Positions 1 through 33,571 of a DNA stretch of 33,571 nt are shown here, in pieces. The translations under genes and the position numbers were made by a program. How positions within the stretch are numbered: position 1 is the first letter of the stretch; each line of letters starts with the position of its first letter. This stretch comes from Alphaproteobacteria bacterium (GTDB lineage: Bacteria > Pseudomonadota > Alphaproteobacteria > Reyranellales > Reyranellaceae), in assembly GCA_010032545.1 (NCBI GenBank), contig RGPT01000016.1, forward strand, positions 1-33,571, given 5' to 3'. Below the pieces are notes generated by a model. That model did not search any database. It saw only the letters and a list, made by a program, of their open reading frames with translations, and was not told the DNA's origin.

Positions 1-852
1 GCGGTAGTCGGGCAGTTCGTAGAGCTTCAGCCGTTGGTCGCGCATCGCGGCATGATCGACCGGTGCGCCGAAGCTGGTGAAGATCGCGTACCAGTAGCAG
101 CTCGTGTCGTCGATCGGCACGTGCCACTGCGTGATCGTCATCTCGGCGCTCATCGGGATCACGAAGGCGTAGGGGAAGACGAGATTGGTCACGCGGACAT
201 GCGTATGCCGCTCGTTGAGCCTGCGTAGCGCGAACAGGCGCATGCCATACTCCGTGGCTTCTACGTCGAGTTGCGGTCGCGTGAACTCGCGCAGCAGGCG
301 CGTCATCGGAATGTCGGAATCGGAGGAGGCGCTGCGGAACTGCTTGCCGTAGGCGGCATCGGTGTCCTCGTCCTCGTAGAAGCGATGCAGGTAGGAAGCG
401 TGCGCCGGATCGATACCGACCTCCAGCGCCTGCAGCCAGTTGCAGTCGATCAGGCCTTTGAAGGCGAAAGCGTGGGTGCCGGGCGCGAGGAAGCAGTCGA
501 AGTCGGGGAAGGCGGGAGCCTCACTGTCCCCTAGATAGGCAAAGACGATCCCGTTCTTCACGACGACGGGGTAGCTCTTCTGGCGGACGCGCTGGCAGAG
601 CACCGAACCTTCGGGCTCGGCCGGTGTTTCGAGGCAGCGTCCGTCGACATCGAACAGCCAGCCGTGGAACAGGCAGCGCAGGCCACCATCTTCGAGGCGG
701 CCGAAGGCGAGGTCGGCACCGCGGTGCGGGCAGTCCCGGTCGAGCAGGCCGTGGCGGCCACGCTCGTCGCGGAACAGCACGAAGTCCTGGCCCAGCACGC
801 GCACCGCCTTCCTCTGGAAGTCCTTCGAGTCGACAATGCCGGGGGCGACCAC
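1..852 (-). CDS. Rieske [2Fe-2S] aromatic ring-hydroxylating oxygenase, alpha subunit (3' end outside window)
   Basis: Oxygenase component that would use a Rieske centre and a mononuclear iron to hydroxylate or demethylate an aromatic or related substrate. Seen: the Rieske ligands CPHRGADLAFG and, 16-17 residues on, CLFHGW; later the mononuclear-iron region WLQALEVGIDPAHASYLH. The reading frame runs to the window edge, so the C-terminus is missing. The start is uncertain. A GTG at 852 is the best in-frame choice before the conserved AVRVLGQDFVLFRD stretch, and an in-frame stop lies a little upstream near 910. Family members usually have about 20-30 more residues, including a W-P-V/A segment, ahead of this stretch, so the N-terminus looks short. 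No reductase or ferredoxin gene is visible nearby. The phthalate/vanillate oxygenase-like subgroup is an inference. Confidence 0.8.
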   Translation of the reverse strand, partial: MVAPGIVDSKDFQRKAVRVLGQDFVLFRDERGRHGLLDRDCPHRGADLAFGRLEDGGLRCLFHGWLFDVDGRCLETPAEPEGSVLCQRVRQKSYPVVVKNGIVFAYLGDSEAPAFPDFDCFLAPGTHAFAFKGLIDCNWLQALEVGIDPAHASYLHRFYEDEDTDAAYGKQFRSASSDSDIPMTRLLREFTRPQLDVEATEYGMRLFALRRLNERHTHVRVTNLVFPYAFVIPMSAEMTITQWHVPIDDTSCYWYAIFTSFGAPVDHAAMRDQRLKLYELPDYR

Positions 853-887
853 GCGTGGACATTGCCGATTGGTCGGAAGCAGAGAGA

Positions 888-916
888 TTGCATGCTGCTG
901 GGCACTGTCTTAATAT
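888..916 (+). promoter_or_regulatory. Possible sigma-70-type promoter for the GT-C-like gene
   Basis: TTGCAT (888-893) and TAATAT (911-916) are separated by 17 bp in an unusually AT-rich patch. Transcription would begin only a few bases before the ATG at 927, giving an almost leaderless message. No Shine-Dalgarno sequence is seen before that ATG. The match to consensus is only moderate. Confidence 0.3.
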
Positions 917-926
917 TGCAAAGATC

Positions 927-2194
927 ATGCAAAAATTGGCATCCCGCCTCCTCCTTGATGCGTCGGCACCGGCGACCAACGCCACGGCGACAACGTTGCT
1001 GCTGGCGGCATTGGCCATGGTCGCGACCGTTGTGACCTCGTCCGCGGGCTTTGTGTACGACGAGCCGTCCTACGTGAACTATGTGTCTCTGCTTCGATTG
1101 CATGGGTTGACGGAAGAGTTTCTGGATGCGCTGACCGGCGGCGCAGGGCCGCTGTATGCATTTGTCCATCTCACTCTCGAACCGCTGACGAATCTCAGTC
1201 CCGTCAGGATGCGGCTGGTCAATGTCGGCCTTCTGACCATCGTTGCCGGCATTCTCATGGTCTGGCTCAGGCGCCAGAACCAGCCCGACTATCTTTTGGC
1301 GAGTTGCACCATCCTGGTGGTGCCCATGACATGGGTGCTGGCCGGAATGGCGCTCACGTCCATGCCATCATTGGTCTTCACCACGCTTAGTCTCTACGGG
1401 GTTCTGCGGGGCGTGGAAGCCCTTGAGAAGGGAGCGCCGGCACTGGGTCGACCGGTGCTGGGCTGGTTTATCGCCAGCGGCATCTTCCTGGGCGTCGCCG
1501 TGTGGGGCCGGCAGCCAGGCCTCGTATTGGTAGCCGTCCCCGTGCTGCTGGCATTGCTGGACCGGAGATTGCGGATTCCAGCATTGGCGTTCGTGGCGAT
1601 CGTCGTGCTCATTGCGGCGCCGCTTGTCGTCGCGTGGGAAGGATTCACGCCGCCGAACGAGGAAGCGGAGGAAGGCCTGTCGCTCCGCCACGGGCTGTCT
1701 TCGCTCGGCTATGCCGGTCTTTGTTTTTTCCTGCTGGTGCCGCGACTGGAGTGGCTTTCCTGGAGGCCCCTCGTCGCCACGGCTGGGGCGCTCGCCGCCG
1801 TCAATGCCGCGCTCGGGATTGTCGCCATCTGCCCGTTCGCGTCGCGCCTGGACGATTTTCTGTCCGACTTCGGCATGGCTTCCTGCGCCCGCCTCTGTTC
1901 GGATCGTCGTTGGTTTTCTGCGCGGTCATGTTTCTTGGTTGGATTCTCCGGATCGCCTGGCACGGTCGTCGCGACCTGAAGCAGGTGACGATCCACGCGG
2001 GCCTCTTGTGTGTCGTCCTGTCACCGGCTTTGATCGCGAACTACTATTCAAGCAGATATACGGCGATGGCTTTGCCGTACCTGGTCCTTGCCGCGCAGCC
2101 GTGGCGGACATGGGGTTGGAACACGAGCGCGGCGACCCTCGCGGGGTGCGCCGCCGGATTGTTGTCGCTGCTTGGCTATTTTCGGGAGGCCTGA
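927..2194 (+). pseudogene. Polytopic GT-C-like membrane protein, frameshifted near 1880
   Basis: Multi-pass membrane protein beginning MQKLASRLLLD. After the first membrane helix comes a loop with YDEPSY, resembling the acidic first-loop motif of GT-C/ArnT-type lipid-linked sugar transferases. At least eight further hydrophobic segments follow. The first frame is convincing to about residue 317 (FASRLDDFLSDFGMAS, near 1880) and then degenerates into Cys/Arg-rich nonsense ending at 1979. The proper continuation (LRPPLFGSSLVFCAVMFLGW to LLSLLGYFREA, stop at 2194) lies in another frame, as a one-base deletion would produce. It may be a true pseudogene or a sequencing error. The glycosyltransferase assignment is weak; the membrane topology and frameshift are read directly. 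Confidence 0.6.
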
Positions 2195-2235
2195 GCGGCA
2201 GGATTAGCCAGTGGCGCAGGCGCGGGGGCCTAATT

Positions 2236-3129
2236 ATGGTGCCGCGCATGACAATCCTGCATGACATGCCGGGGCCGACCTCCCGGGTCTTCTTCTCGCA
2301 GCGCCTGCGTCTTCACTATGTCGACTGGGGCAACCCCGAGGCGCCGCCGCTGCTGCTGGTCCATGGTGGGCGTGACCATTGCCGCAACTGGGACTGGGTG
2401 GCCCAGGCGCTGCGCAAGGACTGGCATGTGATCTGTCCGGACCTGCGCGGCCATGGCGATAGCCAGTGGTCGCCTGACGGCAACTATTCCATGGCGGCCT
2501 ACATCTATGATCTGGCCCAGCTCATCCACCAGCAGGCGCTGGCGCCGGTGACGATCGTCGCTCATTCGCTGGGCGGCAACATCTGCCTGCGCTATGCCGG
2601 CATCTACCCCGAGAAAGTGCGCCGGCTGGTGGCGATCGAAGGGCTGGGGCCTTCACCCAAGGTGATTGCCGAGCGCACGAAATCCATGGCCGAGCGCATG
2701 CGCGACTGGGTCGAGGAGCAGCGCAAGCTGTCGGCCCGCGGCCCGCGCAAGTATCCAACCATCGAGGACGCCTTCAGGCGCATGCAGGAGGAGAACAAGC
2801 ATCTCTCGGCCGAGCAGGCACGACACCTGACGCAGCAGGGCGTCAACCAGAACGAGGACGGCACCTACAGCTGGAAGTTCGACAACTACGTCCGTGCCTG
2901 GGCGCCCTACGACATGAGCTACGCCGACATCGAGACGCTGTGGACGCAGATCACCTGCCCGACCTTGCTGGTCTACGGCAAGGAAAGCTGGGCCTCCAAC
3001 CCGGAGAAGGATGGCCGGATCGCGCACTTCAAGAGCGCCAGGGTGGTCGAGTTCGACAACGCCGGACATTGGGTGCACCACGACCGCCTCAACGATTTCG
3101 TCGAAACAACACGGGCCTTCATTGCCTAG
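2236..3129 (+). CDS. Alpha/beta hydrolase
   Basis: Cytosolic alpha/beta-fold hydrolase of about 297 residues; substrate unknown. The oxyanion-region motif is LLVHGGRDHCRNWDW, followed by CPDLRGHGDS. The nucleophile elbow AHSLGGN has its serine at about residue 111. The catalytic His is in AGHWVHHDRL near the C-terminus, and the acid is probably in LVYGKESWASNP. The length is normal and the fold complete. ATG 2236 is chosen because a G-rich stretch lies about 8 bases upstream; ATG 2248 is an alternative. The stop overlaps the likely TTG start of the next gene, suggesting cotranscription. The family includes epoxide hydrolases, C-C hydrolases and haloperoxidase-like esterases, and sequence alone does not choose between them. 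Confidence 0.85.
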   Translation: MVPRMTILHDMPGPTSRVFFSQRLRLHYVDWGNPEAPPLLLVHGGRDHCRNWDWVAQALRKDWHVICPDLRGHGDSQWSPDGNYSMAAYIYDLAQLIHQQALAPVTIVAHSLGGNICLRYAGIYPEKVRRLVAIEGLGPSPKVIAERTKSMAERMRDWVEEQRKLSARGPRKYPTIEDAFRRMQEENKHLSAEQARHLTQQGVNQNEDGTYSWKFDNYVRAWAPYDMSYADIETLWTQITCPTLLVYGKESWASNPEKDGRIAHFKSARVVEFDNAGHWVHHDRLNDFVETTRAFIA

Positions 3130-3742
3130 AGCGCCGCGTCCCGCTGAGAGAATAGAAGCATTGCTGGCTGAAATCCGTGCCTGCACGGTTTGCGCATCTG
3201 CGCTGGAGGCAGGCCCGCGTCCCGTCGTCCAGTTCAGCAGCACCTCCCGCCTGCTCATCATCGGCCAGGCTCCAGGCGCGCGTGTCCATGCCAGTGGCGT
3301 GCCGTGGCAGGACGACAGTGGCAACCGGTTGCGGGAGTGGACGGGGATCGGCGAGCGCGACTTCTACGATCCGGCAAAGGTCGCGCTGATGCCCATGGGC
3401 CTATGCTATCCGGGAACGGGCGCGAGCGGGGATCTGCCGCCGCGTCCGGAGTGCGCGCCGCTGTGGCACGCGCGCGTCCTTGGCGCGCTCAAGGATGTAC
3501 GCCTGACCTTGCTTGTCGGCAGCCATGCCCAGGCGAAGTATCTGGAAAGACGAGGGAAGAAGTCGACGCTTACCGAGGCGGTCAAGGATTTCAAGGTGTA
3601 TGGCCCGTCGTTTTTTCCGTTGCCGCATCCCTCCTGGCGCAGTGGAATCTGGATGCAGCGCAATCCGTGGTTCGAGGCGGATGTTCTTCCCGCGCTGCGC
3701 CCGATCGTACGCAAGGCGTTGTTGGACAGGAGATTGAAATGA
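3122..3742 (+). CDS. Uracil-DNA glycosylase family protein
   Basis: Small DNA-repair-type protein of the uracil-DNA glycosylase superfamily (COG1573-like), which would excise uracil or related bases from DNA. Near the N-terminus is IRACTVCA, a Cys pair recalling the Fe-S type UDGs, though a full four-Cys set is not evident. Motif 1 is LLIIGQAPGARVHASG and the C-terminal motif is LPHPSWRSGIW, the HPS element of the superfamily. The strict family-1 GQDPY motif is absent, so this is an atypical family member. The start is uncertain: TTG 3122 gives about 206 residues and overlaps the preceding stop; TTG 3161 is another option. The stop overlaps the next ATG by four bases (ATGA, 3739-3742). Confidence 0.75.
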   Translation: MPRAPRPAERIEALLAEIRACTVCASALEAGPRPVVQFSSTSRLLIIGQAPGARVHASGVPWQDDSGNRLREWTGIGERDFYDPAKVALMPMGLCYPGTGASGDLPPRPECAPLWHARVLGALKDVRLTLLVGSHAQAKYLERRGKKSTLTEAVKDFKVYGPSFFPLPHPSWRSGIWMQRNPWFEADVLPALRPIVRKALLDRRLK

Positions 3743-4591
3743 GGGCGGCGATCTTCCGCGGCGGCAACATCGTCGTCGACACCCTGCCGGAACCCGAACC
3801 GGGTATTGGACAAGTCCTGGTGAAGACGCTGGCCTGCGGCATCTGCGGCTCCGACCTGCATGCCGCCAAGCATGCCCATCGCATGGTCGCCGTGGCCAAG
3901 CGCACGCCGGGTCGCGTGCCGATGGATCTCACGCGCGACATCGTGTTCGGCCATGAGTTCTGCTGCGAAGTGCTCGACTACGGGCCGCACCGAGCATGCC
4001 GCGCTCACCGAACCGCTGGCCGTCGGCGTCCACGCGGTCGAGAAGGCGGCGCTCACCGGCGCTGAGGCGCCGCTGGTCGTGGGGTGCGGTCCGGTCGGGC
4101 TTGCGGTGATCGCGGCGCTGCGTCTGAAAGGCGCGCGGCCGATCGTGGCGGCGGACTTCTCGCCCAAGCGGCGCGAACTCGCCGTGAAGATGGGTGCCGA
4201 CATCGTCGTCGATCCGGCCCACGAGTCAGCCTACGCGAAGCTGGCGGTCGGAAAGCGCGCGGTGATCTTCGAGTGCGTCGGCGTACCGGGCCTGATCCAG
4301 CAGGTCTTCGAGCAGGCGCCGCGCGACGCGCGCATCATCGTGGCCGGTGTGTGCATGGAGCCCGATACGATCGAGCCAATGTTCGCCATCTTCAAGGAGT
4401 TGAGTCTGCAGTTCGTCCTGGCCTATACGCCGGAAGAATTTTCCCGATCGCTCCACCTGCTGGCCGAGGGCAAGGTCGACGCCGGGGCGTTGATCACCTC
4501 AAAAGTCGGGCTGGATGGTGTAAAGGAGGCATTCGAGGCGCTTGCCAATCCTGAGAGACATACCAAGATTCTTGTCGAGCCGTGGCGCTAA
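3739..4591 (+). pseudogene. Zinc-dependent alcohol dehydrogenase (MDR family), internal deletion with frameshift
   Basis: Remnant of a medium-chain, zinc-binding NAD(P) alcohol/polyol dehydrogenase. The first part reads MRAAIFRGGNIVVDTLPEPE with catalytic-zinc motifs CGICGSDLH and GHEFCCEV, and ends at LDYGPH near 3988. The second part resumes in another frame at TEHAALTEPLAVGVHAVEKA, contains the Rossmann motif VVGCGPVGLA, and ends KILVEPWR. What is missing is the stretch between GHE and the mid-protein helix, roughly 60 residues in normal homologues (about 345 residues in all). The junction falls at about 3986-3990 and also shifts the frame, so no full enzyme can be made. The ATGA overlap with the upstream gene suggests it was part of a working operon until recently. 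Confidence 0.8.
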
Positions 4592-4604
4592 GGGAGGAAA
4601 TGAA

Positions 4605-5219
4605 ATGAAGTTCTACAATTCTGTCGGCCCCAACCCACGCATGGTCCGCATGTTCATGGCCGAGAAGGGCTTCGACGTGCCCAAGGTCGAGGTCGACCTG
4701 CGCGGCGGCGAGAACCGCAAGGAACCCTATCTCAAGGTCAATCCGTCTGGCCAATGCCCCGCGCTCGAACTCGACGACGGCACCGTCCTGGCCGAGATCA
4801 CGGCGATTTGCGAGTACGTCGACGAAATCAAGAAGGACACGCCGTCGCTGATCGGCGATACGCCCGAGGAACGTGCCAAGACGCGGATGTGGGTCCGCCG
4901 CATCGACCTCAACATCGTCGAGCCCGGCGCCAACGGATTCCGCTTCGCCGAAGGCCTGAAGATGTTCCAGAGTCGCATTCGCTGCATGCCGCAGGCGGCG
5001 GACGACCTCAAGGCCGCGGCTCGCGAGAAGCTGATCTGGCTGGACGGGCTGCTGGGAAGCAAGCCTTTCATCGCCGGCAACAAGCTGACGCTTGCCGATA
5101 TCTTCCTGTTCGCCTTCGTCGATTTCATGGGCAATGTCGGCCAGCCGCTCAGCCCGGACTGCAAGAATCTCACGGCCTGGTTTGGCCGCATGAAGGCGCG
5201 TCCCAGCGCCGCCGTCTGA
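4605..5219 (+). CDS. Glutathione S-transferase
   Basis: Soluble GST of 204 residues, conjugating or reducing substrates with glutathione. The N-terminal thioredoxin-like domain starts MKFYNSVGPNPRMVRMF and has the glutathione-binding turn NPSGQCPALELDDG with A-E-I-T-A-I-C following it, in place of the usual E-S-x-A-I. The all-helical C-terminal domain has the capping-box region FIAGNKLTLADI. ATG 4605 is chosen because AGGGAGGA (4591-4598) lies at ideal spacing; an earlier ATG at 4600 runs straight into a stop. The gene sits 13 bp after the broken dehydrogenase. Complete and ordinary for the family. Confidence 0.9.
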   Translation: MKFYNSVGPNPRMVRMFMAEKGFDVPKVEVDLRGGENRKEPYLKVNPSGQCPALELDDGTVLAEITAICEYVDEIKKDTPSLIGDTPEERAKTRMWVRRIDLNIVEPGANGFRFAEGLKMFQSRIRCMPQAADDLKAAAREKLIWLDGLLGSKPFIAGNKLTLADIFLFAFVDFMGNVGQPLSPDCKNLTAWFGRMKARPSAAV

Positions 5220-5236
5220 CCCGAAGGAAGCCAACG

Positions 5237-6409
5237 ATGCGTCGTCTGATCGCTCTGCTTGCTCTTGCCACCGCCTCGGTCCTCGGATCGCAGGCCTTCG
5301 CCCAGGCACCGATGTCACCGGTCATGCAGGGCCTGTTCCTGCTGACCGACTATCCAGCCCAGACAGTGCGGGCGGGCGAAATCGCGACCATCCGGGTCAA
5401 GATGCAGAACTCGGGTCTGGCTCCCGAGCCGATGGCGCTCACGCTGTCGGGCGTGCCCGCGGGCTGGAAGATCGACATCCTGGGCGGTGGCCAACCTGTC
5501 GCCTCGGCGATGCCGGGGCAGAACGAGAGCGTGGCCCTGCAGCTTCGGGTCGAAGTGCCCAAGGACGCCAAGCCGGGGTCGCAGCAGGTGATGCTGAGCG
5601 CCAAGGGAAGCCGACTGCAATCGGCCGAGCTTCCGCTCACTCTGACGGTGGGGACCGAGACGCCGGCGAAGCTCAGCCTGAAGTCGCGGCTGCCGTCGCT
5701 GCGTGGGACGCCGCGCTCGTCATTTGAGTATTCAGTGACGGTCGGCAACGACAGCGGCAAGGACCTCACCGTGGCCCTGTCCGCACAGGGGCCGGCCAAC
5801 TTCCAGACCACCTTCACGGAAGGTTTTGGCTCGAACGAGATCAGCTCGATTCCCATCGAAGCCGGCCAGACCAAGGACATCAAGGTCAAGGTGACGCCGC
5901 CGCGCGACGTCAAGGCCGGCGATTATCCGGTCCTGGTCAAGGTCGCGGCCGAGGGTGCTACCGCCGAGCTGCGAGTGACCCTGCAGATCAGCGGGCAGGG
6001 CAAGCTCGCTCTCTCGACCACGGGGGGGCGCCTCTCGGGCGAAGCCGAGATCGGCAAGACCTCGACCTATACGCTGGTGCTGACCAACGATGGCACCGCG
6101 GCGGTTGACGAGATCGAGATGACCGGGACCGTGCCTACCAGCTGGAAGGTCGAGTTCAACCCCAGGACGATCGCGACGCTGGCGCCCAACGAGAAGAAGG
6201 AAGTCCAGGTCCTGGTGACGCCGGCCGACAAGGCGATCGCCGGCGACTACGTCGCCCAGTTCCGCGCAGGCGCACGCGGCGAGTCGAGTTCCGCCGACTT
6301 CCGCATCACTGTCACGACCTCGACGCTCTGGGGCATGGTGGGAATCGGCATCATAGCCGTGGCGCTGCTCGTGCTGCTGGGTGCCGTCGCACGCTTTGGC
6401 CGTCGGTAG
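5237..6409 (+). CDS. Secreted/membrane-anchored NEW3-domain protein
   Basis: Predicted exported protein of 390 residues. A Sec signal peptide ([23 protein letters not shown]) is followed by three or more tandem immunoglobulin-like beta domains typical of NEW3/COG1470 proteins. Each repeats the pattern of a hydrophobic strand, a Gly/Pro turn such as GVPAGWKI or [10 protein letters not shown], and a strand ending in GDYPVLVKV or [10 protein letters not shown] single C-terminal membrane helix ([20 protein letters not shown]) ends in a short basic tail, so the domains would face the periplasm. A GAAGGAAG ribosome site precedes ATG 5237. The ABC ATPase starts 11 bp after the stop, so this protein is probably an extracytoplasmic partner of that transporter; its ligand is unknown. 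Confidence 0.8.
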
Positions 6410-6419
6410 ACTGCACGCG

Positions 6420-7358
6420 ATGACCGACAACGTCATAGAAGTCCGCGGACTGCTGAAGCTCTATGGCACGACCCGCGCGGTCGATGCCATCGATCTCGAC
6501 ATTCGACGTGGCGAGATCTTCGGTCTGCTGGGGCCGAACGGCGCCGGCAAGACGACGACCATCCTGATGCTGCTGGGCCTCACCGAGACCAGCGGCGGCA
6601 CGGTAGACGTTCTGGGCTTCGACCCGGTGCGCCAGCCGCTCCAGGTCAAGCGCCGCGTCGGCTACCTGCCCGATGCCGTGGGCTTTTATGACCATCTGAC
6701 GGCTCGCGAGAACCTGCGCTACACGGCACGCCTGCTCGCCATCCCGCGCCGCGATGCCGAGAAGCGGATCAGCGACGCCATGGAAAGCGTTCAGCTGGCC
6801 GACGTGCTCGACAAGCGCGTCTCGACCTTTTCGCGCGGCATGCGCCAGCGCCTGGGCATCGCCGAGATCGTGATGAAGAAGGCCGAGGTCGCCATCCTCG
6901 ACGAGCCGACCTCCGGATTGGATCCACACGCCACCTTTGAGTTGCTGCAGATGATCCGCGGCCTCAAGAAGGCGGGGGTGGCCGTGCTGATCTCCTCGCA
7001 CCTGCTTGACCGTGTGCAGAGCGTTTGCGATCGCGTGGCGTTGTTCAATCGAGGCAAGATCGCGCTGATGGGCACCGTGGTCGAGCTTGCCAACAAGGTC
7101 CTGGGCGCCGGCCATCCGATCCTCGTCGAAGCCCACGGCATCGACGTCGCCGGCGCGCTGCGTGGCGTCGAGGGCGTGCAGTCGGTCGTCGCCGAAGGGG
7201 AGGGCGGCTGGCGGGTCGTTGCTGATCGCGACGTGCGCGCTGCCGTGGCCCAGCGCATCGTGTCGTCGGGCGGCTCGCTCACCCGGCTGGACGACCTGCA
7301 GCCCAGCCTGGAAGAGGTCTATACGCGCTACTTCGAGGAGGAACGCCATGCCGCGTAG
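6420..7358 (+). CDS. ABC transporter ATP-binding protein (NosF/CcmA-like)
   Basis: Cytoplasmic ATPase subunit of an ABC-2 type transporter, 312 residues. Walker A is [10 protein letters not shown], the signature region is [12 protein letters not shown] (a degenerate LSGGQ), Walker B plus D-loop is [13 protein letters not shown], and the switch His is in ISSHLL. The C-terminal 90 residues form the regulatory extension common in exporter or NosF-type ATPases. The gene overlaps the permease by 11 bp; the permease ribosome site (GAGGAGGAA, 7335-7343) is inside this gene. Direction of transport and cargo cannot be told from sequence. Confidence 0.9.
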
Positions 7359-8316
7359 CGCCGCCCGCGAAGGTTCGCCCTTCACCGGCCTTGGCCCGGT
7401 GTTCCTGAAGGAATTTGCCGATCATCTGTCGAGCGCCCGCATGATGGTGCTGATGCTGTTCGTGATCGCCTTCGGCGCCTTTCCGGTGGCCTCGTCGCTC
7501 CAGCAATTGCGGACCGTCACCGAATCCGATGCCTACTTGTTCCTTCGCATCTTCACCACGGCGCCGGACCGCGTGCCGATTTCTTTCGTGTTCGCATTGA
7601 ATTTCATCATCCCGGTCATGGCGATCGGCCTCGGCTTCGATGCGGTGAACAGCGAGTTCAACCGCCGCACGCTCTCGCGCGTACTCTCGCAGCCGATCTA
7701 TCGCGACGCACTTCTGCTCGGCAAATTCCTGGGTGGCCTCGCCACGCTGGCCGTTGTGCTCACGGCGCTGTGGCTGATCGTGTTCGGGGCAGGGCTGCTG
7801 CTTCTGGGGATCCCGCCGCGTGGCGTCGAGGTGGCGCGCGGCGCCTGCTTCCTGGTGGCGGCGATCGCCTATGGCGGGGTGTGGCTGGCCGCCTCGCTGC
7901 TGTTTTCGGTAATCTTCCGCTCGACAGCGACCTCTGCGCTCTGTGCGCTGGGACTGTGGCTGTTCTTCTTCCTGTTGTGGCCGATGATCGCCGAGGCGGT
8001 CACCATCGCCTTCGCGCCGGCGCAGATCCGCAGTGCCGAGGAGTTTCTCGCGGTCGAGCAGGTCGGGCTCGTGCTTTCCCGCTTCTCGCCGGGGGCCTTG
8101 TTCAGCGAGGCCGTCATCGGGCTGCTCAATCCCGAGACCCGGACCTTTGGCAGCATGCTGCCGGCCCAGATGCGCGGTGTCATTCCGGGTGCGCCGCTAC
8201 CGCTTGACCAGAGCCTGATCCTGATCTGGCCGCAGATGACCGGGCTGATCGCCGGCATGATCGTGGTGTTTGCCGCCGCCTACGTGATCTTCCAGCGCGA
8301 GGAAGTGCGCGCCTGA
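7348..8316 (+). CDS. ABC-2 type transporter permease (NosY-like)
   Basis: Integral membrane subunit of 322 residues with about six hydrophobic segments. The first follows [18 protein letters not shown], and a long periplasmic loop lies between helices one and two. A conserved cytoplasmic segment ([19 protein letters not shown]), the usual coupling region in NosY/ABC-2 permeases, precedes helix three. The start ATG 7348 is supported by the strong GAGGAGGAA site 4 bp upstream. Together with the preceding ATPase and NEW3 protein it forms an arrangement recalling NosDFY, with the NEW3 protein in the NosD position. The analogy is inferred. Confidence 0.85.
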
Positions 8317-8339
8317 AGGATTTCACCCTCCCGGCGACG

Positions 8340-8975
8340 ATGAACAACGCGCGCTGGTGCGACGCGGTCTGCCGCGCGCATGGAAATCCCGGACGCTTTC
8401 TGCTGCACAGTTGGGTCAATGCCCAGCCGGTTCCACGCTTCTATCCCAATGTCGTGACCCTGCAGCCCGGCAAGGTGGTGCTGGCCGAGCAGCGCGAGAC
8501 CATCGACATCCTACTGAAGTCGAACCTGCCCGGCCGCTGGTCGGTGAAGGACAGCTTCCGCACGCTCGATCTCTCGCGCGAGGGCTTCGAGGTGCTTCTC
8601 GAGGCGCGCTGGATCCGGAACGTCATGCCCCTGGCCGACCCGTCTTCGGACATCGTCTGGCAGCGCGAGACCACGGGAGCGGCAGGCCTGCCGTTCGACG
8701 ATCCCGACTTTGCGATGTTCACGGGACGTCGCGGCTTCCGGGTCGTGGCCGGTGGCATGTTCTACCGCGCCGAAGGGGTCGTGGGATTGTCCAACGTGGT
8801 TGCCGATGCCGCCGATGCGCGCACGGTGTGGCGGGCGCTGGCCCTTCTGGCGGCCCAGACTTTTCCGCGGCTGCCGCTGGTCGGCTACGAATCGGGTGAC
8901 GAGCTGAACGCTGCGCGCGATGCAGGCTTCGAGGTCGGCGACAAGCTCCGCATCTGGGTCAAGTCGAAGGAGTGA
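8340..8975 (+). CDS. Conserved orphan, possible GNAT-fold acyltransferase-like protein
   Basis: Soluble protein of 211 residues that I do not recognise with certainty. It opens with WCDAVCRAHG and PRFYPNVVTL. The C-terminal half contains FRVVAGGMFYRAEGVVGLSNVV, which looks like the beta4-beta5 pair of a GNAT acyltransferase fold, but no clear acetyl-CoA pyrophosphate loop (Q/R-x-x-G-x-G/A) is visible. It ends LRIWVKSKE. It lies 23 bp after the permease and may belong to that operon. Its last 17 bp overlap tail-to-tail with the opposite-strand pseudouridine synthase. Codon use matches its neighbours, so I trust the gene but not a function. Confidence 0.6.
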   Translation: MNNARWCDAVCRAHGNPGRFLLHSWVNAQPVPRFYPNVVTLQPGKVVLAEQRETIDILLKSNLPGRWSVKDSFRTLDLSREGFEVLLEARWIRNVMPLADPSSDIVWQRETTGAAGLPFDDPDFAMFTGRRGFRVVAGGMFYRAEGVVGLSNVVADAADARTVWRALALLAAQTFPRLPLVGYESGDELNAARDAGFEVGDKLRIWVKSKE

Positions 8976-9657
8976 GGCCGCAGGCCGTCAGCGCCGCCAT
9001 CATGTGCGCTGGGGGCGGGGCGGTGACGACCACGGGCGGCTTGTTGCTCGACATCGCCAGCACGATTGCGCGCGAATGCAGATGCAGTTGCTGGCCAGGT
9101 TCGGGGTGGCCGTAGAAGCGGTCGCCGATCACCGGGCAACCGGCATCGGCACAATGGACGCGGATCTGATGCGTGCGACCCGTCTCCGGTTTCAGTTCCA
9201 GCCAGGTCATACCCGGCGCGCGACCGAGCGTGCGATAGCGCGTCACGGCGGCCTGGCCTTTGTCCGACACCTTCACGGTCCAGCCGCTTTTGCTGTTGAG
9301 CTTCAGCAGCTTCTTGTCGAATACGCCTTCCTCGTCCGGCGGCGCTCCTTGCACGACGGCCCAGTAGGTCTTCTCGGTCGTGTGGCCGGAGAAGAGCCGG
9401 CCGAGCTTGGTCAGCGCCTTGGGATGGCGACCGAGCACGAGCACTCCCGAAGTATCGGCATCGAGCCGGTGGGCGAGCGCCGGCGGACGCGGCAGGCCGA
9501 AGCGCAGGGCGTCGAAACACTCTTCCAGATTGGGCGCGCGGCTCGGGCCGGCATGGACGGCGAGTCCGGCCGGCTTGTCGATCACCAGGATCAGCCCGTC
9601 GCGATGAAGCACGCGAGCCTGGATTTCCTCGGGCGTGAGCGGCGGCGGCCGCTTCAC
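8959..9657 (-). CDS. RluA-family RNA pseudouridine synthase
   Basis: Isomerises specific uridines in rRNA or tRNA to pseudouridine. The 232-residue protein has the family signature with the catalytic Asp, HRLDADTSGVLVLG, preceded by VIDKPAGLAVHAGP and followed by LKPETGRTHQIRVH and PVIGDRFYG. There is no N-terminal S4 domain, so it is the short RluA/TruC-like type. The GTG start at 9657 overlaps the stop of the upstream amidase as GTGA, indicating translational coupling. In-frame sequence extends further upstream but lies inside the amidase and is not conserved-looking. Exact target site unknown. Confidence 0.85.
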   Translation of the reverse strand: MKRPPPLTPEEIQARVLHRDGLILVIDKPAGLAVHAGPSRAPNLEECFDALRFGLPRPPALAHRLDADTSGVLVLGRHPKALTKLGRLFSGHTTEKTYWAVVQGAPPDEEGVFDKKLLKLNSKSGWTVKVSDKGQAAVTRYRTLGRAPGMTWLELKPETGRTHQIRVHCADAGCPVIGDRFYGHPEPGQQLHLHSRAIVLAMSSNKPPVVVTAPPPAHMMAALTACGLTPST

Positions 9658-10943
9658 AGTTGGGGCCAGCGCGACAGCCAGTCTTCGGACGCCTCGTATA
9701 GGGCGGCGGCGTGCAACACCGAGGCATCGTCGCGGAACTGACCCACGATCTGCAGGCCGATCGGCAGACCTTCGGAATCGTAGCCGCTGCACAACGTCAG
9801 CGCCGGATGGCCGGTGATGTTGAACGGCATGGTGTAGGGGAACCAGTTGCTCCGGAGCTCGCCTGCCTCAACGCCGTCGATGTCGATCGGGTCGAACAGG
9901 TCCTGATCGATGGGGAGTGCCGTGCGTGCGAGCGTCGGCGTCACCAGGTAGTCGGCGCTCTCGAACCAGCCCTGCACCATGCGGAAAATCTCGGTGCGCT
10001 GGAACTGCGCGCGCTGGTAGTCGGCACCGCTCCAGTCGGCCGCCTGGGCGACCTGGCGCACCAGCGACGGCGTCATGCGGTTGCCGTCGCGGCGGATCAT
10101 GTCGTCGAAGCGTGCCTTCCAGGTCGTGTGGTTGATGACCTTCCACACCGGCGCCATGTCCGGCAACTTGGCGTCGAGCTCGACCAGTTCGGCGCCCAGC
10201 TCCCTCAATCTGCCCAGCGCCCGTTCGAAAGAGGCGCGGACGTCATGCGCCACGGCCGTATTGCCGAGCGTCGCGCTGAAGAGGATCCGCTTGCCCTTGA
10301 GTGTTCCCTCCGCGCGCGCGGCCGTGATGTAGTCCTGTGGCGCAAGGCCGATCGACCATGGATCGGAAGGATGGGGACCGGCCATGGCCTGGAGCATCAG
10401 CGCCGTGTCCATCACCGTGCGCGTCATCGGCGTCACATAGGTGTAGTTGCCGAAGGCGTCGGCCACCTGGCTGTGCGGGATGCCCGAAGTTCGCTCGGCG
10501 CTCCAGGCGTTGCGCGTGCGGCCAAACAGCGGTGCGTCGGTCAGGGCCTTATGGCCGTACTCGGGTGTCGTGGTCTTGCCGAACAGGATCGCGCCTGCAG
10601 ACTTCATGCGGGCCGCCGCGACCGCGTCCTCCTTGGGGACATTGTTCTCGTACAGGAGGGAGCCGAAGGTCGTGCGCACGCCGGCGGTATTGACAAGGTC
10701 CTTGGCGGCAAAGGGGATGCCGTGCAGCACCCCGAGCGGCTTGCCATCCATCACCGCCTGCTCGGCAAGCATCGCCGCCGCGAGCGCCTGCTCACCGGCA
10801 ATCGTGATGAAACAGTTCAGGACAGGTTGCAGTTTTTCGGCCCGCGCCAACACAGCCTTGGTCAGTTCGACCGGAGAGACATCCTTCGCCGCGATCCGTG
10901 CGCGCAGGTCGGAGGCGGAGAGGCGGGTAAGGTCGTCGCTCAT
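9654..10943 (-). CDS. Amidase-signature-family protein lacking the catalytic serine region
   Basis: Member of the amidase-signature family (amide, urea or aryl-acylamide hydrolases), 429 residues. The N-terminal half is normal, with LSASDLRARIAAKDVSPVEL and the catalytic-lysine segment HGIPFAAKDLVNTAGVRTTFG. The expected Gly/Ser-rich signature (ERTxGGSSGG... through GGGSxRxPA), which supplies the cis-Ser and Ser nucleophile, is absent. The sequence jumps from RNAWSAERTSG straight to IPHSQVADAFGNYTYV, with the junction at about 10481/10482. By comparison with the family about 45-55 residues are gone, yet the reading frame is kept. The protein should be catalytically dead as written. Its ATG overlaps the stop of the FAH-family gene (ATGA, 10940-10943). 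Confidence 0.85.
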   Translation of the reverse strand: MSDDLTRLSASDLRARIAAKDVSPVELTKAVLARAEKLQPVLNCFITIAGEQALAAAMLAEQAVMDGKPLGVLHGIPFAAKDLVNTAGVRTTFGSLLYENNVPKEDAVAAARMKSAGAILFGKTTTPEYGHKALTDAPLFGRTRNAWSAERTSGIPHSQVADAFGNYTYVTPMTRTVMDTALMLQAMAGPHPSDPWSIGLAPQDYITAARAEGTLKGKRILFSATLGNTAVAHDVRASFERALGRLRELGAELVELDAKLPDMAPVWKVINHTTWKARFDDMIRRDGNRMTPSLVRQVAQAADWSGADYQRAQFQRTEIFRMVQGWFESADYLVTPTLARTALPIDQDLFDPIDIDGVEAGELRSNWFPYTMPFNITGHPALTLCSGYDSEGLPIGLQIVGQFRDDASVLHAAALYEASEDWLSRWPQL

Positions 10944-12073
10944 CGCAGCAACCCTCGCGCCGCCAGATTGCGCATCAGCGCTGTCAGGCCGAAAGTCCAG
11001 GGTGGGACCTTGTCGCAATGGTTCACCCGGTTGGTGAGCGTGCCGAGCTTGGGCGAGCGGATGGAAACGACGTCGCCCACCATGTGCGTGAATCCCGTGC
11101 CACCCGGCGTGCGCGGTTCGGTCGGTGCGAACAGGGTGCCGGTCATCAGCGCCATGCCGTCGGGGTATTGATGCGTCTTCATGGCCTGGGCCACGAGGTC
11201 GGTCGGGTCGCGGCTGATCTTCGACAGATCGCTGGTGCCACGCAGGCGGAACTGGTCGGGGCCGGTCACTTCCAGCTCGACCTTGGCCTGGCGGACGTCG
11301 TCCAGGGAGAATGTACGATCGAACAGGCGGACGAAGGGGCCGAGCGCGCACGAAGCAGTGTTGTCCTTGGCGATGCCGAGCAGCAGGGCGCTGCGTCCTT
11401 CGATGTCGCGCAGGTTGACGTCGTTGCCGAGCGTGGCGCCCACGATCGCGCCTTTGGCGTTCACGATCAGCGTTACTTCCGGCTCCGGATTGTTCCAGTC
11501 CGAGTCCGGTCGGATGCCGATCTCGGCGCCGTAGCCGACCGCTGCCATCGGCGGCGCCTTGGTGAAGATCTCGGCATAGGGGCCGATGCCGACTTCGAGG
11601 TAAGGCGACCAGGCGCCGCGCGCCATCAGCGACTTCTTGAGCGCCTCGGCTTCGGCCGAGCCCGGCTTGATGGTGGTGACGTCGGCGCCGATGATCGAAT
11701 TGAGCTCGCCGCGCACCGTCTCGGCCCGTGCCGGATCGCCCTTGGCATGTTCCTCGATCAGCCGCTCGAGCAGGCTGACGGCAAAGGTGACTCCGGCCGC
11801 CTTGATCGCCTGCAGGTCGACCGGCGCCAGCAGACCGGAGACGATTTCCTCCAGCGAACCGATGCGTTCGCCCTTGGCCCCGGCAAGCGCTACGGGATCG
11901 TCTGCGTTGCAGAGGTCGGCCATCGTGGCTGCGACAACCGTGATATCGAAGACCCCGTCCGACCGCACCGAAACGACGCTCGGGCCTGCATTTGGGCCAT
12001 TTCTCCAAACCCGGCCGACCAGGCTTCCGGCGGTGCCGTCTTCGGGAAGAATCTCGCTCGACAAACCTGCCAC
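10940..12073 (-). CDS. Fumarylacetoacetate hydrolase family protein (possible 2-keto-3-deoxy-sugar-acid dehydratase)
   Basis: FAH-fold metal enzyme of 377 residues. Metal and active-site elements are visible in WNNPEPEVTLIVN (Glu-x-Glu) and GATLGNDVNLRDIEGRS (Asp). The long N-terminal part (LLAPVDLQAIKAAGVTFAVS) and C-terminal HMVGDVVSIRSPKLGTL are as in the roughly 390-residue subgroup that includes 2-keto-3-deoxy-D-arabonate dehydratases. It is divergent from a DapA-family gene 74 bp away, a pairing that fits sugar-acid or keto-acid catabolism. That pathway is inferred from family and context only. ATG 12073 is the first start giving conserved sequence (MAGLSSEILPEDGTAGSLVG). Confidence 0.8.
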   Translation of the reverse strand: MAGLSSEILPEDGTAGSLVGRVWRNGPNAGPSVVSVRSDGVFDITVVAATMADLCNADDPVALAGAKGERIGSLEEIVSGLLAPVDLQAIKAAGVTFAVSLLERLIEEHAKGDPARAETVRGELNSIIGADVTTIKPGSAEAEALKKSLMARGAWSPYLEVGIGPYAEIFTKAPPMAAVGYGAEIGIRPDSDWNNPEPEVTLIVNAKGAIVGATLGNDVNLRDIEGRSALLLGIAKDNTASCALGPFVRLFDRTFSLDDVRQAKVELEVTGPDQFRLRGTSDLSKISRDPTDLVAQAMKTHQYPDGMALMTGTLFAPTEPRTPGGTGFTHMVGDVVSIRSPKLGTLTNRVNHCDKVPPWTFGLTALMRNLAARGLLR

Positions 12074-12147
12074 TGGACGTCTCCGGCGCTTCGTTGCAGA
12101 AAAGGCGCGCCACTTCCACGCTATTCCCTAAGGGGGGAAATCAAATC

Positions 12148-13089
12148 ATGGCCGCTCAGCGGATCAAAGGTGTTCTTTCACCCGTCGTCACACCCTTCAA
12201 GCGCGATCTGTCGCCCGATGTCGGCCGATTCATCGCCCACTGCAAGTGGCTGCTGAGCCAGGATTGCGGGCTTGCCGTGTTCGGCACGAATTCAGAGGCC
12301 AATTCGATGTCGGCTGACGAGCGCATGGGCCTGCTCGAAGCCGCCGTTTCGGCCGGCGTGCCGACGGCGCGCATGATGCCAGGCACGGGCGCCTGCTCGA
12401 TCAACGAGGCGGCCAAGGTGAGCGCGCATGCGACCAAGCTCGGCGTGTCGGGCGTTCTGATGCTGCCGCCCTTCTACTACAAGGGCGTTCCGGAGGAGGG
12501 GCTGTTCCGCTTCTTCTCGGAGGTGGTGCAGCGCGTCGGTGACGACCGGCTGCGCGTCTATCTCTATCATATCCCGCCCGTGTCGGCGGTGCCGATCACG
12601 CACAAGCTGGTCGAGCGCCTGATGAAGGCCTATCCGAAGCAGATCGCCGGCATGAAGGATTCGTCCGACGACTGGCCGCATACCAAGAGCATGATCGACG
12701 CCTTCGCCAAGGACGGCTTCGATGTCTTCTCCGGCAACGAAAAGCCTTTGATCGAGAACGTCAAGTCGGGCGGCGCGGGGTGCATCAGCGCCACGGCCAA
12801 TATCAACCCGGGCAAGATCGCCGAGACCTACAAGAAGTACGCGACGCCCGAGGGCGAGAAGCTGCAGGCCTGGATCAACGAGGTGCGCGGCGTCATGCAG
12901 GGCTACGTGATGATCCCCGGTCTGAAGTATTGCATCGCGCACTACGGCGCCGACCCCGCCTGGGGCCCGGTCCGTCCGCCACTGGTCGAGATCGACGAGA
13001 AGGTCGGCCGCGAGATGATCGCCAAGCTCGACGGGCTGGGTTTCACCATGCCTGGGCTCAAGCAGGCGATGGCGGTCGCGGCAGAGTGA
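12148..13089 (+). CDS. Dihydrodipicolinate synthase / N-acetylneuraminate lyase family protein
   Basis: TIM-barrel class I aldolase/dehydratase, 313 residues, cytosolic. The Schiff-base lysine is K170 in IAGMKDSSDD and the family tyrosine is Y140 in VYLYHIPP. The substrate carboxylate loop reads FGTNSEANS instead of GTTGE, which argues against a true lysine-pathway DapA and for a catabolic keto-acid lyase or dehydratase. A strong AGGGGGGAA site (12131-12139) precedes ATG 12148. It is divergent from the FAH-family gene with a shared 74-bp intergenic region, so the two are probably co-regulated. Exact substrate unknown. Confidence 0.85.
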   Translation: MAAQRIKGVLSPVVTPFKRDLSPDVGRFIAHCKWLLSQDCGLAVFGTNSEANSMSADERMGLLEAAVSAGVPTARMMPGTGACSINEAAKVSAHATKLGVSGVLMLPPFYYKGVPEEGLFRFFSEVVQRVGDDRLRVYLYHIPPVSAVPITHKLVERLMKAYPKQIAGMKDSSDDWPHTKSMIDAFAKDGFDVFSGNEKPLIENVKSGGAGCISATANINPGKIAETYKKYATPEGEKLQAWINEVRGVMQGYVMIPGLKYCIAHYGADPAWGPVRPPLVEIDEKVGREMIAKLDGLGFTMPGLKQAMAVAAE

Positions 13090-13100
13090 CGGCAGCCGCA

Positions 13101-13130
13101 TTGACAGCGATGAGGCGGTAGTCTTATAAA
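13101..13130 (+). promoter_or_regulatory. Sigma-70-type promoter ahead of the leader/GNAT operon
   Basis: A perfect TTGACA (13101-13106) is followed after 18 bp by TATAAA (13125-13130). It is among the best promoter matches seen in the window. Transcription would start around 13136-13138, at or next to the second ATG of the leader reading frame (13137), so the leader would be essentially leaderless. Confidence 0.6.
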
Positions 13131-13187
13131 ATGAACATGCGCACGACCCTGATCCAGAACGGTTGGTATTTTACGCCCCTTACATAG
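13131..13187 (+). CDS. Putative leader peptide with consecutive Trp-Tyr-Phe codons
   Basis: An 18-codon frame, MNMRTTLIQNGWYFTPLT, directly after the promoter, ending at TAG 13185-13187. Translation could begin at ATG 13131 or, if the transcript is leaderless, at ATG 13137. Three aromatic codons in a row (13164-13172) followed by an intrinsic terminator 26 bp downstream is the layout of ribosome-mediated attenuators such as the trp leaders of Rhizobiales. That the peptide is made, and that it senses aromatic amino-acid supply, is inferred. It could be a chance frame. Confidence 0.4.
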   Translation: MNMRTTLIQNGWYFTPLT

Positions 13188-13212
13188 GCGGTGCGAAGGG
13201 TCATGACTCAAC

Positions 13213-13245
13213 GAAGCCGCCGCATCCCGGCGGCTTCTGTGTTTC
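13213..13245 (+). terminator. Intrinsic terminator / attenuator hairpin
   Basis: A perfect 10-bp inverted repeat, GAAGCCGCCG (13213-13222) and CGGCGGCTTC (13228-13237), with a 5-base loop, followed by TGTGTTTCT. The U-run is imperfect. A competing pairing is possible: GGCGG (13187-13191) with CCGCC (13217-13221) would break the hairpin. GGCGG lies in the loop of another possible stem, CCCTT (13177-13181) with AAGGG (13196-13200). The position, between the leader frame and the GNAT start 56 bp downstream, fits an attenuator; it may otherwise simply end transcription from the DapA-family gene. Confidence 0.6.
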
Positions 13246-13292
13246 TGGAATAGGCCTCCGGGCCGCGGCGGAGCCGCAAACCGGAGGACGAT

Positions 13293-13754
13293 ATGTCGAT
13301 CATCGAAGCAGAGTTGGAACCGCCGGCGCCGCCGTTGCACATCCGTGTGCGGCTGGCCGGACCACGCGATCTCGAAGACCTTTGCGATCTGCTGGACGAC
13401 CGAGAACATGCACGCGAGCAGGTGCTGACCTGGCTTGAAACACCCGGCATGACCCTACTGGTCGCGCAGAGCGAGGTGGGGGTGCTGGGCGTGGCCGTTC
13501 TCGTGACGCGGCTGGTGCCGCTGCAAGGAGCGGGTGCGCATAAGGTCATCGAGGTCGACAATCTCGTGGTCCGCGCCGACCATCGCGGCCGTCGTATCGG
13601 CCGGCGCCTGCTTGCCGCCGCCGTCGAATGGTCGCGCCAGCGTCGCGCCGTCCAGGTCGAGGCCATCGTCGGTGACGTCAATCGCGGTGGCCGGCGATTC
13701 TACGAGAGCTTCGGCTTCGCTTCGGTCAACGATCGGCTGGTCCTGGCGGCATAA
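13293..13754 (+). CDS. GNAT family N-acetyltransferase (first of a coupled pair)
   Basis: Acetyl-CoA-dependent N-acyltransferase of 153 residues. The beta4 strand and pyrophosphate loop are VIEVDNLVVRADHRGRRIG, with R-G-x-x-I-G binding acetyl-CoA. The C-terminal RRFYESFGF is the usual alpha4 tyrosine segment. GGAGG (13282-13286) precedes ATG 13293. Its TAA overlaps the start of the next GNAT gene (TAATG). Acceptor substrate unknown. It follows the promoter, leader frame and terminator at 13101-13245, so its expression may be controlled by attenuation. Confidence 0.85.
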   Translation: MSIIEAELEPPAPPLHIRVRLAGPRDLEDLCDLLDDREHAREQVLTWLETPGMTLLVAQSEVGVLGVAVLVTRLVPLQGAGAHKVIEVDNLVVRADHRGRRIGRRLLAAAVEWSRQRRAVQVEAIVGDVNRGGRRFYESFGFASVNDRLVLAA

Positions 13755-14230
13755 TGTCGACCGACGTGCGCCAGGCGACCCTGCACGACTACCGGGCGCT
13801 CTGCGCCCTGTTCGAAGAGCTGGACGAATTCCACCGCCGGGCGCGGCCGGACTTCTTCCGGCCGTTCGAGGGGCCGGCGCGGAACTGGGCCCAGGTTGGG
13901 CAGTGGCTGGCTGGTCCCGACTCGACGATACTGGTGGCCGAGGATGGAGCCGAGGTGATCGGCCTCGTATTGCTGCTGCCGCGGCTGCCGTCGACGTTCG
14001 CCGGCGCTGTGCCGCGCAGGGTCGTGGTGATCGACTACCTTGTGGTACGCGCCGACCGCCGCGACCGGCGGATCGGCCGGAAGCTGGTGACGGCCTCGAT
14101 GGAATGGGCCCGCGGGCAGGGCGCAAGTCATGTCGAACTGGGGGGCCACGCCATCAATCGTCAAGCGCTCAGATTTTACGAGCGTATTGGCTTCGATGTG
14201 TCCGTGCATTGGCTGAGCCAGGCCACTTAG
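13754..14230 (+). CDS. GNAT family N-acetyltransferase (second of a coupled pair)
   Basis: Acetyl-CoA-dependent N-acyltransferase of 158 residues. It starts MSTDVRQATLHDYRALCALF; the cofactor loop is VVIDYLVVRADRRDRRIGRK and the C-terminal helix is QALRFYERIGF. In the loop the usual R-G is R-D, a small departure from R-x-x-G-x-G/A. It overlaps the upstream GNAT by one base, so the two are translated together, perhaps forming a heteromer or arising by duplication. The two are similar in layout but clearly diverged. Substrate unknown. Confidence 0.85.
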   Translation: MSTDVRQATLHDYRALCALFEELDEFHRRARPDFFRPFEGPARNWAQVGQWLAGPDSTILVAEDGAEVIGLVLLLPRLPSTFAGAVPRRVVVIDYLVVRADRRDRRIGRKLVTASMEWARGQGASHVELGGHAINRQALRFYERIGFDVSVHWLSQAT

Positions 14231-14266
14231 TCGGAAAGTGCCTTGTTTCGGCTGCAATGGGTTGGT

Positions 14267-14281
14267 CGCCCTGACAGGGCG
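14267..14281. repeat. Perfect short palindrome CGCCCTG-A-CAGGGCG
   Basis: A 7-bp perfect inverted repeat around one central base, 37 bp after the second GNAT stop. As RNA it can form a 5-bp stem with a 5-base loop but no U-run follows, so it is a poor terminator. It could be an operator for the gene at 14451. Nothing else is recognisable in the 220-bp gap 14231-14450 apart from a possible -10 (TATGGT) near 14397. Confidence 0.3.
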
Positions 14282-14450
14282 CCACACACTCTTGGCGGCG
14301 ATACACATCGCTTTTGCGCGCGTTTGGGCTATTCCGCGTCCATCGAGCGGTCCGTGCCGGCGGCGCGAGCAATCGCTTCGCAGGGCGCGCGATGTGGTAT
14401 GGTGTTTCTCTTGCACATCCCCGTGCCGGACAAATGTGCAGGAGTGGCCC

Positions 14451-14960
14451 GTGGCAAAGCATGGTGCGAAGCAACAAGCGATCGTCGCCAAGGGACCGGC
14501 TCCCTTGAAGCAGACGATGGCCAAGCCGATCGCGGGCTACACGGACCCGAACGACCTTCGTACGTTGATGACCAACGCCAAGCGGCTTGGGCGCGATGAC
14601 ATCTGGCGGGAAGCGTTTCAGCGCCTGTGCTCGCTCGAAGGCGCGGCCCAGACCGAGCCGCTACACCGTGATTTCTACCAGACGCTGGCAGGATACGAGC
14701 ACCTGCTGAGCCAGAAGAACGGCCGCGCCACGCGGGCCAGCCGGACGCGCCTCAAGCTCAAGAGCAAGGGCGTCGTGCAGTGCCTGGAAGACTGGGTCAC
14801 CAGCAAGACACCGACAGAGGGCTACGAGTTGCTGATGGCACACCGTATGCCCGAGATGACGGGCGAGCGGCTGGTGCTGAAGTATCCGGAGCAGTTCTCG
14901 GCCGCTGCGAACGATGCCGCCAAGGCGCGGCTGGCGACGGCCGAACCCGCGGCCGCCTAG
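14451..14960 (+). CDS. Hypothetical protein (Lys/Arg-rich, helical)
   Basis: Protein of 169 residues that I do not recognise. GTG 14451 is chosen because AGGAG lies at a good distance upstream and the sequence before it (Cys- and Arg-rich) is not protein-like. The N-terminus is basic and low-complexity (VAKHGAKQQAIVAKGPAPLK). A helical core with KRLGRDDIWREAFQRLCSLEG and RASRTRLKLKSKGVVQCLEDW follows, and the end is Ala-rich. The charge pattern would suit a nucleic-acid-associated protein, but this is only an impression. No signal peptide or membrane helix. It stands alone between two gaps of about 200 bp. Confidence 0.6.
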   Translation: MAKHGAKQQAIVAKGPAPLKQTMAKPIAGYTDPNDLRTLMTNAKRLGRDDIWREAFQRLCSLEGAAQTEPLHRDFYQTLAGYEHLLSQKNGRATRASRTRLKLKSKGVVQCLEDWVTSKTPTEGYELLMAHRMPEMTGERLVLKYPEQFSAAANDAAKARLATAEPAAA

Positions 14961-14970
14961 CACGCATTCC

Positions 14971-15066
14971 TTGCTCCGAGGCGCCGGCGGTATCCGCAAC
15001 GCGCTGCCCGACGTCTTTGCCGTCGAATCGCGGATCGGCGACCTGGCGGCGCTGCTCGAGGCTTAG
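14971..15066 (+). pseudogene. Possible 3' remnant of a lost gene
   Basis: Within the 211-bp gap 14961-15171 a short stretch ends with protein-like sequence, GGIRNALPDVFAVESRIG followed by DLAALLEA and a TAG at 15064-15066. The composition and third-position GC resemble a real C-terminus, yet there is no start or ribosome site. It may be a leftover of a deleted gene, or chance in GC-rich DNA. Parent family not recognised. Confidence 0.25.
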
Positions 15067-15171
15067 TGGCCTCCACCCGCTGTGCGAGAGGTCGAAACGG
15101 CCGGGAGATCTCGTGAGATTTCAGCAGGCGAGGAACGTGGTAGCCTGAGGCACATTCCTGGGGAGGAATCG

Positions 15172-16845
15172 ATGGCCTACGATCTTGTGATCAAGAACGG
15201 CACCGTGGTCGATGGCACCGGCAAGAAGCGGTACCAGGCCGATGTCGCGATTCAGGACGGCAAGGTTGCCGACATCGGCAAGGTGACGGAGGGCGCCAGG
15301 CGCACCATCGACGCGCACGGGTTGGTGGTGGCGCCGGGCTTTGTCGATCCGCATACCCACTACGATGCGCAGATCTGTTGGGACGGTGCGGTCACGCCAT
15401 CGTCGTGGCATGGCGTCACCTCCGTGGTGATGGGCAATTGCGGCGTCGGCATCGCGCCCTGCAAGCCCGAGACACGCGAGATCGCCATGAAGGACCTCGT
15501 CAACGTCGAGGGCATTCCTTTCGACGTGCTGAACAAGGGCATCACCTGGGATTGGGAGACTTTTCCCGAATTCATGGACGCCGCTGCCGCGCGCAAGCCA
15601 TCGCTCAACCTGGCCTTCATCGCGCCGCTCACGCCCTTTCGCCACTACGTCATGGGCGAGGCGTCGATGGATCGCGCCGCCACGGCAGAAGAAACCGCGA
15701 AGATCGCTTCGCTCATCGGCGAGGCGGTGGATGCCGGCGCCCTGGGCTTCTCCTCGACGACACTCAACCAGCACATGGGATTCGAGGGCAAGCCGCTTGC
15801 CTGCCGCAACGCCAGCCGTGAGGAGCTGAAGGCTTACGCCAATCAGCTCAAAGTACGTGGTAAGGGCGCCATCGAGATCGCGCTCACCCGCCAGGTCGGT
15901 GTCCTGGAGCAGGACCAGTGCGAGCTGCTCGACTTCCTGCTCGAGGAGAGCGGCCGCCCGGTGACCTTTATCGCGCTGTTCGACCGCGACGACATTCCCG
16001 AGGCGGTACGCGACACGCTGCGCCGTGCGGCGCCGATGATCGCCAAGGGCGCGCGGCCGCAGACCTCGCCGCTGCCGCTCACGCGCGAGTGCAACATGGA
16101 CAACCCCTTCGCTTTCGCGGCCTTCCCGGCGTGGAAGCGGGTGTTCGCCGATACCTCGAAGGAAGCGCAGAAGAAGGTCTATGCCGATCCCGCGTTTCGC
16201 GCGCAGTTCCGCGCCGACCTCAAGAATCCGACCGGCTTCAGCGACTGGCGCCGCGTCGTCGTCCACGACGTGCGCAATCCGGCTTTAAAGCACCTGGAGC
16301 GCAAGTCGATTGCGCAGATCGGCGAACTGCAGGGCAAGGACGGGGTCGACGCCTTCCTCGACACAGTGCTGGCCGACGACCTCGACGTCGAGCTCACCAT
16401 TTCCTCGTGGAACACGCGTGAGGATCGCATGCGCGAGCTCCTTAACAATCCGTCGATCCTGATGGCGCTGGGCGATGGCGGCGCGCATGTCGACATGCTG
16501 TGCGATGCCGGTTACCCGACCTATCTGCTCGGCACCTGGGTGCGCGAGAAGGAAGCGATCACGCTGGAGGAAGGGGTGCGCAAACTCACTTCCGATCCTG
16601 CCGACCTGTTCGGCCTCAAAGATCGCGGCCGCCTTGCCAAGGGCGTACCGGCCGACGTGGCGATCTTCGATCCGGCGGCGATCGGCTCGTCCAACCACGG
16701 CGAACGTCGCTTTGACCTGCCGGGTGGCGCCAAGCGCATCGTGATGCCATCGCGCGGCGTCGAATACACTGTCGTCAACGGCGCAATCACCTGGGAGCAG
16801 GGCCGTCTGACCGACGCCAAGGCGGGGAAGGTGTTGCGGGGCTGA
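15172..16845 (+). CDS. N-acyl-D-amino-acid deacylase family amidohydrolase
   Basis: Metal-dependent amidohydrolase of 557 residues, of the D-aminoacylase/dihydroorotase-like type that hydrolyses N-acyl amino acids or related amides. It begins AYDLVIKNGTVVDGTGKKRY, has the metal HxH in APGFVDPHTHYDAQICWD, a Cys/Gly segment VMGNCGVGIAPCKPE as in D-aminoacylases, and a late GDGGAHVDMLCDAGY with the catalytic Asp. The C-terminal small beta domain contains RLAKGVPADVAIFDP. GGGGAGGA lies just before ATG 15172. It is the first gene of a five-gene same-strand run that includes the UGSC selenoprotein. Natural substrate unknown; many family members are annotated as D-aminoacylases without proof. Confidence 0.85.
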   Translation: MAYDLVIKNGTVVDGTGKKRYQADVAIQDGKVADIGKVTEGARRTIDAHGLVVAPGFVDPHTHYDAQICWDGAVTPSSWHGVTSVVMGNCGVGIAPCKPETREIAMKDLVNVEGIPFDVLNKGITWDWETFPEFMDAAAARKPSLNLAFIAPLTPFRHYVMGEASMDRAATAEETAKIASLIGEAVDAGALGFSSTTLNQHMGFEGKPLACRNASREELKAYANQLKVRGKGAIEIALTRQVGVLEQDQCELLDFLLEESGRPVTFIALFDRDDIPEAVRDTLRRAAPMIAKGARPQTSPLPLTRECNMDNPFAFAAFPAWKRVFADTSKEAQKKVYADPAFRAQFRADLKNPTGFSDWRRVVVHDVRNPALKHLERKSIAQIGELQGKDGVDAFLDTVLADDLDVELTISSWNTREDRMRELLNNPSILMALGDGGAHVDMLCDAGYPTYLLGTWVREKEAITLEEGVRKLTSDPADLFGLKDRGRLAKGVPADVAIFDPAAIGSSNHGERRFDLPGGAKRIVMPSRGVEYTVVNGAITWEQGRLTDAKAGKVLRG

Positions 16846-16935
16846 GCGGCGGCAACGCCAGCATCGGCGGCGACGTGGAGAAATTCTGTTAGGCTGGTGC
16901 CACGCTGGCCAAGGGGTTGCCGGAGGATATTCGCC

Positions 16936-17697
16936 ATGACCGACACCATGACCCTGTCGCAGCGCGCCGACGCTCTCGAAGAGAAGATGGCACGCGACCT
17001 CGACTACATCGTCGTGAAGTCGCGCCTTCACAGCTGGGCCGAAGGTGACATGAGCTCGCCGGGCAGTGTGGTACCGCAGCTGAAAGCCAATCCCAACGCG
17101 CGGGTGCTGATGAGCGACGATCCTCGCCTGCCGGCGATGCCGGAGAAGCCGACGCTGGTCGATTTCTTCAAGTATCGCTTCGGCCCCTCGGCGCACCTGC
17201 TGCAGAGCGCGCGGCATGCGGTCAGGAACGGGCTGCCGGAGAAGATGGTGCTGGCCTGCCTGTTGCACGATATCGCCGGTGTGGGCTTCATCCGCGGCGA
17301 CCACGGCTATTGGGGCGCCCAGCTCGTCGAGCCCTACGTCGACGAGGAGGTCACCTGGGCGATCCGCGCCCACCAGGTGCTGCGCTTCTATGCCGACGAA
17401 TCGGTCGGTTACGCCTATCCCGAGTCCTATGTGACGCTCTTCGGTGCCGACTATCAGACCGACCCGTACATCGAGGAAGACTACAAGCGGATGAAGAACC
17501 ACAAGTGGTACATGTCGGGCCGCATGATCACGGTGAACGACATCTACTCGTTCGATCCCAACGTGCATGTCGATCTGGAGGAGTTCACCGACGTCATCGG
17601 GCGCAACTTCCGTCAGCCCAGCCAAGGTCTCGGATTCGATAACAGCCCGGTCGCCCACATGTGGCGGGCGATGATCCGGCCGGCGAAGTACCTTTAG
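16936..17697 (+). CDS. HD-domain protein (possible PhnZ/MIOX-like di-iron oxygenase or phosphohydrolase)
   Basis: Soluble protein of 253 residues with an HD fold. The HD doublet is at residues 111-112 (CLLHDIAG), further His are at 123 (GDHGYWGAQLV) and 146 (IRAHQVLRF), and an Asp follows in MITVNDIYSFD. This spacing resembles the HD-fold mixed-valence di-iron oxygenases (PhnZ, myo-inositol oxygenase) as much as classical HD phosphohydrolases; I cannot decide which. GGAGGAT precedes ATG 16936. The stop lies 3 bp before the next ATG, so this gene is probably translated with the UGSC pair and may act on the same compound. Confidence 0.7.
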   Translation: MTDTMTLSQRADALEEKMARDLDYIVVKSRLHSWAEGDMSSPGSVVPQLKANPNARVLMSDDPRLPAMPEKPTLVDFFKYRFGPSAHLLQSARHAVRNGLPEKMVLACLLHDIAGVGFIRGDHGYWGAQLVEPYVDEEVTWAIRAHQVLRFYADESVGYAYPESYVTLFGADYQTDPYIEEDYKRMKNHKWYMSGRMITVNDIYSFDPNVHVDLEEFTDVIGRNFRQPSQGLGFDNSPVAHMWRAMIRPAKYL

Positions 17698-17700
17698 GCA

Positions 17701-18765
17701 ATGCCGGCTCTTTCTCCCCGAATCCACGAGGCGCCCGACGATCTGCTCGCCGCCATCGACTACTGCTACGAGCAGGGCTGGACCGACGGCCTGCCGGTCG
17801 TGCCGCCTGAAGTCAATCGGGTCAAGACCATGCTGGCGGCCGACATCCGGCCGGCGGAGACGACGATCTCGCATCATCCGGCGACGGGCCTCGACCTCTC
17901 GCTGCACGCTGCGGCGGTCAATGCGGTAATGGCGGGCTGCCTGCCCGAACATTTTCCGGTGCTGGTCGCGGCCTTCGAGGCCATGGACCGTGCGGACTTC
18001 AATTTTCACGGCTCGACCGCCAGCACAGGCGGTTCGGCGCCGTTGCTGGTCGTGAGCGGTCCGTATGCCGACGAGATCGGTATGAACGCCGACGTAAACC
18101 TGTTCGGGCCCGGCAATCGCGCCAATGCGACAATCGGACGGGCCGTGCGGTTGATCCTGCGTAACGTCTTCCAGATGATCCCCGGCATCTCCGACAAATC
18201 GACCCAGGGCAACCCGGGCAAGTACAGCTTCTGCATTGCCGAGCGCGCGCGCGGCAATCCGTGGCCGCTGCTTTGCGAGGCACAAGGCTACGCCAAAGGA
18301 ACGTCCAGCGTCACCGCTTTCGCCGGCGGTGGCTTCTGCAACGTCGAGAACCACGGCGGCAAGACGCCGGAGCAGATCCTGGGCTCGGTCGCCGACGCCA
18401 TGGCCAACTACGGCTGCATCACGCTCGGTCAGAGCGTCGTGATCCTGGCACCTGAGCACATGGGCATCGTGGGCGGTGCCGGCTGGACGCGCGAACAGGC
18501 ACAGAATTTCCTCTTCACGCATGCCAAGCGTTCGGTCCAGGGCATGGAAAGCGTCGGCAAGTACCGCGACCGGGAGTACGACGCCCAGCACGGCGACGGC
18601 GCGTCGGCGCTGCTCGAGCCGGGGTTCGTGCACCGCGGCCTCTCGCCCGACGACATCCTGATCACGATGGGCGGCGGTGATGCCGGCGGCCACTCCTGCT
18701 TTATTCCGTCATGGAGCCGCGGCCGTGGTTCGATCATGCAGCATGCCGCCATCAGGAGGAGTTGA
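17701..18765 (+). CDS. UGSC-associated conserved protein (large partner)
   Basis: Protein of 354 residues of unknown biochemical function, of a type I recall as typically encoded beside UGSC proteins. Recognisable conserved elements are GWTDGLPVVPPE near residue 30, HAAAVNAVMAGCLPEHFPV, the block GPGNRANATIGRAVRLILRN, then GNPGKYSFCIAERARGNPW. No signal peptide, membrane helix or known cofactor motif is seen; several Cys are scattered (YCYEQ, AGC, FCIAE, FCNVE, YGCI). It starts 3 bp after the HD gene and its stop is 4 bp before the UGSC ATG. That is tight coupling, consistent with the two forming a complex. The family match is from memory of its motifs. Confidence 0.75.
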   Translation: MPALSPRIHEAPDDLLAAIDYCYEQGWTDGLPVVPPEVNRVKTMLAADIRPAETTISHHPATGLDLSLHAAAVNAVMAGCLPEHFPVLVAAFEAMDRADFNFHGSTASTGGSAPLLVVSGPYADEIGMNADVNLFGPGNRANATIGRAVRLILRNVFQMIPGISDKSTQGNPGKYSFCIAERARGNPWPLLCEAQGYAKGTSSVTAFAGGGFCNVENHGGKTPEQILGSVADAMANYGCITLGQSVVILAPEHMGIVGGAGWTREQAQNFLFTHAKRSVQGMESVGKYRDREYDAQHGDGASALLEPGFVHRGLSPDDILITMGGGDAGGHSCFIPSWSRGRGSIMQHAAIRRS

Positions 18766-18769
18766 ACGA

Positions 18770-19291
18770 ATGCAGCTCTACGCTCCGACCTCGACCACGC
18801 CGAAACGCAAGGCCTTTCGCGCGCCGGTCCTGGCCAGCATCGACGGCCTCAGGCTCGGCATCCTGGAGAACGGCAAGCTCAACGCCGAGGAGATGCTGAA
18901 CGAGGTGGCCCAACTCTTTGTCCAGCGCAACGGCTGTACCATCCGCACGCTTGCCTCGAAGAGGAACGCGAGCGCGCCGGCGCCGGCCAACACCCTGGTC
19001 AAGGTCGCCCAGGAGGTCGACTTTCTGCTCACCGGCCTCGGGGATTGAGGATCCTGCTCAACGTGCAGTCTGCACGACGGCATCACCTTCGAACAACTCG
19101 GCAAGCGGGCGGTGGTGCTCTGCACGACACCGTTCGAAGTGACAGCGCGCAACATCGCCCGCGTGCTGGGCCTGCCCAGCTATCCCTTTCTCACGGTTCA
19201 GCATCCGATCGGCAGTTGCACCCTGCCGGAACTCAAGGAACGTGCCGAGATCGCCTATCGGCAGGCCTTGCCCATCCTGCTGCAGTCCTGA
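18770..19291 (+). CDS. UGSC family selenoprotein, UGA 19046-19048 read as selenocysteine
   Basis: Small protein of 173 residues if the UGA at codon 93 is decoded. The frame reads LLTGLGD, UGA, then GSCSTCSLHDGITFEQLG, continuing without interruption to a second UGA at 19289-19291 (ALPILLQS). The sequence on both sides is clearly one protein, and the UGA falls exactly at the U of the UGSC motif known from metagenomic selenoproteins; other members have Cys there. A hairpin right after the UGA fits a bacterial SECIS. A second GSC (residues 148-150, QHPIGSC) lies in the C-terminal part. AGGAGG (18754-18759) precedes ATG 18770. A redox role is inferred from the Sec/Cys motif; the reaction is unknown. 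Standard gene calling would stop at 19048 and split it. Confidence 0.85.
19049..19080 (+). promoter_or_regulatory. Putative bacterial SECIS element
   Basis: Directly after the in-frame UGA, CGTGC (19062-19066) pairs with GCACG (19072-19076) around the loop AGTCT; a sixth pair (A19067-T19071) would leave the loop GTC. The loop begins 18 bases after the UGA, and the tip is very close to the E. coli fdhF SECIS tip (TGCAGGTCTGCA there, TGCAGTCTGCA here). A G at the start of the loop and the 16-37 base distance both meet the usual bacterial SECIS rules. It would recruit SelB with Sec-tRNA. The lower stem is weak. Confidence 0.75.
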
Positions 19292-19316
19292 GTCAACGTC
19301 AGACAAGAGAGCACCC

Positions 19317-19946
19317 ATGCCCGACCTGTTCGAAACGATGGAATCGTGCCGCGCCATGCGGCGCCTCAAACCCGATCCGGTGCCCGACGACCTGATCGCA
19401 AAGATCCTGCGTGCCGGCAGCTGTGCACCCAATGGGGGCAACACCCAGAAATGGCGCTTCCTCGTCGTCAAGGACAGGAAGATCAAGGAGGCGGTGGCTG
19501 TCTGGTACAAGAAGGCTTTCGACGAGGTGATCGGTCCGCGCTACCTCACCAGCGAGCCGCCGCCGGGGGTGACCAAGGAACGCTACCTCCGCCAGCATGC
19601 CGCCGTGGAATACCTCACCGATCATTTTGCCGAGGCGCCGGTCTGGATCGTGGCTTGCCTGGAAGACGGCCCGACCCCCAACCGCATGGCCGGCTCTTCG
19701 ATCTATCCGGCGGTCCAGAACATGGTGCTGGCGACGCGGGCTCTCGGCCTCGGGACCACGCTCACCACGCGGCACATGCTGTTCGAGAAGGAAGCCGACG
19801 CCGCCCTCGGCCTGCCGCCTGGCGTGCACTCCTACGCCATCCTTCCGATCGGCTATCCCATGGGAAAGTTCGGCCCGGTCGGCCGTGGTCCGCTCCACGA
19901 GATCGTTTATCAGGACCGCTGGGGCGAGCCCTACAAAGGCGTGTAG
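19317..19946 (+). CDS. Nitroreductase family protein
   Basis: FMN-dependent oxidoreductase of the nitroreductase superfamily, 209 residues. Flavin-binding elements are SCRAMRRLKPDPVPDDLI (the R-R-x-R-like phosphate site) and LRAGSCAPNGGNTQKWRFL; the dimer helix region is SSIYPAVQNMVLATRALGLG. It ends PIGYPMGKFGPVGRGPLHEI with a conserved C-terminal arm. It reduces nitro groups, enones, flavins or related substrates with NAD(P)H; the actual one is unknown. It starts 25 bp after the UGSC stop, with a weak AAGAGA site, and is likely the last gene of the selenoprotein operon. The 150 bp following (19947-20097) hold no recognisable gene. Confidence 0.85.
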   Translation: MPDLFETMESCRAMRRLKPDPVPDDLIAKILRAGSCAPNGGNTQKWRFLVVKDRKIKEAVAVWYKKAFDEVIGPRYLTSEPPPGVTKERYLRQHAAVEYLTDHFAEAPVWIVACLEDGPTPNRMAGSSIYPAVQNMVLATRALGLGTTLTTRHMLFEKEADAALGLPPGVHSYAILPIGYPMGKFGPVGRGPLHEIVYQDRWGEPYKGV

Positions 19947-20097
19947 GTGTGACGGGGCGGGCCGTCAGCGTTTGGCGTCCGCCAGATCATGACCGGCGGC
20001 TTGTCCATCGGCAGGTCCAGAAGAAGCAGAGACTGCGGCCGGCGCGTGCAACGGGGCGCAGACCTCAGGCAGGCGGCACTTCGAACAACCCGAGTGC

Positions 20098-20493
20098 TCA
20101 GTCGAGCTCGAAGACCAGGTAGCAGCCCACACCGGTCCAGGTGGCGATGCTGAGCAGCATGCAGAGAACGAACACGTAGGTGACCGTCGGGCCTCGCGTG
20201 TTCAGCGGCTTGTCCGGCGCCAGGGCGGCAAGGAGCTCGACGAAGATCCAGAAGGGAAATGCCAGCAGGCGCGGGATGAGTGCCTCGCGGCGAAAAGTGT
20301 CACGATACTGGGCAGCGCGCTGGTGACCCGGTGGCAGCGGTTGCACCTGCGGCTTCTCGAGCACATCCGACCACGTCACCGACTGGAGTCGCAGGAGCTC
20401 ATTCGCTTTGCGGATCGCGGCGAGTGCCTCGGCGTCGTGCTGGCTGTCGGTCATTCTCAACAGCTTGGCAAGGAGGGTCTTGTCGATCGTCAC
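20098..20493 (-). CDS. Small membrane protein of unknown function
   Basis: Protein of 131 residues starting at a GTG (20493). The N-terminal half is a soluble helical segment, LLRMTDSQHDAEALAAIRKA followed by NELLRLQSVTWSDVL. This pattern recurs in many proteobacterial and phage-associated small proteins, where it is of unknown role. The C-terminal half has two membrane helices (LLAFPFWIFVELLAALA and VTYVFVLCMLLSIATWTGV). It lies 25 bp downstream of the GST on the same strand and is probably cotranscribed. No function can be assigned. Confidence 0.6.
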   Translation of the reverse strand: MTIDKTLLAKLLRMTDSQHDAEALAAIRKANELLRLQSVTWSDVLEKPQVQPLPPGHQRAAQYRDTFRREALIPRLLAFPFWIFVELLAALAPDKPLNTRGPTVTYVFVLCMLLSIATWTGVGCYLVFELD

Positions 20494-20518
20494 CGAGGGG
20501 CTCGCGCTTTCTGCAAGG

Positions 20519-21178
20519 TTACGCCGGTTCCTTGTCGCGTGCCTTCCACATATTCGTGAAGGCTGGACGGGCCTGGCAGGCTGCGAGCCAGGCTTTTACA
20601 CGCGGGGCGGCTTCGAACAGCTCCGGCGCAGGCTGGGCGTAGCGCACGATCTCGGCGGCGTTGATATCGGCGACGGTGAAGCGCCCGCCGACCAGGAAGC
20701 CGGTCTTGGCAAGGGCGCTGTCGAGCACGGCGAAGGGGGCTCTTAGCGCTGCAACCGCGGCATCGGCGATTGCTGGATCCTTCACGCCGCCCGGTGCACC
20801 GCCGAGGCGGTGATAGATGATCAGCAGGGAATGCGGCTCGACCTCGGTCGCCGCCCACAGAGCCCACATGCCCATCTCGCCGTCCTCGGCGACGGTCGCC
20901 GGGGCGAGGGGGCCGCCGTACTTCTTGGCGAGGTAGAGGTTGATGGCGAGCGACTCGTGCAGCACCAGGCCGTCGTCGTCGATCGACGGTACGTGGCCGT
21001 TGGGATTGACCTTCAGGAATTCAGGCGAACGGGTATTGAGTGGTGCGTCAGGCGCCTTGGCGTCTGGCAGGCGATAGTGCTGGATCACCGGTACATGCCT
21101 GAAGGGCAGGCCGAGTTCGTTGGCCAGCCAGATGTTGCGCGAGGCGCGCGAACGGTAGACGCCATAGATCGTGAGCAT
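20519..21178 (-). CDS. Glutathione S-transferase
   Basis: GST of 219 residues, distinct from the one at 4605. The N-terminal domain is [20 protein letters not shown], with the catalytic Ser/Arg position in YRSRASRN and the glutathione turn [19 protein letters not shown] (E-S being the gamma-glutamyl contact). The C-terminal helical domain has [19 protein letters not shown]. The start ATG 21178 is well placed and upstream sequence is AT-richer, as for a promoter. It likely detoxifies an electrophile; the substrate is unknown. Only the small membrane protein appears to share its transcript. Confidence 0.9.
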
Positions 21179-21219
21179 TCACTTTCCTACTGCGTCCTAG
21201 TAGCATCCTGTTTCGACCT

Positions 21220-21232
21220 TGTATATCGTACA
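21220..21232. promoter_or_regulatory. Possible operator TGTA-N5-TACA
   Basis: A short inverted repeat, TGTATATCGTACA, lies 42 bp upstream of the GST start in an AT-richer patch between the divergent GST and cupin genes. It could bind a dimeric regulator. The half-sites are only four bases long, so chance is a real possibility. Confidence 0.25.
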
Positions 21233-21293
21233 TAGGGCTTTTCGTGCCAGCGGCACAACGCGTTCGAAGGGCGCATGCGGGGAAGCGGAGTTT

Positions 21294-21348
21294 TGTTTTT
21301 CGACATCCGGCGACTCCCCGGTCGATCCCCGCGGAGGGACGAAAAACA
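21294..21348. repeat. Long inverted repeat in the GST-cupin intergenic region
   Basis: TGTTTTTCG (21294-21302) and CGAAAAACA (21340-21348) are perfect 9-bp complements. Between them CTCCCCGG and CCGCGGAG can form an inner stem with one mismatch. The structure ends 62 bp before the cupin ATG and could be an RNA control element or a terminator for transcription in either direction. No known riboswitch class is recognised. Confidence 0.4.
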
Positions 21349-21410
21349 CAGCCTATCAAGGCTTTGAAGGCGTTGGCGTGACTCCCGGATCGATGCTGCG
21401 GAGGTGACTC

Positions 21411-21764
21411 ATGAAAACCAAGGCGAAACTCGAGGCCGTCAAGGACGCGAGCCACCTCTACGAGGTCGAGCGCCGCGCCCGGCATGCCGAACGGCCGGGG
21501 TTCCGGATCAGCGAACTGCAGCTTTCGCCGAAACAGACGGTGCCGTGGCACTTCCACACCAACATCAGCGACACTTTCTATGTGCTGGCCGGGCAGATGC
21601 GGCTCTTCCTGCAGGACCCCAAGGAAGAAGTGCGGCTGGGCGTTGGAGAGAGCTTCGTCGCCAGGGCCGGCCGGCCGCATCTGGTGACCAATGCCGGCTC
21701 GGGATCGCTCACATTCCTGATCCTGCAGGGTGTCGGCGAATACGACTACGTCCCGCTGGTCTGA
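21411..21764 (+). CDS. Cupin-domain protein
   Basis: Single-domain beta-barrel cupin of 117 residues. Cupin motif 1 is present as VPWHFHTNISDTFYVLAG (H-x-H then a D/E-equivalent) and motif 2 as GVGESFVARAGRPHLVTN, with the third His in RPHLV. These His residues would bind a divalent metal. Such proteins act as dioxygenases, isomerases or sugar/hormone sensors, and sequence does not decide. GGAGG (21400-21404) precedes ATG 21411. It is convergent with the acyl-CoA ligase, with only 3 bp between the stops. Confidence 0.8.
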   Translation: MKTKAKLEAVKDASHLYEVERRARHAERPGFRISELQLSPKQTVPWHFHTNISDTFYVLAGQMRLFLQDPKEEVRLGVGESFVARAGRPHLVTNAGSGSLTFLILQGVGEYDYVPLV

Positions 21765-21767
21765 CGC

Positions 21768-23303
21768 CTAGCTGATCGGTGGTGCCGCCGCGCCGACGAA
21801 CTGCGCGCGCAGCTCGCGCTTCAGCACCTTGCCGGTGGCGTTGCGCGGCAGAACGTCGACGAAGGAGACCGACTGCGGCACCTTGAATTTGGCGAGGCGT
21901 GCGAGGCAGTGGCGGATCACGTCGCCTTCCTCCAATACCTGGTCGGTCTTTCGCACGATGATGGCCATGCCGACTTCGCCCCAACGCTCGCTCGGCACGC
22001 CGATAATGGCGGCGTCTGCCACCTGCGGCAGCTGGAACAGCACGTTCTCGACCTCGGCCGGATAGACGTTCTCGCCGCCCGAGATGTACATGTCCTTCCA
22101 GCGGTCGACGATATAGACGAAGCCTTCCTCGTCCTGCCGGGCGGCGTCGCCGGTGTGCAGCCAGCCGTCGGTGAAGGAACTCTTGGTCGCCTCGGGCTTG
22201 TTCCAGTAGCCGGGGGTGATGTTGGGACCCTTGATGAGAAGCTCGCCGATGCCGCCTTGCGCGACGTCGCCCCCCTTGTCGTCGACGATGCGGATGGCGG
22301 TATGCATCAGGGCCTTGCCAGCGGAGCCCAGCTTGCGGATGGAGTCGGTAGCGTCGAGCATCGTGCCGGCCGGGCTGGTCTCGGTCATGCCCCAGCCCTG
22401 GACGAGCGGCACGCCGCGTCCGGTCCAGGTCTCGAGAATCGACAAGGCGCAGGGTGCGCCGCCGACGCCAGCGACCCGCAGCCGCGAGAGATCTGCGTCG
22501 CCGAACCTGGGATGCTGCATCATGAACTGGTACGGCGCGGGCACCGCGAAAAAGTGGGTGATTCCAAACGACGGGTCGGAGATGTAGTCGAGTGCCTGGC
22601 CCGGATCGAAGGTGCGCATAAGCAGGATGGTGCCGCCAGCGTGCAGCACGGGGTTGGCGTAGCAGTTGAGGCCGCCGGTATGGAAGAGCGGCAGGACCAC
22701 AAGCTGAACGGTTTCGGGCGTGATGAGGGCCGGGATGCCGAGGTTGACGCAGTTCCAGAAGACCATGCCGTGGGTAATGATCGCGCCCTTCGGGTGGCCC
22801 GTGGTGCCGGACGTGTACATCACCATGGCGATGTCGTCGTGGCTGAGAGCCACCGGTGCCGGAGCGGGCGGCGCCGCGGCGAGCGCCTGTTCGTAGGCGC
22901 TCAAGGCCTGGTCGTGATCGATCTCGAGCCGGTGCTTCGAAAGCGCGGCGGCCTGCTGGGCGAAGGCCTTGTCGTGGATCAGCAGCCGGGGTGTCGAATC
23001 GCCCAGGATGTATTCAAGCTCAGGCACGGTGAGCCGCCAGTTGAGCGGCAGCATGATCGCCCCTAGCCGCCCGCAGGCGAACTGGAGTTCGAAGTATTCG
23101 GCACAATTGGGGGCGAGCAGGGCGACGCGATCGCCGCGGGCGATGCCCATGGCTGCCAGCGTCGCAGCCAGCCGATCGGTGCGGCGGTCGAGGTCGGCGT
23201 AGGTGAATTTACGCGCTGTCTGCAGATCGTGGACGGCGAGCGTCGTGGGGCGCCGGCCGGCGTGATGGGCGATCCAGTCGTAGTGGGGGGCAATGCCTGT
23301 CAT
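21768..23303 (-). CDS. AMP-dependent acyl-CoA synthetase (ANL superfamily)
   Basis: Activates a carboxylic acid with ATP to the acyl-adenylate and then to the CoA thioester; 511 residues, full length. Motif A3 is VMYTSGTTGHPKGAIITHG, motif A5 GWGMTETSPAG, motif A7 GWLHTGDAA followed by DRWKDMYISGGENVYPAEVE, and the catalytic lysine motif A10 is PRNATGKVLKRELR. ATG 23303 is chosen from the conserved start HYDWIAHHAGRRP; an in-frame ATG at 23366 would add about 21 residues. It is divergent from the P450 with about 78 bp between starts, so the two may share control and act in one degradation pathway, the acid being activated after oxidation. Fatty versus aromatic acid cannot be decided. Confidence 0.9.
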   Translation of the reverse strand: MTGIAPHYDWIAHHAGRRPTTLAVHDLQTARKFTYADLDRRTDRLAATLAAMGIARGDRVALLAPNCAEYFELQFACGRLGAIMLPLNWRLTVPELEYILGDSTPRLLIHDKAFAQQAAALSKHRLEIDHDQALSAYEQALAAAPPAPAPVALSHDDIAMVMYTSGTTGHPKGAIITHGMVFWNCVNLGIPALITPETVQLVVLPLFHTGGLNCYANPVLHAGGTILLMRTFDPGQALDYISDPSFGITHFFAVPAPYQFMMQHPRFGDADLSRLRVAGVGGAPCALSILETWTGRGVPLVQGWGMTETSPAGTMLDATDSIRKLGSAGKALMHTAIRIVDDKGGDVAQGGIGELLIKGPNITPGYWNKPEATKSSFTDGWLHTGDAARQDEEGFVYIVDRWKDMYISGGENVYPAEVENVLFQLPQVADAAIIGVPSERWGEVGMAIIVRKTDQVLEEGDVIRHCLARLAKFKVPQSVSFVDVLPRNATGKVLKRELRAQFVGAAAPPIS

Positions 23304-23381
23304 CGGGAGCCTGGTCGATTTCGGTGATGCTACGGTCGGGTCTGTTCGCGCGACAAGAGGGTTCATGCTAAAGAAAGTGGC

Positions 23382-24617
23382 ATGAACGACATGACCCCGC
23401 CTGTTCAGGATCGCGCCCCTCCGACCTTCAATCCGCTCGATCCTGCCTTCATCGCCGACCCCTATCCCTTCTATCGGGATCTGCGCGAGGCCGCACCGGT
23501 GTTCAAGACGCCGCAGGGATTCTGGCTGATCAGCCGCTACGAGGACGTCGCCTTCTCGCTCCGCGACCGCCGCTTCGGCAAGGATTTCGCGGGCAACATG
23601 GTGCGCCGCTACGGCACCGACCGGATGGACGAGCCGGCCATTGCCAGCCTCGCCAACACCATGCTGGTCCAGGATCCGCCCGATCACACGCGGCTTCGCG
23701 GCTTGGTGACAAAAGCCTTCACCGCCCGCCGCGTTGCCGACATGCGGCAGCGTATCCGGGCTTTGGTCGACGAACAGATCGACCGCGTTGCCGACAAGGG
23801 CGCCATGGACGTGATGCGCGATCTCGCGCACCGCCTGCCGGTGATCGTGATCTGCGACATGCTGGGCATACCCGAGGAGCATCGTGCGCCATTCCTTGCC
23901 GGCAGCAACGTCAACGGCCGCATCCTCGAGCCGGTGCCGATGACCCGTGAGGAACTCGACCAGGCCAACATGAACACGAAGATGGCCAGTCTCTATTTCA
24001 AGCAGCTTTGCGACCTGCGCCGGCGGGAACCCAAGGACGACCTCACGACCGAACTGGTCCGAGCCGAGGAGGCAGGCGACAAGCTCACGGCCGCGGAACT
24101 GGAAGCCAACATCGGCCTGCTTTTCGGCGCCGGCCACGAAACCACGACCAACCTGATCGGCAACGGCTTGCTGGCGCTGCATCGCCAGCCCGATCAATGG
24201 GAAAGGCTGAAGGCCGATCCCTCGCTGATCCCCAACGCCATCGACGAATTGCTGCGCTACGACTCCTCGGTACAGATCACCGGCCGGGTGACCAACACCG
24301 ACGTTGTCGTCGGTGGCGTGATGCTGCCCGCTAACGAAAGCATCGTGATGCTGTTGGGGGCGGCCAACCGTGACCCGGCCCAGTATCCCGACCCCGATTT
24401 GCTGGACGTCGGTCGCCAGAACATCCGGCCGCTGTCGTTCGGCGGCGGAATCCATCATTGCCTTGGCGCCCAGCTCGCACGCCTCGAGGCCGAACTGGTC
24501 TTCACCGCTCTGATCGAGCGCCTTCCCGGTCTGCGGCTTCCCGAGAAGGACGCGCCGGCATGGCGGCGAAGCTTCACGCTGCGCGGCCTCAGCAAGCTGC
24601 CGGCGGTGTGGAACTAG
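23382..24617 (+). CDS. Cytochrome P450
   Basis: Soluble bacterial class I P450, 411 residues, a haem monooxygenase. The I-helix oxygen-activation motif is AGHETTTN (residues 250-257), the K-helix ExxR lies in DELLRYDSS, and the haem-binding loop is FGGGIHHCLGAQLAR with the thiolate ligand C360. The N-terminal FNPLDPAFIADPYPFYRDLR is usual for soluble bacterial P450s. No ferredoxin or reductase gene lies nearby, so electrons must come from elsewhere. It is divergent from an acyl-CoA synthetase and followed after 2 bp by the phosphatase remnant. Substrate unknown. Confidence 0.95.
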   Translation: MNDMTPPVQDRAPPTFNPLDPAFIADPYPFYRDLREAAPVFKTPQGFWLISRYEDVAFSLRDRRFGKDFAGNMVRRYGTDRMDEPAIASLANTMLVQDPPDHTRLRGLVTKAFTARRVADMRQRIRALVDEQIDRVADKGAMDVMRDLAHRLPVIVICDMLGIPEEHRAPFLAGSNVNGRILEPVPMTREELDQANMNTKMASLYFKQLCDLRRREPKDDLTTELVRAEEAGDKLTAAELEANIGLLFGAGHETTTNLIGNGLLALHRQPDQWERLKADPSLIPNAIDELLRYDSSVQITGRVTNTDVVVGGVMLPANESIVMLLGAANRDPAQYPDPDLLDVGRQNIRPLSFGGGIHHCLGAQLARLEAELVFTALIERLPGLRLPEKDAPAWRRSFTLRGLSKLPAVWN

Positions 24618-24619
24618 GC

Positions 24620-25260
24620 ATGGCGGCGCGATGGCAGGGTGAGGGCAGCCAGCACCAGGGTAAGCGGCCCTACCAGGAAGACAGCTGGGCGCTGCCGTCG
24701 CGAGCAGGCTCGCCGTCGATGCGGTTGTCCATGCGATCGAGCAGGGCGGTGGCCTGGCTGACGGTCTGCAGGCCGCCAACGAGGCGGTGCGGCAGGGCAC
24801 CGAGAGCAAACCTGACCTCGACGGCATGGGCGCGACGGTGGTTGCGGCGCAGGTACGAGGCGACGAGGTTCGCTGGATCAGCGTCGGTGACTCGCCGTTC
24901 TATCTCGTGACCCAAGGCAAGCTTGAGCGGCTGAACGCCGACCACTCGATGGCGCCGCAGATCGACGCCTTGGTGGAGCGTGGCATGCTTACGGCGGAGG
25001 AGGCCGAACATCACCCCGGCCGCCACACCCTGCGCGAGGCGGTGATGGGCGATCCTCTCACCCTGATCGACAAGGGCAGCCGGCGGCTCGGTGCCGGCGA
25101 CAGGTTGTTGCTGTGCAGTGACGGCGTGCAGACGCTTACAGTCGAACAGATCACGGCTCAGTCGGAACGACCGGCGAGTGCCTTGGTCGAGGCGGTACTG
25201 GCTGTGGCCAAGGATCATCAGGACAACGTCACCGTCGTCAAGCTGGAGCGCAGCGCATGA
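24620..25260 (+). pseudogene. PP2C-type protein phosphatase with internal deletion and frameshift
   Basis: Remnant of a metal-dependent Ser/Thr phosphatase. The start, MAARWQGEGSQHQGKRPYQE followed by DSWAL, carries the N-terminal R-x-x-Q-E/D motif. The rest resumes in another frame at about 24694 (AAVASRLAVDAVVHAIEQGG) and includes LDGMGATVVAA, WISVGDSPFYLV, LLLCSDGV and the final metal Asp in DNVTVV. The block that should join them, with the metal-binding D-G-M-G-G motif, is missing (perhaps 20-25 residues) and the frame is broken. The downstream frame is open and ends ATGA, overlapping the asparaginase start, so the deletion looks recent or artefactual. Confidence 0.8.
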
Positions 25261-26258
25261 GCGGGAGCGTTGTTGTAATCGAAGTGACGCGGGGGCCCGT
25301 TGTCGAAAGCCGGCACGAGGGCATCGCGGCCGTGGTGAAATCCGACGGGACGGTCGTTGCGTCCTGGGGCGACATCGACGCGCCTATCCTGCCGCGCTCC
25401 GCCAACAAGCCGATCCAGGCCATGGCCTTTGTCGAGAGCGGTGCCGTCGAGCGCTTCGGATTGGGCGACGAGCACATCGCGCTGTCCTGTGCTTCGCATA
25501 GCGGCGAGCCACGCCACGTCGAGACCGTGCGCGCCTGGCTGGCAAGCGTCGGCCTGGGCGAGGGCGATCTGGAATGCGGTACCCATGCGCCTCGCCTGCC
25601 GCAGACCGTCGAAGCGCTGATCCGCGCGAATGCCGTACCGACGGCCGCCTTCAACAACTGCTCGGGCAAGCACAGCGGTTTCTTGACGACAGCCGTTCAG
25701 TACGGCGAGCCGACCAACGGCTACATCAAGTACGATCACCCGGTGCAGCGCCGGCTTCGCGACGTCATGAGCGACCTCTGCGGCGCCGATGCACACGCCT
25801 TCCCGCACGGAACCGACGGTTGTGGCATCCCGACGCTCGCCACACCGCTCAAAAGCCTGGCGCGGGCGATGGCCAGCATGGCCGACCCGTCGCGTCTGTC
25901 GAACAAGCACGCTGAGGCCGCGATCCGCATCCGGGCGGCCATGAACGCCGAGCCCTTCATGGTTGCCGGCAGCGGCCGGTTTTGCACACGGATCAACGGA
26001 GCTCTGCCCGGCGTGGTTCAGGTCAAGACCGGGGCGGAGGGCGTGTTCTGCGCCATGCTGCCGACGTTGGGCCTCGGCGTTGCCCTGAAGATGTGGGACG
26101 GCGCCGGGCGCGCTTCCGAGGTCGCAATGGGCGCGCTTCTCGAGCATCTCGGCGTCCTGCCCGCGGACCAACGCGACGAAATCGTACATCCTGCGATCAA
26201 GAACGTCGTCGGCCTGCTGGTCGGCGAAGTGAGGCCGGCCAAGAGCTGGCTCGGCTGA
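25257..26258 (+). CDS. L-asparaginase II family protein (rhizobial thermolabile type)
   Basis: Hydrolyses L-asparagine to aspartate and ammonia in family members; 333 residues, full length. It belongs to the Rhizobium etli-type asparaginase family, unrelated in sequence to the E. coli enzymes. Recognised elements are LPRSANKPIQAMAFVESGA, LSCASHSGEPRHVETV, NNCSGKHSGFL (Ser/Lys active site with Cys near it), GTDGCGIPTLATPL and the late GSGRFCTRINGA. It starts within the stop of the phosphatase remnant (ATGA). Transport genes for asparagine are not seen here. Confidence 0.85.
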   Translation: MSGSVVVIEVTRGPVVESRHEGIAAVVKSDGTVVASWGDIDAPILPRSANKPIQAMAFVESGAVERFGLGDEHIALSCASHSGEPRHVETVRAWLASVGLGEGDLECGTHAPRLPQTVEALIRANAVPTAAFNNCSGKHSGFLTTAVQYGEPTNGYIKYDHPVQRRLRDVMSDLCGADAHAFPHGTDGCGIPTLATPLKSLARAMASMADPSRLSNKHAEAAIRIRAAMNAEPFMVAGSGRFCTRINGALPGVVQVKTGAEGVFCAMLPTLGLGVALKMWDGAGRASEVAMGALLEHLGVLPADQRDEIVHPAIKNVVGLLVGEVRPAKSWLG

Positions 26259-26265
26259 GTACCGC

Positions 26266-27262
26266 GTGACCGTAACGCTCAATATCGTCGAAATCGGCGC
26301 GCGCGTTCGAGCCGGCACTCGCGGGCCTGCCGAATGAACGGCGCCGGGCGGACTTCGTCGTACGCCGCCAGGGCCGGCGAGCGGTTGCGGGTTTTCATGA
26401 GCGCGCAAGCACCCAAGTCGTGGACGTCGAGGAGTGCTTCGTCGTCACGCACAAGCTCGTTGGCCTGTTGCCTCCTCTGCGCGCGGCGCTGGCCGGTCTC
26501 CTTCCTGAGGGCGCCTCGGCCGATGCAATTGTGAACGATACCGACGCTGGCCTCGACGTGCTGGTGAGGCCGCACAAGCGCTTCGCGCTGTCATTCGAGG
26601 CCAATCAAAGGCTTGTCGCCTTTGCAGAAGGCGCCGACCTCGCGCGCCTGAGCTGGGGTGACCGGGCGACGGCGGAACCGCTGGTCACGCGCCGCCAGCC
26701 ACGCCTTGTCTTCGGCGATGTGAGCCTTGAGCCGCCGCCTGGCGCCTTCCTGCAGGCGACCCGGCGCGCCGAGCAGGCGATGCGCGATGCGGTGGCGTCA
26801 TGGATCGGTGATGCGAAGCGGGTGGCTGACCTGTTTGCGGGTCTCGGAACGCTGACGGTCGGCCGGCCGTGGCGTGCAACGCTCTATGAAAGCGACAAGC
26901 CATCGGTGGCGGCCGTCGAGGCCGCGGGTCGACGCCTGGGCAGCGGAAAGCTGACCGCAATCCACCGGGATCTGTTTCGCAATCCGTTGATGGCGGCGGA
27001 CCTCGACGTCTTCGATGCCGTGGTGCTGGATCCGCCGCGCGCCGGGGCTGCGGCGCAATCCGTCGAGCTCGCGCGCTCGAAGGTGCCACGGATCGTCTAT
27101 GGGTCCTGCGACCCAGGCAGTTTTGCCCGCGACGCACACACGCTTCTGGAGGGGGGCTATCGTCTGGAGAAACTATTGCCGGTCGATCAGTTCCTGTGGT
27201 CGCCGCATGTCGAGTTGATTGCGCTTTTCGGCCGCGCGCCGCTAAGGTCGTCGCGGGCATGA
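26266..27262 (+). pseudogene. 23S rRNA (uracil-5-)-methyltransferase (RlmD/RumA-like) remnant, N-terminal deletion
   Basis: Remnant of a class D SAM-dependent RNA methyltransferase. It starts at GTG 26266 with VTVTLNIVEIGAR, typical of the TRAM-domain N-terminus, then breaks near 26304. It resumes in another frame with FEPALAGLPNERRRADFVVR and VVDVEECFVV, and carries the methyltransferase core VADLFAGLGTLTVG, DAVVLDPPRAGA and IVYGSCDPGSFARDA. That Cys sits where the catalytic Cys (S-C-N/D-P) belongs. The remainder of TRAM and the four-Cys Fe-S cluster region, about 70-90 residues in relatives, is gone. If translated from ATG 26420 it would give a 280-residue catalytic fragment. It follows the asparaginase stop by 7 bp. 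Confidence 0.8.
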
Positions 27263-27278
27263 CGTCGGGAGACAAGCA

Positions 27279-28046
27279 ATGATGTTCGATCTCAAAGGCA
27301 AGGTCGCCGTGGTGACCGGTGGCAGCCGCGGTATCGGCCGCTCGATCTGCGAGCAGATGGCCGCACACGGCGCGAAAGTCGTCGTCTCCAGCCGCAAGCT
27401 GCCGGCCTGCGAGGAAGTCGTGAAAGGCATCAAGGCGCGGGGTGGCGAGGCAACGGCAGTCGCGGCCAGCATTTCCGAGAAGGCCCAGCTCGAGAACCTG
27501 GTCGCCGAGGCCCGCAAGGCCTATGGCAAGATCGACATCATGGTCTGCAATGCCGCCTCGAATCCCTACTTCGGACCGCTCACCGGGCTGAAGGAGGAGG
27601 TGTTCCAGAAGATCATGCAGAACAACGTGATGTCGAACCTCTGGCTGATGAACATGGTCGGGCCGGAGATGGCGGAACGCAAGGATGGCGCCTTCATCAT
27701 CGTTTCATCGATCGGTGCGCTTGTCGGATCGGCGCATATCGCCGCCTACAACATGTCGAAGGCTGCCGACCTGTCGTTGGTCAAGTCGCTTGCGATGGAG
27801 TGGGGTAAGCACAACATCCGCGTCAATGCCATCGCGCCCGGCCTGATCCAGACCGACTTCGCGAAGGCCCTTTGGGATAATCCGCAAATTCGAAGCGCCC
27901 AGGAGAGCAAAGCGGCGCTGAAGCGGATCGGGCAGCCCGACGACATCGGTGGCGTCGCGGTCTTTCTGGCATCGAAAGCCGGCGCCTTCGTCTGCGGGCA
28001 ATGCATCATCGCCGACGGTGGCGTGATCGGATCCGGCGCCGAATAG
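27279..28046 (+). CDS. Short-chain dehydrogenase/reductase
   Basis: Classical NAD(P)-dependent SDR, 255 residues. The cofactor motif is VTGGSRGIGRS, the N-N-A-G-like element reads CNAASNP, the catalytic Ser is in IIVSSIGALVG, and the Y-x-x-x-K is AAYNMSKAA. The end is typical (IADGGVIGSG). GGGAGA lies upstream; ATG 27282 is an alternative start. The gene is 7 bp upstream of the flavoprotein below and probably works with it, oxidising a hydroxy-acyl or alcohol intermediate. Substrate unknown; the sequence resembles the SDR family members linked to acyl-CoA catabolism. Confidence 0.9.
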   Translation: MMFDLKGKVAVVTGGSRGIGRSICEQMAAHGAKVVVSSRKLPACEEVVKGIKARGGEATAVAASISEKAQLENLVAEARKAYGKIDIMVCNAASNPYFGPLTGLKEEVFQKIMQNNVMSNLWLMNMVGPEMAERKDGAFIIVSSIGALVGSAHIAAYNMSKAADLSLVKSLAMEWGKHNIRVNAIAPGLIQTDFAKALWDNPQIRSAQESKAALKRIGQPDDIGGVAVFLASKAGAFVCGQCIIADGGVIGSGAE

Positions 28047-28053
28047 TCCGCGC

Positions 28054-29214
28054 ATGCCTGCCGCTCACCCGGTGCTGGAACGGTTGGCGCCGCTGCTCCC
28101 GGAGTTCGAGCGGCGCGCCGAGGAGATCGAACAAACCCGCCAGTTGCCGCCTGACGTCTCTCGCGCGCTGATCGGAGCGGGAGTCTTCAAGCTCTGCGTG
28201 CCGGAAATCCTCGGCGGCTACGAGGCCCACCCGCTGATCCTGCTGCGGGCCATCGAGGCGGCAGCGCGCGCCGATGGCTCGGTCGGCTGGAACGTGATGA
28301 TCGGCGCCACGTCCGGCATGACGGCGGCTTACCTGGCACCCGAAGCGGCGAGGACGATCCACGGTGCACCGGATGCGGTGACTGGCGGCATCTTCGCCCC
28401 GCGCGGCAAGGCCGAGCGCGAGGGTGACGGCTGGCGTGTCACCGGCACCTGGCAGTGGGCGTCGGGCAACAGTCACGTGCAGTGGATGAAGGGCGGCTGC
28501 GTTGCCTGGGAGAGCGGCAGACCGCGCCTGATCCGTGACGGCGTGCCGGAGGTTCTGACGGTCTATTTCCCGCGCGACAAGATCACCTTCGCGGACAATT
28601 GGCACACGTCGGGCCTTTGCGGCACGGGATCGTGCGACATGAGCGTGGAGGGACTGTTCGTCCCGGAGGCCCATGCGGTTTCGCTGACGCGCGACAAACC
28701 ACGGATCGATTCGCCGCTCTATCGCTTCCCGGTGTTCGGCCTGCTCGCCATGGGATGCGGCGCCGTGGCGCTCGGAATCGCGCGCGGCGCCATCGACGAC
28801 GTGGTGACGCTGGCCGGAGCGAAGATCCCGACGCTCAGCCGTCGGCCTCTGGCCGACCGGACCGGTACACAGTCGGACGTCGCCAAGGCCGAAGCCGCCG
28901 TGCGCAGCGCACGGTCGTTCCTGGTCGAAGCGGTCGAAGAGGCCTGGCGCGACGCCCAACGCGGCGGCGACATCGCAATCGAGCGGCGCATGGCGCTGAG
29001 GCTCGCCTCGACGCACGCCACCGAAGCGTCGGTGCGGGCGGTCGACCTCTGCTATACTGTTGCAGGCGGTACGGCGGTCTATCGCAGCAGTCCGTTGCAG
29101 CGGCGCTTTCGCGATGTGCACGTCATCACGCAGCACATGATGGTGGCACCGCCGAGCTACGAGGTCGCCGGCCGCGTGGTGCTTGGCCTGCCGACCGACC
29201 CGTCGATGCTCTGA
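28054..29214 (+). CDS. Acyl-CoA-dehydrogenase-fold flavoprotein (HsaA/group D monooxygenase-like)
   Basis: Flavin enzyme of 386 residues with the acyl-CoA dehydrogenase fold. The N-terminal helix region LPPDVSRALIGAGVFKLCVP and GSVGWNVMIGATSGM, then GDGWRVTGTWQWASGNSHVQ (beta domain), LCGTGSCDMSVEGLFVPE, and C-terminal YTVAGGTAVYRSSPLQRRF match the HpaB/HsaA/DszC-like group. That group uses reduced flavin from a separate reductase to hydroxylate, and its members lack the dehydrogenase catalytic Glu. No reductase gene is adjacent. It starts 8 bp after the SDR stop, so the two are cotranscribed. A true acyl-CoA dehydrogenase remains possible. Confidence 0.8.
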   Translation: MPAAHPVLERLAPLLPEFERRAEEIEQTRQLPPDVSRALIGAGVFKLCVPEILGGYEAHPLILLRAIEAAARADGSVGWNVMIGATSGMTAAYLAPEAARTIHGAPDAVTGGIFAPRGKAEREGDGWRVTGTWQWASGNSHVQWMKGGCVAWESGRPRLIRDGVPEVLTVYFPRDKITFADNWHTSGLCGTGSCDMSVEGLFVPEAHAVSLTRDKPRIDSPLYRFPVFGLLAMGCGAVALGIARGAIDDVVTLAGAKIPTLSRRPLADRTGTQSDVAKAEAAVRSARSFLVEAVEEAWRDAQRGGDIAIERRMALRLASTHATEASVRAVDLCYTVAGGTAVYRSSPLQRRFRDVHVITQHMMVAPPSYEVAGRVVLGLPTDPSML

Positions 29215-29217
29215 CGG

Positions 29218-30006
29218 TCAGACAGCCACGTCGAGTTCGCACCAAACCGGGACATGATCGGACGGCTCGGGCTTGCCGCGCTCGGCCTTGTCGATGCCGA
29301 CGGCCGTGAGCCGGTCGGCGGCCTGCGGCGACAGCAGCAGGTGATCGATCCTGAGGCCGTTGCCCTTTTGCCAGGCGCCGGCCTGATAATCCCAGAAGGT
29401 GTAGCACTCGCCGTCGGCATTAAGGGCCCTGACCGCGTCCGTCAGGCCGAGGTTGAGCAGCCTGCGCAGTGCCGCCCGGGACTCGGGCTGGCAGAGGGCG
29501 TCTCCCGCGAAGGCCTTCGGATCGTAAACGTCGATTTCGGTGGGGCAGACGTTGTAGTCACCGGCCAGGACAAACATCTCCTCGCGGGAGAGAAGTTCGC
29601 GGGCATGTCCCAACAGCCGGTCCATCCACGCGAGCTTGTAGGTGAACTTTTCCGTGCCGATCGGGTTGCCGTTGGGAAGGTAGATGCCGCCCACGGTCAG
29701 GGGCCCGCGCGGCGTCGACACGCGACCTTCGATGTAGCGGGCGGGCTCGTCGTCGACATGCCCCGGTAGAGCGCGGGCCGTCACATCGAACGGGTGCAGG
29801 GAGAGAAGGGCGACGCCGTTGAAACCCTTCTGGCCCACGATCGCCATCTTGTAGCCGGCGGCCTCGACCTCCAGCTTGGGAAACTGCGGTTCCTGGGCCT
29901 TGATCTCCTGGAGGACAACCAGGTCAGGCTTGGCGCGTTCCAGCCACGACACCAGGTTTTCGGTCCGCTTGCGGACAGAATTGACGTTCCAGGTCGCGAT
30001 CTTCAT
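29218..30006 (-). CDS. xth: Exodeoxyribonuclease III
   Basis: AP endonuclease and 3'-5' exonuclease of base-excision repair, 262 residues. Catalytic elements are ATWNVNSVRKR, LQEIKAQEPQFP (metal Glu), FNGVALLS, FVLAGDYNVCPTEIDVYDP (Asp/Asn), and the C-terminal LRIDHLLLSP and PSDHVPVWCEL (Asp-His pair). All active-site residues are present. It lies 10 bp downstream of erpA on the same strand, a pairing common in Alphaproteobacteria. The stop is 3 bp from the convergent flavoprotein stop. Confidence 0.95.
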   Translation of the reverse strand: MKIATWNVNSVRKRTENLVSWLERAKPDLVVLQEIKAQEPQFPKLEVEAAGYKMAIVGQKGFNGVALLSLHPFDVTARALPGHVDDEPARYIEGRVSTPRGPLTVGGIYLPNGNPIGTEKFTYKLAWMDRLLGHARELLSREEMFVLAGDYNVCPTEIDVYDPKAFAGDALCQPESRAALRRLLNLGLTDAVRALNADGECYTFWDYQAGAWQKGNGLRIDHLLLSPQAADRLTAVGIDKAERGKPEPSDHVPVWCELDVAV

Positions 30007-30016
30007 CGCGGCCGGA

Positions 30017-30349
30017 TCAAACGCTGAAGGAGTTGCCGCAGCCGCAAGACGATGTGGCGTTAGGGTTCTTCACCTGGAACGAGGCGCCGACCATTTCCTC
30101 GACATAGTCGAGCTGGCTGCCCTTGAGCAGTTCCAGCGAGGTGCTGTCGACCAGCACGGCGGCACCGTCGCGCTCGATGACGAGGTCATCGTCGCCACGG
30201 GCATCTTCGAAGGAGAAATTGTATTGGAAGCCCGAGCAGCCGCCGCCCAGTACTGCCACCCGCATCATAACGGGCTTGGGTTCCTTGGAGGCCAGAAAGG
30301 CGATCCTCTTGGCGGCGCTCTCGGTGACGGCAAAGGTCGTGTCGGTCAT
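30017..30349 (-). CDS. erpA: Iron-sulfur cluster insertion protein ErpA (A-type carrier)
   Basis: A-type Fe-S carrier of 110 residues that delivers clusters to apo-proteins. The three conserved Cys are visible in GGGCSGFQYNF and SSCGCGNSF. The N-terminus MTDTTFAVTESAAKRI is normal; ATG 30349 is preferred to the GTG two codons upstream (30355). The C-terminus FQVKNPNATSSCGCGNSFSV is diagnostic. It precedes xth with a 10-bp gap. ErpA and IscA are not fully separable by sequence. Confidence 0.93.
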   Translation of the reverse strand: MTDTTFAVTESAAKRIAFLASKEPKPVMMRVAVLGGGCSGFQYNFSFEDARGDDDLVIERDGAAVLVDSTSLELLKGSQLDYVEEMVGASFQVKNPNATSSCGCGNSFSV

Positions 30350-30421
30350 ATACACAAGATGTGGTTGGAAGGGCTGTTCGTCAATGCAACGATTGTCCCC
30401 ATATAATTTGCGGACTAGCCC

Positions 30422-31318
30422 CTAGGGAGCGGTCACCGGGTCGCGTTCACGCGCCCGAACCCGCTCGCGATGCAGGATATAGAGACCGGAGCCCATCACC
30501 AGGGGAAGCCCGAACCAGACCGTCCAGGAGGGTTCCTCCTTGAACCAGAGATAGCCGAACAGTACGGCGAGCACGATCGAGGCGTAGTCGAAGGGCGCCA
30601 GGACGGCGGCCGGCGCCAGCCGCCAGGCACGGGTGATGAGGATCTGCGCCACGCCGCCCAGCAGGCCGAGCAGGATCAGCCAGACCCAATCCATCGGCGT
30701 TGGCCATTTCCATTCGGGGATCGCGCCGATCATTGATACCGCGCTCGCCGCCAGCGAAAACCAGAAAAGAGACACGACATCGTGGTCGTGGCGGCTCAGC
30801 AGGCGGACAAGAATCGTCGACAGCGCGTAGCAGAAGGTTGCAGCCAGGACGATCAGCGAGATGGCATGGAACTCGATGCCCCAGGGATCGAGCATGATCA
30901 GCACGCCGGCGAAGCCGACCGCGACGGCGCTCCAGCGCCGCCAGCCCACCGCCTCGCCCAGCAGCGGCACGGACAGCGCCACCATGAACAACGGCGCGGC
31001 GAACGAGATCGCGTAGGCATCGACCAGGGGCATGCGCGGGAAGACATAGAAGAAGCCCAGCAGGCTACCGAAACCGACGCATACGCGGGCGGCCTGCAGC
31101 CAGGGCCGATTGGCGCGCACGATCTTGAGGCCGCCGGCGCGCCAGATCAGCACGGCAACCGGCACCATGGCGATGGCGCTGCGAAACAGCATGAGCTGAA
31201 ACGCGCCGTAAGTGCCGCCGAGTGCCTTCACCATGGCGTCCATGGTGCAGAACAGCACCAAAGCGCTCAGCTTGAGATAGATACCGTGCAGGACGGCGTG
31301 TTTGTGCGGGGCAGACAA
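30422..31318 (-). CDS. DMT superfamily transporter (EamA family)
   Basis: Inner-membrane permease of 298 residues with ten predicted helices in two EamA repeats. The first begins LHGIYLKLSALVLFCTMDAM and includes FRSAIAMVPVAVLIW; the second begins FHAISLIVLAATFCYALSTI and ends in LFGYLWFKEEPSWTVWFGLP. The W-F-K-E-E-P turn near helix nine is typical. It probably exports or exchanges a small metabolite; the substrate is unknown. The tail is basic (HRERVRARERD). It stands alone, with gaps of 72 bp to erpA and 134 bp to the FecR gene; the latter gap should hold its promoter, but no clear -35/-10 is evident. Confidence 0.9.
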   Translation of the reverse strand: MSAPHKHAVLHGIYLKLSALVLFCTMDAMVKALGGTYGAFQLMLFRSAIAMVPVAVLIWRAGGLKIVRANRPWLQAARVCVGFGSLLGFFYVFPRMPLVDAYAISFAAPLFMVALSVPLLGEAVGWRRWSAVAVGFAGVLIMLDPWGIEFHAISLIVLAATFCYALSTILVRLLSRHDHDVVSLFWFSLAASAVSMIGAIPEWKWPTPMDWVWLILLGLLGGVAQILITRAWRLAPAAVLAPFDYASIVLAVLFGYLWFKEEPSWTVWFGLPLVMGSGLYILHRERVRARERDPVTAP

Positions 31319-31452
31319 GGTGCGCCATATGGCTTGGCGAACGCTGCCCCGTAAAGAGACAATGCCCAGCGATTTGCGGCGCCTGTCAAGGCCACGACAG
31401 CGTCACGGCCATACGCGGACCGGTCGTCGGTGGCTTCAGGGTCGTGAAAATC

Positions 31453-32943
31453 TCATGGGCAATTGGTTGGACTGGCTTGGGTCTGGCACGTTGGGTTGAA
31501 GGTTTGCGGTGGAAGCGAAGGAGGTGGGGCCGGTGGTCCCGGAGGAGGCGTTGGCGCTACCGGAGTCGTTGAAACCGGTGTCGGAGGCGGCGGCGCGGGC
31601 GGCGTCGGCGGCGCCGACTCAGGCGTCGGTGGCGGGGTCAGCACGCTGATCAGCAAAGAAATCAATTGAGGGCTCGGGGGATTGGGCCCCGACATGATCT
31701 GCGCCACGAGCTGGTTGAGGTTTCCGACATTGACCAAGGCAGGTCCAGCCTGCGCCTGCGCCGGCCCTATTGCAAGATTGGGCGGCGGCGCTCCCGGTGC
31801 CGGCGGTGGGGCAAGGCCGGCCAGTGCATTCGTGCCCGGCGCCGGGCCGACCGCTTGAACCGGCCCCGCGCCCTGCAATGGGCCGGCTCCCTGCAGCGGA
31901 CCCGCTCCCTGCAGCGGACCCGCTCCCTGCAACGGACCTGCACCCTGAAGCGGCCCCGCCGCCTGCAACGGCCCCGCCGCCTGCAACGGCCCGGCTGCCT
32001 GCAGCGGCCCGGCTGCCTGCAGCGGACCACTACCCTGTTGCGGACCGGCCGCCTGTTGTGGCCCGCCTGCCTGTTGTGGCCCGCCGGCGGGCGCTGTCGG
32101 AGCGGTGGCCGTCTTCAACTGGGCTTGCTGCGTGGCAGGAACGGCCGCCAAGGCGGCTGCCGGCGCGATCGCCGAGTTGGCACGGCTCAAACCGGAGTTT
32201 GCAAACGCAGCCCCAATCGCGGCCGAGGACGGCGCGCCACCGCCGCCGCCGCCGGTATTTCCCGGACCGCCGCCGGTTTGGTTTCCGGCTCCGGCGGTCT
32301 GCTGGAAGGAATTGTTGTTGCCGGGGCCACCTGGCGAGACCGGTGCGGGCGGCGTCGGTGGCGTGTTGCCGCCGGATGCCTGGGTACTCGTTCCCGGTTG
32401 CGTCAAGGTTGTCGTGCCGCCCGGGGTGGTCACGGTGAGAGACTGGCCAAACAGGAGGTTCGCGGTCGTCGCGCCGTTGTTGGCCACGGCAAAAGTGGCA
32501 ATGCCACCTCGAATGCCCATGGTCGCCGACGGCGTCTTGATCGTGACTTCGGCGTTCTTGCTGATTGCGCCACCGACAAAACGAAAGACGCCGCGCGAGG
32601 CATTCAATGCCAGTTCGCCGGTCTTGCGTTCCGGGTCGTAGACGAACTTGTCGATCGTGAGCACGCTGTTCGGTCCGACCGTCAGGGACGATCCGTCCAG
32701 GAAGACGATGTGCGCCTTGTCACTCGTGCCGGTCGTGATGCGTTCGTTGGGCTGCACGTCGTTGCCGACATGTAGAATCCGCTCCGTCCCCGCAGGCGGC
32801 AGTCCTTTGGGCTGGCCGTCGACGACTGAGGTCACGCCCACACGCGCCCACGATGGCGACGCTGCGAGCAGCACGATCACTACACCCGTCAGAATTCGGG
32901 TGCTAAGGGTCGCCATCATCATCCTCTCAGTCGATCGCTTCAC
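31453..32943 (-). CDS. Exported FecR-domain protein with hexapeptide-repeat and Pro-rich C-terminus
   Basis: Protein of 496 residues. An N-terminal signal sequence (ILTGVVIVLLAASPSWA) is followed by a FecR-type beta domain: HVGNDVQPNERITTGTSDKA, IVFLDGSSLTVGPNSVLTID, GVFRFVGG and VTIKTPSATMGIRGG, a pattern used for surface or periplasmic FecR proteins rather than the membrane sigma regulator. After about residue 200 it becomes low-complexity Gly/Asn/Pro. Next come 13 hexapeptide units of the form GPLQAA/GPLQGA and a Pro-rich tail ending CQTQASPTNCP. The start could be the first ATG (32943) or a following Met. It lies 54 bp downstream of a TPR gene on the same strand. Export and surface localisation are inferred. 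Confidence 0.85.
   Translation of the reverse strand: MKRSTERMMMATLSTRILTGVVIVLLAASPSWARVGVTSVVDGQPKGLPPAGTERILHVGNDVQPNERITTGTSDKAHIVFLDGSSLTVGPNSVLTIDKFVYDPERKTGELALNASRGVFRFVGGAISKNAEVTIKTPSATMGIRGGIATFAVANNGATTANLLFGQSLTVTTPGGTTTLTQPGTSTQASGGNTPPTPPAPVSPGGPGNNNSFQQTAGAGNQTGGGPGNTGGGGGGAPSSAAIGAAFANSGLSRANSAIAPAAALAAVPATQQAQLKTATAPTAPAGGPQQAGGPQQAAGPQQGSGPLQAAGPLQAAGPLQAAGPLQAAGPLQGAGPLQGAGPLQGAGPLQGAGPLQGAGPVQAVGPAPGTNALAGLAPPPAPGAPPPNLAIGPAQAQAGPALVNVGNLNQLVAQIMSGPNPPSPQLISLLISVLTPPPTPESAPPTPPAPPPPTPVSTTPVAPTPPPGPPAPPPSLPPQTFNPTCQTQASPTNCP
31849..32082. repeat. Thirteen tandem 18-bp repeats inside the FecR gene
   Basis: The stretch is exactly 234 bp, 13 units of 18 bp, with cores such as CTGCAACGGCCC and CTGCAGCGGACC on the plus strand. 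On the coding strand each unit gives a hexapeptide G-P-x-Q-x-x. Central units are nearly identical (GPLQAA then GPLQGA), the outer ones diverged (GPQQ, GPVQAV), as expected for an array growing by slippage from the middle. Copy number probably varies between strains. Confidence 0.9.
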
Positions 32944-32997
32944 TTCGATCTTCCCTCAAAACTACAGCTCCCCCCGCCGCGCCACGGTCGTCGGCGG

Positions 32998-33441
32998 TCA
33001 GGGGCGCTTGATCTCCTTGATGTACTCGGCTGCGCGTGCCTTGGCGGCCGTCGAGGCGCGTGCCGAGGTACGAACTTCATCGAGATAGGAACGCGCGGCT
33101 TCGAAGGATCCCAGCCGGAAATACAGGACGCCCAGCTCGAGCTTCACGTCAGGTTGATCGCCGTCGATCAGCAGCAACCGGTCGAGGGCTGAAATCGCGC
33201 CTTCGAGATCACCGACCTTGACGGCGATTTCGGCGAAACCCACCAGGGTGGCAGGGTCGGCGGGCTTGCGGAGGGTCTCCTGAAAGGCAGCGTCGTAAAG
33301 CACACGCATCGCATCCGTCACGGCGACAGGTGCTGGTGCCTGGCTCTGGGCAGACAAAGGCTGCGCGCCCGCGCCGACCTCACAAAAGAGGGGCAGGATC
33401 GCCAGCAACCCAACAGCTCGCCACGGACCCTTGCGCGTCAT
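32998..33441 (-). CDS. Exported TPR-like protein
   Basis: Protein of 147 residues with a signal peptide (AVGLLAILPLFCEVGAGAQP) and two or three helical repeats of TPR character, for example VGFAEIAVKVGDLEGAISAL and VLYFRLGSFEAARSYLDEV. It ends EYIKEIKRP. Related genes elsewhere can continue into a beta-barrel domain of several hundred residues after this point; here the frame stops and the FecR gene follows 54 bp later, so this is a short form. TPR and FecR proteins encoded together suggest one cell-envelope assembly. Its start is 125 bp from the divergent gene at 33566. Confidence 0.8.
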   Translation of the reverse strand: MTRKGPWRAVGLLAILPLFCEVGAGAQPLSAQSQAPAPVAVTDAMRVLYDAAFQETLRKPADPATLVGFAEIAVKVGDLEGAISALDRLLLIDGDQPDVKLELGVLYFRLGSFEAARSYLDEVRTSARASTAAKARAAEYIKEIKRP

Positions 33442-33565
33442 TCACCATTCCTTCGTCAGGCAAGCCCGAGTAATACCAACCGTCTGAACCGATGACTCTT
33501 ATGTGATTTGCGCTGGAGGTCGGGGCTCGATTCTTTGAAGCGACAGCGTCGTTTAGGAGGTCGAG

Positions 33566-33571
33566 ATGTCG
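33566..33571 (+). CDS. First codons of a gene running off the window
   Basis: AGGAGG (33555-33560) lies 5 bp before ATG 33566, followed by TCG at the window edge. The site is a near-perfect ribosome-binding arrangement, so a plus-strand gene probably begins here. Nothing can be said about its product. Confidence 0.45.

Follow-up and report, generated by a model that had tools for sequence, protein, structure and literature searches.

Sequence comparison suggests that two adjacent GNAT acetyltransferase genes in Reyranella are preceded by a ribosome-mediated attenuator that reads the charging of aromatic tRNAs. The genes lie in a 33,571-nucleotide stretch of contig RGPT01000016.1, here called the window. 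We put the probability of this reading at roughly 0.78; the response to aromatic amino acids is a prediction. The parts of the leader, their order and their conservation are evident from the compared sequences (Table 1). An aromatic attenuator before a GNAT pair had been proposed in the first-pass annotation of this DNA, and the comparison supports it, as both the leader layout and the aromatic codons are kept before GNAT genes. The shortage sensed is most likely that of charged aromatic tRNA, tyrosine in particular.

Table 1. Features of the predicted attenuator and the genes behind it (window coordinates)
Feature	Position	Strand	Basis
Promoter TTGACA-N18-TATAAA	13101..13130	+	TTGACA in 34/34 genus relatives; alignment conservation begins there
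Leader ORF MRTTLIQNGWYFTPLT, predicted leaderless	13137..13187	+	ATG, 16 codons, WYFT and TAG in all 34 relatives recovered by DNA similarity
Regulatory codons Trp-Tyr-Phe (TGG TAT TTT)	13164..13172	+	TGG 34, TAT 22/TAC 12, TTT 34 of 34
Strand 1 (CGCCCCU)	13174..13180	+	predicted by folds to pair with 13186-13193, C13189 bulged; paired in 93.7% of cells of the genus alignment (common register)
Strand 2 (GGCGGU)	13187..13192	+	pairs with strand 1 or 3 in folds; shuffle control not passed in the genus
Small hairpin GGGTCATGACTC inside the 2:3 loop	13198..13209	+	predicted in the 2:3 fold; sequence varies between lineages
Strand 3 GAAGCCGCCG, 5' arm of terminator hairpin	13213..13222	+	sequence, folds, genus alignment
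Strand 4 CGGCGGCTTC, 3' arm of terminator hairpin	13228..13237	+	10 bp; nine of ten pairs in 34/34
Second hairpin CCTCCGG/CCGGAGG, inner stem GCGGC/GCCGC	13255..13287	+	contains GNAT 1 Shine-Dalgarno; six outer and four inner pairs in 34/34
GNAT acetyltransferase 1 (153 aa)	13293..13754	+	PF00583, 3.4e-14; AlphaFold2 mean pLDDT 88.4; GNAT folds in PDB
GNAT acetyltransferase 2 (158 aa)	13754..14230	+	PF00583, 2.2e-17; start overlaps GNAT 1 stop

The promoter is present as first annotated, with its hexamers at 13101-13106 and 13125-13130 and an N18 spacer, and its TTGACA is retained throughout the genus. Measured from the first T of TTGACA, the leader ATG is 36 nucleotides away in 31 of the 34 genus relatives, 35 in two and 34 in one. 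An automated promoter scan did not list this promoter because the rule of the scan accepts only −10 boxes with T as their sixth base. Two ATG codons follow TATAAA, at 13131 and 13137. The small frame, described earlier as having 18 codons, stands, but its start does not: the leader very probably begins at 13137 and has 16 codons, ending at the TAG of 13185-13187, because an ATG is found at 13137 in 34/34 relatives, whereas that at 13131 is not kept and was rejected. The ATG at 13137 sits 6 nt past the −10 box, which suggests that the transcript probably starts at the AUG itself and that the message is leaderless. The proposal that transcription begins at about the ATG, as in rhizobial trp leaders, thereby gains support from the comparison for 13137, as a prediction, and not for 13131. 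Relative to the leader start, T occupies position −12 in 59, A position −11 in 60 and C position −1 in 63 of 68 leader loci. Inclusion in this 68-locus set (60 distinct ORFs) required W at codon 10, TAC or TAT, TTTA, a TTGAC box and a length of 16 codons exactly; W-Y-F in 60/60 and the fixed length therefore follow from the filter and were not used as evidence. None of the Rfam leader and riboswitch families searched (Trp_leader, T-box and others) gave a gathering-score match in the window or in seven related loci. Elsewhere in the window (18263-18360), ARAGORN reported a tRNA of uncertain type whose anticodon would have four bases (gcga); the match is probably false.

The decisive evidence against chance is the conservation of the interval within one genus. 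A DNA search matched it in 34 of 61 genomes, all belonging to a single genus (34 of its 37 genomes) that is presumably Reyranella in the GTDB sense. Identity among these relatives, the query genome aside, is 80-95%, and conservation of the leader is high throughout its length. The 34 leaders were recovered by DNA similarity, not via their codons, and codons 10-13 nevertheless encode W, Y, F and T in every one of them; the WYFT segment, the three codons behind it and the stop are invariant. Codons 2 to 9 are variable, with 8, 6, 4, 2, 5, 6, 3 and 2 different residues, respectively. The consecutive Trp-Tyr-Phe codons noted in the first-pass annotation are thus confirmed, and the check that it had proposed, namely their conservation where the hairpin occurs, came out in its favour. 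Moreover, the leader lies directly upstream of an orthologous GNAT gene in 34 of the 37 genomes, the other three having neither. GNAT 1 has an orthologue with E <= 1.1e-41 in the same 34 genomes and a weak GNAT match or none in the remaining three; therefore, leader and gene appear to have been gained or lost together. A second GNAT match directly follows the first in at least 19 of the 34. Together with the leader-blind test described below, the conservation in the genus rules out chance or artefact as the explanation. The gene ending just upstream of the leader promoter (11992-13089) belongs to the dihydrodipicolinate-synthase family (PF00701, E 5.4e-38), and the genus alignment suggests that this neighbour has been retained in some relatives and not in others.

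The two presumed target proteins are 40% identical to each other. As to their substrate, Pfam, NCBIfam, a PDB sequence search and Foldseek returned only general GNAT matches. Enzymes that acetylate polyamines, aminoglycosides and tRNA are among the solved folds nearest to GNAT 1, all of them too distant for a substrate to be named, and the weak similarity to aminoglycoside and streptothricin acetyltransferases is far below family cut-offs.

In the RNA, the two arms of the predicted terminator hairpin, GAAGCCGCCG and CGGCGGCTTC, enclose the loop CATCC and form ten perfect pairs, as had been noted, and nine of these are kept in all genus relatives. The T-rich tail behind it (13238-13245, TGTGTTTC) is a weak T-tract in both the window and the genus. 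Strong T-tracts follow the terminator in L241, L242, L257 and L274 of Rhodobacteraceae, a family in which one terminator reads GACCGCC-GCAGA-GGCGGTC-TTTTTGTTT; a T-tract is absent from the Pseudorhodobacter-type leaders. Against 200 shuffles, the fold of the 162-nt leader has z = −2.99, and 5 terminator-like sites occur in 3 kb where 1.9 are expected, an excess that is weak taken alone.

Besides the terminator, folding predicts competing stems. In the upstream one, CGCC-CCU (13174-13180) pairs with AGG-c-GGUG (13186-13193), and relatives have equivalents. The sequences of this 1:2 stem differ by lineage: CGCC-CCU/AGG-c-GGYG, CGCUGC/GCGGCG, CGUCGCC/GGCGGCG, CACUGC/GCGGUG and ACCAAC-GCC/GGC-g-GUUGGU. 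Of the two mutually exclusive pairings put forward in the first-pass annotation, GGCGG (13187-13191) with CCGCC (13217-13221) exists in the window and recurs in most lineages, exceeding shuffles in only part of them; CCCTT (13177-13181) with AAGGG (13196-13200) can likewise be drawn in the window, but as a conserved pairing it was rejected, other clades having CTGCTG or TCGCCA at that place. Antiterminator and terminator are both drawable in most lineages folded. When the RNA from behind a Phe-stalled ribosome to the end of strand 3 was folded, 2:3 formed in 68/68 cases, a count that is partly built in, as strand 3 was located by CCGCC and many leaders came from a scan demanding TAGGCGG. The 2:3 energies are about −14 to −21 kcal/mol in the 16 leaders printed.

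A control free of the CCGCC bias took strand 3 as the 5' arm of the terminator and shuffled strand 2; 2:3 then beat 95% of shuffles in six of ten leaders from Rhodobacteraceae (mean z −2.04), in two of five from family f94 (mean z −1.36) and in none of 19 distinct genus leaders (mean z −1.45). Covariation in the genus alignment, which had been suggested as a check, was not above shuffles, as the pairs are too constant to covary; support for the stems comes from other lineages. Swapping arms between lineages left 2:3 unchanged (−12.37 for both native and swapped arms), and for 1:2 the gain was small (−11.54 versus −9.72). Of 68 leaders folded without translation, only 32 are dominated by 1:2. 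The 2:3 segment was also aligned across lineages with MAFFT; one alignment (A2) misplaced strand 2, and neither entered the counts. Equilibrium folds of the full leader in six genus members retain 3:4 even with the ribosome on Phe; therefore, antitermination would have to be kinetic. On balance, the evidence from the codons is strong, and that for the antiterminator is moderate.

The hairpin over the GNAT 1 Shine-Dalgarno sequence deserves separate mention. Accessibility of this sequence is 0.0 in three folds of the window leader, and hairpins of other sequence stand at the same position in L110, L147, L191 and L202. The locked ribosome-binding site, kept in 34/34 genus relatives and paralleled in these four leaders, makes a second, translational step plausible in the genus. 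A relay with capture of the anti-Shine-Dalgarno strand by strand 4, considered by eye, is no more than an idea, as folds gave no consistent change.

We infer the following course of events from this arrangement. Transcription would start at AUG 13137, and a ribosome would begin on the leaderless message. Were Trp-, Tyr- or Phe-tRNA short, it would stall at codons 10-12, covering strand 1 and freeing strand 2, which would pair with strand 3 (GGCGGU:GCCGCC); the 3:4 terminator would then not form, and the acetyltransferase operon would be transcribed. With charged tRNA plentiful, the ribosome would reach the stop codon and cover strand 2, and 3:4 would terminate transcription. In the genus, the hairpin holding the Shine-Dalgarno sequence may add control at the level of translation.

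A search that made no use of the leader was carried out in Rhodobacteraceae, the family being recognised by DNA polymerase I. An alignment of GNAT enzymes, built from those behind aromatic leaders, was the only query against 118 genomes, and 30 loci were examined for a TTGAC/T box 28-33 nt before an ATG or GTG opening a frame of 8-24 codons, with no requirement on residues. Such a small ORF precedes nine of the 13 strong orthologues (>100 bits) and one of the 17 weaker homologues (L281); one more match, L283, lies within a gene. Of the nine, L262 and L263 (in G467 and G496) were known beforehand from a pattern scan, which leaves 7 of 11 as the new result. L274 was read from further upstream, as its GNAT match begins inside the gene, and L267, L269, L270 and L272 (four of the 13 strong orthologues) had no such small ORF upstream. 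In the pattern scan itself, 394 Rhodobacteraceae gave 21 rows from 20 genomes; three matches, all upstream of GNATs, were judged true after four loci had been read, the rest being judged by their letters only.

The ten leader peptides found in this way contain WYF (in three, of which two share a genus), FYW, FYYY, YYF, YF, FF with a separate Y, or a lone Y (two). Tyr is present in all ten and adjacent aromatic residues in eight. Aromatic residues make up 31 of 157 positions, compared with a background of 5.3% in neighbouring long frames (nominal P 5e-8 and 4e-11, values that ignore relatedness, L263 and L264 being from one genus). Lengths range from 19 codons (L263, L264) through 15 (L266, L268, L271) to 10 in L265 (G190). 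The last is the shortest leader, MINALKIARY, in which the stop directly follows a single Tyr codon and which thus offers the smallest natural test of the codon sensed; the 2:3 complementarity of this leader does not exceed that of shuffles. Upstream of WYF, the N-terminal part of the peptide is unlike between lineages and families. Among all leaders seen, the common residue is Tyr, not the Trp-Tyr-Phe block.

Beyond the genus, the element was sought with the pattern TGGTAYTTYACNN{3,9}TAGGCGGY in 84,980 species genomes. This gave 107 stretches, 80 of which were read fully and the rest assessed via the filter only. Most are Reyranella-like leaders, others being unrelated matches with neither promoter nor leader. 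They include records from the wider family (L110, L147) and Rhodobacteraceae-like ones (L102, L107, L114, L117, L142, L162). In the true leaders read, the Phe codon is TTT, though the pattern permitted TTC. The Rhodobacteraceae-like records are the Pseudorhodobacter-type leaders, which carry a CCTTGC-like strand that could pair with CGCAAGG or with the Shine-Dalgarno AAGG and whose sequence suggests translational rather than transcriptional attenuation. The leader in L107 adjoins a gene that presumably encodes DNA polymerase I.

In family f94, a leader of the same layout and unlike sequence occurs in 7 of 18 genomes. It precedes GNATs in L191 and L202 and a protein of about 90 residues in L192, L203, L204, L205 and L206 (89-93 aa in four); the corresponding G408 ORF in L200 is listed as 116 aa from an upstream GTG. 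The small protein in L192 has a weak match, below cut-off, to the C-terminal domain of tyrosyl-tRNA synthetase (PF22421, E 7.4e-4). Within f94, the leaders before this stand-alone S4-like protein are those of genus g176 (L192:1707-1976; L200:1345-1695, minus strand; L203-L205). Three class-wide scans matched at least 129, 22 and 16 of 385 genomes, respectively, the matches of the first being mostly chance by their letters. In the second and third, eight genomes each were judged true, five from the family of the window and three from f94; the other matches were judged by matched letters only, except one from f92 in the third scan, which lies in apparent coding sequence. The single-contig genome G016 gave one match in the third scan. 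As the true matches are limited to these two families, the distribution of the element is patchy.

Could the nascent peptide, rather than tRNA charging, be what the leader reads? GNAT enzymes often modify antibiotics, and the drug-inducible leader peptides of cat and erm, which depend on a fixed arrest peptide, share with the present leader a short ORF before a possible modifying enzyme. A chain ending in WYF might stall the ribosome on an antibiotic or metabolite and so induce a detoxifying acetyltransferase; the constancy of WYFT through the stop in 34/34 genus leaders and the weak resemblance of the GNAT to aminoglycoside and streptothricin acetyltransferases, far below cut-offs, would fit. 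We nevertheless regard such a switch as distinctly improbable. A conserved arrest sequence near the C-terminus was looked for, and what is constant in Reyranella turned out to be permuted or replaced across Rhodobacteraceae (FYW, FYYY, YYF, YF, lone Y) before orthologous genes, unlike in cat and erm; moreover, the part of the chain that would line the exit tunnel, upstream of WYF, differs between lineages. Permutation of the aromatic run before orthologous genes is expected for reading of charged tRNA, not for a fixed arrest peptide. Because the order varies and the composition is kept, sensing of charged tRNA is favoured.

It seems very improbable that the leader acts chiefly in trans, as a small peptide or terminated sRNA for which the hairpin is simply the terminator, after the manner of peTrpL and rnTrpL of Sinorhizobium. 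That rnTrpL, a leaderless attenuator RNA, also has functions in trans (PMC7298713), that the present leader is highly conserved throughout in the genus and that its antiterminator complementarity there does not exceed shuffles all agree with such a role, but families differ in the N-terminal half of the peptide, and a trans function could coexist with attenuation. Mainly translational control, in which stalling in the leader refolds the RNA and opens the ribosome-binding-site hairpin, termination being minor, is also unlikely in our view. It would account for the Shine-Dalgarno hairpin in 34/34 relatives, for its other-sequence versions in L110, L147, L191 and L202, and for the Pseudorhodobacter-type leaders that lack a T-tract and have CCTT facing the Shine-Dalgarno sequence; however, strong T-tract terminators are present in other Rhodobacteraceae, and Shine-Dalgarno accessibility does not change consistently between stalled and read-through folds.

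Attenuation by charged aromatic tRNA, the reading that we prefer, has close counterparts. The pheA and pheST leaders of E. coli are not leaderless, and their genes, unlike those considered here, act directly in Phe synthesis or charging. What they share with the mechanism proposed is attenuation by the availability of charged tRNA, Phe-tRNA in their case (PMC11802643). The same source describes the leader peptide AroR before aroF of Corynebacterium glutamicum, which has Phe-Tyr-Phe codons (PMC11802643, citing Neshat 2014) and thus likewise a mixture of aromatic codons. AroR, in contrast, controls a biosynthetic DAHP synthase in an actinobacterium, whereas the target here is a GNAT. The likeness extends to the rhizobial trpL/rnTrpL of Sinorhizobium, Agrobacterium and Bradyrhizobium, with a short aromatic-codon ORF and, as predictions in the present leader, mutually exclusive structures and a terminator; according to PMC7298713 and PMC10117765, the trpL RNA of S. 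meliloti starts at the AUG, and the trpL peptides of three species are alike only in their Trp residues. The rhizobial leader has Trp codons and precedes trpE(G), unlike the Trp-Tyr-Phe run before acetyltransferases. As a control for use of the mechanism by this organism, a trp leader was sought before trpE in the genome of the window and not found: the 400 nt upstream hold no short ORF containing WW or a run of three aromatics, and an apparent coding region lies directly before the gene.

The mechanism is of a known kind; in the titles and abstract beginnings of open-licence papers, we encountered neither this codon set nor any indication of an attenuator before a GNAT-type acetyltransferase. 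Formate acetyltransferase (pflB) we take not to be a GNAT. It is named as possibly post-transcriptionally regulated in PMC2659441. The leader would work like a trpL-type attenuator, and we do not claim its membership in a known amino-acid regulon. Genes that make, transport or charge the amino acid sensed were looked for among the targets, which proved to be GNATs, the only other being the S4-like protein of g176 with its match below cut-off; only the leader and, weakly, that f94 protein connect the targets with aromatic amino acids. A broader interpretation, which we offer as doubtful, is a tyrosine-centred aromatic-tRNA attenuator regulon in Alphaproteobacteria whose targets, GNATs and the stand-alone TyrRS-type S4 protein, protect or monitor aromatic tRNA charging, for example through acetylation of mimics of aromatic amino acids, of synthetase inhibitors or of mis-charged products at times when decoding of Tyr, Trp or Phe falters. 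If this were true, the output of an aminoacyl-tRNA sensor would be an enzyme of detoxification or quality control and not biosynthesis.

Biosynthesis and tRNA charging are the textbook targets of amino-acid attenuators. In the present case an equivalent switch, with all three aromatic codons in series in this genus, would control acetyltransferases in several families. The natural variation of the codons (WYF, FYW, FYYY, lone Y) is a ready-made experiment on which tRNA is sensed, and the leader gives these GNAT enzymes a directly testable physiological trigger and hence a lead to their substrate.
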